Below the pieces are notes generated by a model, which made no database searches, was not told the origin of the DNA, and was given only the letters and a program-made list of their open reading frames with translations. Below, in pieces: positions 1 through 64,000 of a DNA stretch of 64,000 nucleotides. The stretch is from contig JADJPJ010000027.1 in the NCBI GenBank assembly GCA_016713325.1, positions 56,849 through 120,848 of the forward strand. Reading direction: 5' to 3'. Every line of letters begins with the position of its first letter. Positions within the stretch are counted from its first letter, which is position 1. Made by a program: the position numbers and the translations under genes. Source of the DNA: Candidatus Flexifilum affinis (GTDB lineage Bacteria > Chloroflexota > Anaerolineae > Aggregatilineales > Phototrophicaceae).

Positions 1-276
1 ATTGAGACGAGCGGGCATGTGCCGGGACATCAATCGGTGCTGGTGCGGCTGCCCAAAACGGGGGCGATTTTATTGACGATTGACGCCGTACCCTTCGGCG
101 CGGGCTTTACCCGTGACGTGCAGGACGACGGCAGCGACCCGGACGCCGAAGCGATCCGCGCCAGTACGATCAAACTGCTTGATCTGGTCGAACGGGAGCA
201 TATCGGGCTGGTGATTTTCGGTCATGACATGGAGCTGTGGGAAACCCTCAAGAAAGCGCCAGAGTTTTACGAGTGA
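1..276 (+). CDS. Metallo-beta-lactamase-fold hydrolase, N-acyl-homoserine-lactonase-like (3' end only)
   Basis: The frame is open from base 1, so only the C-terminal 91 residues are present. The stretch reading TSGHVPGHQSVLV matches the conserved Thr-x-Gly-His-x-x-Gly-His segment of AHL lactonases (AttM/AiiA type), in which the His contributes to the two-metal site. The later DPDAEAIRAS and VIFGHDMELW segments, with the GHD motif, also fit that family's C-terminal half. The expected reaction is hydrolysis of a lactone ring or a related ester. Family membership is fairly clear, but the substrate cannot be read from this fragment. The HxHxDH metal motif would lie upstream of the window. Confidence 0.72.
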   Translation: METSGHVPGHQSVLVRLPKTGAILLTIDAVPFGAGFTRDVQDDGSDPDAEAIRASTIKLLDLVEREHIGLVIFGHDMELWETLKKAPEFYE

Positions 277-458
277 GGATGCAAGCCCCCTTTTCCCGTT
301 TCGGAGTACCACTTCCTTTGCAGCTAGGACCCCGAATGCATCCATTCACGCGGAGGAGGGCGACCCGTGAGATTCTGTTGAAAAAGTAAAAACACGGGAA
401 AAGAGGTAGGATCAAGCGACGGACAGAGAGAGCCAATAGGCATCGCATGGCGGTTCCG

Positions 459-620
459 CCCGACGTTAGAAACGTCGGGCTACCACGAACTGCACAGGAA
501 ACCCTCTGAAGAGGGTTCCTCCAGCGAAATTCAAGGAATGAGCGCTTCCTAGGGCAACCGACTTCAGTCGGTTTCTCGCGTCTTTGGAGTGTAGCCGGAG
601 AATTCTATTCTCCGGCGGCG
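459..620. repeat. Composite four-hairpin intergenic element, copy 1
   Basis: Four consecutive hairpins lie at 459-479 (CCCGACGTT/AACGTCGGG), 497-519 (ACCCTC, loop TGAA, GAGGGT), 556-573 (AACCGAC, loop TTCA, GTCGGTT) and 594-616 (GCCGGAGAAT/ATTCTCCGGC). A diverged copy with the same order and the same junction words (CTGAAG then TTCCT, and GTAGCCGG ending in CTCCGGCGG) lies at 6245-6371. No ORF is supported here. It resembles a REP/BIME-type palindromic unit rather than a terminator, because four different stems are chained. Confidence 0.7.
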
Positions 621-698
621 CATCGGCGACATCTCCGCGGTTTCAGGGAGCACTACCCCTTTTTCAACAGAATCCCGGCGGGTCTCCCACCGCAGAAC

Positions 699-872
699 GG
701 GAGAGGCACCGCCTCTCCCCTACGCCTGGGTGCGTCGATCGACCTCTGGAACGTGATGGTATCGCTAACTTGGTGCATATGGGGCGGCAAGAATGCCGTC
801 CCTACGCTCACCCGGATATTCCGCCACCTCCAGGCTCTCCGCAACCGGCTCCCCTCTCCGGACGGAGAGGGG
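699..872. repeat. Second palindrome cluster next to the composite element
   Basis: Hairpins are visible at 699-719 (GGGAGAGGC/GCCTCTCCC), 785-798 (CGGCA, loop AGAA, TGCCG) and 851-872 (CCCCTCTCC/GGAGAGGGG). The second follows an 18-base word (766-783) that recurs inverted at 6213-6230. The cluster sits directly downstream of the corrected stop of the WD40 gene, so one stem may also serve as its terminator. Confidence 0.6.
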
Positions 873-897
873 CTGGGGGTGAGGTCTCTTTTCTTCC

Positions 898-2560
898 TTA
901 CTCTGCCACACCCCACAGCCGGACGGTGCTGTCGCCGGCGGAGATCAGCAGCATTGCCGTCCGGCGTGAAGGCCAGATCCGAGGGCAGGCTCTCGTGGGC
1001 GCCGATCTCCCCGACCACCGTGCCCGTCCCCACATCGATCAGCACCACCGGGAACGCCTCATCGCCGGTCAGACCGCCGCTGAAGGGTACGCCGCCCGCC
1101 GCCGCCACCAGCGTGTCGTCGGGGTGGAAGGCCACCGCCGAAACCACCTCGGAAGCGGCCGCGTCGACCACCGGCAGGCTGACCAACTGCTGGGCTGTCG
1201 CCGCGACGATCCACAGGGTGACCATGCCGTCCGGCGTGCCCACCGCCAGCATCGAGCCGTCGCGGTTCAGCGCCATCGGCGCGCCCAGGAAGTGGGCCTG
1301 CACACCAGTGTCGAGGGTGGTGATCGGGGTCTGCGAGGCCACATCCCACACGCCGACGTGGATCGTCCCGTCCTGCGTGAAGTCGGCAGCCACGCGCGCG
1401 CCATCACCGCTGAAAGCCAGGTTGACCGCGCCGCCGGGCGTATTCAGCACGCCAAGCCGGGTCGCGCTGCCCACGTCTTCGAGCAGGACCGGCGCCGCCG
1501 TCGCCGCCGAGGCCGCGCTGATCGGCGTCTGTGCGATGGCCAGCAGCGGCAGGCTGGGATGGAAGCGGATGCTGCCGATGCCGAGCGCCTCGTTGGCGTT
1601 GGTCCGCGTCGCCTCGATGCGCCGGGTCGGCGCGCCGGCGGCGTCACGAAGCTGGATGTAGGGAAGCTGCGAGAAATCCTCCGGCAGCTCGAAGGTCGCC
1701 AGATTGCCCGGCGCGGCGGCCACCGGGTAGCCGCTCCAGCCCGTCATCACCTCGGTGCGCGGGACCAGATTGCCGTCGTTGAGGTTGTAGAGGATCAGGT
1801 TGTCGGACGAGCGCACGGCCAGCGTGCCGTCGGACGCCACGGCGAAGCGCGGCAGGCCAACCACCAACCGGGCCAGCTCGGTCACCTGCGCCGCGTTGCC
1901 CGGTCCCAGCGGGGTGAGCGACACCGGCAGCGATGCCGAGGTCACCGAGGTGCAGCCATACAACATGGCCTCACCGGGTTCGTTCGGGCACTGGTCGATG
2001 TTGTCCGGCGTGCTGTCGCCGTCCGCGTCGGTACAGCCGCCCAGTTCCGGGGTGCCCGCCACGTCGCGGCAGGAGTCGAAGATGTCCGGCACGGTGTCGC
2101 CATCGCCATCCTGCGGCGAAGCCCCGACCGGACAGCCGAAGTTGTCGCCGACGCCGGCATCGGCCGGGCAGCCGTCCATCACGTCTGGGATGTTGTCGCC
2201 GTCGCTGTCGGGCAGGCAGCCGTTCGCCGTCTCGGCGTACTCGGTGCGACAGGCGTCCTGCGCATCGGGAATGCCGTCGCGGTCGAGATCCGGCACCACG
2301 CCAGCCGGGCAGCCGAAGTTGTCGCTCAGGCCCGGCTCGCTCAGGCAGGTGTCCAGCGGATCGGGCACCTGGTCGCCGTCGAGATCCGGAAGCTGTTCCG
2401 GCGTGCAGCCGTACAACGCGGGGTCGCCGGGGGTCTGCCAGCAGTAGTCATCGCGGTCGACGACGCCGTCGCCGTCGCTGTCCGGCTCCTGTGCCGCCGC
2501 CGGCAGGATCGCCAGCGCCAGCAGGATCAGCAGGGTGATACACCAACGCATCCACTTCAC
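898..2560 (-). CDS. Secreted thrombospondin type-3 repeat / WD40-like protein (one frameshift near the C-terminus)
   Basis: The GTG start at 2560 has an AGGAG ribosome site about 8 bases upstream and is followed by a signal peptide with the core LLILLALAILPAAAQ. Residues about 25-190 are calcium-binding thrombospondin type-3 repeats (DSDGDGVVD, DLDGDQVPD, DRDGIPD, DSDGDNIPD, DGDGDTVPD) with paired cysteines. The rest looks like a beta-propeller with FHPSL, FSGDGA, FHPDDT and FTPDGN strands. At about 958 a base is missing; restoring the frame gives the last blade, MLLISAGDSTVRLWGVAE, and a TAA stop at 898-900. Without that correction the frame runs on to 653 through repeats. The role is probably extracellular or envelope-associated; no enzymatic motif is seen. 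Confidence 0.82.
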
Positions 2561-2637
2561 GTCAGCCGCTCCTTCTACTCGTCCAGAACGTTGTTTTGAA
2601 CCAGGGCACACGACCATCAGCGCGCCCCTGGCGTTCC

Positions 2638-3657
2638 TCACCCCAACCGCACCGGCGCGCTCTTCTCCGCCGATTCGTAGGCCGCCACGACGATCTCTAC
2701 CGCCCGCAGGCCATCTTCGCCAGTCACCGAGGGCGACCGCCCCTCGCGAACAGCCGCCACGAATTCGGCCAGCATGGCCGTGTTGGCGTCCGATCCCCAG
2801 TAGGCATAGCGGGGACGCCCCATGCGGTCGCTGGTGACAGTCATCCGCTGGCGGTAGGCGTCCATAGTCATCAGCCCGCCCGCCGCGACGATCTCCAGCG
2901 CCAGCCCGCCCCACGTCGGATAGGCCGCCGGCTTGCTCCAACTGCAATCGATGCTGGCGAACGTGCCGTCGTCGAAGGTCAGCATGACCAGTCCGCCCGT
3001 CTCCACCGAGACGCGGTCGCCATGGATCACGCGGTTGGTCGCCGCGTAGACCTCGACCACCTCTCGCCCCAGATGCCAGCGCAGCAGGGCGGCCAGATGC
3101 ACGACGTGGTCAGCCACCGCGCCGCCGCCGGCCAGTTCTTTGTCGACAAACCAGTCGCGTCCCAGGAAAGCCAGGTTTTCCTTCTGGTGCAGTTCCGGCA
3201 GCGATCCCTGATTGGTGGAGTTGATGCCGTAGATGGCGCCGAGCGTGCCGCCCTCGATCTGCCGCTTGACCTCCATCGCCGGGGCGCTGAAGCGCACCGG
3301 GAAGGCCGTCATCAGCAGCACACCGGCCTCGCGGCAAACCCGCACGATTTCCTGCGCATCCTCGACCGTGGTCGCCAGCGGCTTCTCGCACAGCACGTGC
3401 ACACCCGCTTCGGCGGCCAGCTTAACCAGCGGCAGGTGGCGGGCGTTTTCCGATGTGACCACCACCGCGTCGGGCCGGTCGGCCAGCAGCGCGGCGTGGT
3501 CCGGATACAGCCGAATGCCGAGCTGCTCGGCAAAGTGGCGGCCGCGTTCGCGATTCTCGTCGCTGGCGCCGATCAGTTCGACGCCGGGCATCTTCTTCAG
3601 CACCGCCGCGTAGCTTTCGGCATGCAAATGCGCAAAGCTCAGAATTCCGATTCGCAT
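2638..3657 (-). CDS. Gfo/Idh/MocA family oxidoreductase
   Basis: This 339-residue NAD(P)-dependent dehydrogenase probably acts on a sugar, inositol or derivative. The N-terminus MRIGILSFAHLHAESYAAVL is a Rossmann start in which the usual GxGxxG is replaced by a SFAHLHA loop, a variant seen in some family members. The CEKPLATT motif carries the conserved Lys of the active site. The segment AGGGAVADHVVHLAALLRW matches the family motif with the catalytic Asp and His. It follows a second Gfo/Idh gene with 10 bases between them, so the two are probably cotranscribed. The substrate is unknown. Confidence 0.9.
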   Translation of the reverse strand: MRIGILSFAHLHAESYAAVLKKMPGVELIGASDENRERGRHFAEQLGIRLYPDHAALLADRPDAVVVTSENARHLPLVKLAAEAGVHVLCEKPLATTVEDAQEIVRVCREAGVLLMTAFPVRFSAPAMEVKRQIEGGTLGAIYGINSTNQGSLPELHQKENLAFLGRDWFVDKELAGGGAVADHVVHLAALLRWHLGREVVEVYAATNRVIHGDRVSVETGGLVMLTFDDGTFASIDCSWSKPAAYPTWGGLALEIVAAGGLMTMDAYRQRMTVTSDRMGRPRYAYWGSDANTAMLAEFVAAVREGRSPSVTGEDGLRAVEIVVAAYESAEKSAPVRLG

Positions 3658-3667
3658 GACATTCCCC

Positions 3668-4672
3668 CTACTGGATCGACTCGATGCGCACTTCCTGCCC
3701 CGTTTCCGCCGATTGGATCGCCGCCTGGGCGATCCGCAGTGCCGCCAACCCGTCGCGCGCCGTCACGCGCGGGGTCGCGCCGTTGACCAGCACCTCGTAG
3801 AAGTGCTTGATCTCCGTTGTATACGGCGTCTCGTGGACCGCGCTGCGCGGCAGGCCCACATCCGGCACATCGCCCGACGCCGTGCGCTTGGGGTAGAAGT
3901 CGATCGGCCCCGAACTTCCGGCCGGGTGCTCGATCAGCCCTGTCGAGCCGGCGATCTCCAGCGCGGTACGAAACATCGGCGGCGGGTAGGCCCAGGCGCC
4001 CTCGACATTGGACAGAGCGCCGTTCGCGTGCTTGAGGATGGCCAGGGCGTAGTCCTCCGGCGCATCGGGTGTGCGCGCCCGCACCCCGCGCGCATACACG
4101 CTTACCACCTCGCCGGCCAACCAGCGAGCGTAGTCGAAATCGTGGATCATCAGGTCGAGCATCATGCCGCCCGATCGGGCCGGGTCGATAAACCAGTTGG
4201 CTTCCGGGGCAGGCTTCGGCTGAAAGCTGGCGCGCGTCAGCCGCACCACCGCCACCTGCCCGATCTCGCCGGCGTCGACGATGGTCTTGGCGGCGGCGTA
4301 TTCCGGGAAGAAGCGCACCACGTGGGCGATCAGCAGCGGGACGCCCGCCTTCTCGCAGGCTTCAACGGCCTCCACCCCCTGGGCGTAGAGTCGCGCCAGC
4401 GGCTTTTCGCATACAACCGCCTTGCCCGCCGCCGCGCAGGCCATGATCATCGGGTGGTGCAGGTCGGTCGGCGTGCAGATATCGACCACGTCGACGTCGG
4501 CAATCAGCGCCTGCAGCGAATCGTAAACCTGCGCCCCCGTCTGCTGGGCCAGCGCCTGTGCCCGCGGCGGGTCCATCGAGAAGAAACCGGCCAGTGTCGC
4601 GGGCGTTTGCAGCCATCCGGCGGCATGGATGGTGCCCATCCCGCCTGTTCCAACGATCCCTACTCGCAGCAT
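3668..4672 (-). CDS. Gfo/Idh/MocA family oxidoreductase
   Basis: This 334-residue paralogue of its downstream neighbour starts at the ATG at 4672, preceded by GGAAAGGA. The sequence shows the classical Rossmann motif GIVGTGGMGTIHAAG, the CEKPLAR motif with the conserved Lys, and GGMMLDLMIHDFDYARWL with the catalytic Asp/His pair. The expected activity is NAD(P)-dependent oxidation or reduction of a cyclic polyol or sugar. Placement beside a second Gfo/Idh gene and an MFS transporter on the same strand suggests uptake and catabolism of one sugar-like compound. A weak promoter may lie at about 4690-4730. Confidence 0.92.
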   Translation of the reverse strand: MLRVGIVGTGGMGTIHAAGWLQTPATLAGFFSMDPPRAQALAQQTGAQVYDSLQALIADVDVVDICTPTDLHHPMIMACAAAGKAVVCEKPLARLYAQGVEAVEACEKAGVPLLIAHVVRFFPEYAAAKTIVDAGEIGQVAVVRLTRASFQPKPAPEANWFIDPARSGGMMLDLMIHDFDYARWLAGEVVSVYARGVRARTPDAPEDYALAILKHANGALSNVEGAWAYPPPMFRTALEIAGSTGLIEHPAGSSGPIDFYPKRTASGDVPDVGLPRSAVHETPYTTEIKHFYEVLVNGATPRVTARDGLAALRIAQAAIQSAETGQEVRIESIQ

Positions 4673-4848
4673 CGATCGGTCCTTTCCAGCGTGTAAGTTC
4701 CTGTGAATTTTACTGTCTTGCGGTCGCGCCCACCGCTCAGGCCCGAACCGGCAGGAGAATGGTGAAGCTACTCCAGGAGGAGCCATAGCGGCGCTCGTCA
4801 GCGTCGAGAGCGCTGGTGTCCGCGCCGTTCGGACGCATCGTCCAACGC

Positions 4849-6126
4849 TTAGATTTGCGTGCGCTGCTCCTGTTGGGCCGGTTCCAGACGAAGGTCGGCC
4901 GCCGGTTCTCGCACGCCGCGCAGCCGCCGCAGCACGTCGTAATCGGCGGAGCGCGACAGCCACCAGAAGCCGATCGCTCCCAACGCCGCCCCGGCCGCGC
5001 CGCCGTACCAGATGGCCTGGGGCGCGATGGCATCGGCCAGCACACCGCCGACGGCCGGTCCGATACCTGCCCCAACGCTGTAGGTCAGCGTGTACAACCC
5101 GATGTAGCGGGCGCGTTTGTCGGCCGACGCCAGCCCTGCGGTGACGGCCGTGCCGGTCGGCGCGAGCAGCAGTTCGCCCACCGTCAGGACGACCATACTG
5201 ATCATAAACGCAGGCAGCGTAACCGCCAAACCGAACATGACCAGCGCGACCGCATAAATGCAGGAGGCGATCATCATCACCGGCAGCGGCGAGAAGCGCT
5301 GCGTCAGGCGGGTGACGCCAAACTGGAATACCACCACCATGCCGGCGTTGATCGTCAGCAGCCAGCCAAACTGGCTTTCCGGGATGGCGTAGTAGGTCTT
5401 GGTGTAAACGCCGAGCAGGCTGAAGACCATGGCGATGGCGATCTCGACCAGCGACAGCGCGACGATGAAGCGCACGAAGGGCCGATCGCGCAAAATCTCG
5501 CCGTAGCCCAGAGAGAACCAGCCGCCGGCCCCCTGTCCACGCGACGAACGTGGCAGGCTCTCCTTCAGGAACAGCAGCACCGGGATGACCAGCAGCAGGT
5601 TCGCTGCGGCAATGCCGTAGTAGGCAAACAGGCTCGACTGCGCGATGAACTGACCGCCGATGGCCGGCCCCAGCGCGATCGACACGTTGGTCATCATGCG
5701 CATCAGGGCGTAGGCGCTGCTGCGGTGTTCCTCGTCGACGATGTCCGCGACGATGGCATTGCCGCCGACCATGAACAGCGGCTGCGTCATCCCGTAGAGG
5801 GCGATCAGCACTGCCCACGCGGCCAGCGACGTCGCCGTGCTCATCAGCAGCATCAGCACGGCGAAGACGATCAGCGCCCCGATCATCGGCGGCTTGCGGC
5901 CGAAGCGGTCGAAGACCACGCTCATGCCAGAGACGCCGATGATGGTCGCCACCGCCTGAATCGGCAGCAGCGCCGTCACCTGCGACAGTGCGGCACCGGT
6001 CTGGTCGCGAATGAACAGGGTGATGAAAGGCCAGATGAGCGAAGAAGCCAGCCGGTTGACCGTCGTGCACACCAACAGGATCCAGAACTGGCGCGGATAG
6101 CGATATTTCTGAGAAACGCTTGCCAA
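4849..6126 (-). CDS. MFS transporter, 12 transmembrane segments
   Basis: This 425-residue integral membrane protein has two blocks of six hydrophobic segments. The MFS signature loop between helices 2 and 3 reads DRFGRKPP. The start is TTG at 6126 with AAAGGG 6 bases upstream; no better ATG exists in frame. The topology and loop motif resemble drug or sugar exporters and importers of the MFS_1 group. It is 176 bases upstream of, and on the same strand as, the two Gfo/Idh genes, which suggests it moves their substrate. The direction of transport cannot be told from sequence. Confidence 0.9.
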   Translation of the reverse strand: MASVSQKYRYPRQFWILLVCTTVNRLASSLIWPFITLFIRDQTGAALSQVTALLPIQAVATIIGVSGMSVVFDRFGRKPPMIGALIVFAVLMLLMSTATSLAAWAVLIALYGMTQPLFMVGGNAIVADIVDEEHRSSAYALMRMMTNVSIALGPAIGGQFIAQSSLFAYYGIAAANLLLVIPVLLFLKESLPRSSRGQGAGGWFSLGYGEILRDRPFVRFIVALSLVEIAIAMVFSLLGVYTKTYYAIPESQFGWLLTINAGMVVVFQFGVTRLTQRFSPLPVMMIASCIYAVALVMFGLAVTLPAFMISMVVLTVGELLLAPTGTAVTAGLASADKRARYIGLYTLTYSVGAGIGPAVGGVLADAIAPQAIWYGGAAGAALGAIGFWWLSRSADYDVLRRLRGVREPAADLRLEPAQQEQRTQI

Positions 6127-6190
6127 GATAACCCTTTACAGAAAAACAGCTGTTTGCAGGTGGCCGCGGCAATTCGGCCTTTTCCGTTTT

Positions 6191-6230
6191 GTGGCGACAG
6201 CATTCGTGCTATCCCATATGCACCAAGTTA
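6191..6230 (-). repeat. Inverted copy of the 766-805 repeat
   Basis: Read on the minus strand, 6230-6213 is identical for 18 bases to 766-783 (TAACTTGGTGCATATGGG). It is followed by a hairpin AGCA-CGAA-TGCT in place of GGCA-AGAA-TGCC. The stem bases change in a compensatory way while the flank is conserved. Confidence 0.65.
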
Positions 6231-6244
6231 AGGGTTGCGGAGCC

Positions 6245-6371
6245 GCCGAGGGCTAAAGCGCCTCGGCTAGTCACCGACAAGCCCACTGAAGGGGCTTCCT
6301 GGACGCCTGCGTCCTTGGTCCCTTTAGTGGACCTGTCTTTCGGGTAGCCGGGTGTTTTACTCCGGCGGACC
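6245..6371. repeat. Composite four-hairpin intergenic element, copy 2
   Basis: Hairpins lie at 6245-6267 (GCCGAGG/CCTCGGC), 6279-6297 (AAGCCC, loop ACTGAAG, GGGCTT), a weaker one near 6316-6332, and 6347-6366 (GCCGG/CCGGC). Order and junction words match the 459-620 copy. It lies in the 6127-6499 gap between the MFS gene and the MaoC gene, where no coding frame is supported. Confidence 0.62.
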
Positions 6372-6499
6372 CGCGACAACGATGTTCTAGGCGTCGATCA
6401 GCGCCTTGGGCCTATGCACAGCATTCTGCTACCTACGTCCTGTCCATGCCTGCTGCCCGACGCGACAGACGGCAAAGACGAGTAAGGTCGCGTGAAAGT

Positions 6500-6961
6500 T
6501 CAGCCGGATGCCGCCGGCCGTTTCCTGAACAGGGCCGAACGCGTCACTTCCACGACCACATTGCCGCGCTGGTTGCGCCCCGTGTGGGTCATGGTCACGA
6601 TGCCGGTTTCGGGCCGGGATTTGCTCTCGCGCTTCGCGACCACGACCGTTTCCGCGTAGATCGTATCGCCATGGAAAACCGGGTGGGGATGCCTGACATT
6701 CTCGTAGCCCATATTGGCAACAATCGTGCCCTCGGTGGTGTCGGCCACGCTGATGCCGACGACGAGGCTCATCGTCAGCAGTCCGTTGACCAACCGCTGG
6801 CCATATTCGGTGCGCGAGGCAAAATCTTCGTTAATGTGCAGCGGCTGCTGGTTCATGGTCATGGCGCAGAAGAGGATGTGCTCGGCTTCCGTGATCGTTT
6901 TGCCAAGCGTATGCCGGATCACCTGACCGGGTTCGAGCTCTTCGTAGTATTTTCCCGCCAT
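6500..6961 (-). CDS. MaoC-family hydratase/dehydratase (hot-dog fold)
   Basis: The start is placed at the ATG at 6961 (MAGKYYEELEPG), which has AGGAAA 6 bases upstream; an upstream in-frame start would add 8 residues. The single hot-dog domain contains the hydratase helix CAMTMNQQPLHINEDFAS. The classical R-hydratase motif is G-D-x-N-P-L-H, and here the Asp position reads Asn while the His is kept. This is a known variant among MaoC proteins related to itaconyl-/mesaconyl-CoA hydratases. The expected substrate is an enoyl-CoA-like thioester. It stands alone, flanked by repeats on one side and a terminator hairpin on the other. Confidence 0.88.
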   Translation of the reverse strand: MAGKYYEELEPGQVIRHTLGKTITEAEHILFCAMTMNQQPLHINEDFASRTEYGQRLVNGLLTMSLVVGISVADTTEGTIVANMGYENVRHPHPVFHGDTIYAETVVVAKRESKSRPETGIVTMTHTGRNQRGNVVVEVTRSALFRKRPAASG

Positions 6962-7069
6962 GCTGCGCTTTCCTGAACGTGCCAAATTCTGGAGAGCGTT
7001 ACATTAGCGCAGAACTGGACTGCGGGAAAGATCGGAATAGGACCAGGGGATGGCCACGAGGAATGAATC

Positions 7070-7107
7070 AAGACGCCCGACATGAGGGGGGGCATGTCGG
7101 GCGTCTT
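7070..7107. terminator. Strong hairpin, probable terminator
   Basis: A perfect 15-bp stem (AAGACGCCCGACATG and its complement) with an 8-base G-rich loop, ending in TTT on the plus strand. It lies downstream of the minus-strand MocR gene and upstream of the MaoC gene. The 7108-7317 stretch beyond it shows no coding frame or RNA gene that I recognise. Confidence 0.7.
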
Positions 7108-7317
7108 TACGGGAAGGGCTACTTTGTTGTTTCGCTAAATCCCTGACCTCTGAACCTGGCACTACCAATACACCACGTACCCATTGGAAATACCGTTACA
7201 CTGCCAGGCTCAACTGGTACTGTACTCAGTATCTCGGTTCAGGCTGAACACGGAATGAACTCGTGATGAGTACGACATAAGAACACACGTGCCGGTTTTC
7301 GCCTTAAGCAGCGGCGA

Positions 7318-8823
7318 CTACAGCAGCGGTGTTTTCTCCAGCTCGGAATAGTCGCGCGTCAGCTCGCGCCAGGCATGCCCCAGGCGGCGGAAACCGTCTT
7401 CGATGTCGTCGGGCCGCTGCACGCCGAAGTTGATGCGCAGGTGATGTGTGCCGCCGCCATTGGGATAGAAGACCGAGCCGATGGCATAGGCCACCCCGGC
7501 CTGAATGGCGGCGATGTACAGCTCGGCGGAGGTGGGTCCGCTGTGCGGCAGTTCCACCCACAGATAGTACCCGCCCTGGGGCACATTCCAGCGCGCGCCG
7601 GGCGGCAGACAGCGGGCGGCGGCATCCAGCGCGGCATCGCGCCGGCGGCGCAGCTCGCGATTGTTCCGCTCCAACTGCTGGGCCAGCACACCCCGTTCGA
7701 GCAAGAGGTGGATCGCCCGCTGGTTGAGGCCGGGCGTCGAGATGTCGGCGGCCTGCTTCACGCGCACCAATCGCTCATGATGGTGCGCATTGGCGATCAC
7801 ATAGCCGATACGCATGCCGGGCAGCAGATTCTTGGTGAAGCCGCTCGCGTGAATTACGACCCCGGAGTCGTCCAGCGCTTTAAGCGGCGGGAGCGCCTCG
7901 CCCTCGAAGCGGAACTCGTGGTATACGCCGTCTTCCAGGATCGGCACGCCGTACTCCGCCGCCATGTTCAGGAGCTGGCGACGGCGGTGCAGTGACATCA
8001 CCCCGCCCGTCGGGTTCTGGAAGGTCGGCATGATGTAGATCAGCCGCGGGCGGTTCTCCAGCATCAAGTTTTCCAGGTAGTCCAGGCGAATCCCGTCGTC
8101 GTCCATCGGGATGCCCTGAAGGTTCAGCCGGCGCGTGCGCGCGATGTCGATCAGCCCCAGGTAGGTCGGGCTTTCCGCGACCATCAGATCACCCTCACAG
8201 CACACCGCCTGCACCACCAGGTCGATCGCCTGCTGCGTGCCGCCGGTGATCAACACCTGGTCGGCGCTGCACCGGATGCCAAGCGCGCTCACATAGTCCC
8301 GCACCGAGGCGCGCAGGGGACCATAGCCTTCGGCAACCTCGTAGTTGAGCGCCCGGCCGGAATCGCGATCGAGGATGGTGTTGATGGCGTCGCGCAGATG
8401 CTGAACCGGGAAGAACTCCACCGGCGGCGCGCCGGTGCTGAAGTTGATCACCCCCGGCTTGCGGGCCAGGCGCATCATCTCGCGGATCGAGCGGTCCGGC
8501 GTCACCGGCAGATCGGTCACATGATGAGTCGGCCGTCCAGCATGATTCCCGTTCTCGGGAACAGGGGCGCGTTCGCCGGCGACAAACGTCCCCCGGCCGG
8601 CGTGCGCGCTTAGATAGCCTTCGGCGCGCAGTTCGGCGTAGGCATTGACGACGCTGATCCGGCTGATATCCAGTTGCTGGGCCAGATCGCGGCTCGCGGG
8701 CAGGCGGGTGCCCGCCGGCATCGCGCCGCTGTCGACCTGCGCGCGGATAAAACGGATCAGTTGGCGATAGATGGGCTCCTCGCTGTCGCGATCCAGGACG
8801 ATGTTGAATTCGCCGGGCAGCAT
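7318..8823 (-). CDS. MocR-type transcriptional regulator (GntR HTH fused to aminotransferase fold)
   Basis: The start is placed at the ATG at 8823 (MLPGEFNIVLDRDSEEPIYR), preceded by GGAG. Residues about 12-80 form a GntR winged helix (GTRLPASRDLAQQLDISRIS, then YLSAHAGRGTFV). Residues about 110-500 form a fold-type I aminotransferase domain with the PLP lysine in ASGFTKNLLPG and the TGGTQQAIDL and PTFQNPTGG motifs. Such proteins sense PLP or amino compounds and regulate vitamin B6, GABA or amino-acid genes. Its upstream region carries direct repeats that could be its own operator. No PLP-synthesis gene lies nearby, so the target is unknown. Confidence 0.92.
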   Translation of the reverse strand: MLPGEFNIVLDRDSEEPIYRQLIRFIRAQVDSGAMPAGTRLPASRDLAQQLDISRISVVNAYAELRAEGYLSAHAGRGTFVAGERAPVPENGNHAGRPTHHVTDLPVTPDRSIREMMRLARKPGVINFSTGAPPVEFFPVQHLRDAINTILDRDSGRALNYEVAEGYGPLRASVRDYVSALGIRCSADQVLITGGTQQAIDLVVQAVCCEGDLMVAESPTYLGLIDIARTRRLNLQGIPMDDDGIRLDYLENLMLENRPRLIYIMPTFQNPTGGVMSLHRRRQLLNMAAEYGVPILEDGVYHEFRFEGEALPPLKALDDSGVVIHASGFTKNLLPGMRIGYVIANAHHHERLVRVKQAADISTPGLNQRAIHLLLERGVLAQQLERNNRELRRRRDAALDAAARCLPPGARWNVPQGGYYLWVELPHSGPTSAELYIAAIQAGVAYAIGSVFYPNGGGTHHLRINFGVQRPDDIEDGFRRLGHAWRELTRDYSELEKTPLL

Positions 8824-8847
8824 GTTCGGTCTCCGGGGTCTCACAAA

Positions 8848-8883
8848 AACCATTACAACCATTATATGACCAATTAGGACCAA
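8848..8883 (-). promoter_or_regulatory. Candidate MocR promoter and direct-repeat operator
   Basis: On the minus strand a TATAAT box lies at 8866-8861. Overlapping it are two AATGGTT repeats 9 bases apart (8863-8857 and 8854-8848). Just upstream are two TTGGTC repeats 10 bases apart (8883-8878 and 8873-8868). MocR/PdxR/GabR regulators bind direct repeats at their own promoters, so autoregulation is plausible. No good -35 box is seen, which would fit activation. Confidence 0.5.
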
Positions 8884-9003
8884 CTGGCAGAGCCTTTTCG
8901 GACGCGTCTGTGGCCGCGGGGGATCATGCTTTCGCCATCAGGCGAGTTGGTCTATAGTTAGGACAGTTTTCATCCACGCATAGGCAAGGCGGGTGAGCGA
9001 AGC

Positions 9004-10395
9004 ATGGCGGAAGAACGTAGTCCACAGCAAGATCGGATCGACGCAGCGCTGCGCGATCTGGCATCCATGAACGCTTCCAAACGACGCGATGCCGCCTACT
9101 TCATGGGCGAAGTCGCTTATGAAGACTCGATCCCGACTCTGGTGGAGCTCTACCAGAACGACAAGAATCCGGGCGTGCGACGCGCCGCCGCCTACGCGCT
9201 GGGACAATTCCGCGCCGTCGAAGTAGCCATGGGCAGGGGCGAAGAGGCCACTGTCATGGCGCTGCTGCGGGGCGTGGAGAACGCCGGCGAGCTGGGTCGC
9301 CGCGCGCCGACGGGGGCGCGGGTTCGCCTGATCCTGTCGCTGATCCTGTCGCTGGTCTTCATGGCCGTCCTGTTCCTGTTCCAGAACGAACTGTCCGGCA
9401 TGGCTCTCGGCGGCAGCACCGATCGCTCGGCGCTGCTGGCCGACGTGCGCGGCTACTTCTCCCGCGTCCGTGACGATACCCAGACGCTGCAGACGGAATA
9501 TCTCAACGTCCTGGCCTCGCAACAGCTCGGATGCGTGTCCTTCTTCAACGCCATGGCGCCCTACACGCTCGACCGTCGCGACGCCGCCGCTTACCGCGAT
9601 ATCACCGCTGTGGTGGCGGACATCAACCAGGTCAACAACCTGATCCAGGAGGCCCGCCGGCCCTACGACGAGGCCTGCGCCGGCGACACGGCATCTTTCG
9701 GCCCGCAGCAGGCCAACGAGGTCTACCGCACGCTCATTCCCATCTTTGAGAGCAACAGCGGCCTGCTGGCGCGCATCGAAGTGGCGCTGACGGCCGCCGA
9801 AGCCAATACCACCCCGCCGACGACTGTGCCGCCAACTGCGATCCCACCGACGGCTGTCCCGCCGACATCGATCCCGCCCACCAGCGCTCAGGCTGAAGCG
9901 GCGACGCAGGACAGTTCAGCGCAGGCGGCGCCGACTCAACCCCCGCCGGCGACGACGATCGACACCGAGGCCATCCTGCCGCCGCTCTACAACATCGTAG
10001 ACGCCATGATCGGCACGCGCGGGTCGGCGACGCTGCTGGTGCAGTACTGGGAAGATGTTGGCAACACCGGCGAAACCGCCGGCTGCTCCATCCCGACGGT
10101 GCCCGACACTCCCGAGGAAGTGAACATCGACCCATCCGACCTGTCGGCCTCGCCGGAACTGGCCCGTGCCGTCGATCTGATCAACAGCGGACTGACTGCC
10201 ATCCGCGACGGCTGGGTAGATTTCCAGTTCGCCTGTAATTCGCGTAATCTGATGGGTGAGCTGCCAAGTAAGCTGGCGACGGCCAGGGCCGCCCAGAGCG
10301 CCTTCGGCGCTGCCCGCACGCTGCTCGACGCGGTGCGCGATCCGAACCTGCTGCTAACGCCTGCCACAGGCGCTACGCCCACAACGGGCGCATGA
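9004..10395 (+). CDS. HEAT-repeat, single-TM protein with Pro/Thr linker, unknown function
   Basis: A 463-residue protein. Residues about 15-75 resemble HEAT/PBS-lyase repeats (AAYFMGEVAYEDSIPTLVEL, then NPGVRRAAAYALGQF). A single membrane helix follows at about residues 101-122 (LILSLILSLVFMAVLFLF). Two helical outer domains are separated by a linker rich in PPT and IPPT repeats at about residues 272-320. This gives a cytosolic HEAT domain with an extracytoplasmic helical part. It lies 240 bases before the TIR-WD40 gene on the same strand. I do not recognise a named family for the outer domains. Confidence 0.82.
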   Translation: MAEERSPQQDRIDAALRDLASMNASKRRDAAYFMGEVAYEDSIPTLVELYQNDKNPGVRRAAAYALGQFRAVEVAMGRGEEATVMALLRGVENAGELGRRAPTGARVRLILSLILSLVFMAVLFLFQNELSGMALGGSTDRSALLADVRGYFSRVRDDTQTLQTEYLNVLASQQLGCVSFFNAMAPYTLDRRDAAAYRDITAVVADINQVNNLIQEARRPYDEACAGDTASFGPQQANEVYRTLIPIFESNSGLLARIEVALTAAEANTTPPTTVPPTAIPPTAVPPTSIPPTSAQAEAATQDSSAQAAPTQPPPATTIDTEAILPPLYNIVDAMIGTRGSATLLVQYWEDVGNTGETAGCSIPTVPDTPEEVNIDPSDLSASPELARAVDLINSGLTAIRDGWVDFQFACNSRNLMGELPSKLATARAAQSAFGAARTLLDAVRDPNLLLTPATGATPTTGA

Positions 10396-10464
10396 GTCCG
10401 GTTCGACAACTCTGACAGCGGAGGCAGGCGTCGTTCGGTTGAAGCGGCCCTGCCTTTTCGATCT

Positions 10465-10503
10465 GGAGGCGCGCGCCGGCGAAAGAACCGGTTGCGTGCC
10501 TCC
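10465..10503. terminator. Imperfect hairpin between the HEAT and TIR genes
   Basis: GGAGGC and GCCTCC arms enclose further imperfect pairing, with a loop near CGAAAGAA. There is no U tract. It could attenuate transcription between the two genes. The rest of the 10396-10634 gap shows nothing recognisable. Confidence 0.3.
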
Positions 10504-10634
10504 GCCAGCAGACGCAAACGGCTGCGCCGCCTGACCACCTTCTTTGATCCCTGCCATCGCCCTACGCTCAACGCCGTTTCCGCAGAATCTTCTAGACCGA
10601 AGCTGTTGAAGCGTATTGACGCACAGGGTTCATC

Positions 10635-13610
10635 ATGACCGATGTGTTCATTTCCTATTCTCGCAAAGATCAGGATTTCGTCCGCCAGCTCTTCGAGCGG
10701 CTGTCGGAAAAGGACCGCGCCGCATGGGTCGACTGGGAAGGTATCCCCGTCACCGCCGACTGGTGGCAGGAGATCGCCAAGGGGATCGACGCCGCCGACA
10801 ACTTCCTGTTCATCATCAGCCCGGACTCGGTGATGTCGCAGGTGTGCAACCGCGAGATCGAGTACGCGGTCGCGCACAACAAGCGACTGATCCCAATCGT
10901 CCGCCGAGAGGCCGTGCCGGAGGAGATGAACAAGGCGCTGGCACGTCACAACTGGCTCTATGCGCGCGAAGGCGACGACTTCGACGAAGTCTTCGACGCG
11001 CTCATCGACGCGCTCAACACCGACCTGGTTTACGTTCAGGGCCACACCCGGCTGCTGGTCCGCGCCCGCGAGTGGGAGAAAGAGAGGGAGGACGCCAGCT
11101 ATCTGCTGCGCGGCAGCGAGCTGAGCCTGGCGGAGACCTGGCTGGAAGAGAGCGGCGGCAAGGAGCCCAAGCCGACCGAACTGCAAACCCGCTATCTCCA
11201 TGCCAGCCGCCGGGTCAGCAACGCGCGCCAGCGGACGCTGCTGGCCGGCGTTTCGGTGGCGCTGGCGGCAACCGTGGCCCTGGCCCTGATCGCCGTCGCC
11301 CTTTTCGGCGTGGCCGAAAACCGTCGGCAGGAAAGCGAGCAGCGGGGCACAGCCGTGGCGCAGCAGGCTGCGACGGCCACCAATGCCCTCGGACTGAGCG
11401 AAGTGCGCGGCACCGAGGTCGCCTTCAGCGCGGCGACGGCCATCGCTGCCGAAGCAACCTCAGCCCGGCGGGCGGTCGAGTGGCAGGGGCTGGCCTGGGC
11501 CGTCGCCTCCGAGCGCGCCGGAGCCGCAGAAGATCACGATCTGGAACTGGCGCTGGCGCTTCAGGCGATGTCGATTGCGGAACCGCCGCCGGAAGTGCAG
11601 GCGCAGATGTTCGACGCCGCCTATGCGCCGGGTGCCGCGCGCGTTTTCGCCGGGGAGCACGCGGGCTGGGTCACTTCGCTCGACGTCAGCGCCGACGGCC
11701 GCTATCTGCTGTCCAGCGGCATGGAAGGGACGCTCGCCCTGTGGGATACGGCCACTGGCGAACTCCTGCACAGCGAGCAGTTCGGCAGCGGGGCAGACCT
11801 GGGCGCCGGCGCGTTCATGAACTTGCAGGCCATCAACGCGGTTGCTTTTCACCCCACCCGCAGCAATATCGCCGTCACCGGGACCAGCAACGGCACGCTC
11901 ACCCTATGGGATGTCGCGGAGTGGCAGCCGCTGGCGCAGGTCTCGACCGATTTTGTCGAGGCCGTGGCTTTCAGCCCCGATGGTCGCCTGATCGCCGTCG
12001 GCATGGCGGCCTCCACTGGCAACCTCGGGCTGTTCGACGCCGAAACGTTGGAAGTCGTGACTATGCTGGACGAGCACAGCGAAGATGTCATCTCGCTGGC
12101 CTTCTCCCCCGACGGCGCACTGCTGCTGGCGGGCTCCGAAGATGCCACCGCCAGCCTGTGGGAGATCTCCTCGCGCGAGCGGCTCATCACCTACGGGCCG
12201 GTGGTGGATGCGGTCGAGCCGGATATCGACATTGATGGGCTGGGTTTTGGCGCTCCCACTGAAAGCGGCGTCCCGACGATCATCCTGGCCACCAACAGCG
12301 GGCAGATCATCGCCTATGAGCGGGACAGCGGCGAAGAATTGCTGCGCTACGCGGTCGGTTTCACGCCGTCCACGCTGGACTCGCTGGCGGTCAATCCCTT
12401 TGGCTATCAGGTCGCGACCGCGGCTTATGATGGGTTGGTCTCCATCTGGGATTCGCGGACCGGTCGGCGGCTCCGCAGTTTCCGGGGCAGCACCGTCCGC
12501 CCGGCCAATAACGTGGTCTTCAGCCGCGATGGGCTGACGCTGTACGCCGGCTCACAGGACGGCACACTGCGCCGCTGGTATGTCCGCAGCGGGGCGGAAG
12601 CGGCGCGCTTCATCGGTTTCCGGAACGGCGCCGGCGCGGCGACGCTGGCCTTTGCTCCCGACGGCCTGCGCGCTCTGGTGGGCGGCGGCACAGCGGACCC
12701 GGCGCTGCTGGTCTGGGACCTGGAGACGGGTCAGGTGCTTCGCCGTTTGGAAGGACACCCCGACGCTGTCTTACATATTGAAACGATGGTCAACGACGCG
12801 GGCAATCTGCTCGCGCTGACCAGCGGATGGGATCCGGCGGTGCGCCTGTGGAACATCGACACCGGCGACGCCCTGCGCACCTATGACCTCGACGCGGTGC
12901 TCATTCCATCGCTCGACATCGCCACCGACAGCCGGCGCGCTCTGGTCGCGATCTATGGCGGTCGCAACAGTGGGTCCCACATTCTTGACCTGGAATCGGG
13001 CGAGCTGATCGAGGAGTTGGATACCGGTCTTTTCATCAATGTGGTTGTGATGTTCTCCCCCGACGAGTCGCGTATTTTCATCGGCGGCGCGGCGGAGTCC
13101 GCCAACGGGCGGGCGCTGCTGTTCGACGCGTCGACGCGTGAGGTACTGTCGACGTGGGATCTGGATGGGTCGTCGGTCAACGCCGCCGCCTTCAGCGCCG
13201 ATGGCACGCGGCTGCTGGTCGCCACCCAGGATGGGCAGATCTTCGAATATGCGATGCCCGATGGGACCGAAGTGCGCAGGTATGTTGGCCACAGCGACGT
13301 CGTCTCCAGCGTCACTTTCAGCCCGGACGAACGCTGGATGCTGAGCACCGGCTATGACGATACGGCACGGGTGTGGGATGCGCAGACCGGGCTGCTGCTC
13401 TTCACGCTGATGATGGACGACGACGGACGCGAGGTCCAGTTCGGGCCGGATGGTCTGCCTTATACCGTCAGCCGCGATGGCGGCCTGACTCGCTGGCTGC
13501 TCGCCCGCGACGCTTTCGGCGCGCGCGATTGGGCGCTGGCCAACCGCGTGGTGCGCGACTTCACCTGCGCCGAACGCCAGGCAAACCGCATCGCGCCGTT
13601 GTGCGAGTAG
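10635..13610 (+). CDS. TIR domain - transmembrane - WD40 propeller protein
   Basis: A 991-residue protein. Residues 1-135 are a TIR domain: [20 protein letters not shown] (box 1), [37 protein letters not shown]. The Glu after the CNRE helix sits where TIR NADases have their catalytic Glu. One membrane helix spans about residues 200-225. A coiled or Ala-rich segment follows to about residue 335. The remainder is a long WD40 array (for example [57 protein letters not shown]), enough blades for about two propellers. TIR proteins with propellers are thought to signal or cleave NAD on sensing a trigger; the trigger here is unknown. Confidence 0.92.
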
Positions 13611-13667
13611 CTGAAATAGAAAGGAATGAGAGACGGGGGGATGGGGCCTGGAGCGGGGTCCGGAGCT

Positions 13668-15362
13668 GGTCACTGCCCCGTCGTTGGCCTGGGAGACCAG
13701 ACGGGCATACTTGGCCATCACGCCGCTGAGGTAGTGCGGCTTCGGCGCCTGCCACTCGCGGCGGCGTGCCGCCAGTTCCTCGTCGCTCAGCTCGACGTTG
13801 AGCGAACGCGCGTCAATGTCGACGTTGATGACGTCGCCCTCGCGCAGCAGCGCGATCGGCCCGCCGACCATCGCCTCCGGCGCGACATGGCCGATCATCA
13901 GGCCGCGCGTCGCCCCGCTGAAGCGCCCATCGGTCAGCAGCATCACATCCGAGCCGTGCCCCTGTCCGACGATCGCCGCCGTCACCTGGAGCATCTCGCG
14001 CATGCCCGGCCCGCCTGTCGGCCCCTCGTAGCGGATCACCACGATGTCGCCGGGGTTGATCTGATGCGCCTGCACGGCATGGTAGGCATCTTCCTCGCGT
14101 TCGAAGACGCGGGCGACGCCGCGGAACTGACGCGGTTCGGTGCCCTTCAGCTTGACCACGCCGCCATCCGGGGCAAGGTTGCCCTTCATGATGTGCAGGC
14201 CGCCGTTTTCAAAGATCGGGTTGTCAAGCGGGCGGATGACCTGCTGGCCGGGCGTCTCAGTCGCGGTGGCCGCTTCTTCGGACAGGGTCGTGCCGCTGAC
14301 GGTGATCGCGCTGCCGTCGATATAGCCGCCCTCCAGCAGGCGCTGGGTCAGCAGACGCACGCCGCCTGCCTTGTAGAGATCCACGGCGTTGTATTTGCCC
14401 GTGGGCGTCATGTCGCACAGCAGCGGCGTGCGCTTGCTGATGGCCTCGATGTCATCGATGGTGAAGGGGATGCCGGCTTCACGGGCGAAGGCCAGCGTGT
14501 GCAGCACGCCGTTGGTGCTGCCACCGCTCGCGGCAATCGCTGCGACCGCGTTTTCCAGCGCCGTAAGGGTAACGATCTTGCTGGGCCGCAGGTCGGCTTC
14601 GATCATCTTGAGGATCAAGGCGCCAGCGTCGACTGAAGCGCGATCCTTGTCATCGTCCATCGCCGGGATGTCCGCCAGGCCCATCGGGCACAGGCCCAGG
14701 ACTTCGCCGACCATCGCCATGGTGTTGGCGGTGAACTGCCCGCCGCACGCGCCGGGTCCTGGACAGGCCGCGTCTTCGATACCCTTCAGTTCCTCCAGGC
14801 TGATCTTGCCGGCCTGGTAGGCGCCCATCGCCTCGAAGACCGAGCCAACCGTCAACTCACGCCCTTTGTAGTTGCCAGGCAGGATGGAGCCGCCGTAGAG
14901 CATGATCGACGGGATATCCATACGGATCATCGCCATGATCGTGCCGGGGATGGTCTTGTCACAGGCGGAGAGGGTGATCATGCCGTCAAAGTAGTTACCG
15001 CGCGCCACCAGTTCAATCGAGTCGGCGATGATCTCGCGGCTGATCAGCGAGGTCTTCATGCCCTCGGTGCCCATCGTGATGCCGTCGCTGATGCTGACGG
15101 TGTTGAACTCCAGCGGCGTGCCGCCCGCTCGTTTGATGCCCTCGCGCACCTTGGCGGAAAGGCGGCGTAGGTGGAAGTTGCAGGGTCCGATCTCCGTCCA
15201 GGTGTTGGCGATGCCGATGATCGGCTTGCTCAGATCCTCGTCGGTCAGGCCGATCGCTTTGAGCATGGAACGCGCGCCGGCGCGGTCAACACCGCCGACC
15301 AGGGTACGGCTGCGAGCATTAAGTTCATGCAGTCGGTCGCGGATTTCTGGTGAATCGGTCAT
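13668..15362 (-). CDS. ilvD: Dihydroxy-acid dehydratase IlvD (natural stop codon apparently lost)
   Basis: This Fe-S enzyme dehydrates dihydroxy-isovalerate and dihydroxy-methylvalerate in valine, leucine and isoleucine synthesis. Starting at the ATG at 15362, it shows the family landmarks [46 protein letters not shown] (cluster cysteines), [21 protein letters not shown] and [13 protein letters not shown]. About 565 residues bring it to the usual length, ending at DGAVT. The literal frame then has no stop until 12771, running about 840 bases antisense into the TIR gene. A one-base change in the GGGG run near 13677 would give an immediate TGA. I therefore end the gene at 13668; the exact end is uncertain. 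Confidence 0.9.
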
Positions 15363-15562
15363 GGAGACCCCCTCGTTCTGTGTTACAGTCTAAGATATGG
15401 GCATTTATGTTGTTCGCGGATTGTAGCACGCGGACGCACAAACTGCCTGAACAGATTGGGCAGGGTATTATAGATGGGGTGATCCAACAGCCGCCTGTTG
15501 TCGATAGATAAGTAACTGAAAAACGTGTACAACTTATTCTGTGCCCACCCATTGGGCTAAGC

Positions 15563-15568
15563 TATAAT
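15563..15568 (+). promoter_or_regulatory. Probable -10 box of the kinase gene
   Basis: TATAAT lies 38 bases before the kinase ATG, giving a leader of roughly 30 bases. No convincing -35 hexamer stands 16-18 bases upstream. The 15363-15562 gap upstream of ilvD otherwise shows nothing I recognise. Confidence 0.5.
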
Positions 15569-15606
15569 ATGAAGACGCGATCTCACAATCTTTTCAGGTT
15601 CCTTCA

Positions 15607-16722
15607 ATGACCTTCTATCCTGGGCAGCATGTCGGCTCCTACAAAATTGTTGAGCTACTGGGCCAGGGTGCTATGGCGACGGTCTATAAGGCCCAGCACG
15701 CCCTGCTCGATCGCTACGGCGCGCTCAAAGTCATGCACCAGTTCATGGTCAACGATCCGCACTTCATCGAGAGTTTCGAGCGTGAGGCGCAGATCATTGC
15801 CAAGCTGGACCACCCGAACATTGTTCCCGTGTTCGACTATGCCGATCACTCCGGCAATCGCTACCTGGTGATGAAGTTCATCGAAGGCATCTCGCTGCAG
15901 ACTGCTCTGGAGGATGGCCCGATCGAACTGGCGGATATTCGCCGGGTCATCGCCGCCATCGCCAGCGCCCTCGACTATGCCCATGTCCAGGGCGTGATGC
16001 ACCGCGATATCAAACCGTCGAACATTATGGTCGACAGGCGCGGAACGCCCTATCTGGCCGACTTCGGTCTGGCCCAGGCCATTGAAGACGCAGAGATCAG
16101 CGGTCGCATCGTCGGCACGCCCGCCTACATCTCGCCGGAACAGGCCACACCCGGCGAGTCCGTGGACGACCGATCGGATGTCTATTCGCTGGGCGTGGTG
16201 CTCTACCAGCTCGTCGTTGGCAGGGTGCCGTTCCGCGGCTCATCGGTGGCGGAAATCATTCACAAGCACCGCTCCGAGCCGCCGCCCGTGCCCTCCTCGC
16301 TCAACCCGGAGATCCCCCGCAGCGTGGATGTGATGCTGATCAAGGCGCTGGCCAAAAAGCCGGATGCCCGTTACGACACCGGCGAAGAGATGGTGGCGGC
16401 CTTCGAGAAAGCGCTCAACTCGGCCGGCATCGACGCCCTCAATGCCTTCGAGCGCCACAGCCTGAAGTTTTCGCTGGGCAAGCCGCGTCAGCGGCAGGCG
16501 GTCATCCCGCGCGGCCAGAACCTGCCTTCGAAGCAGCAGGTGGGCATCGAGGACACGCCGGGCAGAGCGGCGCTGGCCAGCAAACCACCAGAGAAACCGA
16601 TTAAACAGCGGGGCACCAAACTGGATCTGGCGCTGATCATCGCCTTCTTCCTGTCACTGATCTACGCTCGAGGCCGGCGGCTAGATCTCCCCTCAAGCGC
16701 TTTTCGTCTGTATCACCTGTAA
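15607..16722 (+). CDS. Serine/threonine protein kinase (PknB-like), possibly with a damaged C-terminus
   Basis: Residues 9-275 are a complete Hanks-type kinase domain: glycine loop LLGQGAMATVYKA, ATP-binding Lys in ALKVM, catalytic loop HRDIKPSNIM, DFG in LADFGLA, activation segment GTPAYISPEQA, and the DVYSLGVVLYQLVVG helix. A charged linker follows, then a hydrophobic stretch LALIIAFFLSLIY at about residues 338-350, likely a membrane anchor. The tail after it (ARGRRLDLPSSAFRLYHL) is atypical and may reflect a frameshift that removed an outer sensor part. The stop codon lies at the left arm of the following terminator hairpin. Substrates are unknown. Confidence 0.92.
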   Translation: MTFYPGQHVGSYKIVELLGQGAMATVYKAQHALLDRYGALKVMHQFMVNDPHFIESFEREAQIIAKLDHPNIVPVFDYADHSGNRYLVMKFIEGISLQTALEDGPIELADIRRVIAAIASALDYAHVQGVMHRDIKPSNIMVDRRGTPYLADFGLAQAIEDAEISGRIVGTPAYISPEQATPGESVDDRSDVYSLGVVLYQLVVGRVPFRGSSVAEIIHKHRSEPPPVPSSLNPEIPRSVDVMLIKALAKKPDARYDTGEEMVAAFEKALNSAGIDALNAFERHSLKFSLGKPRQRQAVIPRGQNLPSKQQVGIEDTPGRAALASKPPEKPIKQRGTKLDLALIIAFFLSLIYARGRRLDLPSSAFRLYHL

Positions 16723-16763
16723 CACACTTAGCGAGAGAAGACGTCCCCCTCGCTAAGTGTGTT
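16721..16763 (+). terminator. Perfect 15-bp hairpin after the kinase gene
   Basis: Arms 16721-16735 (AACACACTTAGCGAG) and 16749-16763 are exact complements with a 13-base loop. The left arm overlaps the kinase TAA stop. There is no U tract, but a TATACT word follows at once and could be the -10 box of the next gene. Confidence 0.7.
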
Positions 16764-16809
16764 ATACTCCGCGCGTTTGCCCGGACCAATTGCAGCGCCA
16801 GGATCAAAC

Positions 16810-18192
16810 GTGCTTTTCACAAGCGCTACCTTCGTCGTTTTCTTCGCCATAGTTCTCCTGCTGTGGCATTTGCTTCCGTTCCGGTTCGCCAAGTTCATGC
16901 TTCTCGTGGCGAGTCTTATCTTCTACGGCTATTGGTATCCGCCGTTGATGGTTCTGCTGCTGTTTTCGGGCCTGGTCGACTACATCGCCGGAGCACGCAT
17001 CGTCTCAGACCCTGCCCACAGGCGTTCCTGGCTTGCCGCGTCACTCGCAACTAATCTGGGCGTGCTCTTCTTCTTCAAGTACTCGGCATTTGCAGTCGAT
17101 AACCTCAATGCGGTCTTCGGGCTGGTGAACGTACCGCTTCATGTGGAATGGTCGATCATATTGCCTCTCGGCATCTCTTTTTATACTTTTCAGAGCATGA
17201 GCTACACCATCGACATCTATAAAGGCACCCTGAAACCGACAAAGTCCTTGGCTGATTTTTTCATGTATCTGGCGTTCTTTCCCCAACTCGTCGCCGGTCC
17301 CATTGTTCGTGCAGTTGACTTCCTCCCACAGGTCCTGAAACGCCATCCGGTGACGTATGCCGATGTCGAAGAAGGGGTCTATCGCATTACGCGCGGTTTC
17401 TTCCTCAAGATGGTGATTGCCAACAACATTGCGGGCAGTGTTGAGACCATCTTCGCTCATGATGTCTCACGCCTGGATCTGTGGGCGGCATGGATGGGCG
17501 CTCTCTTTTTCGGAATCCAGATATTCTGTGACTTTGCAGGCTATTCGGACATCGCCATTGGACTTGCGCGACTCTTCGGGTTTCGGCTTCTGGAGAACTT
17601 CAGTAGCCCTTATACGGCTGGCAGCCTGCAGGACTTCTGGCGGCGCTGGCATATCTCGCTCTCCACCTGGTTCCGCGACTATGTCTATGTCCCTCTAGGT
17701 GGCAATCGAACCGGCCAGTGGCGGGCTTCGGCAAACCTCTTTGTCGTGTTTGTGATCAGCGGCATCTGGCATGGCGCCAACTGGACATTCCTCCTGTGGG
17801 GCGCCATGCATGGTCTGGCGCTGCTTATGGAACGCAGGCTGAAAAACTTCTGGCGAAGCCGGCAACGACCCGCGATGCCAGCTGCGCTAGCGACGACGCT
17901 GGTTCTAATCTTTGTCGTGTTCGCCTGGGTCCCTTTTCGTGCGCCATCGATCGCCTACATTCCAGTACTGGCAGCAGATGATCTCAGGTTCGCTTCGTCC
18001 ACAGATTCACTGTTTCTGGACGGTTTACCCTGGTTGCTCTTGTACATTGGGACTCAGACGATCATGTTCCTTCGCGAAAGGAACCCGGGCCTTAGCCGCA
18101 TTTTGTCGCCTAAACTGGAAATGTGGGTCTTCTTTGCACTGATCGTTCTGATTCCCAGTGCAACCGCAGATTTCATCTACTTCGATTTCTAG
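16810..18192 (+). CDS. MBOAT-family membrane O-acyltransferase (AlgI-like)
   Basis: The start is placed at the GTG at 16810 (LFTSATFVVFFAIVLLLWHL), with AGGA 6 bases upstream; an earlier in-frame GTG lies inside the terminator hairpin. The 460 residues contain about 10-12 membrane helices. The DFWRRWHISLSTWFRDYVY segment is the MBOAT signature and IWHGANWTFLLWGAMHG holds the catalytic His. AlgI-type enzymes transfer acetyl groups across the membrane to a partner SGNH protein, which acetylates surface polysaccharide. The next gene is such a partner, so the two likely form one O-acetylation system. Confidence 0.92.
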   Translation: MLFTSATFVVFFAIVLLLWHLLPFRFAKFMLLVASLIFYGYWYPPLMVLLLFSGLVDYIAGARIVSDPAHRRSWLAASLATNLGVLFFFKYSAFAVDNLNAVFGLVNVPLHVEWSIILPLGISFYTFQSMSYTIDIYKGTLKPTKSLADFFMYLAFFPQLVAGPIVRAVDFLPQVLKRHPVTYADVEEGVYRITRGFFLKMVIANNIAGSVETIFAHDVSRLDLWAAWMGALFFGIQIFCDFAGYSDIAIGLARLFGFRLLENFSSPYTAGSLQDFWRRWHISLSTWFRDYVYVPLGGNRTGQWRASANLFVVFVISGIWHGANWTFLLWGAMHGLALLMERRLKNFWRSRQRPAMPAALATTLVLIFVVFAWVPFRAPSIAYIPVLAADDLRFASSTDSLFLDGLPWLLLYIGTQTIMFLRERNPGLSRILSPKLEMWVFFALIVLIPSATADFIYFDF

Positions 18193-18229
18193 AGATCAGC
18201 AGCGCGTGGAACACAATGGAAAAACCAAT

Positions 18230-19281
18230 ATGCTTCGCTACGTGCGCCTTTTCCTCCCCTTCATTGTTATCCTGTTGGTCGCCGGCCAGCTGTCGCCACT
18301 CATCGCGCGGATTTGCAGCGCTCAGGCAATCCCCTGGAACGAGGCGCTGGAAGGTGCGCGCATCCTCGGGAATTTCCGCCATTTGCTCGACCCCGAGACC
18401 CTGATGGCAGGCGACGTCTTCCTGATGGGCACATCGCGAACCACATCGGCGTTCGCGCCGCCGGTGCTGGAAGCAGCGCTGGCGCAGGCCTTTCCTGAAG
18501 AAGGTTCCTGGAACGTGGTCAATCTGCAGACCTATGGACGCTATGCTCAACGGGCGGAGGACGTGCTGGAAAGGATCAATCCCGATGCCCGGTTGATCGT
18601 CTTTGAATTCAGCCCTTTTCTCTTCACCATGAATCGGAAGCGCTTGTCGAGCCCTCCGATTTCACGCGATACCGGCGAGCCATCGAAGTCGAGGAACTAC
18701 GCCTCCAGGGTGCGCTGGATTCGATGCTCGGTATGGAGAATCGCGTTTTTTTGGACCCGGCCTACCTCTATAGCTATGTGCTACCGCAGCTTCGAAATCT
18801 GGAGAGCTGCCAGGGCCTGTACTATGTACTGCGCCTGAAAGGACCGGGAGAGAGCGCAGCCCAGGCCATGCGCAATGAAATCCCAGTCTACCTGTCAATC
18901 CTTCCTGACGAAGCTGCGCTGGCCGCACTGCAAGACGTCATGGGCGACAGCACCGTGCCACTGGAAACCTCCTCAGAACCGGAGTTCAACGAGGAGGCAT
19001 GGAACGCTTTCGAGCGGATTGTCCAGCTCTATTCCGCAACACAGCGTCTCGTCGTCATTCGCCCGCCGGTTTCCGCAGAGACATACGAAAACGAAGCGGC
19101 GATCTTCGCCGATGTCATTGCTCGGACCGAAGCCCTGCTGGAACGGCATGATGTTCCGCTCATCGATATGAACCCCAACCCATACGAAAGCATGGATGGG
19201 TCGCACCTGGTCTGGTTCGACTCGGTTCCCGCGACAGAGCAGCTTGCTCAGCAGATCATTGGCGCCTGGCAGCCACGCTGA
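18230..19281 (+). CDS. AlgX/AlgJ/DltD-like SGNH-fold partner of the MBOAT (one frameshift)
   Basis: The ATG at 18230 begins a membrane anchor (LRYVRLFLPFIVILLVAGQL). A block I motif FLMGTSRTTSAF carries the nucleophile Ser. At about 18630 one base is missing: the first frame reads FEFSPFLFTM and the second resumes ESEALVEPSDFTRYRRA through to 19281. The C-terminus has MDGSHLVW, the Asp-x-x-His of the SGNH triad. Reconstructed length is about 350 residues. It starts 37 bases after the MBOAT stop, so it is probably cotranscribed and receives acyl groups outside the membrane. It is either a real pseudogene or a sequencing error. Confidence 0.78.
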
Positions 19282-19302
19282 ATCGACAGCGCCGTTCAGG
19301 CT

Positions 19303-19917
19303 TTATGAGGCCGGCCCCTCGGTTTCCGCCTGCACGCGTTCGACCACCTGGCGCAGAACGTCCACCGGCTGCGCCCCGGCGACCAGATAGCGCCCCGCGA
19401 ACACCAACGCCGGCACCCCGCTCAGCCCGAGCTGCCGGGCAAGCGCGACATCCTCGCTGACCAGGGCATCGTACTGCGGATCGTCCAGCAGCGTGAGAAA
19501 GCGCTCACCGTCCATACCGCTGGCCTCGGCGAGCGTCCGCAGCACCGTCGGGTCGGAGATGTCCTTCGCCTCATCCCAGTAGGCGCGCGTCACCAGGTCG
19601 TGGAAAGCCTCGCCAAAGCCATAGGCATCCGCAATTTTCTCGCCGACCAGCGCATCGCGGCTGCTGATGCCGAACGGCCCCGAGTGCACTTCGATGCCGT
19701 GCTGTTCGCGCATGATCTGGTTGAAGCGTGGCCGCCCCACCGTTTCGATGTACTGCCGGTAATCGTCCGGGATCGGGGGCGCCCCCGCCGGACGGAGTTC
19801 AAACGACCGCCAGCGCAGGGTCAGGTCGTGTGTTTCCTTGAGCGCCTTCAAACTGAGGGCGACGGCGTAGCACCACGGTCAGACGAAGTCCGACCATACA
19901 TCGACGTGTACGGGCAT
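19303..19917 (-). CDS. FrnE/DsbA-like dithiol oxidoreductase with UGA at the first active-site cysteine (candidate selenoprotein)
   Basis: From the ATG at 19917 (AGGAG 7 bases upstream) the frame reads MPVHVDVWSDFV, then TGA (19881-19879), then PWCYAVALSLKALKE, and on without interruption to 19303. Family members have SDFVCPWCY, so the TGA replaces the first Cys of CPWC. The rest is a full FrnE-like domain (about 204 residues), with LRWRSFELRPAG, an inserted helical part and the cis-Pro loop LSGVPALVF. A small hairpin suited to a bacterial SECIS lies 17 bases after the UGA. Either UGA is read as selenocysteine or one base of a TGC codon is wrong. Selenocysteine machinery is not in this window. 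Confidence 0.8.
19843..19861 (-). promoter_or_regulatory. SECIS-like hairpin downstream of the in-frame UGA
   Basis: On the minus strand, CGCC pairs with GGCG, then a C-A mismatch, then UC pairs with GA, closing a 5-base loop AGUUU (19854-19850). Bacterial SECIS elements sit roughly 16-37 bases past the UGA and have a G among the first two loop bases. Here that G is the second loop base, 25 bases past the UGA. The stem is short, so the fit is suggestive only. Confidence 0.45.
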
Positions 19918-20280
19918 GATGTCTCCTGGCTTGATAGCTCTACTGTGGAGGATCAGGGAAGCGTCGGTGAACTTCCACGGACATATTCTAGCGGGGTCAG
20001 GCCCATCGCGCGAAGCGCTACGGGCTTTGTAACCCAGGCTTCCGGCTTCCGTCGCTTCCCGGACACGCTGCCAGAGCGCATCGACCTGATCGATCGTCGT
20101 CGTGATGGAAAAGTGGCCTGCGCGGGGAGTAGGCGGAGGGCCGGCCGTGCGACGGGCCGTTTCGATCCAGTAGACGGCGCTGACCTGGGATGGCATAACC
20201 TCAGCGTCATGCTGCATGCGGGCCTGCTGCACCCGGGCGATCAGGTCGAGATCGGGCATGCCCTGCGAATCGTCGCTCAT
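19879..20280 (-). CDS. Small conserved-looking protein, possibly DUF1917-like, upstream of the FrnE-like gene
   Basis: The ATG at 20280 overlaps the histidine kinase TGA (ATGA), indicating translational coupling. The segment SAVYWIETARR, then IDQVDALWQRVREATEAG and LGYKARSAS, recalls the Trp/Gly pattern of Bles03/DUF1917 proteins, but the C-terminal half of that domain is absent. The frame has no stop before the FrnE-like gene: it runs into the latter's own frame and ends only at its UGA. So it is either truncated by a lost stop, or part of a fusion if that UGA is decoded. Function unknown. Confidence 0.5.
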   Translation of the reverse strand: MSDDSQGMPDLDLIARVQQARMQHDAEVMPSQVSAVYWIETARRTAGPPPTPRAGHFSITTTIDQVDALWQRVREATEAGSLGYKARSASRDGPDPARICPWKFTDASLILHSRAIKPGDIMPVHVDVWSDFV

Positions 20281-21962
20281 GGGATCGCTTCCTCGGTGGG
20301 CGACTTCTGCTCGACCGCCTGGACGAGGGGCAGTGAAAAGCCAAACAGGCTGCCTTCGCCATGTCGGCTCTGGAAGAACACTTCGCCGCCATGTCGTTCG
20401 ATAATCTTCTTCACCAGATGCAGGCCAAGGCCGGTGCCGCTGATATTGCTCGTCTCACGCGTCTTGACGCGGTAGAAGGCTGGAACAGACGCGCCTGCTC
20501 CGCCTCGGGGATGCCATAGCCGGTGTCGCGCACTTCGTAGCGTACGCGGTCGCCGTGGATGCTGAGATGCACCACCACCTTGCCGCCGCTCGCGTGTATT
20601 TCAGCGCGTTGGTCAGGAGGTTGCTGGCCGCTTCACTCCAGCTCCAGCGCCTCGCCAACCACGTACACCGATCGCGATCAGTCCAGTCTTCAGCGATACG
20701 TGGGTCTGCTCCGCTTCCGGCAGGTACTGCTCGATCACTTCACGCACCAGTTGATCCAGATCGAACCAGCGCCGACGGCCTGGTGTGCTGCTCCTGAATC
20801 CGCTCCAGCGACAGCACGTCCGTAGACAGGCGGAACAGCCGGTCCAGCCCGCGACTGATGGCATCGAAGTACCCGCGCTGGGCCTCATCAGGCTGTCGCC
20901 CAGGTCCGCGCAGCAGCGTGATGTAATTGGCGATCACCGACAGAGGGCTGCGCATGTCGTGCGCCGCGATGCGGATCATGTCCGTCTTCAGGTGTTCCAG
21001 ATCGGCCACCTGCGCGTAGAGCTTCTGCTGCGCGGTGAGCTGTTCCTGAAGCGTCTTCATCAGCAGCGCGTTGTCCAGCGAGATGGCCAGGCGCGCGGTC
21101 AGCAGTTGAACGAATTCATAGACCTCGTGGCTGAAGCGCGAGGCGCGGCTGGTCTCCAGGTTGAGCACGCCGACCACCCGATCACGGGCGATCAGCGGCG
21201 CGACGATGTTCGCCTCCATCCCCGGCACGTCGCCCACATAATCTGGGTCGTTGCGCGTGTCCATGACGAACTGCGCCCGCCCGGTGCGCAGCGCCCGCCC
21301 GACAACACCTTCGCTGAGCTGCAGGCGGCGGTCATGATCGCCGCTGCCCAGACCGTTGGAACGCACCACGCGCAGACCGTCCGACTCCATCAAGGCGATG
21401 AACCCGGTGTCGGCCCGGCTGAGTGACATGGCGGCATTCAGGCCAACGGTCAGAATGGCGCTGGGGTCCAGATACCCATTCAGTTCCGTATCCACCTGCT
21501 GGAGCATGGCGAGCTGCTGCATGCTGGCCCGCAGCGCCCGTTCCAGGATGCGTGGGTCGGTCATCAGGCGAACAAAACCGCGAATGCCCTGGGGCTGCCC
21601 ATAACTATCACGGACGAGCGACACCGACACTTCCAGCGGGCGAGTCACGCCGTCGCGGCTGCGCACCATTACCTCGACGGTGCGCGAGGCGCTCGTGCCC
21701 TGCGAAGCGGCATAGAACACATCCTGCAAGCGAGTGATCGCGGCGGCATCAATGTAGTTGGTGTAATGATTGGACTGTGGGTCCAGAAGTTCTTCACGGG
21801 AAAACCCGGTCAGGCGCACCACGGCCTCGTTCACGAACATGAGGCGGCCGCTAAGATCCTGGCTTCGTAGTAGCCATCGTCGATCTCATCCAGGAAACGA
21901 AAAATCGCCTGGTCAGCCTCCGGTGAATACTGCCTCAGGTTTACCAAGTCATCCCCACTCAC
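20277..21962 (-). pseudogene. PAS-GAF sensor histidine kinase, at least five frameshifts
   Basis: Pieces in order: an N-terminal VSGDDLVNLRQYSPEADQAI region from GTG 21962; a PAS domain (GRLMFVNEAVVRLTGFSREE); a GAF domain (SAILTVGLNAAMSLSRADTG); a phosphoacceptor helix AAHDMRSPLSVIANYI with the His; then an ATPase domain with EAASNLLTNALKYTRA, DTGYGIPEAEQARLF and GTGLGLHLVKKIIERHGGE. Frame breaks fall near 21862, 20780, 20690, 20588 and 20480. The stop TGA overlaps the next ATG. If intact it would autophosphorylate and signal to an unidentified response regulator. Real decay and assembly error are both possible. Confidence 0.82.
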
Positions 21963-22219
21963 ATAAGATACCTGTTCCGCGTCGCATGTTCATCGAGGAC
22001 GGAGATTGCAGGCCTGTTGAAGAACGCTGAGATTAATACAAGTGAGCGCACGCACCATTAATCGTATCACAAAAGCCGGCTGATTCGTCAACAAATTTCA
22101 CAAATTATCCATGGGCGCTCGTCCTTTTTTCTACCTTGCCGCAAGCATCCGAATCTACACCGTATCGCCAACTTGTGGGACAATACGATCACGGCAGATC
22201 ACACAAAAAGGCGGAACTG

Positions 22220-23194
22220 GTGCCAGAGACGTATGTCATCACCGGCGGAGCAGGCTTCATCGGATCTCACATTGCCGAGCACCTGCTCGCGGCAGGACAT
22301 CGGGTGAGAATCGTCGACAACTTTCTCACCGGCAAACGTGAAAACGTGGCTTCGCTGACCGGCGATGTGACCGTTCACGAGGTCAGCATCACCGATCTGG
22401 AGGCATTGCGGCCGATCTTCGACGGCGCGCAGTACGTGTTCCACCAGGCCGCCATTCCGCCAGTCCCGCGCAGGGTCGACGACCCGTTGACCACCCACCA
22501 AATCAACGTCACGGGTACGCTCAACGTCCTGCTCGCGGCCCGCGATGCCGGCGTCAAGCGCGTGGTCTACGCTGCCTCGTCGTCGGCCTATGGCGATCTG
22601 GAGCAGGAAGCCAAGGTGGAGACCCTTGCGCCGCAGCCGCTCTCGCCCTACGGCGTCAGCAAACTGGCGGCAGAATACTACTGCCAGGTGTTCACCCAGG
22701 TCTATGGTCTGGAGACGGTGGCCCTGCGCTACTTCAATGTCTTCGGCCCACGCCAGGACGAGACGTCGCAGTATGCCGCCGTGATCCCCAGGTTCATCGC
22801 CGCGATGCTGGACGGCCAGCCGCCGACCATCTATGGAGATGGCCTGCAATCGCGCGATTTCACCTATATCGCCAACGTTGTTCACGGCAACATACTGGCC
22901 ATGCATGCACCCCAGGCCGCCGGCCAGGTCATCAATCTGGCCCTGGGCGGCAGCATCAGCCTGCTCGAACTGGTGGAGCGCCTCAACAAGCTGCTCGGCA
23001 CCGGTTTCGCGGCGGTGCATACCCCGGCCAAGGTCGGTGACATTCTGCATTCGCGCGCCGAGATTCAGAAAGCCATCGAATTGCTCGATTTCGCGCCCAT
23101 TGTCGATTTCGATACCGGCCTCGCGCGGACCGTTGCGTGGTTCCGTCAGCGTTCGTCGCAGCCGGCCTCAACGCCGACCCCCACATCGCAATAA
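22220..23194 (+). CDS. NAD-dependent sugar epimerase/dehydratase (UDP-glucose 4-epimerase-like)
   Basis: The GTG at 22220 (VPETYVITGGAGFIGSH) with AGGCGG upstream is chosen over longer in-frame starts whose added residues look random. The 324-residue extended short-chain dehydrogenase has the NAD motif GGAGFIGS, the YAASSSAYGD strand and the catalytic YGVSK (Tyr-x-x-x-Lys). ALRYFNVFGPRQDE is typical of nucleotide-sugar epimerases. It is followed 13 bases later by a DegT aminotransferase, so it likely makes a sugar nucleotide for polysaccharide synthesis. The exact sugar is unknown. Confidence 0.92.
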   Translation: MPETYVITGGAGFIGSHIAEHLLAAGHRVRIVDNFLTGKRENVASLTGDVTVHEVSITDLEALRPIFDGAQYVFHQAAIPPVPRRVDDPLTTHQINVTGTLNVLLAARDAGVKRVVYAASSSAYGDLEQEAKVETLAPQPLSPYGVSKLAAEYYCQVFTQVYGLETVALRYFNVFGPRQDETSQYAAVIPRFIAAMLDGQPPTIYGDGLQSRDFTYIANVVHGNILAMHAPQAAGQVINLALGGSISLLELVERLNKLLGTGFAAVHTPAKVGDILHSRAEIQKAIELLDFAPIVDFDTGLARTVAWFRQRSSQPASTPTPTSQ

Positions 23195-23207
23195 GGAGAA
23201 TCTAGCC

Positions 23208-24382
23208 ATGACCCTTGCCCCGATTCGGGAAACCTTCCTGCCCTTCGCCCTACCCGATATCGATCAGCGCGAGATCGACGCCGTGACCGAAGTGGTCGCG
23301 TCCGGCTGGCTGACCACCGGCCCGAAGACGGTTGAATTCGAGAAGCAGTTCGCCGCTTACCTGGGTGTCAAGCATGCCGTCGCCGTCAATTCAGCCACCG
23401 CTGCCATGCACCTGGCGTTGGAGGCGATCGGCCTGCAGCGCGGCGACGAGGTGATCACGTCCACCTTCACCTTCGCCGCCACGGCCGAGGTGGTGCGCTA
23501 TTTTGACGCCAAGCCGGTCTTCGTCGACGTTCAGCGCGACACCCTGAATATCGATCCATCGCTGATCGAAGCGGCCATCACCGAGCGAACCAAGGCCATC
23601 ATCCCGGTGCACGTGGCCGGCCAGTCCGCCGATCTGGATGCCATCCACGCCATCGCACGCAATCATGACCTGCGCGTTATCGACGATGCCGCCCACGCCC
23701 TGCCGACCCACTACAAGGGCCGCCTGATCGGCGCAATCAGCGACATGACCTCGTTCAGCTTCTACGCCCTAAGACGCTGGCCACCGGCGAAGGCGGCATG
23801 ATCACCACCGATAACGACGAATGGGCCGACCGCTGCCGCGTCATGCGCCTGCATGGCATGAGCAAGGACGCCTGGAAGCGTTACACCGGCGAAGGAAGCT
23901 GGCGCTACGACATCGTCGCGCCCGGGTTCAAGTACAACCTGACCGACATCGCCTCAGCCATGGGTCTGGTGCAGTTGAGCAAAATACAAGCCATGTTCAC
24001 GCGCCGTGTGGAGATTGCCCGTGCTTTTGACGCCGCCTTCGCCGGCCATCCGGCGCTGATCACGCCGCCGCTCTATGCCGACAGCACCCATCCCTATCAT
24101 CTGTACATCCTGCGCCTGAACCTGGATGCCCTGACCGTCAACCGCTCGCAGTTCATGGAGCACCTGCGCCAGGCGAACATCGGGGCGAGCGTGCACTGGA
24201 TTCCGCTGCACATGCATCCCTACTACGTGCAGACCTACGGCTACACTCCGGAAGATTTCCCGATCGCCGCCGAAGAAGGCATGCGCTGCATTTCGCTGCC
24301 GATCTACTCGCGGATGACCAACAGCGACGTTGAAGATGTCATTACGGCCGTGCGCGATATCGCCGACCGTCATCTGGCCTGA
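23208..24382 (+). CDS. DegT/DnrJ/EryC1 sugar aminotransferase (one frameshift at the PLP lysine)
   Basis: The ATG at 23208 follows AAGGAGAA. The N-terminal frame reads WLTTGPKTVEFEKQFAAYLG and DDAAHALPTHYKGRLIG. At about 23771 one base is missing: the text GCCCTAAGACG should give Ala-Thr-Lys-Thr. The frame then resumes LATGEGGMITTDNDEWADR through to 24382. The break falls exactly at the lysine that binds PLP. Reconstructed length is about 391 residues, normal for the family. It would aminate a keto-sugar nucleotide made by the neighbouring epimerase. It is 15 bases upstream of the sugar-phosphate transferase gene. Confidence 0.88.
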
Positions 24383-24397
24383 TGTGCCGGAGTAACC

Positions 24398-24985
24398 ATG
24401 CTCAAGCGCCTGTTCGACATCGTGGTTTCGCTGATCGGACTGGTCATTCTTTCGCCCGTGCTGCTCATCCTGGGCGCGTGGGTCAAGCTGTCGTCCCCTG
24501 GACCGATCTTCTACCGATCGACGCGGGTGGGTCGCGACGGCGTGGAGTTCAAGCTGCTCAAGTTCCGCTCGATGGTGATCGGCGCCGATAAGCTCGGCCC
24601 GCCGGTGACCGGCGCGCACGATCCGCGCATTACCCGCGTTGGCCGCATCCTTCGCGGCACCAAGATGGATGAGCTGCCCCAGTTGTGGAATGTGCTGGTG
24701 GGCGACATGAGTCTGGTCGGGCCGCGCCCCGAAGCGCCAAAGTATGTCGCCTACTACACGCCGGAGCAGCGCGAAGTCCTGCGCGTTCGACCCGGCATCA
24801 CTGGCCCGGCATCCATCCGGTATCGCCACGAAGAAGAAATCCTGACCGGGGTGAACTGGGAAGAGAAGTACATCCGTGAGGTCATGCCGGCCAAGCTGGA
24901 GATCGACCTGGAATACGCCCGAGACGTGTCGCTCGCCCGCGACGTTATTCTGATCTTCCTGACCTTCCTGGCGCTGTTCAGGTAG
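24398..24985 (+). CDS. Initiating undecaprenyl-phosphate sugar-1-phosphate transferase (short WbaP/PglC type)
   Basis: This 195-residue monotopic transferase consists of the catalytic domain only. It has an N-terminal membrane helix ([20 protein letters not shown]) and the signature segments [50 protein letters not shown] and RPGITG. It starts polysaccharide chains by moving a sugar phosphate from UDP-sugar to undecaprenyl phosphate at the inner leaflet. It is third in the epimerase-DegT-transferase operon. The 3' end overlaps the convergent GT4 gene by 8 bases. Confidence 0.95.
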
Positions 24986-26120
24986 CCGGCAGGTCGAGCA
25001 CGCAGCGGACATCCTGCATGAAGCGGCTGTAGGTGAACCGCGCCGCCGCGTCCATCGCCCGGCGCGATTCACTCGTCCAGCGCGCCGGGTCGTCCAGGTA
25101 GGCGCGTGCCGCCGCGGTGTAAGCATCCAGGTCTCCCGGCGGGATAGCCATTCCCACTTTGAACTGCTCCAACACCTGGGGAATCGCGCTGACCGCCCCG
25201 GCCAGCGGCACGACTCCATAGGCCATCGCCTCGCTGATCACCTTGGGCCAGCCCTCGCTGCTGCTGGTCGGAAAAAGCAGCAGGTGCGCCTGGCTGTAGA
25301 ACGGCGCGATCTCGGCGCGCGCCACCCATCCGTGAAAGGTGACGCTGTCGCTCAGTCCGAGCGAGCCCGCCAGCGCCTCCAGGTCGGCGCGCTCCGGCCC
25401 ATCGCCAATCAGGTCGTAGGTCAGGGCGACGCCCGACGCGCGCAGCGCCGCCGCAACGCGCAGGCCGCGCTCAACCCCTTTGGCACGCTCCAGCCGGCCC
25501 ACGAACAGCAGGCGCAGCGGCGTACTCATCGTCTTGCCGCTGCCGACCACCTGACCGCCGGCGAATTCTTCGTCGGTCAGACACGGATTGATGAAATTGT
25601 GGATGAACGGCGGGTCGCCGGGCCAGTGGCCGTTGACCGTCACCTGCGCCCGGTGCCAGCCGCGTTGGAGTAGCCAGCGCTGCAAGCGGTAGGTTAAGGC
25701 GTCCGGCGCATCCGGCTTCCAGTTGCCGGCGTACTTGATCCAGCGTCTGGCAGGCCGCCACAAGAATGGCAGAAGCAGGATGGCCAGCAGCGAGATGTTG
25801 GCCGGCGCGCGGACGTGCACGACGTCGGCCGCCGCGATCTCGCGCAGCAGGACGGCCGCGTAGCGCGGATAGGCGGCCAGGATGCCCAGTTTGGCGCGCA
25901 GTCCGGAGCCGCCACTCGGCCTCAACCCGACGAGCGTGACGTTGTCCGCGTCGTAGGCGACCTCACCCTGTGGCGCGCCGCCATCGTACAGCATGGCGAC
26001 GTGGCGGATCGACGAAAACATGCCGGCCAACTGGCTGATCTCGCGCACCGTCGGCCCCCATCCAACCGGGACGCCGTCGCGCAGATGATGCTCGGTATGG
26101 GAGATGATGACCAGTTTCAT
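24978..26120 (-). CDS. GT4-like glycosyltransferase (GT-B fold)
   Basis: The start is placed at the ATG at 26120 (MKLVIISHTEHHLRDG); an upstream TTG would add 6 residues. The C-terminal GT-B half shows LRLLFVGRLERAKGVERGL, LIGDGPERADLEALAG and LLFPTSSSEGWPKVISEAMA, the E-x7-E nucleotide-sugar motif, followed by YGVVPLAG. It is a cytosolic retaining transferase of polysaccharide assembly. It follows another GT4 gene by 15 bases on the same strand. The sugar donor cannot be told from sequence. Confidence 0.92.
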   Translation of the reverse strand: MKLVIISHTEHHLRDGVPVGWGPTVREISQLAGMFSSIRHVAMLYDGGAPQGEVAYDADNVTLVGLRPSGGSGLRAKLGILAAYPRYAAVLLREIAAADVVHVRAPANISLLAILLLPFLWRPARRWIKYAGNWKPDAPDALTYRLQRWLLQRGWHRAQVTVNGHWPGDPPFIHNFINPCLTDEEFAGGQVVGSGKTMSTPLRLLFVGRLERAKGVERGLRVAAALRASGVALTYDLIGDGPERADLEALAGSLGLSDSVTFHGWVARAEIAPFYSQAHLLLFPTSSSEGWPKVISEAMAYGVVPLAGAVSAIPQVLEQFKVGMAIPPGDLDAYTAAARAYLDDPARWTSESRRAMDAAARFTYSRFMQDVRCVLDLPAT

Positions 26121-26134
26121 GGATTTGCCGGCTC

Positions 26135-27286
26135 TCAAGGGGCGATCAGCGCGCGGAATACGCGGTCATACTCGGCGGCGCGCTGACGCCAGGTCTGCTC
26201 GGCCAGGGCGCGCGTTCGCGCCCGTTCACCCATCGTCTGCCGCAGCGCGTCGTCGTCCAGCAGGCGCAGGATGCCGCGCGCGGTGTCTTCCGGGTCTTCC
26301 GGCGCGACGGCGATGCCGGTTCGTCCGTCTTCGATTGCTTCGACCAGCCCGGAGTTGGCGGATACGACCGAAGGCGTCCCGCACATGGCCGCCTCGACGA
26401 CCACGATGCCGTAGCCTTCGAAGTCGCCGTCGGCGGTCGTCCGGCTGGTGATGACGAAGACGTCGGCGGCGTTCATGCAGCGAACCACCTCGTTCAGCGG
26501 CTGGCGTCCCAGGAAATGGACGTGGTCGCTCACGCCGAGCGAGGCGGCAAGGGCGCTGTAATCGTCCTGTTTAGTGGGCAGGCCGACAATCAGATAGTGC
26601 GTATTCGGATGGGCCTTCAGCACCTGCGGCATCGCCCGAATGACGATATCCTGCCCCTTGCGGGCGCTGACATTGCCGACCGTCGCCAGCAACCGGGCCG
26701 ATTCCAGACCGTGGCGGGCGCGGAAGGCGCGCGCCTCTTCTGGCGGCAGCAGGGCGAAGCGGGTGTCATCTGCGCCGTTCGGGATGACCCATTCGGCGCG
26801 TGGGCGGACGCCGGAAGCCAGCATCCGCTCGCGTGTATACTGGCTAACGCAGATCACGGCGTCGGCGCGCGAGAAGGTCAGCGCCGTGACACGCTGGTTG
26901 ATGGCTGAACCCAGGGTAAACTCGGTGCCATGGCCGATGGCCGCCCAGGGTCGGCGATGGATCGGAGCCGTCAGTGCCGCCAGCCACACCAGGCGCCGCC
27001 CGCTGGCCACGATCACATCGGGCTGGAAGCGGCGAACGACGTCGAGCAGAGTGCGCACGCGGTAGATCAGGTCGCGGGCCGCGGAGCCGGCAGGCAGCAG
27101 GCGGTGAACGGCGAACGGCTGCGCACTGTTGAAGGCGGCGATCTCCGGGTCCGGCGCCGTGTCCTGGCGCGTGATAACTTCGGCCTGCCAGCCCAGATCG
27201 CCCAGGCGCAGCGCCAGTTGGTAGGCGTGCGTCCCGATGCCGCCAGGCCCCGGCGGGAATTCGCTGGACAGAAGCAGGAGTCGCAT
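26135..27286 (-). CDS. GT4-family glycosyltransferase
   Basis: This 383-residue GT-B protein starts MRLLLLSSEFPPGPGGIGTH, with the glycine loop typical of mannosyl- and glucosyltransferases of GT4. VIPNGADDTRFALL is followed by VGNVSARKGQDIVIRAM. The donor site DGDFEGYGIVVVEAAMCGTP contains the E-x7-E motif. The arrangement resembles PimA/PimB-like enzymes. It leads a two-gene minus-strand unit with the neighbouring GT4. Divergent from the GNAT gene across about 100 bases. Confidence 0.93.
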   Translation of the reverse strand: MRLLLLSSEFPPGPGGIGTHAYQLALRLGDLGWQAEVITRQDTAPDPEIAAFNSAQPFAVHRLLPAGSAARDLIYRVRTLLDVVRRFQPDVIVASGRRLVWLAALTAPIHRRPWAAIGHGTEFTLGSAINQRVTALTFSRADAVICVSQYTRERMLASGVRPRAEWVIPNGADDTRFALLPPEEARAFRARHGLESARLLATVGNVSARKGQDIVIRAMPQVLKAHPNTHYLIVGLPTKQDDYSALAASLGVSDHVHFLGRQPLNEVVRCMNAADVFVITSRTTADGDFEGYGIVVVEAAMCGTPSVVSANSGLVEAIEDGRTGIAVAPEDPEDTARGILRLLDDDALRQTMGERARTRALAEQTWRQRAAEYDRVFRALIAP

Positions 27287-27392
27287 TCGGCTTCAGAACT
27301 CAATCGTGATGGGCAGAAACGGTATAGCGCGCTAAAGTATAGACTATCGTGATGATGGGCAACAGGAACAGCTCACCAGGAACGGACAGGCC

Positions 27393-28124
27393 ATGGGAAA
27401 AAGCAGGTCGGCAATCACGCTGCGACTATTGACGAAAGCAGATCTGCCGCAAATCACCGCCATTCATATGAGCGCCTTTCCTCATCGCGCCATGACCGCC
27501 CTGGGTAGCAATGCCGTGCAGCGCTACTACGACTGGCTGCTGACCGATGTGCACCCCCGCGCCTATCGCATGGGCGCCTTCGACGGGGAGAAGATGCTGG
27601 GATTCAATTTCGCCGGCCGCTACAATGGCGCGCTGAGCGGATTCCTGGATCGGAACCGCAATTTTCTGATCGCCAAGGTCGCTACTCGTCCCTGGCTGCT
27701 GCTGACCAATGAGTTGTTCCGGTCACGCATCTCGATTGCCCTGCGCATTCTCAGCCGCAAAAAGACGCCCGCGCGCCTTATCAGCCCGGATGACACGCAA
27801 CCTCGCGCGAAGATCCCCACCGGCTTCGGCATCCTCGCCATTGCCGTCGACCCGTTGGTGCAGGGCAAGGGCGTGGGCAAGCTGCTCATGCTGGACGCCG
27901 AGCGCGAAGCGAAGAGACTGGGTCACACGACGCTGGATCTCTCGGTCGACCTGGAAAACAGCCACGCCATCGAATTCTACGAGCGGCTCGGCTGGCAGAA
28001 GTTTTATGTCGCTGACGGCTCCTGGCAGGGCACGATGGTCAAGATCTTGGCACCCCCGACCGCTTCACCTGGCAGCACAGGCAGCGCCACGCCGATAGGT
28101 TCTACGCCTTCCAGCGCCCTCTGA
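27393..28124 (+). CDS. GNAT-family N-acetyltransferase
   Basis: A 243-residue protein. A GNAT fold is visible, with the acetyl-CoA loop in FGILAIAVDPLVQGKGVGKLLML (Q/R-x-x-G-x-G motif QGKGVGK) and LDLSVDLENSHAIEFYERLGWQKF as the last strand-helix. In this setting it could acetylate an amino sugar made by the DegT enzyme, but the substrate is not shown by the sequence. The 3' end overlaps the convergent GT2 gene by 23 bases. The C-terminal tail is rich in Ser, Gly and Pro. Confidence 0.88.
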   Translation: MGKSRSAITLRLLTKADLPQITAIHMSAFPHRAMTALGSNAVQRYYDWLLTDVHPRAYRMGAFDGEKMLGFNFAGRYNGALSGFLDRNRNFLIAKVATRPWLLLTNELFRSRISIALRILSRKKTPARLISPDDTQPRAKIPTGFGILAIAVDPLVQGKGVGKLLMLDAEREAKRLGHTTLDLSVDLENSHAIEFYERLGWQKFYVADGSWQGTMVKILAPPTASPGSTGSATPIGSTPSSAL

Positions 28125-29112
28125 ACTTCCACAGACCGAGGATAAAACCTGCGCCGTAGCTCAGATGCAGCGTCAGGAACAGGACCGGGAGAACGGGCAG
28201 ATATTGCCAGCCTTCCCGCATCGCGATCCGCGCGCTGACCAGCAGCGCACCCGCGAGATAGATCCCCAGGCAGATCAGCCAGATGGCGCGCAGCAGATCG
28301 CTGAAAGGCGCCACGACCAGCCCTCCGACCACGCCGAGGTTGAAAACCGGCGGGATGAACTGGCGCGGCTGCATCTGGCGCGGGTGCTTCTGCATGACGC
28401 GGACCTTGTACACACCGTACTGGTAGTACTGGCGGGCCAGCGATCGCCAACTGCTGCGGTTGAAGTACTCCGACTGGATGTGCGGGCTGAGCAGGATTTT
28501 TCCACCCTGCGCGCGCAGGCGATAGTTGAACTCATCGTCCTGGTTGCGCACCAGTTCCTCGTCGAAGACGCCGATGCGCTCGAACACCGACCGGGGCCAG
28601 GCCCCCATGTAGACAGTGTCGACCAGCTCTTCGCGATCGGAATAATGAAACCTCGCCCCGCCAACGCCAAAAGCGGAGCTGGTCGCCAGCGCGATGGCCC
28701 TGGCCAGGAACGTGCGGCCGACCGCATTCATCTTCCCGCCCACGTTGTCCGCCCCGCTGCGCTCCAGCGTCTCGACACAGGCCCGGACGTAATCCTGGGC
28801 GATGATCGTGTGGCCATCCACCCGGACAATCACCGCGCCCCGCGCCAGGGCCAACGCCGCGTTGAAGCCGGTCGGCACAATCTTGCCAGGGTTGTCGACG
28901 ATCTTGACGTCAACATCGCTGCTCGACGCGAGCCGGGCGATGGCGAGGCGAGTGTCGTCGGTGGACATGCCGTCGGCCAGCAGCACTTCGTAGCGATCGT
29001 GCGGGTAGGTCTGCGAGACAACCGCGCCGAGGCTGCGTTCGATAAACCCGCCCTCGTTGCGGATGGGCATGATCACGGTTACAAAGGGCACAATCGACGG
29101 GGTCGCAGTCAC
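28102..29112 (-). CDS. GT2-family glycosyltransferase with C-terminal membrane helices
   Basis: The start is the GTG at 29112, coupled to the preceding gene by a GTGA overlap. The GT-A domain shows VTVIMPIRNEGGFIERSLGA, the VRVDGHT D-x-D-like site and VRNQDDEFNYRLRAQGGKIL (acceptor-side ED motif region). Two or three hydrophobic segments end the protein (VVGGLVVAPFSDLL, ICLGIYLAGALLV, LPVLFLTLHLSYGAGF). It resembles succinoglycan-type transferases such as ExoA. It probably adds a sugar to a lipid-linked chain at the inner membrane. Confidence 0.92.
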   Translation of the reverse strand: MTATPSIVPFVTVIMPIRNEGGFIERSLGAVVSQTYPHDRYEVLLADGMSTDDTRLAIARLASSSDVDVKIVDNPGKIVPTGFNAALALARGAVIVRVDGHTIIAQDYVRACVETLERSGADNVGGKMNAVGRTFLARAIALATSSAFGVGGARFHYSDREELVDTVYMGAWPRSVFERIGVFDEELVRNQDDEFNYRLRAQGGKILLSPHIQSEYFNRSSWRSLARQYYQYGVYKVRVMQKHPRQMQPRQFIPPVFNLGVVGGLVVAPFSDLLRAIWLICLGIYLAGALLVSARIAMREGWQYLPVLPVLFLTLHLSYGAGFILGLWKFRGRWKA

Positions 29113-30462
29113 GATTTCGGCATCCGGTTGATCACGAACCGCCGCTTGCCGCTCTGCGCCACCGCGATCGCCTCCACGACTTCGATACGGATGTCGATAT
29201 CCGCGCCCTTCGCGCGAAGCTGCTCGATGATCCGGTCAGCCACCCCCGACGTTGTAGCCCTGGGCCGGCACGACCAGCAGCCGCACTACGCCCGGCTCGT
29301 CCTGAATCACCTGGAAGGTGTCCACCTCGGGAAAGTACTCCAGAATGCCGGTGAAGAAATGCACGATCAGGCGGTTGCCCGACGGGGTGACGATGACGTC
29401 GGTATCGCGCCCCTGGAGCGACTCCAGCACTTCAAAGCCACGCCCGCACGGGCACCTGCGCCAGCCGCCGGGAATGGCGACGTCACCGACCTTATAGCGA
29501 ATGAGCGGCCACGGCCCCGGATGCAGCCGCGTGAGCACAACGTTGCCGGATTGGCCCACCGGCACGGGCTGATCGGCGTCGTCCAGAAATTCCACGATCA
29601 CGTCGGTGCTGAAAATATGGTAGGTCATCCCGTGTCCGCACTGCGCCGCAATCTGCATGCCCTCGCCGATGCCGTAGGTGTCCGTCACCCGCGTCTTGAA
29701 CGTGCTTTCGATCGCCTGCCGGTAGTGCGGATAAAGATTGTCCCCCCAGGTGGCCGCACCCACCAGCGACTGTGTCCAGCCACGCTCGGCCGCCCGCTCC
29801 GCCAGATAGTACAGGCTGCCGGGATAGCCAAACAGATAGCGGATCTCCTGGCTGTCCATATAGTCGAGCACCTCGTCCAGGTGCGCGTCGGTCAGATCGT
29901 AGGCGGAAACATAATGGCAGTTCAGCATCATGTCCTTGATCCAGCGGCCGCGCGAGCGCGTCGGCGAGATCCCTGTCTGTACGTGCGGCTGGCCGGGGGT
30001 CCAGCCGAGCCACTCCAGTGCCAGCATGAAGGCCGCGCGATACCACCCGGCCGTGTAGTTATCTTCCTTCACGCAGAACGGCGCCCCGGTCGACCCGGAC
30101 GAGCAGGCGTCGAAGGTCGTTTGGCCAGTGGGCCGCGTCAGCCGTTCGACCGACTGCGCCCGATACATTTGCTTGGTCATCACCGGGAGCATGCGCAGAT
30201 CTTCGGCGGTGCGAATATCCTCCGGCCGCAGCCCTCGCGCGTCCATGACTTCGCGCGTATAGGCCACGTCTCGGTAGACCGTCTGAATGAGCTGCCGCAG
30301 GGACTCGTCACGATAGGCAATGAGCTGTTCCGGCGTCCACCACTGCGCCTGACGCAGAAAAGCGAGGCGCTGCATCATGCGCTGCCCGAAGAAGCGATCG
30401 CCGACGGGCAGGACGATGCTGTTCACCAGTCCGGTGTAAAGCCGCTCGATCGAACGGTTCAA
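29109..30462 (-). CDS. CapK/PaaK-like adenylate-forming enzyme (one frameshift near the C-terminus)
   Basis: The frame from ATG 30462 resembles phenylacetate-CoA ligase and CapK proteins: DACSSGSTGAPFCVKEDN (phosphate loop), YGIGEGMQIAAQCGHG, DVIVEFLDDADQPVP, then GRDTDVIVTPSGNRLIVHFF. A surplus G in a G5 run near 29244 ends the literal frame at 29236; the true tail resumes VADRIIEQLRAKGADIDIRI and KRRFVINRMPKS to a TGA at 29109. In capsule loci such enzymes are linked to polysaccharide modification, but the substrate is unknown. It is coupled to the GT2 gene downstream. Confidence 0.87.
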
Positions 30463-30669
30463 GGTTGATATCTCCCAGTAGCGTGTGGAGCCTGATCAGA
30501 GCCATGGGTGCGATGAGCTGTATGTTATAACGCCAGTCCGGCTTTTTCCTAGAGGTGAGCCCACGCCACGAAATTCGTCCGATTTGACACTCTACAAAGC
30601 CAGGACCTTGGTCCCGCTGTCACCTGGATAAAGAGCTTAGTTTCTCGCTTAATAGGATAGTTTCCCCGA

Positions 30670-30698
30670 TTGTGAATCACTTGTTTGCCCTCTATAAT
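30670..30698 (+). promoter_or_regulatory. Promoter upstream of the asnB-like start
   Basis: TTGTGA at 30670-30675 and a perfect TATAAT at 30693-30698 are separated by 17 bases. Transcription would begin near 30705, about 38 bases before the MCGIAGV start. The rest of the 30463-30742 gap between divergent genes shows no other feature I can support. Confidence 0.6.
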
Positions 30699-30742
30699 GA
30701 CCTTGTCAGCGCGTTGAATCCGAAGCAGGGTATGGGTCGTCT

Positions 30743-30928
30743 ATGTGCGGAATCGCGGGCGTCAACTCACAAATAACCGATGATGGATGGCGCCTTTTCA
30801 AAGCTCACGCACTGGCAGAATCTCGCCATTCCGTTGTTCGCCCGCATGTTAGGCCGTATGTTCACCCTCAAGCAGACACCAGAAACCGTAACCAGGCAAG
30901 TGATCACTCGGAAAGCCAGCGAGGCTGA
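30743..30928 (+). pseudogene. Possible remnant of an asparagine synthase-like gene (N-terminus only)
   Basis: The first codons read MCGIAGVN, the invariant N-terminus of class II glutamine amidotransferases, with Cys2 as nucleophile. AsnB homologues are common in polysaccharide loci. After this the reading (SQITDDGWRLFKAHALAESR) does not look like AsnB and the frame stops at 30928. A good promoter stands upstream. The simplest view is that most of the gene was deleted, leaving its start and promoter to drive the next operon. A chance start is possible. Confidence 0.35.
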
Positions 30929-30983
30929 GGTTGCAACAGCAGACAGCGTTCTCATTTACTGGACGTAGAGACAAGCCTGCGGC

Positions 30984-32656
30984 ATGAAGATAGACATCGT
31001 TGTTCTCGGCGGACACTTTTCTTCAATGCAGCCTACCTGGACGCTGGGCGCGCTGGTTCAGAGCAAGGCAACACCGGCGGCTCTTCAGCAGACGACGCAG
31101 CGCCTTCTTCAGGAGACCACCGCCGACGGCGTGCTCTACTGGGATGCGCGCCTGGGTATGCCCGATGAATCGACCATCGCGCGGCTGATCGAGCTGCCCG
31201 GCCATATGTGGCACGCAGGTCTCTGCCTGGGGATGGCCGGCTTGCCCCGACTCATGCACTACACTCGTCCCACCTGGATGTTCAACGTCGATCCGCCGCA
31301 CCATGTCGATGCCACCTCCTGGCGCGTCTCGCTGCGCGCTTGCCTCGTTCGCACGGACGTGCTGCGCCACCTGGGCGGAATTGCCACCGCCTGCACTTCG
31401 CTGGCCGGCGCCTCGCTCGATCTGGGCCTGCGCGCCTTGACAGCCGGTCTGCTGCCGCGCCACATCCCCTGGATGCTGCCCCAACCACCGGCGCAGGGCG
31501 CACCGGAAACGCTGCCCGTCGAAGATGAGTTCGCCATTGCCCGGTCACACTATCCGAGCTGGCAGGTCTTCTGGGCAGGGATGCGTGGCGCTGCAAAAGG
31601 CGCGCTTTCGCTTTCTCAGGCCGTTCGACACACACTGGCGCGTTCCACGGCGCAGATCCCGTCTGTCAAATGGTTCCCGCCTCCTCCCGATTCGCAGCTC
31701 ACTCTGGAGGATCTGCGCGCTACCCAGCCGCGCATCACCATCTTGATCCCGACCATCGATCGCTACTCCTATCTGCGCGTCCTGCTGGATCAATGCCGCG
31801 GCCAGACCCTGACCCCTCACGAGATCCTGGTCATCGACCAGACGGAGGCGGAGCAGCGCGATCATCAGCTCGCCCAGGACTTCGCGGATCTGCCGCTGCG
31901 CGTCATCACCATGGATGAAGCGGGCCAGTGTCGTTCGCGCAATCTTGGCTTGCAGGTCAGCACCGGCGATTACATCATGTTCCTGGACGACGACGACGAG
32001 ATCCCGCCTAATCTGCTGGAGACCCACCTGCGCAACCTGCTGCTCTTGCGCGCCGATGTCTCCTCCGGAGTGGTGTACGAGCCTCCGCAGCAGCCGCGCG
32101 AGGTGCAGAAGAATCGCATTCGCGCCAGTGACGTCTTCCCGACCAACATCACGCTGCTCCGCAGGAAATCCTCAGAAAGAGCGGCCTGTTCGATCTCGCA
32201 TTCGACCGCCGCACCCGCGAAGATCACGATCTGGGTATGCGCATCTATCTGAATGGCGGCATGATGGTGATGGACGAGCGCATGCCGATCCTGCATCACC
32301 ATGCGCCACGCGGCGGCCTTCGCACGCACAATATGCGCGTCGTCACGCGCCTGGCCCGCCGGCGCAGCGTGTACAAGCGCAACCTCACGTCGCCCACCGA
32401 CGCCTACATCGCGCTCCGTTACTATGGTCAGGACCACCTGCAAGAGGAGACGCTGCTCACGGCGTTGACGAACCTGAGAACGCAGGGTAGCCTGATAAAG
32501 CAGATGGTTGGCTTCCTGATCGGTCTGGTACTGCTGCCGGACTCCCTCGGGAAAATTCGGGCCAGCGTTCAGGAGGCGCACAGTCTTCTGGAAAAGTATC
32601 CGCAGATCCCGGGCCTGGATGACCAGACGAAGACCAGGGGCGATAGTGGTGGTTGA
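30984..32656 (+). CDS. GT2-family glycosyltransferase with long N-terminal extension (one frameshift)
   Basis: Residues 1-230 have no clear family; they contain repeated glycosyltransferase-like words (ADGVLYWDARLGMPDEST) and may be a degenerate or second GT-A unit. A GT-A domain follows: PRITILIPTIDRYSYLRVLL, ITMDEAGQCRSRNLGLQ, STGDYIMFLDDDDEIP with the metal-binding Asp cluster. Near 32165 one base is lost; the frame resumes EILRKSGLFDLAFDRRTRED (acceptor-site ED) and runs to 32656. Reconstructed length is about 557 residues. It leads a plus-strand run with the O-antigen ligase and a GT4. Confidence 0.85.
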
Positions 32657-32675
32657 GTGAGGTAGTGCGAAGCCC

Positions 32676-34163
32676 ATGAACAGTACGCAGGCGAAATCCC
32701 TCAATGCACGTGAACGCGCGCTACAGACCAGGCAGCAGCACGAGCGGCATATTCCATGGGTTGAGGCCATCCTCGATAACCCGGCGCTCCTGATCATCAT
32801 TGGCGCCGCGCATTTTCTGATTGCGTTCTACGTTCGCGAATCCGAGACCACGCTCAGCACAGCCCACGGCATCATCAGCATGCTGATCGGCCTCTACTGG
32901 GCGACCAACAAACGCATACCGCTGGTCTATTCGGTCTATGCCGTTGCCTACATCGCCGGCTGCGAAGTCATGTGGCGGCAGAACGAGTTCGCGGTCTTCT
33001 GGGAAGCAGGTAAATACTTCTCCGTGGTGATTCTGTTCGCGGCCTGGCTGCGCAGCCGCACCAGCCGGCTTCCCACGACGCCCGTGCTCTACATCTTGTT
33101 TCTGTTGCCGGGCATCGTCCTTTCCATCACGCAGTCCTATGGCTTCAAGGATCTGTTGTCGCCCAATGCGACCGGCCCGTTGGCGATTTTCGCATCCATT
33201 CTGTTCTTCTCCACGATGCGCCTGACTTCCGATCAGGTTCGACGCGCCTTCATCGCTTATGTCATTCCGATTGCCGGTGTCGCTGGCATCGTCATGTATC
33301 GGGTGTCGACGCTCGACATTAGCTGGACAGGCGAATCGAGCAACACGGCATCCGGCTTTGGCGCCAATCAGGTATCGACCGCGCTCGGCCTGGGATGGTT
33401 CTTCCTGGTCGCCGCCGTAATCACCTTCTCAAAGGCTCGCACTCGCGTCTTGCTCTCCATCCTGATGGTCCTCGCGGCGATCTGGATCCTGATCGAAAAC
33501 TTCTATACGTTCTCCCGAGGTGGTCTGGCGGGTTCGGTCGCGTCCACCGTACTGCTGCTGCTCTTTTTGCTACCGCTGCCCAGCCGGCGAATGATTGCGC
33601 TGGCCGGCTTTGCCGCCGCGGGGCTATTCGCCGCCCTCCTGTTCCCCTTTCTCGACAGGACGACCCAGGGCCAGCTCGCGGTGCGCTACATCCAGCAGAC
33701 CGAGGAAGAGGATTTTTTCACCGCGCGCGATCGCATCGCCTCGGACGAGATCAGCCTCTTCCTGCAATTCCCATTCACCGGCGTCGGTATGGGACGCGGC
33801 ATCGAGATTCGCAGTGAGCAGTTCGGGTATCGCACAGCGCCTCACACCGAATACACCCGTCTGCTGGCCGAGCACGGGATGGCAGGACTTGCCGCCAATC
33901 TCGTGCTGCTGATCATGGTCATCCAGGCCGTACGCCGTCAGGAAAATGGCTTTGGCCGCGCGCTCGCAGTTGCGCTTGTCGTCTGGGCCCTGTTCTACAT
34001 GACGCACGCCGCCACCCGCACCGTCGCGCCCTCGCTGGCGCTGGGACTGGCCAGCGCAGCGCTGGCCGTCGATCTACCCAATGAACGGGCCCGGAGAGAG
34101 AAGACGTTCAAGAGACCCATGCCGATGATGGTGAAGCCCGAGCCGCAAGGCAGCGGAGACTGA
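32676..34163 (+). CDS. O-antigen ligase/polymerase family membrane protein (Wzy/WaaL-like)
   Basis: This 495-residue protein has about 11-12 membrane helices. The Wzy_C region includes YTFSRGGLAGSVAST and a large outer loop ending FPFTGVGMGRGIEIRSEQFG, then HTEYTRLLAEHGMAGLAANL, the family's conserved His/Glu stretch. It would polymerise or ligate lipid-linked repeat units outside the membrane. It lies 19 bases after a GT2 gene and overlaps the next GT4 start by one base. Ligase and polymerase functions cannot be separated by sequence reading. Confidence 0.92.
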   Translation: MNSTQAKSLNARERALQTRQQHERHIPWVEAILDNPALLIIIGAAHFLIAFYVRESETTLSTAHGIISMLIGLYWATNKRIPLVYSVYAVAYIAGCEVMWRQNEFAVFWEAGKYFSVVILFAAWLRSRTSRLPTTPVLYILFLLPGIVLSITQSYGFKDLLSPNATGPLAIFASILFFSTMRLTSDQVRRAFIAYVIPIAGVAGIVMYRVSTLDISWTGESSNTASGFGANQVSTALGLGWFFLVAAVITFSKARTRVLLSILMVLAAIWILIENFYTFSRGGLAGSVASTVLLLLFLLPLPSRRMIALAGFAAAGLFAALLFPFLDRTTQGQLAVRYIQQTEEEDFFTARDRIASDEISLFLQFPFTGVGMGRGIEIRSEQFGYRTAPHTEYTRLLAEHGMAGLAANLVLLIMVIQAVRRQENGFGRALAVALVVWALFYMTHAATRTVAPSLALGLASAALAVDLPNERARREKTFKRPMPMMVKPEPQGSGD

Positions 34164-35227
34164 TGTCGGAAAAGCCGAAGTCGGTACTGTTTCTCGGCTA
34201 TTTTTCTTCGCGGCAGGCGGGGCTCTATCGTTTCATCACTGAAGACATTGTAGAGCGTCTGCCTTCCCTTGGCTGGCGTGTCTTTGGCGCCTCTGGCCAG
34301 AAGAACCGCATGCTGCGGATGCTGGATGTGCTGGCGACCATCTGGTCCAGGCGGCACGACTACGAGATCGCGACCGTCGATGTCTTCAGCGGTCTGGCCT
34401 TCGTGCAGGCGGAGCTGAGCGTCTGGCTGCTGCGCCGGCTGAAGAAGCCGATCGTCCTGACTCTGCATGGCGGCAACCTGCCGGCCTTTTCCAAACAGAA
34501 CCCCGAGCGCGTTCGACGGCTTCTGGGCGCTGCTCAATGTGTCACCGCGCCATCCGACTATCTCCGTGAAGCCTTGCGTCCGCTCCGCGATGACATCCGC
34601 CTGGTGCCCAATGCCATCGACCTGCGCCAGTATCACGGCCGCCTGCGCCAGAATCCTGCGCCACGCCTGCTGTGGCTGCGGGCCATGCACGAGATCTATA
34701 ACCCGGTGCTGGCCGTCCACGTCGTCGATTGCCTGCGCGAGCGCTACCCGCACATCCATCTGTGGATCGTCGGCCCCGACAAGGGCGATGGCACGCTGGA
34801 AAAGGTGAAGCAGTCCATCGCCGAATTGCAGCTCGATCAGCATATTGAAATCGTCGGCGGCGTGCCAAAAGCCGAAGTCCCTGCCTGGATGGACAAAGCC
34901 GACATCCTCCTCAATACGACGAATGTCGATAACACGCCGGTCAGCCTGATTGAAGCCATGGCCAGCGGCCTGTGCATCGTTTCGACGAATGTCGGAGGCA
35001 TTCCCGCGCTCGTTCATGACGGCCAGGAAGGACTGCTGGTCCCCGCGGAGGATGCTGGGAGAATGGCGGAGGCCGTAGTTCGTGTGATGGAGGAACCGGG
35101 GTTAGGCGCCTCGCTCAGCCGCCAGGCGCAGGAGGCAGCCCGTCGCTTTGACTGGGCGATGGTCCTACGACAGTGGCATGAGGTTCTGGTGTCCGCCCTA
35201 CACGACGCATCAGCCGGCGGCGCGTGA
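34163..35227 (+). CDS. GT4-family glycosyltransferase
   Basis: A 354-residue GT-B protein starting at the ATG at 34163, whose first base is the last base of the upstream stop. Motifs: LTLHGGNLPAFSKQNPERVR, LVPNAIDLRQYHG, LWLRAMHEIYNPVLAV, HLWIVGPDKGDGTLEKVKQ, NTTNVDNTPVSLIEAMASGL (donor-site Glu motif) and STNVGGIPALVHDGQEG. It belongs with the O-antigen ligase operon. The 3' end overlaps the convergent nucleotidyltransferase ORF by about 113 bases, suggesting that one of the two 3' ends is misread. Confidence 0.93.
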   Translation: MSEKPKSVLFLGYFSSRQAGLYRFITEDIVERLPSLGWRVFGASGQKNRMLRMLDVLATIWSRRHDYEIATVDVFSGLAFVQAELSVWLLRRLKKPIVLTLHGGNLPAFSKQNPERVRRLLGAAQCVTAPSDYLREALRPLRDDIRLVPNAIDLRQYHGRLRQNPAPRLLWLRAMHEIYNPVLAVHVVDCLRERYPHIHLWIVGPDKGDGTLEKVKQSIAELQLDQHIEIVGGVPKAEVPAWMDKADILLNTTNVDNTPVSLIEAMASGLCIVSTNVGGIPALVHDGQEGLLVPAEDAGRMAEAVVRVMEEPGLGASLSRQAQEAARRFDWAMVLRQWHEVLVSALHDASAGGA

Positions 35228-36308
35228 GGAACAGGATGCACTGAATCTTGTCTTCCAGGCGCGGGCGCACGCTGAGGTCGAAGCCGTAGTCAAAGCGCGC
35301 GCGCTGCAAGAGCATGGGCAGCCCTACAGCTTCGTGAAACATCCAGTGCACCACAGAATTCATGAAGGCGATCGCCTGTGTGTCAGACTGTACACGATGG
35401 GCAATCGCGTCCGCCAGCGGCATATCCAGCAGTTCATGGGCCAACAGCAGGCCGATGTGCAGCATACGCTCGATCTGCATCGCCTCGGCTCGCTTCAGGA
35501 CCCGGCCCCAATCGAGATTAGGTGAGCGCCTGACCAGTTCGGCGATATCGCACACCCACTTCAGCAGCGCCCATCGATGCTGCGTGCCATGGGCCGAGAG
35601 CACCAGCATGTAATCCTCAGTGGACAGCGTGGGTACACTTCTGCCCGCAAGCGGAATCTTCTGGCGGCGCTCCCATAGTTCTTCAAAACCGAGGTCAAAC
35701 GAGGAATAGCGCAGGCCGAAACGCTCCTGAAGATCCAGCGCGATCCGGCCGTTCGGGCTGATCATATCGTAGCCTTGATACGAGCGATCGTGGTCGTCTT
35801 TCTGAATGCTGCGGTGTTCCGGGCTGGAGATAGCCACATAGTTCTGTTCGAGGAGAAGTTCCTTGGCCTGCCGCAGTTTTTGCGCGGGCACAAGCGCGTC
35901 AATATCCCCGAACTGGCGCAGCCCGACTCCATCATAGGCCAGCAGAGCGAGCGCCGGCCCCTTGTAGACCAGCGTCTCGATGTTGGCCGCGGCCATCAGA
36001 TCGGACAGCTTGAGGACTTCCCGGGTCATTTCCAGATTGAGCAGGGTCGAATACATGACGACCGTCTGCATGTGGCTGTCCAGGCTCGGAGGGATCTCCG
36101 CCGGGCGGAGCACCTTCAGATGCCGATGCAGCAGGCTCAGTACCCCGTGCGCCTGCGCCAGATCGATGAGGAACTTCCAGTCGACAGCGCCTCCGTCGAT
36201 GAGCTTCTGCGCCTCACGATAGACCGCATCAGAAGCATGTGTGCGTCCGAGCAGCAAGAGCAGTCGATGTTCGGGTCTGGTTATTGTGGCGGCGCGTTCT
36301 AGCAGCAT
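35115..36308 (-). CDS. Uncharacterised nucleotidyltransferase family protein (NTP_transf_5-like)
   Basis: The start is placed at the ATG at 36308 (MLLERAATITRPEHRLLLLL) with AAGGA upstream. The NTase core is visible as ETLVYKGPALALLAYDGVGLR followed by FGDIDALVP, with the metal-binding Asp-x-Asp. The family is common in polysaccharide and glycopeptide clusters, but its reaction is not established. The rest is helical (LSTEDYMLVLSAHGTQHRW, VCDIAELVRRSP). The last 35 or so residues, rich in Pro and Ser, overlap the GT4 gene and may be readthrough after a lost stop. Confidence 0.85.
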   Translation of the reverse strand: MLLERAATITRPEHRLLLLLGRTHASDAVYREAQKLIDGGAVDWKFLIDLAQAHGVLSLLHRHLKVLRPAEIPPSLDSHMQTVVMYSTLLNLEMTREVLKLSDLMAAANIETLVYKGPALALLAYDGVGLRQFGDIDALVPAQKLRQAKELLLEQNYVAISSPEHRSIQKDDHDRSYQGYDMISPNGRIALDLQERFGLRYSSFDLGFEELWERRQKIPLAGRSVPTLSTEDYMLVLSAHGTQHRWALLKWVCDIAELVRRSPNLDWGRVLKRAEAMQIERMLHIGLLLAHELLDMPLADAIAHRVQSDTQAIAFMNSVVHWMFHEAVGLPMLLQRARFDYGFDLSVRPRLEDKIQCILFLTRRRLMRRVGRTPEPHATVVGPSPSQSDGLPPAPGG

Positions 36309-36608
36309 GTCCAATCCTTGCGCCTCAGTGCCCCCACGCGCATCGCACACCTCTCAGCCGCGAGGCAACCAGAGAATGGCGCGCGCACACCACCAAGGCG
36401 TTCCAGATCGTGTTCTGCCATGTTGTCTCCAGGAGTTGTAATAATTGATCCGGCTGTACAGCGACAGCGGCCCCCATTTTCCAGAACGCCAGACGATCGA
36501 CCTTAATTTTATCATCAGTAGTTAGTGTTTGGGTAACGGGTTCGCGAAGACCTCGCACAGAGCGCAGGACGATGCCGCTCGCGCCGATGGCTCTCCCCTA
36601 CCTTCGTC

Positions 36609-36637
36609 TGGACTTTTGTGTGGCGCCTCAGTATACT
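36609..36637 (+). promoter_or_regulatory. Candidate promoter of the wzm-wzt operon
   Basis: TGGACT (36609-36614) and TATACT (36632-36637) are 17 bases apart and lie about 93 bases before the permease ATG. Elsewhere in the 36309-36729 gap I see only an A/T-rich stretch near 36500 and no coding frame with support. Confidence 0.5.
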
Positions 36638-36729
36638 GGCACCCCGTCCAGAAAAGAGATATCGCGCACAACCTCCCTGCTTTGGTGCATCTTCAAGGTG
36701 TGCGTAGGATATCGAACCATGGGAAATCG

Positions 36730-37593
<864 letters not shown>

Positions 37594-37596
37594 CGC

Positions 37597-38874
37597 ATGA
37601 GTGACATTGCAGTCGAGGTCCACAATCTGGGAAAGCTCTACCGCATCGGCGGCAAAGAGGAAAAATACAGCACGCTCCGCGACAGTGTGGTGAAGGCCGC
37701 GGCGGCCCCTTACCGCCGCGTGCGGGCGATCCTGCGCGGCGAATCGGCGGCGGCGCACAACGAAGAGATCTGGGCGCTGAACGACATATCGTTCCAGGTC
37801 AAACACGGGGAAGTCGTCGGCATTATCGGCCGCAACGGCGCCGGCAAAAGCACCCTGCTCAAGATTCTGTCGCGCATTACCGAACCTACCACCGGTCACG
37901 CCCTCGTCTACGGTCGTGTCGGCGCGCTCCTTGAAGTGGGCACCGGCTTTCATCCGGAACTGACCGGTCGCGAAAACGTCTTCCTGAATGGCGCGATCCT
38001 GGGCATGTCCCGCGCCGAAATCGAGCGCAAGTTCGACGAGATCGTCGATTTTGCCGGCGTGGAAGCCTTCATCGACACGCCGGTCAAGCACTATTCCAGC
38101 GGCATGGGCCTGCGTCTCGGCTTCGCCGTCGCGGCACATCTGGAGCCGGAAATCCTCATCGTCGATGAGGTCCTGGCCGTCGGTGATGTTGAGTTCCAAC
38201 GGAAGTGCCTGGGCAAAATGAGTCAGGTCGCTGGGGAGGGGCGCACCGTCCTTTTCGTCAGCCATCAGCTCCAGGCGGTGGAGTCCCTGTGCACCCGTGC
38301 CATTATGTTGCAGAACGGCCGGATACTCCTGGATGGAGACGTCCAGTCCATTATTGAAAGCTACGTCAGGTCCATCAGCGAAAGAAGCGTTTCCGCCGAT
38401 CGGTGGACTGATGAGAGCGACCGCGGCGGTAATGGAACGTCTCGTTTCCGTAGTATCCGTATCCTCGACAAAGAGGGGCACGAAACCACTGCCCTCCCGA
38501 TGGGGGTTGAGCGGTTCTCCATCGAATTGACCTTCGAGTGCCGGAGTCCCCTGCGCAATCCGAGCTTCGCCCTGCGCCTGCAGAACACGTTGAAGGTCGA
38601 TATTGTCTCGTGGCGAACGCATGAAACGCTGGGCGAGATGCCCGGCGCCGAGCGTGGCGGGTGTGTGCGCTTGAATGTCGAAGGCTTGAACCTTCTCCCG
38701 GGTAGCTACTTCCTCTCCGTCGCGATGAATGACGGTGGCCAGGTGATCGATCTGGTAGAGCAGTGCGCACAAATCGAGATTGTTCCCCGTTCCATCTACA
38801 ACACTGGCAAACTCCCTGACACCCGCCGGTCGCTGATCTTTACTCCATGCACGTGGGATATGGATTATTCTTAG
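37597..38874 (+). CDS. wzt: Polysaccharide ABC exporter ATPase with C-terminal carbohydrate-binding domain (Wzt-like)
   Basis: A 425-residue protein. The ATPase part (residues 1-250) has Walker A IGRNGAGKSTLLKI, the capsule/O-antigen subfamily motif EVGTGFHPELTGRENVFLNG, signature YSSGMGLRLGFAVA, Walker B LIVDEVLAVGD and the switch His in LFVSHQ. Residues about 265-425 form a Wzt-type beta-sandwich (RFRSIRILDKEGHETTALPM, then LPGSYFLSVAMNDGGQVIDL) that recognises the chain end to be exported. The chain probably carries a terminal modification, which may come from the pyruvyl- or acetyltransferases nearby. Confidence 0.95.
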   Translation: MSDIAVEVHNLGKLYRIGGKEEKYSTLRDSVVKAAAAPYRRVRAILRGESAAAHNEEIWALNDISFQVKHGEVVGIIGRNGAGKSTLLKILSRITEPTTGHALVYGRVGALLEVGTGFHPELTGRENVFLNGAILGMSRAEIERKFDEIVDFAGVEAFIDTPVKHYSSGMGLRLGFAVAAHLEPEILIVDEVLAVGDVEFQRKCLGKMSQVAGEGRTVLFVSHQLQAVESLCTRAIMLQNGRILLDGDVQSIIESYVRSISERSVSADRWTDESDRGGNGTSRFRSIRILDKEGHETTALPMGVERFSIELTFECRSPLRNPSFALRLQNTLKVDIVSWRTHETLGEMPGAERGGCVRLNVEGLNLLPGSYFLSVAMNDGGQVIDLVEQCAQIEIVPRSIYNTGKLPDTRRSLIFTPCTWDMDYS

Positions 38875-38902
38875 CCTGGATTACGACCGTACGGAAACCA
38901 CT

Positions 38903-40053
38903 ATGGCTGAGAAGTCACGAGGAAACACCACAGACTTTAACGATGCGGCTCGTCTGGTTTCTCTGATGTGGAAAAATCGCCGCTTCCTTGTGTCTTCCGG
39001 ACGCCGGGCAATGTACATCGGCTGTGTCGGAAACAAGAATTTCGGCGACGATCTGATTCGTGTGGCCATCCACGACATTTTCCGAGATGTTTGCACGTTC
39101 TACAGCCAGCCTTACCACAGTGTCCAGCAGAGCGATCGGCTCTTCTTCCAGGTGTTCGTCCGCAACGTTGAGATGCCGATGGTCTTCTTAGGGGGCGGCA
39201 CGCTCATCAAGTCTCACGGCAAGTCGATATACCTGTCTCGCATCCGCCAGGCTCAAAACCGGAACTCGAACACACGCCTCGTCGTCTTCGGCCCTGGGGT
39301 GGAAGACATCGAACTTGCAGAGAAAAAAGGGCACAAGATAAATACGACGCCTTGGGTAGAAACATTGAACCAGGCGGAGTATATCGGCGTGCGAGGACCG
39401 CTTTCGAAGCATGCGCTTGAGAGCTGGGGCGTCACGCAGCCGGTCCACATCACCGCCGATCCGGGTATTTACTATGCACCAGACGCGCTTACCCCCCATC
39501 CGCTAGGCAAGCGCATCGGCATCAATCTGGCCGGGGGCTGAAGAACGCACACGTTTTTGGTCATGACGTGGACAGGCTCTCCCAAACGATCATGACCTTC
39601 GCACGCCGGCTGCTGGATTCTGGCTGGACGATCACCTGGTTTCCGACAACCCAGGATGATGCGGATGAGATGCGCAGGCTCATCGCACGGGCAAACCTGC
39701 CCCCCATGGCGATAATGTCCGACTTTCTGAACATACCCGCCATGCTGGATCGACTCAAGGAACAGGACATCTTTGTCGGCCAGCGCCTGCATTCCGTGGT
39801 GGCTGCGAGCAGTGTCTATGTCCCGGTCCTGGCGCTGGAATACCAGCTCAAGTGTCGCGACTTCATGATGTCGATCGACCAGGAGGACGCGGTCATTCGC
39901 ACCGATACCGTCGAAGCCGCCGAACTCTTCGACCGCGTGCAGGCCCTGTATGACCATCATGAACAGGTTCAGCAGCGAGTCTACCAATCCGTTCAGTCCC
40001 TGCGTCGGAACCTTCTGGAAGGGTCCCGAACTGTCAAGTCACTGATTCGCTGA
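38903..40053 (+). CDS. Polysaccharide pyruvyltransferase family protein (one frameshift)
   Basis: The frame from ATG 38903 reads YIGCVGNKNFGDDLIRVAIH (the GxxNxGD motif), FLGGGTLIKSHGKSIYLSRI, VVFGPGVEDIELAEKKGHKI and GVRGPLSKHALESWG. At the G5 run near 39536 one base is missing, giving an early TGA; the frame resumes LKNAHVFGHDVDRLSQTIMT and runs to 40053 with DIFVGQRLHSVVAASS. These are both halves of a CsaB-like enzyme. It would transfer ketal pyruvate from PEP to a sugar, or be one of the related enzymes of unknown donor. It is 28 bases downstream of wzt. Confidence 0.85.
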
Positions 40054-40168
40054 GAAAACAGCCCATCAATGGACGACATCCGGCAGATGGCCTGCCGCGC
40101 GTTCTGGCTCGGCCGGCTTTCGCCGCTGGATTTCTTTTCTTCTCTCCAAAGACACTTCAGAGGCTAGT

Positions 40169-41337
40169 ATGGTTGTGGGTTCGCCGGGCAAGACCCTCTC
40201 TCTATTCCATCCCTTCAGCGCGCAAAGCATCGGGCTGCCCGAGGCATCCATTCCCCAGGTCCACAGCAAACCCCATATCGCGGCCCTGCGTCACCTGGCC
40301 GACAGCGACTGGACCTGTTCTGCCGATTATCTGAGCGAGCGCCGGCTCGCCTACACTCACACCGATGGACAGATCACCTGGCGCTTCTATCCGATCAGCC
40401 GCACCCTGCGAAACAAACGGCGCGAGCCAGTCTTCAAGAGGGAGACGTCCTACTGGGCGCTGGCTTCGGTCGCCCTTCACCCGCCGGACCTGCTGGTGCT
40501 CAACATGTCGGCGCACACCAGTTGGATGACCCGCGCCATGGGTAAAACCATGACACGGGCTGGCCGTCCCTACCTGGCGATGATCGGCGGCATCTACTAC
40601 ACCTGGAGCGACGATGTCGTCGAATACTACCGGGGCGCACGGACCATCATCACCCACACCCGCTGGCAGGCGCGCGAGATCGGTGCCATCGATCATCTCC
40701 GCAATGCGCGGGTGCGCGTGCTGCCGCTGGGTGTGGACTGCGACCACTTTCGGCCCGCGCAGGAACGCCGACCGGACGGCGCGCCGATGCTCCTGTTCAT
40801 CGGCCGCTGGCAGGAATGGAAGGGTATCCATCACGCCGTCGAGGCGCTGCGGGTGGTCCGGGAGCGCCATCCGGGAGCCAGGCTGCACATCGTCGGGCCG
40901 TACTCCTCCCCGAAGTACCTGGAGACCGTCCGCGCGCAGATCCACAACTGTGGCCTGGACGATGCGGTCAACATTACTGGCCTGATTCCTACGATCAACT
41001 CGTAAGCTGGTACCAGAATGCCGATTTCTTCCTGCTGCCCAGCACCCCCGGCCTGGAGAGTTTCGGCATGGTGGTGGTCGAAAGCCTGGCCTGCGGCACG
41101 CCGGTGGTCGCCCTCAAGGCCGAAGGCGGCGGCCCGAACGAGATCGTCACGCACGGCGAGGATGGCTTCCTGGTCCATGCCGATCAGATCGGTCGCACGT
41201 TGCTTCAGGCGCTGGAGCAGCCGGAGGCCATGGCCCGCATGCGGCTGGCCGCCCGCCGCAAGGCCGTGGAACAATACAGTATTGGGGTGACACAATCGGC
41301 GTTCTTCGATATTGTCAGCGAAGCGACACATCCATGA
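40169..41337 (+). CDS. GT4-family glycosyltransferase (one frameshift)
   Basis: The N-terminal frame reads LSLFHPFSAQSIGLPEASIP, then VLPLGVDCDHFRPAQERRPD, LLFIGRWQEWKGIHHAVEAL and LHIVGPYSSPKYLETVRAQI. Near 40990 one base is lost; the second frame continues YDQLVSWYQNADFFLLPSTP and LESFGMVVVESLACGTPVVA to 41337. This restores a full 389-residue GT-B enzyme with its E-x7-E donor motif. It belongs to the run of glycan genes after the Wzm/Wzt exporter. A 115-base gap before it shows nothing notable. Confidence 0.88.
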
Positions 41338-41362
41338 TTGCAGAGAGGGGACCATCCTCCTC

Positions 41363-42421
41363 ATGACTGAGGTACCAGGGATACTTCAATTCGACCACTT
41401 TGCCGTCGTCAGCCATCGGTCCCGCCATCATGCACAGCATGGCGGCTATGCCAAACTGGCAGACTACCTGCCCGGGGAAATCATCACGGTCGAAAAGAGC
41501 AAAGTGCCGTACCGCCTGCGAAGGTTGGCGGCGCACTACGCTTACGCCGCCAGTTATGACTCGGACAGCGCGACCAAAGAGATTGCGCTGTTCAGCCACA
41601 TGATGAAGCGCCCCGGTGGCGCGGCGTTCTTCCTGAATGGCGAACACGATTTTAATTACACGGCGACCACGGCCGGGTTGTTCCGCTGGCGAACGGCTGC
41701 CACGTTCCACAAGCCGCCGGACGAATTGCGGCAGCACTATCGTCCCGGCAGCCTGCGCCATATCGGCGCAGCGGTAGCGGTCGGCAGCAACCAGGTCGAA
41801 ACCCTGCGGGAACTGACAGGCCACGATCGGGTGCGCTTCATCCCGCACGGCATCGATCCGGATTTCTTCTCACCATCGCCCCGGCCGGCGGAATACACGC
41901 AGAACTGTATCTTTGTTGGTCAGCATTATCGTGATTTCGAGACCCTGAGGATTGTGGGCGACGCCCTGTCTCAGCGCTTCCCCGGCTTGAAGATCAATGT
42001 GTTGGTGACCCGTCACTTCCAATCCAGGCTTGCACCACGCGATTGGATGATAGTGCAGTCGGGCCTTGACGACGAGACGCTGCGCGATCTGTACCGCAAG
42101 TCGAGCTGCCTGCTGCTGCCGCTCCGGGATGCCACCGCGTGCAATGCGATTCTCGAAGCCCTCGGCTGTGGCACGCCGATCGTCACGACCGATGTCGGCG
42201 GCGTACGGGATTACATGGACGAAACGTGCGGTTACATCTGCCCGCCTCGGGATGCCGATGCGATGATCGAGGCCGCCACGACCCTGCTCACCAATCCGGA
42301 TCGGAATCTTAAGCTGCGCCTGGCAGGACCGCCCTACGCGGCGCGCTTCCGGTGGGAAGTCGTCAGCGCTGCCATCCTCGACTTCCTGCACGAGACGCTC
42401 GGCATCACCGTCGCATCGTGA
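41363..42421 (+). CDS. Glycosyltransferase (GT-B fold, group 1-like)
   Basis: The start is set at the ATG at 41363 (MTEVPGILQFDHFAVVSHRS); a TTG 51 bases upstream is in frame but overlaps the previous gene. The C-terminal half has VRFIPHGIDPDFFSPSPRP, CIFVGQHYRDFETLRIVGDA and CLLLPLRDATACNAILEALG followed by CGTPIVTTDVGG. The N-terminal part (HAQHGGYAKLADYLPGEIIT) looks diverged from ordinary GT4 enzymes. It lies 26 bases after the previous GT and so is probably in the same operon. Confidence 0.88.
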   Translation: MTEVPGILQFDHFAVVSHRSRHHAQHGGYAKLADYLPGEIITVEKSKVPYRLRRLAAHYAYAASYDSDSATKEIALFSHMMKRPGGAAFFLNGEHDFNYTATTAGLFRWRTAATFHKPPDELRQHYRPGSLRHIGAAVAVGSNQVETLRELTGHDRVRFIPHGIDPDFFSPSPRPAEYTQNCIFVGQHYRDFETLRIVGDALSQRFPGLKINVLVTRHFQSRLAPRDWMIVQSGLDDETLRDLYRKSSCLLLPLRDATACNAILEALGCGTPIVTTDVGGVRDYMDETCGYICPPRDADAMIEAATTLLTNPDRNLKLRLAGPPYAARFRWEVVSAAILDFLHETLGITVAS

Positions 42422-42544
42422 CCGGCAGACCGCCGGCCCGCCATCGAGCCATGTCAATTGCCCTTTTTTCCGGTAGACTTAGCGTGACTGCTCGCGAGCA
42501 CGAGACTGCGGGCAGCAACGCGCTGAGACGCAAGAGGTGAAGCT

Positions 42545-43513
42545 TTGGCGACTCTCATCACCGGTGGTGCCGGGTTCATTGGCAGTCGGCTGGCACAGCG
42601 ATTGCTGACGGAAAACGAACCGGTCGTCATTCTCGACAACTTCAACGACTACTACGATCCGGCAGTGAAGCGGGCGAATATCGACGCACTGAATGGAAAC
42701 GCGGTCGTTATCGAAGGCGATATTCGCGACGAAGCCTGTATCCAGGAGATCTTCCAGACCCATCCGGTCAGGCGTGTGGCCCACCTGGCGGCCATGGCCG
42801 GCATGCGCTACTCCATCGAGCGCGGTCGGCTCTATGCCGACGTCAACACCGGGGCGACCGTCAGCCTGCTCGACGCGGCGCGGCGCAGCGGCGTCGACAT
42901 CTTCGTCCTCGGCTCAACCTCTTCCGTGTACGGCAATGCCGATCGCATCCCCTTTGTCGAAGACGATGCCGCCGCCATGCCGCTGGCGCCTTACCCGGCC
43001 AGCAAGCGCGCTGCCGAGTTGTTCGCGCATTCCTATCACAACCTGTTCGGCCTCAACGTCAATGTGCTGCGCTTCTTCAACGTCTACGGGCCGCACGGCC
43101 GGCCGGACATGATGCCGCTCAAGGCGCTGGATCACATCCTCAACGGTAAGACCATCCAGATGTATGCCGGCGGGGCGCTCATGCGCGACTGGACCTACAT
43201 CGACGACATCGTCGACGGGGTGGTCGCCGCGCTCCAGCGGCCGATGGGCTACCAGATCTTCAATCTCGGCTTCGGCAGCCCGCTCAGCTTCGTCGATTTC
43301 ATCCGCATCTACGAGGAGCTGACCGGCAAACACGCCGTCACTGAGATTGTCGAGGCGCCGCTGAGCGAAGCCAAGACCACCTACTGCGATAACAGCCGGG
43401 CGCGCGAGCATCTCGGATTTGCGCCGAAAATCGACATCCGCGAAGGATTATCACGGACCTGGGCATGGTATCGACAGCGGTATCTCGACCCGCAGAACTC
43501 AACATCAGACTGA
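42545..43513 (+). CDS. NAD-dependent sugar epimerase (UDP-glucuronate 4-epimerase-like)
   Basis: The start codon is TTG at 42545 with AAGAGGTG 8 bases upstream; no ATG fits. The 322-residue protein has NAD motif LITGGAGFIGSRLAQRL, VVILDNFNDYYDPAVKRANI (the DNF..YYDP motif typical of UDP-glucuronate 4-epimerases), the VLGSTSSVYG strand and the catalytic YPASK. RFFNVYGPHGRPDMM also fits that subgroup. It would supply UDP-galacturonate or a related sugar. The next ORF starts 49 bases before its stop. Confidence 0.92.
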   Translation: MATLITGGAGFIGSRLAQRLLTENEPVVILDNFNDYYDPAVKRANIDALNGNAVVIEGDIRDEACIQEIFQTHPVRRVAHLAAMAGMRYSIERGRLYADVNTGATVSLLDAARRSGVDIFVLGSTSSVYGNADRIPFVEDDAAAMPLAPYPASKRAAELFAHSYHNLFGLNVNVLRFFNVYGPHGRPDMMPLKALDHILNGKTIQMYAGGALMRDWTYIDDIVDGVVAALQRPMGYQIFNLGFGSPLSFVDFIRIYEELTGKHAVTEIVEAPLSEAKTTYCDNSRAREHLGFAPKIDIREGLSRTWAWYRQRYLDPQNSTSD

Positions 43514-44529
43514 TACTGCGATCTATTCTCAGGACGATCTCGCTCGGTTACGGGGCGCTGCTGCTGGCGCTGATCGTGCTGCGCCTGCTGCGCGTGACCA
43601 GCCCCTTCGCGTTGACCCTGCTGCTCAGCATCACGCCGCTGCTCTTCGTCTTCCTGCCGATCGCGCTGGCCATGGCCATTCTGTCGCGCTCGCGGGCAGC
43701 GGTCGTGACCAGCCTGATGTTGGGGGCCATCGCGGCTTTCTGGTTGGGCGGCATCTACTTCACCGGAGCCGTCGCGACGGCCGCCGAAGAGCCGATACGG
43801 GTGCTGGTGTTCAACGCCTCGGGCAAGGATCTGGCGCGCGCCTATGCCGAGCCATGGTTCAACACCCGGCCGGCCGACATCATCCTGATGCAGGAAACCT
43901 TCTACACCCGCCAGGGCAGCGGACTGTCCAATGTGCGTGAGACCTACCCCTACCAGGCCGTTCAGCCCAGGACCGAAGCGGTGAACTACCGGGGCGTCGC
44001 CACGCTGTCGGTTTATCCAATCGAAGAGGAGGGGCGCGAAGGCCTCGGTTCGGAGAGCGCCTTCTCGCGCGTCGTGATCGACTTGGACGGGGTGCGTGTC
44101 GCTGTCTACAACGTCAGCCTGCCTGCCCCCTTCGAATCCGACGAGGCGTTCAGCGTCTCCACGCTGCTGCGCACCTACAACACCGACGTCCGTGATCGCG
44201 CGCTCGACCTGCTGATCGCCCGTCTGGAGCAGGAGGATCTCCCGGCCATCGTCGGCGGCGAGTTCAACCTGACCGAATTCGACCCGGCCTATGATCGGTT
44301 GGCCGGCATGCTCACCGACACCTTCCGCGAAGCAGGGTCCGGGCCCGGTTTCACCTTCCCGGTGGCGGGTGGCTATTCGCTGGACGGGCTGCTGCGCCCG
44401 ATTTTGCGACTGGACTATTTGTGGTGTGACGACACCTTCCGCGCCCGAAGCGCCGTGGTCGGAGAGCCTATTCCCGGCAGCGACCGCCTGCCGCTGCTTG
44501 TCGAACTCGACCGCGCCGGGGAGTCGTGA
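43465..44529 (+). CDS. Membrane-anchored endonuclease/exonuclease/phosphatase-fold protein
   Basis: A 354-residue protein. Three membrane helices at about residues 18-95 (SLGYGALLLALIVLRLL, ALTLLLSITPLLFVFLPIALAM, SLMLGAIAAFWLGGIYFTGAV) precede an EEP domain. That domain shows IRVLVFNASGKD, ADIILMQETFYT with the metal-binding Glu, AIVGGEFNLTEFDP (GDFN replaced by GEFN) and LRLDYLWCDD (the D-x-x-W region near the catalytic His, which I do not clearly see). It sits among glycosyltransferases. Activity may be phosphodiester hydrolysis, or lost; the GDFN to GEFN change and missing His make catalysis doubtful. Confidence 0.82.
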   Translation: MVSTAVSRPAELNIRLILRSILRTISLGYGALLLALIVLRLLRVTSPFALTLLLSITPLLFVFLPIALAMAILSRSRAAVVTSLMLGAIAAFWLGGIYFTGAVATAAEEPIRVLVFNASGKDLARAYAEPWFNTRPADIILMQETFYTRQGSGLSNVRETYPYQAVQPRTEAVNYRGVATLSVYPIEEEGREGLGSESAFSRVVIDLDGVRVAVYNVSLPAPFESDEAFSVSTLLRTYNTDVRDRALDLLIARLEQEDLPAIVGGEFNLTEFDPAYDRLAGMLTDTFREAGSGPGFTFPVAGGYSLDGLLRPILRLDYLWCDDTFRARSAVVGEPIPGSDRLPLLVELDRAGES

Positions 44530-45035
44530 TGACCGCGCCGAGACTGATCGCCATTGGCCCCCTGCACTGGACGATGGGCTACGACTATCTGCTGGCAGCC
44601 CTGAGCCGTCTGCACCAGGCGGGTGTGCCGTTCACCGCGCAAATCGTCGGTAGCGGCCCACTCTATTCGGATCTACGCTTCGCCATCGGCGATATCGGCC
44701 TGCGCGACATCGTTCGTTTGCAGCCAAACTTCACCCCGGAACAAACGACCGCGGCGCTGCAGGAAGCCGACGTCTACGTCCTCACCAGCCACCGCGACGA
44801 GATCCGTCCGCCGCTCCGTGACGCGCTGGCGTTGGGCAAGGTCGTGGTCGCCGCGGCTTTCCCCGGCATCGAGCAGGTGGTGCAAAACGGGATCAACGGC
44901 TATCTCACCCCGCCGCGCGACGTCTACGCGCTGGCTGACCGTCTGAGCCAGGTCCTGCGCAGCCCGGATCAACACGCCTCGACAAGCGATAATCCAACCG
45001 GGAGTCCCCCGGCTGCCGCCGCGCTTAACGTGTGA
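44529..45035 (+). CDS. Half-size glycosyltransferase: stand-alone GT-B C-terminal domain
   Basis: The ATG at 44529 overlaps the previous stop (TGATG). The 168 residues correspond only to the nucleotide-sugar-binding half of a GT4 enzyme: LIAIGPLHWTMGYDYLLAAL, AQIVGSGPLYSDLRFAIGDI, LQEADVYVLTSHRDEIRPPL then ALALGKVVVAAAFPGIEQVV. In the donor motif, the usual EGxxxxxxEAMA reads DEIRPPLRDALA, so the first Glu is kept as Glu and the second is changed to Asp. No acceptor half precedes it. It may work with a partner subunit or be a relic. The tail is low-complexity. Confidence 0.8.
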   Translation: MTAPRLIAIGPLHWTMGYDYLLAALSRLHQAGVPFTAQIVGSGPLYSDLRFAIGDIGLRDIVRLQPNFTPEQTTAALQEADVYVLTSHRDEIRPPLRDALALGKVVVAAAFPGIEQVVQNGINGYLTPPRDVYALADRLSQVLRSPDQHASTSDNPTGSPPAAAALNV

Positions 45036-45051
45036 AAGTCGCCCGGAACCC

Positions 45052-46296
45052 ATGCCTCCTGCCACGCCGCTCATCATCGGCATTTACGCCCACAGCTTCC
45101 CCGTCTGGTCGGAGACGTTCATCGTCACCAAGGTCCTCGGTCTGCTCGAACAGGGCTTCGACGTGCAGATTTTCGTCGCCGCGCCCAGCCAGCACTGGGA
45201 TCGCTTCGACATTCTGAAGAACCGCCCGGACGTGCGCGCTCGGGTGCACGCCCCGCTGCCATTCAGCGGCAGCGCCGTGGTCACGAGCGGGCTGCCACGC
45301 CTGCTGGGAATCGCCGTCCGTCACCCGGCCGCGTTCGCCCGCTTTCTGGCCCACTGCTGGCGCTGGCGAGGCGAAAACCCGCTCGGTTTCCTCAAGGCGG
45401 TCTACACGCGCGCCCATTTCGTCGGCCCCCGGCTCGACATCCTGCACATCGAGTTCGACACCCAGGGCCTGTCGATCGTCGATCTCAAGCACTACTTCGG
45501 CAGCAAGCTGCTGCTCAGTTCGCGGTCGAGCTACGAACAGTCCAGCGTGATCGACCGCTTCCCCGACGCACCGCGCACCCTTTACCGCCACGCCGACGGC
45601 TATCACTTCATCTCGCGCTTCCTCCAGGCCGCCGCCGCCCGTCTCGGCCTGCCGCCCTCGACGCCCTGGTGGCTGATCCAGCCGGCTATCGACCTGAGCG
45701 TCTTCACCGGCCGCGACCCCGCGACGCACAAGGCGGAGGGCGCGCCGCTGCGGCTCCTCTCGGTCGGACGGTTGCACTGGCAGAAGGGCTATGAGTTCGC
45801 CATCGACGCCGTGGCCCTGGTCAAAGCGGCGGGCGTCGCCGTCGAGTACGTCATCCTTGGCGAGGGCAGCTACCGCGAAGCCATCGAGTTCGCTGCCGCG
45901 CATTATGGCCTGCTGGAGGACGGCACGGTCAAACTCCTCGGTTCGGTGCCGCGCGAAGCCGTGCCAACGTATCTCAAAGAAGCCGACATCTTCGTCCATG
46001 CCGCGCTGGAAGAGGGCTTTGCCAACGCCGTCATCGAAGCGCAGGCCAGCGGGCTGCCCGTCGTCACCAGCGATGCCGGCGGCCTGCCGGAAAATGTCGA
46101 AGACGGCGTCACCGGCTTCGTCGTCCCCCGCCGCGACGCCCGCGCCATGGCCGAGAAGATCCTCGCGCTGGCCGGCGACCCCGCCCTGCGCGAGCGGATG
46201 GGCCAAGCGGGCCGGCGCCGCGCGCTGGATGTATTCGACATTCGCCGCCAGATCGACTCCTTCGCCGACCTCTATCGCGAACTCGCAGGACGCTGA
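45052..46296 (+). CDS. GT4-family glycosyltransferase
   Basis: A 414-residue full-length GT-B enzyme: IGIYAHSFPVWSETFIVTKV (the SETF acceptor-side motif of colanic-acid WcaL/AmsK-like enzymes), SSRSSYEQSSVIDRFPDAPR, LRLLSVGRLHWQKGYEFAID, VEYVILGEGSYREAIEFAAA, and HAALEEGFANAVIEAQASGL for the donor site (E-x7-E), then PVVTSDAGGLPENVEDGVTG. It lies 16 bases after the half-size GT and 6 bases before the next GT, so the four genes appear to be one operon. Confidence 0.94.
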   Translation: MPPATPLIIGIYAHSFPVWSETFIVTKVLGLLEQGFDVQIFVAAPSQHWDRFDILKNRPDVRARVHAPLPFSGSAVVTSGLPRLLGIAVRHPAAFARFLAHCWRWRGENPLGFLKAVYTRAHFVGPRLDILHIEFDTQGLSIVDLKHYFGSKLLLSSRSSYEQSSVIDRFPDAPRTLYRHADGYHFISRFLQAAAARLGLPPSTPWWLIQPAIDLSVFTGRDPATHKAEGAPLRLLSVGRLHWQKGYEFAIDAVALVKAAGVAVEYVILGEGSYREAIEFAAAHYGLLEDGTVKLLGSVPREAVPTYLKEADIFVHAALEEGFANAVIEAQASGLPVVTSDAGGLPENVEDGVTGFVVPRRDARAMAEKILALAGDPALRERMGQAGRRRALDVFDIRRQIDSFADLYRELAGR

Positions 46297-46302
46297 CCCC
46301 CA

Positions 46303-47388
46303 ATGACGCATGTGCTGATGTTCGGTGTGGGGAGCCAACCGCCTACCTTCATCCGCCGGCAGATCGATACCCTGCGGGCCGCCGGGCTGCAAGTCTCCAC
46401 CTGGGAGTACCGCACTCCGTTGCAGGGTCTGCTTCGGAAGGTTGCCATTCACGGTCGAGTCAGTTTCGGCTCGATACTCGATCTGCCGCCCACCAAACGC
46501 GCCCTGCTCCGTGAAGCCGATCTGTACCATTTCCAGTGGCCGCAGGGGCTGTTCGAATTCGGGCCAGTGGCGCGCCGGCTGGGCATCCCGACGATCGTCA
46601 GTCTTCGCGGCATGGCCATCAACATCCAGCCCCACACGCCGGGCAACGAAGCCTATGTCCGCAATCTGCGCCGGGTGCTGCCCACGTGCAGCGCCTATCA
46701 CGGAGTCTCGCAGGCCATTCTCCAAGAAGCCGAGAAATTCGGTCTGGTGATGGCGCGCGCCCGCGTCATCTACACCGCGCTCGACCTCAGTTTTTTCGCC
46801 CCTGCTCCGACGCCGCCCCCGCCGGAACCGTTACAGATCATCATGATCGGCCGACTGGAGTGGGTCAAAGGCTACGAGTACGCCGTTCGGGTCCTGGAGC
46901 AGGTGGTCAACCGGCACCAGATCGACGCTAGGCTGGTGATCATCGGCGATGGCGAAGACGAGGAGCGAGTCCGCTTCACCGCCGCTGACCTGGGCGTCGG
47001 CGATCGAGTGGTGCTGGCCGGCAAGCTGCCTCCCGACGGCGTGCGCGACATGATTCACAGGAGCCACCTGCTGCTGCACACCGCCTTGAGCGAGGGGATC
47101 GCCAACGCCGTGGTGGAAGGGATGGCCTGCGGGCTGCCCGTCGTCACGACGCGGGCCGGCGGCATGGACGAGGCAGTCGGCGACGGCATCGAGGGATTCG
47201 TCGTGCCGTCGCGCGATGTGCCCGCCCTGGCCGAAGCGGTCGCCCGGCTGGCGCATGATCCTGACCTGCGTCAGAAGATGGGATCGGCCGGACGCGCGCG
47301 GGCGCTGCGCCAGTTCGCGCCGGATCGTCAGGGCGCAGAATTCGTCGACCTCTATCGCGCCGCTCTGCACACCGCAGGAAAATCGTGA
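46303..47388 (+). CDS. GT4-family glycosyltransferase
   Basis: A 361-residue GT-B enzyme closely similar in layout to the gene before it: MFGVGSQPPTFIRRQIDTLR, QIIMIGRLEWVKGYEYAVRV, RLVIIGDGEDEERVRFTAAD, LLHTALSEGIANAVVEGMAC and PVVTTRAGGMDEAVGDGIEG. The similarity suggests tandem duplication. Its stop overlaps the GTG start of the next half-size GT (GTGA). It works in the cytosol on a lipid-linked acceptor. The donor sugar is unknown. Confidence 0.94.
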   Translation: MTHVLMFGVGSQPPTFIRRQIDTLRAAGLQVSTWEYRTPLQGLLRKVAIHGRVSFGSILDLPPTKRALLREADLYHFQWPQGLFEFGPVARRLGIPTIVSLRGMAINIQPHTPGNEAYVRNLRRVLPTCSAYHGVSQAILQEAEKFGLVMARARVIYTALDLSFFAPAPTPPPPEPLQIIMIGRLEWVKGYEYAVRVLEQVVNRHQIDARLVIIGDGEDEERVRFTAADLGVGDRVVLAGKLPPDGVRDMIHRSHLLLHTALSEGIANAVVEGMACGLPVVTTRAGGMDEAVGDGIEGFVVPSRDVPALAEAVARLAHDPDLRQKMGSAGRARALRQFAPDRQGAEFVDLYRAALHTAGKS

Positions 47389-47855
47389 ACCCAGCCATAC
47401 GTCTCCAGCCGCTCAAGCTGATCACCATCGCCGCGCTCGACTGGCGTAACGGACTGGAATATGCGCTGGAGGCGGTCCATCGCCTTGCGCAGGGCGGGCT
47501 GCACGTCGACTACACCATCGTCGGTTCCGGCGAATTTCTCGAAGCAGTGGTCTTGGCTCGTCATGAGTTCGGTCTGGACGATCGCGTCAAACTGCTGCTC
47601 ACGGCGGACGATGCGCGCATTCAGGCGCTGCTGCGCGATGCCCACGCCTTTCTGTACCCCTGCGTTGCGCCAGGGGCCGCTCACGGCCTGGCGATGGCAG
47701 TGGCGGCGCGCAGGCCGGTGATCGCCTTCGAACAGGCGGAAGTCGCCGCGGCACTGCAAGGCTATTCCGACGTGCAATGGATCCCGCGACGCGACGTCGA
47801 ACGCCTCACAGATGCGCTAAAATCTCTTCTGAATTTTCCGGAAACGTCGGATTGA
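47385..47855 (+). CDS. Half-size glycosyltransferase: second stand-alone GT-B C-terminal domain
   Basis: The GTG at 47385 overlaps the preceding stop (GTGA). The 156 residues again give only the donor-binding half: LKLITIAALDWRNGLEYALE, DYTIVGSGEFLEAVVLARHE, LRDAHAFLYPCVAPGAAHGL then AMAVAARRPVIAFEQAEVAA. The usual acidic donor-site residues are replaced (PCVAPGAAHGLAMAV), so independent catalysis is unlikely. It resembles the half-size gene at 44529 and lies at the other end of the two full GT genes. A regulatory or subunit role is possible. Confidence 0.78.
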   Translation: MNPAIRLQPLKLITIAALDWRNGLEYALEAVHRLAQGGLHVDYTIVGSGEFLEAVVLARHEFGLDDRVKLLLTADDARIQALLRDAHAFLYPCVAPGAAHGLAMAVAARRPVIAFEQAEVAAALQGYSDVQWIPRRDVERLTDALKSLLNFPETSD

Positions 47856-47862
47856 ACGAGGG

Positions 47863-48717
47863 TCAGCGGCCGGCGAACTGGGCCAGCGCCAGATCGACTG
47901 GCGACAGGGCGGGGAGACTTTTCAGCCAATCGGGGTAGTCCCAGCCTTCCGGCTGAAGCATCAGGTGGCAGCGCTTATCGGGGATGCCCGCCAGGGGCAG
48001 GCGCTCGTGGGTGGGCAGGAACCAGGCGCCGTATCCAAGTGGGGCGCACCACTTCAGGATCAGTCCAACATGGTCCAGCGTCGATATTGCCGGGATAATG
48101 TGGACCTCGACCAGAAAGCGCGTTTTTCCCAACCGGGCGATATTCGTAGCCCCTTCCAGGGCCCGCACTTCCGCCCCTTCCACGTCGATCTTGACCAGAT
48201 CCGGCACGCCAAACTTTGACGCCAGCGTATCCAGCCTGATCGTCGGCGCTTTGAGAAAGGCATTGTGCTGCGAAGCGGTGTGAGCGCGCTCCCGATAGAC
48301 ACTGCCGGCGGCGCCCTCCTCGTAGGTCCACAGCGTGACCTCTTCGTCGTCGGCCCGATCGGCGAAGGCTGTGACCAGCCGGACACGATGGCTGAGGCGA
48401 TTGCGAATCAGGTTCTCGGCCGCATAAGAGAGCGCCAGCGGGTTCGGTTCGACCATGACGATCTCCTGAACCGATGGCGACAGCAGCATGATCAGCGCCG
48501 CCTGACCGACGTTCGAACCCACGTCGAAGATGCGCGTCGCTCGCAGAGAACAGGCCGCGATCCAGGCGTAATCGTCCTCCGGCGTTGCCGGCACAGCGCC
48601 CTCACGCACGCGGAAAGTCTTGCCGGCCAGCCTGGCATCGACCAGTGGGGTGGGCAGAGACAGGATGCGGCGGGCGAGCGTCCTTGCCTTGTGAACAGTT
48701 CTGCCGACTCGGTTCAT
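47863..48717 (-). CDS. FkbM-family methyltransferase
   Basis: A 284-residue protein. The SAM-binding motif I reads IFDVGSNVGQAALIMLL, then IVMVEPNPLALSYAAENLIR (acidic end of strand 2), TIRLDTLASKFGVPDLVKID and VEGAEVRALEGATNIARLGK, which is the FkbM signature. It probably O-methylates a hydroxyl of the surface glycan. It is convergent with the glycosyltransferase run, 7 bases from its end. The terminator hairpin of the next minus-strand gene lies just upstream of its start at 48717. Confidence 0.92.
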   Translation of the reverse strand: MNRVGRTVHKARTLARRILSLPTPLVDARLAGKTFRVREGAVPATPEDDYAWIAACSLRATRIFDVGSNVGQAALIMLLSPSVQEIVMVEPNPLALSYAAENLIRNRLSHRVRLVTAFADRADDEEVTLWTYEEGAAGSVYRERAHTASQHNAFLKAPTIRLDTLASKFGVPDLVKIDVEGAEVRALEGATNIARLGKTRFLVEVHIIPAISTLDHVGLILKWCAPLGYGAWFLPTHERLPLAGIPDKRCHLMLQPEGWDYPDWLKSLPALSPVDLALAQFAGR

Positions 48718-48755
48718 GGATCAGCCTTCAACGCAGGGCAGCGAACTCAAAATTT

Positions 48756-48807
48756 CTCCCCTCTGCAATCGGGCATACCCGTGGGCACGCCCGATTGCAG
48801 AGGGGAG
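48756..48807 (-). terminator. Perfect 19-bp hairpin terminator
   Basis: Arms 48756-48774 and 48789-48807 are exact complements (core CTCTGCAATCGGGC), with a 14-base loop. On the minus strand it follows the glycoside-hydrolase-like gene by 7 bases and is trailed by AAATTTT. This fits an intrinsic terminator of that gene. Confidence 0.82.
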
Positions 48808-48814
48808 CCCAATT

Positions 48815-50260
48815 CTAGCCGGCTCCGCGTAGCTGAGCGATAGCGTCGCAGGCCGGGCACGAACCATCCGGACGAATGATGGCAAACCCACCCTGCGGAT
48901 CGCCGTCGATGAAGCGAGTGAAGTTGACGTTGAAAACGATGATCAGGTCGACATTGGCCGTGGTCGCGGCGATTTCGATCGCATCACGCAGCCACTCCGC
49001 CTGCTCGGCCACCGAGGTGTTCGCGCCCCAGGCGAAGCCCGAAGGCAGTTCGCCATAGCCATCCGGCGACAGGTAGCCCAGCTCGCTGAAGCACAGCGGC
49101 GGGTTGGTCGTCCGGAAGGGGAAGGCCGCGCGCTGGAGCATGAGCGGGAAGTAGTACGTCTGGTAGTCGCCACGGGGGTCGCCACCCTGCAGGCGCGGGG
49201 AGATGATGCCTTCGTTGTAGTGGATGCCGATGCAGTCCGAGTACTGCGCCGCGCCGGCATTGGCCATACCCAGGTAGTAGCGGTCGTCGTTCCACACGCG
49301 GTCCAGGCCGAAGGCGCCTTCCGCGCCGGTCGGCGACGGCGCACCGGTGACCACCTTGACGACCGGATCAGTCGCCTTGATGGCATCGTAAGAGGCGCGC
49401 AGCAGTTCGACGTACATGCGCGGATCGATCTGTCCCTGCGGCCACTCGCGGTCCAGGTTCATCTCGTTCCACACCTGAATGGCGTCGGGCTGGAGACCGG
49501 CCACCTCGCCGACGAACGCAGCGTACTGGTCGATGTATTCATCGCCGCCGGAGCCCAGTTCATCCTTGTTGCCCTTGATGGACAGGAAGGCGAAGAAGCC
49601 GTGCTCGTGCGACCAGTTGATCCGGTCGCGGGCCACGTCGATCAGCGAGCGGTCGCCGATGGTGAACGGGATCTGCCACTTCATCCAGGTCATGCCCGCC
49701 TGGCGCATCAGTTCGGCGGCATTCTCGTCGAAGTTGTCCATCTGGCCGCCGACCGGGACCGGCAGTTCGTTGACGACGTTCGGCCGCGGCACAATCACCG
49801 GCGGCGCGGGCGTCGGCGGTTCGGCCGGGGCAGTCGTCGCGACCGGCACGACGACGGACGGCGGCGCGCTGCCATCCAGGCGGTTCAACTGATTGCCCAC
49901 GCGCAGCGGTCCGACCACCACCGTGCGCGATTCGCCATTGGCCAGCAGCACGCGCAGGCGCAGACTGTAGACGCCATCGGCGACGGTCGCGGTGTTGATG
50001 GTCGCCAGCGGGCCATCGGTGACCGGCGTGCGGCTGGGCAGCGAGACGGGCGTCCAGGTGACCGCTTCAGGATAGGCGCCCATCTCGAAGAAGTAGGTAC
50101 TGAGGCCGGCCGGGGGGTTGACCGTGCCAAAAACCGTGAAGGTCCCGGCGATGTCATAGACAGGCGGCGGGTAGTCGATGCGAATGCCGTCGTCCTGCGC
50201 GAACGCAGGAACGACAGCAAGCGCCAGAAACAGCGTGAGGATCAAGAGTCGCCGGAGCAT
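48815..50260 (-). CDS. Secreted glycoside hydrolase clan A-like (cellulase/TIM-barrel) protein
   Basis: The ATG at 50260 has AAGGA upstream and leads a signal peptide (LRRLLILTLFLALAVVPAFA). Residues about 25-130 form a beta-rich module (YPPPVYDIAGTFTVFGTVNP) shared with the next gene. A Pro-rich linker follows (TTAPAEPPTPAPPVIVPRP). Residues about 165-480 look like a TIM barrel: AIQVWNEMNLDREWPQG holds the probable acid/base Glu after Asn (NE motif) and PPLCFSELGYLSPDGYG the probable nucleophile Glu. It likely cleaves a polysaccharide outside the cell, perhaps the one made by the adjacent locus. Confidence 0.88.
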   Translation of the reverse strand: MLRRLLILTLFLALAVVPAFAQDDGIRIDYPPPVYDIAGTFTVFGTVNPPAGLSTYFFEMGAYPEAVTWTPVSLPSRTPVTDGPLATINTATVADGVYSLRLRVLLANGESRTVVVGPLRVGNQLNRLDGSAPPSVVVPVATTAPAEPPTPAPPVIVPRPNVVNELPVPVGGQMDNFDENAAELMRQAGMTWMKWQIPFTIGDRSLIDVARDRINWSHEHGFFAFLSIKGNKDELGSGGDEYIDQYAAFVGEVAGLQPDAIQVWNEMNLDREWPQGQIDPRMYVELLRASYDAIKATDPVVKVVTGAPSPTGAEGAFGLDRVWNDDRYYLGMANAGAAQYSDCIGIHYNEGIISPRLQGGDPRGDYQTYYFPLMLQRAAFPFRTTNPPLCFSELGYLSPDGYGELPSGFAWGANTSVAEQAEWLRDAIEIAATTANVDLIIVFNVNFTRFIDGDPQGGFAIIRPDGSCPACDAIAQLRGAG

Positions 50261-50293
50261 GTGGATCAATCCTTCGTGCTCAGCAGCCCGACT

Positions 50294-51475
50294 TTACGGG
50301 CAGCTCCCCTTCTGCAGGGTGTATTCAATGGTACGGATATTGTCGCCCTCGTTGTTTTCCGGAATGGCGTTGTTCGGATCGATCGTCAGCGTGATGCGGT
50401 GGGTTTCGTTGTACCACGTGCTAATCGTCAGCGGCATGTTGACACGGAACGTCTGGCCTGGAGCGATCACCGGGAAGCCGCCGATCGTCGTGCCCTGAAC
50501 GGAGCCATCCGCCGCGCGCACGTCGACCAGGTTGACCGTGCCGCTGGCGATGGGGTTCTCGGAGCCGAGATTGGCGACATCGAAGCCGACGTTGAACGTG
50601 GTCGCGCAGGTCGGCTGGGCAGGCTCAAGGACGACGATGCCGGCCACCAGGTTGGCATTCGACGTCACCGCCGGGATCGGCGTGAAGGGTGCGGCCGTCG
50701 GCAGTGGCGCGGCGGTCGGCGCGGGCGGCGGCGGCGGGGCAACCCGCGGCAGGCCGGTCAGATCGCCCAGCGTTTCGACGATCGTCGGCGACATCCAGCC
50801 CAGGCGGCCGTCTTCCAGCATGACGTAGTACCAGCCGGTTCCCTGATTGCTGATGCCGCGGATGTTCAGTTCTGTGTCCTGGGGCAGCGACGCGATGATG
50901 CGGTAGGCCTGGCTGTCGCCTTCACGGACATTGCCGTTTGGCGTGGTGATGCGGACGCGCGGCGTGCTGTTCTGGGTCGGCTCAGGTGTGGGCGGCGCCT
51001 GCGTGGCCGGGAGCTGCGTCGCGGTCGGCAGCGGAGTCGGCGTCACGGCAAAAGGCGGCGACGTGTTTTCGATGCGGATCGGGCCGACGATCTGCTGGAC
51101 GGACGTGCCATCCGCCGCGGTGACCGTCAGACGCAGCTCGTACAGGCCGTCCGGCGTCAGGCTCGTGTCCCACACGCCGAGCACATCGTCGACGACCGGC
51201 ACGGCGCTGGGCAGAATGGCCGGGAACCAGTCATTGGCCGTTAGCGGCTGCAAATTGTCCCCCAGGGGACGGAATTCGATGAAATAGTTGGACATTCCGG
51301 TTAGGTTGGCGGTACCACGCACCTCGAACTCGCCGCGCAGCACGTACACCGGCGGCGGCCAGGTGATGTTGGCATTGGGGTCTACCGCCGCGGTGGGGGT
51401 CACATTCTGCGCAACCGCGGGCAGGGCCAGCGCGAACGTCAGCGCCAGCGCAAACAGGACACGTCTAAAGGACAT
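50294..51475 (-). CDS. Secreted protein with shared N-terminal module, bacterial SH3 domain and CARDB-like domain
   Basis: The ATG at 51475 has a strong AGGAGG site. A signal peptide (RVLFALALTFALALPAVAQ) precedes a module of about 100 residues (WPPPVYVLRGEFEVRGTANL) homologous to that of the next gene. A Pro/Thr linker leads to an SH3b domain at about residues 195-245 (DTELNIRGISNQGTGWYYVM, then GRLGWMSPTIVE). The C-terminus is CARDB-like (FDVANLGSENPIASGTVNLV, NNAIPENNEGDNIRTIEY). No catalytic motif is seen. It may bind cell wall or glycan together with the hydrolase-like neighbour 33 bases downstream. Confidence 0.87.
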   Translation of the reverse strand: MSFRRVLFALALTFALALPAVAQNVTPTAAVDPNANITWPPPVYVLRGEFEVRGTANLTGMSNYFIEFRPLGDNLQPLTANDWFPAILPSAVPVVDDVLGVWDTSLTPDGLYELRLTVTAADGTSVQQIVGPIRIENTSPPFAVTPTPLPTATQLPATQAPPTPEPTQNSTPRVRITTPNGNVREGDSQAYRIIASLPQDTELNIRGISNQGTGWYYVMLEDGRLGWMSPTIVETLGDLTGLPRVAPPPPPAPTAAPLPTAAPFTPIPAVTSNANLVAGIVVLEPAQPTCATTFNVGFDVANLGSENPIASGTVNLVDVRAADGSVQGTTIGGFPVIAPGQTFRVNMPLTISTWYNETHRITLTIDPNNAIPENNEGDNIRTIEYTLQKGSCP

Positions 51476-51611
51476 TCTATTCCTCCTGATTCCGTGCGAA
51501 TCAGGGGTATTGTATCGGAAAGACAATCGTTCGCGCTAACGTTTTCCCAACGGTCTTCCGCCGGACAGATGCATCAGACGTGTCAGAACTGAAGATCGTC
51601 GCCGCCGCTGA

Positions 51612-52529
51612 TCAGTCCTCGGTAAGCAGATAAATGCTGTAGCGCAGGGCGGCGGCGGTGATGATCACGGGAAGGACCAGTGGCAGGATCGTCTCGATGA
51701 CAAAGCGCGGAACGCTGTCGAGCGGCAGCAGGCGCGCCAGATTAATAGCCAGAAAGTACGCCCCGCTGGTGAGCAGGGTGGCGGTGATGGCCTGCATGCG
51801 CGATCGACTGCCCGCGCCATACATCGCCCCCAGAGCCGCCACCATCACCGGTTCGATCCACAGCCGCAGGATCGAGACGGCCAGCCCGCCGAGCATTCCC
51901 ACGCGGATCAGCAGCGGTGAACTTTCCAGCCGGAACTGGACGTCGTACTGGATGATCAGCAGGGGCATGCTGAATAGTACGACGGCCAGCGACATCAGCA
52001 TCAGGTTTTCAATGTGGCGCCAGACGGCGGCCGCCATTTTCGCATAAAGGATGTGGAGAATTGGCTGGGGGATCACCAGGGTGAGCGAGAGCGTCTCGTT
52101 GCGCCGTTCGTCGACCACGAAGGTCGCCGCCGCGCTGCCAACCACCATCAGGATCTGCACGTACATGACGACGCCCATCGGCAGCAGCACGACCGAGACG
52201 GTCACGGTGGGCATGAGCAAAGTCAGCAGGCCAGGCACCAGAAGCGAGGCGAAGATCACGATCGCCTGAAGGACATACAGGCGGACGAGCAGGTTGATGT
52301 TGGGCGGGAAGGTCTTCCATGCCGCGCCGAGGTGACGCCGCACGATCGGGTTGGACCGTCGCGCCCAGTAGGGCAGGTGCGCGTCGATCTGGACCGCGCG
52401 CGCGGAGAGCGGTCGGAGCTTTTCGGCGATCGCTTCTGAAGCGGCCGTGGTGGTAGAAAGATTCTGCACGGTCTGCTCCTTCAGGCTGCCATCCGTGGCG
52501 GGTAGTGGGTTTTCTGACTGTAGTTTCAT
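51612..52529 (-). CDS. ABC-2 type membrane permease-like protein, no ATPase partner nearby
   Basis: The start is set at the ATG at 52529 (MKLQSENPLPATDGSLKEQT); the longer frame runs antisense through the Fur gene and is rejected. The 305 residues hold six membrane helices (LTLLMPTVTVSVVLLPMGV, ILMVVGSAAATFVVDERRNE, LMLMSLAVVLFSMPLLII and others). The DERRNETLSLTLVIPQPILH stretch resembles the E-R-x-x-G-T-L motif of ABC-2 permeases. An ATPase gene is absent within 10 kb. It is divergent from the Fur gene across a 90-base shared promoter region, so Fur could regulate it. Confidence 0.8.
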   Translation of the reverse strand: MKLQSENPLPATDGSLKEQTVQNLSTTTAASEAIAEKLRPLSARAVQIDAHLPYWARRSNPIVRRHLGAAWKTFPPNINLLVRLYVLQAIVIFASLLVPGLLTLLMPTVTVSVVLLPMGVVMYVQILMVVGSAAATFVVDERRNETLSLTLVIPQPILHILYAKMAAAVWRHIENLMLMSLAVVLFSMPLLIIQYDVQFRLESSPLLIRVGMLGGLAVSILRLWIEPVMVAALGAMYGAGSRSRMQAITATLLTSGAYFLAINLARLLPLDSVPRFVIETILPLVLPVIITAAALRYSIYLLTED

Positions 52530-52580
52530 AGTACATTCCCGCCTGCCAACGTTAAGTTCAATTGTACCATCCTGAAATGC

Positions 52581-52586
52581 TACAAT
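52581..52586 (+). promoter_or_regulatory. Candidate -10 box of the Fur-family gene
   Basis: TACAAT lies 42 bases before the ATG at 52623 and only 7 before the earliest in-frame ATG (52593). The inferred transcript start is near 52593, which favours the later ATG or a leaderless mRNA. TTCAAT at 52557-52562 is a weak -35 with an 18-base spacer. Confidence 0.45.
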
Positions 52587-52622
52587 AGCGCCGTGATGAC
52601 CGTACACGGAACGATAGCTGCC

Positions 52623-53096
52623 ATGTCCGATACCCTCAGTCCCCGCGCGCAGCGTCTGCGCGATTCCGGTTTCAAACTGACCCACGCCCGGCTGACCGTG
52701 CTGAAGGCGCTGGAGACCGGAGAGCCACACGTGACCTCCTCTGAGCTGCTCGAAGAGGTCAGCCGGCTCGATCCCAGCATCGGGCGGGCCAGCGTCTTCC
52801 GCACGCTCGACCTCTTCACCCGCCTGTCGATCATCCGCCCGACCTATATGGGCGGCAGCATCGCGCCGACTTACGTGCTCATGCCGGACGGCCACCACCA
52901 CCACATCATCTGCATGAACTGCAACCGGGTCTTCGAGTTCGAGAAGTGCGGGCTGGATTCGCTCACCGGCGAACTGGAAGCCCGCTTCGACATCCAGATC
53001 ACCGGCCACCTGCTGGAACTGTTCGGCATCTGCGCGCAGTGCAAGCAGGCCATGGCGGAGAGCGCTTCGCACGCCGATCAGGATGAGGATCGCTGA
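52623..53096 (+). CDS. Fur-family metalloregulator
   Basis: The start is set at the ATG at 52623 (MSDTLSPRAQRLRDSGFKLT); ATGs at 52593 and 52596 are also in frame. The 157 residues contain the winged helix (FKLTHARLTVLKALETGEPH, then VTSSELLEEVSRLDPSIGRA followed by SVFRTLDLFTRL) and the dimerisation domain with the His-rich DGHHHHIICMNCNRVFEFEK and structural zinc CxxC pairs CMNC and CAQC. Fur, Zur, PerR and Mur cannot be told apart by this reading; the HHHH run and two CxxC pairs fit a zinc-loaded member. The TGA overlaps the next ATG. Confidence 0.92.
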   Translation: MSDTLSPRAQRLRDSGFKLTHARLTVLKALETGEPHVTSSELLEEVSRLDPSIGRASVFRTLDLFTRLSIIRPTYMGGSIAPTYVLMPDGHHHHIICMNCNRVFEFEKCGLDSLTGELEARFDIQITGHLLELFGICAQCKQAMAESASHADQDEDR

Positions 53097-54240
53097 TGCA
53101 CATTGCCTTCAACGGCTGGTTCTGGGATCAGCCGAACACCGGCAGCGGCCAGGTGATCCGCCATCTGCTGCCCGCCCTGCGCCGCCTCAAACCCGATCTG
53201 GCCCTCACGCTGATTCTGCCCCCCGGCGCCCAGGCAGAGCCTCTGCCGCCGGACGTGCGCGCCGTGACGACACAGGGATCGCGTTCCAACCTGGGCAAGG
53301 TCTGGTTCGAGCAGCGCACCTTCCCGATCGAAGCGGGCCGCGCGGAGGCCGACATCGCCCACGTCCCCTACTGGGGGCCGCCGCTTTCCTCGCCCATCCC
53401 CTGGTCACCAGCGTGCTCGACGTGATCCCGCTGGCCCTGCCCGAGTACGCCGACGGTTTCTTTCCCCGCCTGTACACCAGCCTGGTCAGCGCCGCCGCGC
53501 GCGGTTCCACCCAGGTGATCGCCATCAGCGACGCCGCTAAAGCCGAGATCGCCGAGCGGCTGGCCATCCCGCCCGACCGCATCACCACCACCCATCTCGC
53601 CGTCGACGAGCAGTACCACCCGCGTATCGGTGCGGAGCGTGACCCGGCCGTGCGTGAGAAATACAACCTGCCCGAGCAGTACGTGCTGGCCGGCTTCGGC
53701 TTCGACCGGCGTAAGCGGCTGGATGTGGCGATGCGGGCTTTCAGCTACGTCGCGAAGGCCGAGGGCGAGAACACGACACTGGTCATCGCAGGCCGAGAGC
53801 CGCACTATGCCGAGCCGATGTTCCCGGACCTGCGCGCGCTGGCCCGCGAGCTGGAGATCGAACCGTTCGTCCAGTGGATCGGCTATGTCGACGAAGCGGA
53901 CAAACCCTCTCTTCTGCGGATGGCCAGCGTCTTCGTCTTCCCCAGCGAGTACGAGGGCTTCGGCCTGCCGGTGCTGGAGGCGATGGCCTGTGGCACGCCG
54001 GTGATCGCCAGCGACATTCCGGTCATCCAGGAGGTGGTCGAGGATGCCGCCTATCTGGTCACGTCGGGAGATGTGCGCAAAATGGGCGGGGCGATGCTGG
54101 CCCTGCTGCTCCAGGACCCGCTGCGCCAGCAGATGATCACCCGGGGGCTGGGGCGGGCGACGCGCTACAGTTGGCGCAAGACGGCGCTGGAGACGCTGGC
54201 CGTCTATGAGCGGACGCTGGCCGGAGCGCGTCAGAGGTAA
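53096..54240 (+). CDS. GT4-family glycosyltransferase (one frameshift)
   Basis: The ATG at 53096 is coupled to the Fur stop (TGATG). The first frame reads MHIAFNGWFWDQPNTGSGQV and ADIAHVPYWGPPLSSPIP. A C is missing in a CCCC run near 53400, after which the frame resumes LVTSVLDVIPLALPEYADGF, VIAISDAAKAEIAERLAIPP, LAGFGFDRRKRLDVAMRAFS and VFVFPSEYEGFGLPVLEAMA, containing the E-x7-E donor motif. Full length is about 381 residues. This is a MtfB/GT4-like mannosyl- or rhamnosyltransferase type. Its coupling to a Fur regulator is unusual. Confidence 0.88.
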
Positions 54241-54268
54241 GCAAAGCCCGCTTCTGGCCGCCGCCGTG

Positions 54269-54745
54269 TCACTCCACCCGCAGCGGCGGCCCCAACAGCT
54301 CCATGCCATGCCGTCTCCACAGTTCCGGGTCCTGCGCAGGCATGGCGTTCTCACGAGTTACTTCCCGGAAGAACGCTTCCATCTGGCCGGCCGGCGTGAA
54401 GACGATCAGCATCCGCCCCAGCCCTTCGCCGACGTGTGCCCAGACATGCGGCACCTGTCGCGGCGCCAGAACCGAGTCGCCCGGCTTCAGCAGGAATTGC
54501 TCCGACCCGATCTCCAGGAGAAACTCGCCTTCGACGGCGTAGAACCATTCCTCCTGCTCAAAATGCAGATGGCGGGCCGGCCCTCCTTTGGAGTGGAACG
54601 TGTTCTCGATGATGAACACGGCGCTGCTGTCCTGTGCGGCGACTTTGAAGGCAATGGCGCTGATGCCCAGACCGCGATGACTCGCGAAGCAGTCTTCGCC
54701 GGCCAGCACCGGATTGACAGCGGATGAATCGTCCTGGCGGTCCAA
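54269..54745 (-). CDS. Cupin-domain protein
   Basis: A single-domain protein of 158 residues. The TTG at 54745 has AGGAG about 10 bases upstream. The cupin motif 1 reads HLHFEQEEWFYAVEGEFLLE (His-x-His, Glu and so a metal site), with motif 2 GDSVLAPRQVPHVWAHVGEG supplying the last His. Expected to bind a metal and act on or bind a small molecule; the reaction is unknown. It is convergent with the preceding glycosyltransferase and separated from the MFS gene by the repeat-bearing gap. Confidence 0.87.
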   Translation of the reverse strand: MDRQDDSSAVNPVLAGEDCFASHRGLGISAIAFKVAAQDSSAVFIIENTFHSKGGPARHLHFEQEEWFYAVEGEFLLEIGSEQFLLKPGDSVLAPRQVPHVWAHVGEGLGRMLIVFTPAGQMEAFFREVTRENAMPAQDPELWRRHGMELLGPPLRVE

Positions 54746-54901
54746 GATGGAATACTCCTGCTGCTCGTGGACGAGAAGGCTATGATGGGGTGCGCGGAGG
54801 TCGGTGATTGTACACTCCCCCGCAGAATCGACCAGGCCGCCAGGGCGAGCAGGGCAAACGCATCAAATTCCTCGTAATTCAAGAAGGGTCATTATGGCGG
54901 T

Positions 54902-54957
54902 GTAGGGGCGCATCGCGATGCGCCCATGATGGCGGGCGGTTCACGAACCGCCCCTAC
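54902..54957. repeat. Nested palindromic repeat in the cupin-MFS gap
   Basis: An outer inverted repeat GTAGGGGCG / CGCCCCTAC (54902-54910, 54949-54957) encloses two palindromes: 54906-54925 (GGGCGCATCG and complement) and 54934-54953 (GGGCGGTTC/GAACCGCCC). The second matches 63062-63081 in 18 of 20 bases. The rest of the 54746-55106 gap shows no coding frame I can support. Confidence 0.65.
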
Positions 54958-55106
54958 TCGCACCCTCATGAACCCATTGATGACTTTGATGCGTTTGCCC
55001 AGGGCGAGTGGATCAGTCCATTCATGCCAACCAGGTGGCGGTCGCCCGCGCAAGGCGCTAAGCTCGCGTCAATTTGACCGCTCTCGCACCCACAGGTGAA
55101 GAGGTC

Positions 55107-56402
55107 ATGGCACAGCAGTCCCAGATCCTCGATGGGCCATCCGCAGCCGCCGACCTGTCTTCTCGTCGGCGCCGGCCCCTGGCTAATCGCAATTTCCGCC
55201 TCCTCTGGATGGGCGAAAACGTCTCGCTCCTGGGCGACCAGTTCTATCTGATCGTCCTGCCGACCCTCGTCTTCCATATGACCGAGTCTTCGCTGGCCTT
55301 CGGCGCCGTCCTGCTCGCCGCAGGCCTGCCGCGTGCCCTGCTCATGATCATCGGCGGCGTGATGACCGATCGGATTTCGCCGCGCCGCGTCATGATCCGC
55401 TCCAATCTTGCTCGCCTCGCCATCACGGCCCTGCTGACCCTGCTCGTGGCAGCGGAGGCGGTCCAGCTGTGGATGCTCTTCCTGGCAGCCTTCTGCTTCG
55501 GCCTGGTCGACGCCTTCTTCCACCCGGCCTACCGGGCCATGATGCCGCTCATCGTCGAGGAGCAGGACTTGCAGACCAGCAACGCCTTCATGCAGGGCTC
55601 GGCGCAGATCGTCAACATGGCCGGTCCCGGCGTGGCCGGCGTGATCATCGCCCGGCTGGGAACCGTCGTGGCCCTCACCCTGGACACCTTCAGCTTCCTA
55701 TTCACATCGGCGGCGCTCTTCTGCATGCACCCACCCTCGATGGAACGCCCGCCCACCGCGGCGCGGGTGGAGACCGGCGCTGTCACTGAGCCGGTCAAGG
55801 GCCGCCTGCTGTCGGAGATTGGGGAGGTCTTTACCTATATCCGCCAGGATCGCCTGCTGACCATCCTGATCGGCGTGGTCGCGGCCATCAACCTGTTCTT
55901 CACCGGCCCGCTGGTCGTCGGCTCGGCGGCGCTCAGCCACGTGCGCTTCGAGGCGGGGTCGGCCGGCTTCGGCGCCATGCTGTCGTCCTTCAGCGTCGGC
56001 ATCCTGATCGGCACCGTCAGCGCGGGGGTCGCGCGACTGAAGCAGCCGGGGCTGATCAGCCTGCTGGGGGTCGCCTCGCAGGGCCTGTTCATGGTGGGGA
56101 TCGGCCTGTCGGGGAGTCTCGAACTGGCCTGCATCCTCTGGCTGATCGTCGGCTGCACGGCGGGCTTTGGCAGCCTGAATTTCATCACCCTGACGCAGAA
56201 GCGCGTCAACCGGGCCATGATGGGCCGCTTTATGAGCCTGATCGCCCTGGCCGAGGTCGGGCTGGCGCCGATTTCCAACGCCGTGGCGGGCGTGGTCGCG
56301 GACCTGAATCTGACGGCCCTGTTCATTGGCGCGGGGGCGCTCCTGACGACGGTCGCGCTCGTTGGAGTTTCCAACCGGATCGTGCGCACAGGCGAGGTCT
56401 GA
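55107..56402 (+). CDS. MFS transporter, exporter-like
   Basis: The start is set at the ATG at 55107 (MAQQSQILDGPSAAADLSSR), preceded by AGAGG. The 431-residue protein has 12 membrane helices. RNFRLLWMGENVSLLGDQFY is the N-terminal signature of the MFS_3/EntS-like group, with loop motif GGVMTDRISPRRVMIRSNLA and the VDAFFHPAYRAMMPLIVEEQ stretch also typical. These export siderophores, macrolides or other small molecules. The substrate here is unknown. A Fur regulator 2 kb upstream is a weak hint of siderophore export, which I regard as speculative. Confidence 0.9.
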   Translation: MAQQSQILDGPSAAADLSSRRRRPLANRNFRLLWMGENVSLLGDQFYLIVLPTLVFHMTESSLAFGAVLLAAGLPRALLMIIGGVMTDRISPRRVMIRSNLARLAITALLTLLVAAEAVQLWMLFLAAFCFGLVDAFFHPAYRAMMPLIVEEQDLQTSNAFMQGSAQIVNMAGPGVAGVIIARLGTVVALTLDTFSFLFTSAALFCMHPPSMERPPTAARVETGAVTEPVKGRLLSEIGEVFTYIRQDRLLTILIGVVAAINLFFTGPLVVGSAALSHVRFEAGSAGFGAMLSSFSVGILIGTVSAGVARLKQPGLISLLGVASQGLFMVGIGLSGSLELACILWLIVGCTAGFGSLNFITLTQKRVNRAMMGRFMSLIALAEVGLAPISNAVAGVVADLNLTALFIGAGALLTTVALVGVSNRIVRTGEV

Positions 56403-56446
56403 CCCGGCGCTGGTGAAGCATAAGCAGCCGGGCCAGACGCACGCTT

Positions 56447-57908
56447 TCAGCCGCCTTCAGCCGCCAGCTCCAGATACACATCCGATCCCACCGCTTCGGC
56501 CGTCCAGCCACGCAGGCCGTTGACCTCGACGAAGCGCCAGCGTACGCCCTGGGCGCACAGAGAGGGATTGCTTCTGCCGCCGTTCATCACGGCGAACGAC
56601 TCGCCCTCCCCGATCTGCCCCAGCACTGGCGCGTCGCGACGCGGAGCCGCCCTTAGATTGTTCGCCCCGCTGCCGGGGATCACCCGCAACACGCGGTTCG
56701 ACCAGGTGACAGGCAGCGCCTCCGCCGCCGGGCAAAAGGTGGCATCGGAACCCATCGGCGCGAGGCTGCGCAGGATGGGTAACCTCTCGACCCGGAAGTC
56801 CGGCAGAGCCAGCAGGCTCAGCCGTTCGTCGCGCAGGTGCAACCCGCCATCGACCCACTGGAACGGCACCGTGCCCAGGAAAGCGAGCATCTCGCCGCCA
56901 GCGGTGTAGGCGATTTGTGCGGACATGGCGATTTCAGCGGTTTCCCCTGCGGACCGGGAAGCAGCGTCCGCCAATTATCCTCGTAGACAGGCGGCATCCA
57001 ATCCTGCGTGGTGTCGACGGGCGTCAGCGCCAGGATCTGATCCGCCGGTGTGATCGCGTCGGTCGACGGGTCGAGCAGGTAGCGATCTTCGCCGGTCTCG
57101 TTCGGGATCGTGAAGGTCAGCATGGGCGTGCCGTTCTGATTCACCCACACCGGGAAGGCATTGTCCAGCATCTCCTGTGTCGGCGGCAGGGGCGCCCGGT
57201 CCAGCAGGGTCCCGTCCGCATCGTAGACCAGCACGACGATCTCGTCGGCAACGCAGACATCCGTCGCGCTCGGCTTCACCGATCGCAGTGCGATGCCGCC
57301 GGCGCCCCAGTCGATATCGACGGCCAGATCGACGCCGCACAGGATGTCGCCCTCCAGTGTCGCGAGGACGCGCGTCTCCGCGGTCTCCACATCATGAACC
57401 AGCAGTCGCTTCGGTTTCCCCTCACTCCAGATGAAATCGCTCCAGGCGATCTGCCGGCCGTCCGGTGACCAGGTGGCATACGACAGGAACAGGCCGTAGT
57501 CGCCATTATTTCGCTCGGCGTCGGACAGGTTGTTCGGCGGTGTGGTATCGACGGAGATGCGCTGCGCCGCGCCGGTCGTCAGGTCGCAGACCCACAGGTC
57601 ACCGGAGGGCGAGGGCGCATAGCCTTGGTTCAGCATCGACCGCTCGAAGACGTAGAAGGCCAGCCAGCGGCGGTCGGGCGAGCGCAGAAGGGGCTGCCAG
57701 GGCACCAGCGCGTTGTCCGCGCCGAAGTCACAGCCATCGTAGAGAGTGAGCGTCTCCGTCGAGGTGCGGTAAACGTACAGGTCGCCCCACTGGAGACGAA
57801 CAGCGCGTCCTGCGGCAGATCCTGCAAGACGGGCTGTGCGGCAGTCGAAAGGCCAATCGAGAAGGTGGTAAGGAGAAGGAGGGCGAGTATTGCGCGAAGG
57901 CGAGGCAT
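56447..57908 (-). CDS. Secreted beta-propeller and SH3-domain protein (two frameshifts)
   Basis: The ATG at 57908 begins a signal peptide (RLRAILALLLLTTFSIGLST). At about 57792 a base is missing in a G run; the frame resumes GDLYVYRTSTETLTLYDGCD. A TolB-like propeller follows (WQPLLRSPDRRWLAFYVFER, WSPDGRQIAWSDFIWSEGKP). A second break near 56930 leads into AEIAMSAQIAYTAGGEMLAF and a C-terminal SH3b domain (NLRAAPRRDAPVLGQIGEGE, GLRGWTAEAVGSDVYLELAA). Reconstructed length is about 486 residues. It resembles the other secreted SH3 protein at 50294 in design, so this organism seems to use several such envelope proteins. Confidence 0.8.
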
Positions 57909-58002
57909 GACGCGGCGGCTCCTGAGGTGGGCGGCGGCGAAGACTACAACACCATCATACTCCGCTTCAGGGACGGGTGCGCTAAATCGCCGCGGGATGT
58001 TC

Positions 58003-58008
58003 TATAAT
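58003..58008 (+). promoter_or_regulatory. Probable -10 box of deoC
   Basis: TATAAT lies 56 bases before the deoC ATG, which itself has AAGGTGG 5 bases upstream. No clear -35 box is present. The rest of the 57909-58063 gap is unremarkable. Confidence 0.5.
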
Positions 58009-58063
58009 GTCAGAAAACACCGTCGCATTCGCCACCAACCGGCAGTGGGTTTAAAGGTGGATC

Positions 58064-59086
58064 ATGCTCTCCTTTACGTCGCCTACTTCAGCAGACCAAA
58101 ACAGCTATTCGCAGAACGGCGCGCAACCGCACGGCACCGGCATGCCGCTCGACCTCGGTTGGGTGATGGACGCCCACGTCAACCTGAGCGCCACCGAACG
58201 CCGCGCCGCCACCCTGGGCACGCGCCGGTCCGTAAAAAAGGAATGGCAGGCGGCCTGGCTGCTGCGGGCCATCACCTGCATCGACCTGACCACCCTCAGC
58301 GGTGACGACACCCCCGGCAACGTCCGCCGGCTGTGCGCCAAAGCCCGCCAGCCCGTCCGCCCTGACCTGCTGGAGGCGCTCGGCATCGTTGGGCAGGGAG
58401 ACGCCGATCTGACCATCACCACCGGCGCCGTTTGCGTCTATCACGCCCGCGTCGCCGATGCCGTCAAGGCGCTGGAGGGGACGAACATTCCGGTTGCCGC
58501 CGTCTCGACCGGCTTCCCGGCCGGCCTCAGCCCGCTCCACCTGCGCATCCAGGAGATCCGCGAGTCGGTGGCCGCCGGTGCCCGCGAGATCGACATCGTC
58601 ATCAGCCGCGAGCACGTCCTGACCGGCAACTGGGAAGCGCTCTACGACGAGGTGCAGCAGTTCCGAGAGGCCTGCGGGCCAGCGCACATGAAGTCGATCC
58701 TGGCCACCGGCGACCTGGGCACCCTGCGCAACGTCGCCCGCGCCAGCCTGGTCTGCATGATGGCCGGCGCCGATTTCATCAAGACCTCGACCGGCAAGGA
58801 GAGCGTCAACGCCACGCTGGAAGTCGGCCTCACCATGTGCCGCATGATCCGCGCCTACCAGGAGCGGACCGGCCACAAGATCGGCTTCAAGCCGGCGGGC
58901 GGCATCCGTACCGCCAAGCAGGTGATGAACTGGCAAATCCTCATGAAAGAGGAGTTGGGCGACGACTGGCTGTTCCCGAATCTGTTTCGGGTGGGGGCCA
59001 GCGCCCTGCTGACCGACATCGAGCGCCAGCTTTCGCACCACGTCACCGGACGCTACGCCGCCGAACACTACATGCCGATGGGATAG
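58064..59086 (+). CDS. deoC: Deoxyribose-phosphate aldolase, long eukaryote-like type
   Basis: This 340-residue aldolase cleaves 2-deoxyribose-5-phosphate to glyceraldehyde-3-phosphate and acetaldehyde. Conserved parts are CIDLTTLSGDDTPGNVRRLC, TGFPAGLSPLHLRIQEIRES, EIDIVISREHVLTGNWEALY, HMKSILATGDLGTLRNVARA, DFIKTSTGKESVNATLEVGL (Schiff-base Lys) and GFKPAGGIRTAKQVMNWQIL. It is longer than the 250-260 residue E. coli enzyme and resembles the animal DERA form. The aldehyde dehydrogenases at 60.6-63.0 kb could oxidise the acetaldehyde. It is the first gene of the operon. Confidence 0.95.
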   Translation: MLSFTSPTSADQNSYSQNGAQPHGTGMPLDLGWVMDAHVNLSATERRAATLGTRRSVKKEWQAAWLLRAITCIDLTTLSGDDTPGNVRRLCAKARQPVRPDLLEALGIVGQGDADLTITTGAVCVYHARVADAVKALEGTNIPVAAVSTGFPAGLSPLHLRIQEIRESVAAGAREIDIVISREHVLTGNWEALYDEVQQFREACGPAHMKSILATGDLGTLRNVARASLVCMMAGADFIKTSTGKESVNATLEVGLTMCRMIRAYQERTGHKIGFKPAGGIRTAKQVMNWQILMKEELGDDWLFPNLFRVGASALLTDIERQLSHHVTGRYAAEHYMPMG

Positions 59087-59104
59087 AGGGCAGGAGGTCT
59101 GCAC

Positions 59105-60502
59105 ATGGTCACCCAGACGGCTGCGGCACCCGCGACTTCGTCCCAGATCCCCGCGCCAGCGCGCATTCTGGCGCTGGCGGCAGTGCTCCTGGCAGCCTTC
59201 GCGCTGCGTGTGGGCAGCCTCCAGGCAGCCGATCTCAACATCGATGAGTCATGGTCCTACGTCCACAGCTATTACATTGCCTATCCCGCCGATTTCAGCC
59301 TGACGCAGATCCTCGCCCCGGAACCGAATAATGCCCTGCATCTGCTCCTGGCTTCGGCATTTCTGCGCATGTCGCCAAACAGCCTGGGCATCCGGCTGCT
59401 TTCGGTGCTGGCTGGGGTGTGCGTCGTGGCGCTCAGCGCCCGCCTTGCCTTTCGTTTGTCTGGATCGTCTGGATTATATGGACGCCGGGCAGCGCTGCTC
59501 ACTGCCGGCCTGACAGCGTGCGCCGTGGACATGGCGGCGCAGTCGCAGATCGCTCGCCCCTACATGCTGGCGGCGATGTTCGCGCTGTTGGCGGTCGTGG
59601 GCGGCATCGAAACCGCTGGCGGCTAAACCTGTACGGAGGCGTCCGCGCCCTGCTGTTCCATATCGGCGTCCTGCCGATTCTGCTGGCGCGACAGCCTCGC
59701 GCTCTTCAACACCTGAGGAGGGGAGCGCCCGCGCGCCGGGGGCGATGGATTTTCAGCCGCGTCATCGTCTATGGCACGGCGTTGCTGATCGCTTACATGG
59801 TCTACATCCGCCAGCCGATTCACGTCATCAGTTCCGGTCAGCAGGTCCCACGCTTCGACGAAGTGCTGCGCCATCTCATCGGCGCACTTTTCGGCGATCT
59901 GACGCTCGCTGCAGAGGGGCTGATCGCCGTGCTGATCGTCGGCGCGATGCTCCGCTTTCGTCTGAAGCAGAACCGCCTGCCCCTGCTGTGGATCGGTCTC
60001 GCCTACATCCTGCTGATCATCCTGGCGGTTGCCGCCGGCGGGGCGCTCAAATGGCTGCATCTCACCCATGTCGCCGTCGCCCTAGCGCTGATCATCGCCG
60101 CTCTTGCCGCGCCGTTGCCGCGCCTGGGGCGCTGGTCGGTGAGCGTGGCTGTCTGTGCGCTGTGCGCAGCCCAGTGCATCAGCTCTCTTGCTTCGCCGTT
60201 CCGCTACTACAGCGCGGTCGGAGATGCTTTGTCCTCTGTGACGCCTGATGACGCTCCATCTATCTTCAGCACAGGACGGTGCTGTGGGCGGTACACAGCT
60301 CAAGCAACCCGGCGAATGCCGACCGCTTTTCGGGCTGCTCGACGGCGCTGTCCCACTCGACGGTTCTCTGTGCTCGGAGCAGATCGGCTGGCAGCCTGCT
60401 GCGCCGTCTGCCTGCAGCGCTGTGGTGTGGACCGACGGCGAACTGCGCCTGCTGCGCTGCCATCCTGACCGACTGCGCACACGTTGGTTTGTGTTACACT
60501 GA
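59105..60502 (+). pseudogene. Integral-membrane glycosyltransferase (GT39/ArnT/PMT-like), frameshifted
   Basis: The ATG at 59105 lies 18 bases after deoC. The first frame has a membrane helix and the ADLNIDESWSYVHSYYIAYP segment, with an Asp-Glu pair in the first outer loop as in dolichyl-phosphate-mannose-type transferases (GT-C fold), ending at 59625. The second frame continues with helices (RVIVYGTALLIAYMVYIRQP, GLIAVLIVGAMLRFRLKQN, LWIGLAYILLIILAVAAGGA) to about 60245. A third short frame ends at 60502. Some middle sequence may be deleted, because the total is shorter than usual. Its place inside a deoC-ALDH unit is odd. Confidence 0.7.
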
Positions 60503-60566
60503 TCACGAGGCTTTTCACCGGAGCGCTGGTGTTTGCGGCTGTGAAGAAAAGTCGGGAATCCTCCTC

Positions 60567-62103
60567 ATGAACGTTGCAGAGATATTCCAAACAATGTCAT
60601 ACGGCCCCGCCCCCGAAGCGGCGGATATCGCCCAGACCTGGCTGGAGCGGCCATGAGCGCCAGTTCGACCTGGTCATCGACAACCAGTGGACGCCGCCGA
60701 AGTCCGGCCGCTATCTGGAAAGTTTCGCCCCGGCCACCGGCGAACGGCTCGCCCAGTATGCCGACGCCGGTGAAGAGGACATCAACGCCGCCGTGACCGC
60801 CGCGCGGGTCGCCTCCAGACCTGGCGCAGCGCCCGGCCACGTCCGCGCCCGGCACATACGCCGTCGCCCGCGTGGTGCAGAAGCACGCCCGCCTGCTGGC
60901 CGTGCTGGAGGCGCTGGACAACGGCAAGTCGATCCGCGAGACGCGCGACCTCGACGTGCCGCTAGTCGTCCGCCACCTTCTATCACCACGCCGGCTGGGC
61001 GCAGTTGATGGAACGCGAGCTGGACGGCTACCAGCCGGTCGGCGTGGTCGGCCAGATCATCCCCTGAACTTCCCGCTGCTGATGCTGGCCTGGAAGGTGG
61101 CCCCGGCCATCGCCATGGGCAACACCGTCGTCATCAAGCCGGCGCCGGCCACCAGCCTGACCGCCCTGCTGTTCGCCGAAATCCCTGGTCGAGGCCGGGC
61201 TGCCGCCGGGCGTGGTCAACATCGTCACCGGCGGCGACCAGACCGGCGCGCTGATCACGGCGCACCCCGGTTTCGACAAGATCGCCTTCACCGGCTCGAC
61301 CGAAGTCGGCCGCATCATCCGCCGCGCCACCGCCGGCAGCGGCAAGCGCCTGTCGCTGCAGCTGGGCGGCAAGTCGCCGTTCATCGTCTTCGACGATGCC
61401 CAGGACGCCGCCATCGAGGGCTGGTCGATGCCATCTGGTTCAACCAGGGGCAGGTCTGCTGCGCCGGTTTCGCGCCTGCTGGTGCAGGAGAGCGTCGCCG
61501 AGACTTTCCTGAACAAAGTGCGCCGCCGCATGGAGCCAGCTGCGCGTCGGCACCCGCTCGACAAGAGCATCGACATGGGCGCCATCGTCGACGCCCGTGC
61601 AGCACCGACACCATCGACCGCTGGGTGCAGCGCGGCCTGGCCGAAGGGGCCGACGTCTTCCAGGCAGAATGCCCGCTGCCGGACCAGGCTGCTGGTACCC
61701 GCCCACGCTGATCACCAACGTCAGCTCGGCCTCCAGCGGTTGTCCAGGAGGAGATCTTCCGGGCCGGTCGTGGTCGCGATGACTTTCCGCACGCCGAGCG
61801 AGGCCATCGCCCTGGCCAACAACACCAAGCTACGGCCTGGCGGCGAGCGTCTGGAGCGAGAACATCAACCTCGCCCTGGACGTGGCCGGGAAGGTCCAAG
61901 CCGGATCGGTCTGGGTCAACTGCACCAACCTGTTCGACGCGGCGTCAGGGTTCGGCGGCTTACCGCGAGCGGCTACGGGCGTGAGGGCGGCCGGGAAGGG
62001 CTGTACAGTACGTCCGCCCGACCTGGCAGCCGCGTCCGCCAGCCCGGTCGCCGATGGCCCGAGAGTCGAGTTCACGCCAAATCCGGCCCCCGCGCGCCGA
62101 TGA
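60567..62103 (+). pseudogene. Aldehyde dehydrogenase 1 of the deoC operon, many frameshifts
   Basis: The ATG at 60567 begins MNVAEIFQTMSYGPAPEAAD. Recognisable pieces appear in changing frames: FDLVIDNQWTPPKSGRYLES, ATGERLAQYADAGEEDINAA, RLLAVLEALDNGKSIRETRD, MLAWKVAPAIAMGNTVVIKP (NAD site Lys), VNIVTGGDQTGALITAHPGF, DKIAFTGSTEVGRIIRRATA, LSLQLGGKSPFIVFDDAQDA (catalytic Glu region), FNQGQVCCAG (catalytic Cys), and a C-terminal SVWVNCTNLFDAASGFGG. It ends at a TGA overlapping the next ATG (ATGA). It would oxidise acetaldehyde. The density of indels, about ten, is the highest in the window together with the next gene. Confidence 0.8.
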
Positions 62104-62970
62104 ACAGCAGACCAATCGCCCCCGGCCTGCCGACCTCGACCGCACCGCCAAGCTCTTCATCGGCGGCAAGCAGCGGCGCGCGGATGGCAACTACACGCGC
62201 CCGGTGCTCGCCGCCGACGGGCAGGTCATCGGCCAGGCGGCCGTCCCAACCGCAAGGACATCCGCGACGCCGTCGAGGCCGCCGTCAAAGCCGCGCCGGG
62301 TTGGGGGCAAGAACGGCCACGCCCGCGCGCAGATCGTCTACTACATCGCCGAAAATCTGAGCGCTCGCGCCGAATTCGCCGAGCGCCTCCCCGCCTGACA
62401 GGGCGACGCTCAAGAGCGCGAAGCAGGAGGTCGACGCCTCCATCGACCGGCTGTTCACCTACGCCGCCTATGCCGAAAAGTTCGGCGGCACGGTGCAGGA
62501 GACGCCCCTGCGCGGCCTGGCCATCGGCCTGCACCAGCCGGTCGGCGTGATCGGCATGGTCTGCTTGCGGACGAGATTCCCGCTGCTAGCCTTCGTCGCT
62601 GGTCGCCCCCGCCATCGCGTGGCAACACGGTCGTCGCCCTCCCCCCGGCGGCGCCACGCCGTGGTCGCGACCGACTTCTACCAGGTGCTGGAGACGACCG
62701 ACGTGCCGGCCGGCGTGATCAACATCGTCACCGGCGACCGCGATCACCTGAGCAAGACGTTGGTCGAGCACGACGACGTCGACGCGATGTGGTACTTCGG
62801 CGACGCCGCAGGCTGCGCCATGGTCGAGGAGCTTTCGGCCTACAACATGAAGCGCACCTTCGTCGGCTACGGCGCGCCGCGCGACTGGCTCGATCCGCAC
62901 CAGGGCGCGGGCGAAGAGTATCTGCGTGAAGCGACGCAGGTCAAGAACGTCTGGCTACCGACGGGAGTAG
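62100..62970 (+). pseudogene. Aldehyde dehydrogenase 2 of the deoC operon, many frameshifts
   Basis: The ATG at 62100 is coupled to the previous TGA. Pieces: LDRTAKLFIGGKQRRADGNY, VLAADGQVIGQA, AQIVYYIAENLSARAEFAER, ASIDRLFTYAAYAEKFGGTV, GLAIGLHQPVGVIGMVC, then INIVTGDRDHLSKTLVEHDD, VDAMWYFGDAAGCAMVEELS and GYGAPRDWLDPHQGAGEEYL. About 290 residues in all, so it is shorter than a normal ALDH. The natural end is probably the TAG at 62968-62970; the literal frame runs on to 63062 through repeats. Known deoC-linked second ALDHs have this divergent C-terminus, and a classical catalytic Cys is not evident. Confidence 0.75.
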
Positions 62971-63061
62971 AAACCTCACCCCCGCTCGCTCCGCTCAGCC
63001 GCCCCTCTCCACGCGGAAGGCGGGAACTGAGGACTTTCGGGGTGGCAGAGGAGTACGCGTA

Positions 63062-63081
63062 GGGCAGTTCGCGAACCGCCC
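63062..63081. repeat. Palindrome related to the 54.9 kb repeat
   Basis: GGGCAGTTCG followed by CGAACCGCCC differs from 54934-54953 at 2 of 20 positions. Upstream, 62973-63020 has a C-rich stretch of the kind found at 845-885 in the other orientation. From about 63090 to 63410 the DNA is less GC-rich than the rest of the window; no frame there is convincing. Confidence 0.5.
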
Positions 63082-63410
63082 GCCGTGCTAACGTAAATCG
63101 TGGATGGTCGCGCGCAAAGGTGGTGGCGGATTGAGTGATCAAAGCAGACGACAGAAAGCGCTTTCGAAAGATTGCCCAAAACCCCAGAACATCCGTTTCG
63201 GACTTGAAGTGACTGCTTGAGTTGGATTCGAACTCAAGCTGCACAAGGCTGACCATCAATTCATTTTGTGGGCATGATAGGATGAAAGTCACAGTGGTCA
63301 TCCCATTCCGCAAGCAACCCAAGAAATCTACGTCAAAGAACACGCTTGCCATCTGGAAGCTCGAATCGCTCAGCGTGGATGAAACGTTATGGAAAGCGAT
63401 ACTGAACATG

Positions 63411-63643
63411 ATGGAACAGGAACACTTGAGTAGTACAAGTCTCTGCCATACACCATCGAACTCACCCCGACGAAGACGGGGTGTAACAACCGCGATTCCC
63501 CTTCTGAAAGGATGTATGACGCAGGGCGACAGCCGCCCGGAAGCGCTGGCGATGATCGACGAAGCCAGGGACCTCTGGCTGGAAGCGGCTTGAAGAGAGA
63601 ACATTTCCGCATCCCAGAACCGACCGGGGTCATTTCATCGTGA
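63411..63643 (+). pseudogene. HicB-like antitoxin relic (several frameshifts)
   Basis: In shifting frames one reads YKSLPYTIELTP, then TTAIPLLKGCMTQGDSRPEA, LAMIDEARDLWLEAA, then LKREHFRIPEPTG up to a TGA at 63641-63643. This matches the HicB/UPF0150 pattern (beta strands, then GCMTQGDTxEEAL, then a helix). No HicA toxin gene is seen next to it. At least two indels break it. It is a degraded solitary antitoxin or a victim of the same indel errors as the genes before it. Confidence 0.55.
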
Positions 63644-63689
63644 TGCGGCGTATAATGTATGGAAGACATACAGGCAGATCACATAGACG

Positions 63690-64000
63690 ACGCACCTCAA
63701 CTCCGAAGAGGCGCTGGCATTAGCACTCCGGCTTGCGCCCAGGGGGCGGCTTCAGCAGATTGAGCGGAGTAGCCGCTTCTATGGGGGATAAGAAATCGCC
63801 GCGCCCCTTTGCCGTTGAACCATCGTCTGAAGAACACTGAGGCGAAACCTTCTGCGCTTGCTGGATGAAATCAGCCCTATCGAGCTGGTTCACCCGGAGA
63901 TCGAAGAATTCCCGTCGTGGGTGAAGAGCGCTCCGGCGCGAGGAGCGGGAACGTCGGCTGAACGACCTCGCCAGCTGGGGCAGGAGATGGACAAACAGGA
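63690..64000 (+). pseudogene. Degraded small protein gene, unrecognised (runs off the window)
   Basis: The frame from about 63699 reads LNSEEALALALRLAPRGRLQ and QIERSSRFYGG and stops at 63792. Further on, LLRLLDEISPIELVHPEIEE and FPSWVKSAPA appear in one frame, and REERERRLNDLASWGRR in another. The sum looks like one small helical protein of about 100 residues, perhaps an antitoxin-like partner in the style of the HicB relic. A TATAAT word is at 63650-63655. I do not recognise a named family. Confidence 0.35.

What the first reader, a model, noticed from the sequence alone, without database searches (positions are those of the whole stretch)
19303..19917. In-frame UGA exactly at the first active-site Cys of a FrnE/DsbA-like protein: candidate selenoprotein
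The frame is intact on both sides of a single TGA, which replaces the first Cys in the family's CPWC motif (giving U-P-W-C). Sec replacing a redox Cys is the usual pattern in thioredoxin-fold selenoproteins. A hairpin at 19843-19861 has a 5-base loop with G in position 2, 25 bases past the UGA, as bacterial SECIS elements require. Other broken genes in the window have indels, not stop substitutions at a catalytic codon. I do not know whether this subfamily has been recorded as a selenoprotein.
Basis: partly seen in the sequence, partly recalled or inferred. Interest (0 to 1): 0.85.

Follow-up and report, generated by a model that had tools for sequence, protein, structure and literature searches.

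The report
A selenium-containing FrnE redox protein
A bacterial redox enzyme of the FrnE/DsbA type almost certainly reads an internal stop codon as the rare selenium amino acid selenocysteine, a real but already known kind of selenoprotein that gene annotation often cuts short.

Summary
A frnE/DsbA-like gene on the minus strand (19917-19303) has one in-frame TGA (19881-19879) at the first active-site Cys of its CPWC motif. Two orthologues in Anaerolineae MAGs (77% identity, similar gene order) have TGA at the same codon. Of 92 loci read at that codon, window included, 71 have TGA, 21 TGC/TGT, none anything else. A hairpin with its loop 24 nt past the UGA fits the published bacterial SECIS model. 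In the window's subfamily its RGUYU loop is in 53 of 53 TGA genes and 0 of 8 Cys genes, with compensatory stem changes. SelB and SelD over cut-off: 8 of 8 genomes with TGA, 1 of 8 with Cys. The window's own genome is not held, so its own sel genes are unseen. The kind is known: 'DsbA-like, COG2761, UXXC' selenoproteins were reported in 2005 (PMC1088965). What is added: in the class sampled, 47 of 49 genomes with a full-length subfamily gene have TGA, Sec and Cys swap repeatedly, and database copies often lack the active site. New member of a known kind.

The parts
19303..19917 (-). frnE (DsbA family, FrnE-like) gene, 204 residues with Sec at residue 13; stop TAA at 19305-19303
   Evidence: translation with TGA=U; Pfam PF01323 E 6e-30; FrnE structures 5cnw/5cp1 E 6e-21; orthologues L001/L002 77% over residues 1-198
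19879..19881 (-). in-frame TGA read as selenocysteine, first position of the U-P-W-C active site
   Evidence: same TGA in L001 and L002; 71 TGA, 21 TGC or TGT, 0 other in 92 loci including the window
19870..19872 (-). TGC, second active-site Cys (residue 16)
   Evidence: TGC or TGT at this column in all 92 loci
19843..19861 (-). bacterial SECIS hairpin, stem CGCCCUC/GAAGGCG with one C.A mismatch; its loop begins 24 nt after the UGA
   Evidence: inner three pairs all formed in 49 of 53 TGA genes (the window is one of the four that fail) against 1 of 8 Cys genes; best register by slide control
19850..19854 (-). SECIS apical loop AGUUU (RGUYU in the subfamily)
   Evidence: RGUYU in 53 of 53 TGA genes, 0 of 8 Cys genes
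19915..19927 (-). AGGAGA ribosome-binding-like site, 4-nt spacer and ATG start
   Evidence: read from sequence
19303..19851 (-). shortened 182-aa ORF (internal TTG start) that automatic calling gives instead of the full protein; lacks the active site
   Evidence: ORF list; database protein P0002

Best explanation
The gene encodes a FrnE/DsbA-family thiol-disulfide oxidoreductase whose attacking residue is selenocysteine. During translation a SECIS hairpin just downstream of the UGA recruits SelB with Sec-tRNA(UCA), so UGA at residue 13 is read as Sec; Cys16 acts as the resolving residue. Shown here: the codon, its conservation, U/C alternation, the SECIS with covariation, and Sec machinery in the genomes of the orthologues. 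Inferred: that the window's own cell has the machinery and inserts Sec, that the protein is cytoplasmic, and that it works as a reductase or isomerase in oxidative-stress defence, as reported for Deinococcus FrnE. It lacks the C-terminal CXXXXC pair of that enzyme (its only Cys/Sec residues are 13 and 16), so it probably depends on an external reductant such as thioredoxin.
For: Same TGA in two orthologues with similar gene order. Position 13 is TGA or Cys only in 92 loci. SECIS loop 53 of 53 TGA genes against 0 of 8 Cys genes; stem pairs vary as C-G, G-C and U-A. For 49 TGA rows the inner three pairs form in 0.97 of cells in register and at most 0.64 when slid by 1 to 6; over seven pairs 0 of 2000 shuffles reach the observed 0.78. 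The bSECIS model in PMC13188914 (loop 3-9 nt, G in its first two positions, spacing 16-37 nt, MFE at or below -7.5) is met: 5 nt, position 2, 24 nt, -8.2 for a 39-nt stretch. tRNA-Sec with anticodon TCA in G001 and G002. SelB and SelD over cut-off in 8 of 8 TGA genomes and 1 of 8 Cys genomes. SelD is over cut-off in all 14 TGA genomes asked and carries an in-frame TGA in 12 of them, an independent sign of Sec decoding. UGA is otherwise an ordinary stop here: 29 of 50 heuristically chosen ORFs end in it.
Against: The window's own genome is not held; its 64 kb has no tRNA and no match to the ORFs of the SelA, SelB and SelD loci compared, so the machinery is inferred from relatives. The window hairpin has one stem mismatch and no unusual folding energy (z 0.27), and a Cys relative (L004) folds more stably than its shuffles (z -2.83). 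No Rfam match. tRNA-Sec is common in the class anyway (310 of 396), so its presence in 43 of 47 surveyed TGA genomes is only mildly informative; the 4 without a hit (G374, G090, G398, G334) do have SelD. G432 (TGA) has only a 47.5-bit tRNA-Sec match. SelA is not over the cut-off in 3 of the 8 TGA genomes asked, G001 among them. SelD of G334 and G090 shows no TGA. One Cys genome, G176, has tRNA-Sec, SelB and SelD. There is no protein evidence.
Confidence: 0.96

Rival explanations
1. Pseudogene: a nonsense mutation has killed frnE, and only the 3' part or nothing is made.
For: The ordinary code gives a stop at residue 13; automatic annotation keeps only a 182-aa piece. At least one other gene in the window changes frame.
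Against: The same TGA is found in relatives down to below 30% identity, with the frame continuing on both sides; neither TAA nor TAG occurs at the codon in 92 loci. The SECIS is conserved with compensatory changes.
Confidence: 0.01
2. Sequencing or assembly error: the true codon is TGC or TGT.
For: The window shows an indel-type break in another gene; reads cannot be rechecked; the nearest Cys homologues are 65-70% identical.
Against: L001 and L002, from separately deposited MAGs, have the same TGA. The window keeps the SECIS loop that all 53 TGA genes have and none of the 8 Cys genes has.
Confidence: 0.015
3. UGA is read as another amino acid by a changed code or a suppressor, without selenium.
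For: One database homologue, P0032, is printed with Trp at this column; I take this for a gene caller using code 4.
Against: UGA is the commonest stop among the window's chosen ORFs. The family alternates TGA with Cys, and the SECIS is conserved. Genomes of the two orthologues hold tRNA-Sec, SelB and a SelD with an in-frame TGA.
Confidence: 0.005
4. A programmed stop with a second start: an N-terminal stub and a short form from TTG 19851 are made on purpose.
For: The downstream ORF has a possible TTG start.
Against: The short form lacks the active site; it is more simply a gene-calling artefact, seen likewise in L002's product P0005.
Confidence: 0.01

Closest known systems
DsbA-like selenoprotein family, COG2761 / PF01323, UXXC (Sargasso Sea 2005, PMC1088965; 'DsbA-like protein form 1' in PMC13188914)
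   Same: Same Pfam domain, same UXXC active-site arrangement with Sec first, bacterial SECIS downstream (passages).
   Different: The passages I saw name no Chloroflexota member; this one groups with Anaerolineae MAGs. I did not compare sequences with the published members.
FrnE of Deinococcus radiodurans (DR_0659; PDB 5cnw, 5cp1, organism recalled)
   Same: FrnE-type DsbA protein with CPWC at the same column.
   Different: Cys instead of Sec, and a C-terminal CXXXXC pair that the window protein lacks.
Cys-containing FrnE relatives (for example L003, L100, P0003, P0004)
   Same: Same subfamily, 53-70% identity.
   Different: Cys at residue 13. In the 8 Cys loci of the subfamily whose DNA was read: TGC or TGT, no RGUYU loop in any, and 7 of the 8 genomes lack SelB and SelD over the cut-off.
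Rcas_1661 family thioredoxin-like (seleno)lipoprotein, NF041057 ('DsbG-like' in PMC13188914)
   Same: Thioredoxin-like UxxC selenoprotein family.
   Different: Only a weak C-terminal match, 30.9 bits against a cut-off of 190; not this family.

Membership tests
Bacterial selenoprotein gene | In-frame UGA aligned with Cys of non-seleno homologues | tested here: met
   71 TGA, 21 TGC/TGT, 0 other of 92 loci
Bacterial selenoprotein gene | bSECIS: 3-9 nt loop, 4-16 bp upper stem, G in first two loop positions, 16-37 nt from UGA, MFE at or below -7.5 | tested here: met
   5-nt AGUUU, G second, 24 nt, seven stem positions of which one is a C.A mismatch, -8.2 kcal/mol for a 39-nt stretch; met if a single mismatch is allowed, which the passage does not say. 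Checked by hand, not with bSECISearch
Bacterial selenoprotein gene | SelA, SelB, SelD and tRNA-Sec in the same genome | tested here: inconclusive
   Own genome not held. In the two nearest orthologue genomes tRNA-Sec, SelB and SelD in both, SelA over cut-off in G002 only
Bacterial selenoprotein gene | Selenium shown in the protein | not testable with these tools
   needs mass spectrometry or 75Se labelling
DsbA-like COG2761 selenoprotein (UXXC) | DSBA domain PF01323 with U-x-x-C | tested here: met
   PF01323 104.8 bits over cut-off 25.6; U13-P-W-C16
DsbA-like COG2761 selenoprotein (UXXC) | Assignment to COG2761 or sequence match to a published Sec member | not tested
   No COG search on hand; that COG2761 is the FrnE group is recalled
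FrnE subfamily of DsbA | Full-length similarity to FrnE with CP(W/F)C site | tested here: met
   FrnE 5cnw E 6e-21, residues 3-199; 3gl5 SCO1869 E 1e-13
FrnE of the Deinococcus radiodurans type | C-terminal CXXXXC | tested here: not met
   Only residues 13 and 16 are Cys/Sec

The most novel reading that the evidence does not exclude
Sec-FrnE is an old selenoprotein subfamily of Anaerolineae-type Chloroflexota, largely unrecognised because gene callers drop its active site. It has been swapped between Sec and Cys many times, mostly in step with loss of the Sec machinery, so it offers a natural series for asking when selenium is worth keeping.
Probability: 0.5. Interest if true: 0.5.

Novelty: new member of a known kind. 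Interest (0 to 1): 0.38.

Why it matters
It confirms a selenoprotein spotted in raw sequence and shows that its relatives are often stored without their active site: the alignments of 39 of the 120 listed homologues (of 328 found) start only after it. Surveys of FrnE/DsbA proteins in these bacteria that rely on database proteins will miss many Sec forms. The repeated U/C changes (12 by parsimony, at least 5 forced by branches of support 95 or more) make the family useful for studying Sec-Cys exchange.

Tried and rejected
A search of the window's own genome failed because none is held. Rfam and ARAGORN found no SECIS or tRNA in the window, nor Rfam in the hairpin stretch. Folding energy did not single out the hairpin (z 0.27), and the Cys locus L004 folded better than its shuffles (z -2.83), so energy was dropped as an argument and comparison used. 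tRNA-Sec across the class was too common (310 of 396) to be a strong test, so TGA and Cys genomes were contrasted. NCBIfam has no model of this family over its cut-off. A scan of the window for other in-frame TGA candidates gave three junctions: one an ordinary boundary between two genes, two on ORFs that lie antisense to other genes; none was followed. No structure was predicted.

Papers. Seen as found passages only: PMC1088965, PMC1794560, PMC2398784, PMC5029168, PMC9312934, PMC13188914, PMC8945050, PMC10715225, PMC4959059, PMC7117926, PMC5736913. PMC12013277 was searched for four terms without a hit and its abstract start seen in a listing. That I found no Chloroflexota Sec-FrnE in print rests on the searches and the look-ups. 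Most papers of subscription journals are not in the library, and no supplements were open. Against a claim of novelty: PMC1794560 already counts 3 selenoproteins in Chloroflexi without naming them in the passage, and PMC4959059 reports Sec formate dehydrogenases and Sec translation factors in Anaerolineales.

Full report
What is there. On the minus strand the frame 19917-19303 reads through one TGA (19881-19879) and ends at TAA. With TGA read as Sec it gives a 204-residue protein with U-P-W-C at residues 13-16. Pfam DSBA covers residues 5-191 (E 6e-30). The nearest solved structures by sequence are 'FrnE protein' 5cnw/5cp1 (E 6e-21), where residue 13 aligns with the first Cys of CPWC (that these are the Deinococcus enzyme is recalled). 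An AGGAGA site lies 4 nt before the ATG.

Conservation of the TGA. A scan of the genome collection for relatives confirmed 136 and kept the 80 best loci. The two closest, L001 and L002 (Anaerolineae MAGs, 77% identity), have TGA at the same codon; L003, L004 and L005 (47-53%) have TGC or TGT. L001 and L002 share much of the window's gene order around frnE: a kinase-like gene, a sensor-like gene at 20.6-21.9 kb, an epimerase-like gene, a DegT-like aminotransferase, a sugar-transferase-like gene and, in L002, ilvD. Of these names only ilvD, and MBOAT below, come from Pfam; the rest are my reading of the sequences. A search of 396 genomes of the class of G001 (the genome of L001) matched 264 at E 0.001. 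From its capped list I took the matches that span most of the query down to about E 4e-10 (loci), leaving out matches to the C-terminal part only, one cut by a contig end (G358) and one duplicate (G032). Of 95 loci tried, window and L001-L005 included, 92 have an alignment over residue 13 (L148, L186 and L189 do not): 71 TGA, 16 TGC, 5 TGT, nothing else. Codon 16 is TGC or TGT in all 92.

SECIS. I split the loci by rank: L001-L150 and the window (36% identity or more) as the window's subfamily, the rest as a second group. L152 (36.9%, TGA) fell into the second group by this rule although it has the AGUUU loop; it is not counted below. The subfamily has 49 TGA and 5 Cys loci, or 53 and 8 after 7 loci of the order survey were added. 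The stretch after the UGA was compared without gaps. RGUYU is in 53 of 53 TGA genes and 0 of 8 Cys genes; the three inner pairs all form in 49 of 53 against 1 of 8. The window is one of the four that fail, by a C.A mismatch. Pairs vary in step: C-G, G-C and U-A occur. For the 49 TGA rows the inner three pairs form in 0.97 of cells, and in at most 0.64 when the partner is slid by 1 to 6; over seven pairs it is 0.78 against a shuffle mean of 0.62, with 0 of 2000 shuffles reaching it. Related rows make such shuffles too easy to beat, so this is not a probability; the slide control keeps kinship. Outer pairs are loose: the third from the outside (window 19859-19845) forms in only 16 of 49. The published bSECIS model (PMC13188914, passage) is met, with the one mismatch noted.

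Machinery. In G001 and G002 tRNA-Sec scores 73.5 bits with anticodon TCA. The order survey of 121 genomes gave 13 with a match at E 1e-30: 8 with TGA (G001, G002, G060, G371, G432, G451, G462, G474) and 5 with Cys (G003, G088, G452, G469, G481). To the Cys side I added G004, G005 and G176 from the other surveys. SelB and SelD are over the cut-off in 8 of 8 TGA genomes and 1 of 8 Cys genomes, the exception being G176; within the order survey alone, 8 of 8 and 0 of 5. One-sided Fisher for 8 of 8 against 1 of 8 is 0.0007, not corrected for kinship. SelD was asked of 14 TGA genomes in all: over the cut-off in 14, with an in-frame TGA in 12; G334 and G090 show none, G090's match being partial. tRNA-Sec of 66 bits or more is in 7 of the 8 TGA genomes (G432 has 47.5 bits) and 1 of the 8 Cys genomes, G176; G481's 47.1 bits lies just over the cut-off of 47 but, like second matches of 48-49 bits in G001 and G002, is probably another long-armed tRNA (inference). 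SelA was asked of 12 genomes: over the cut-off in G002, G090, G134, G225 and G334 (TGA), not in G001, G374 and G398 (TGA), nor in the 4 Cys genomes G003, G004, G005 and G088. In the class survey 43 of the 47 TGA genomes of the subfamily have tRNA-Sec, read by eye from the list, against 310 of 396 overall; the four without it have SelD.

Evolution. A tree of 105 rows (54 U, 51 C; 45 of the 80 full-length Cys database proteins used; residue 13 masked; quick method) needs 12 changes between U and C, at least 5 forced by branches of support 95 or more. The window, L001 and L002 form a U group (support 91) beside the Cys proteins P0003 and P0007 (86); both supports are moderate. The choice of rows is biased, since database proteins that keep the active site are Cys forms. 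As all 53 TGA genes share one loop, an old Sec form with repeated changes to Cys seems likelier than many gains; this is inference.

Annotation. Of the 120 listed homologues (of 328 found), 80 have Cys at residue 13, one (P0032) Trp, and the alignments of 39 start at residue 19 or later. For P0002 (the window) and P0005 (L002) the cause is the TGA; for the others it is inferred. P0032 is probably a Sec gene called with code 4.

What it does. Deinococcus FrnE is described as a cytoplasmic disulfide reductase or isomerase whose mutant is sensitive to cadmium and diamide, with a C-terminal CXXXXC that helps regenerate the site (PMC8945050, passages). The window protein keeps the site but lacks that pair. 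The likeliest mechanism is attack by Sec13, resolution by Cys16 and re-reduction by an external thiol system; this is inferred.

What is known. DsbA-like selenoproteins of COG2761 with UXXC were reported in 2005 (PMC1088965, passages). A 2016 survey lists DsbA-like proteins with the figures 41 and 45 (PMC5029168, passage; column headings not seen, presumably organisms and genes). A 2026 review lists 'DsbA-like protein form 1', PF01323, UxxC (PMC13188914, passages). Sec use in Anaerolineales is also on record for formate dehydrogenase (PMC4959059, passage). The finding is therefore a firmly supported new member of a known kind.

Changes on checking. The confidence was lowered from 0.97 to 0.96 and the novel case from 0.55 to 0.5, because G334 and G090 show no SelD TGA, tRNA-Sec is unclear in G432, and Sec use in Anaerolineales was already in print.

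Noticed in passing
window 23208-24379 (+), near 23771-23774: A DegT-like aminotransferase gene changes frame relative to the unbroken orthologues in L001 and L002; an indel-type break, unlike the frnE TGA.
   Followed up: partly
window 16759-19281 (+): An MBOAT acyltransferase gene and a second ORF lie between the kinase-like gene and frnE; in L001 and L002 the kinase-like gene lies directly beside frnE, so this pair may be an insertion.
   Followed up: no
window 12771-15362 (-): The ilvD frame runs about 300 codons past the end of its Pfam domains, suggesting a lost stop or frame change at the 3' end.
   Followed up: no
window 19879-20280 (-): A 133-aa ORF upstream is in the same frame as frnE and ends at its TGA; I take it for a separate gene piece, not an N-terminal extension, since L001 and L002 also have an ATG at the same place.
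   Followed up: no
L151-L190 (second group): 22 of 38 more distant DsbA/FrnE-like loci also have TGA at this codon; many of them carry a different hairpin after it (GGCCAGGGUGUGGUC-like), so a second Sec group seems to exist.
   Followed up: partly
G001, G002, G060, G371, G432, G451, G462, G474, G176 and others: selD has an in-frame TGA in these genomes, so selenophosphate synthetase is probably itself a selenoprotein there.
   Followed up: partly
P0032: Database homologue with Trp in place of the active-site residue (DFVWPFC), probably a Sec gene called with code 4.
   Followed up: no
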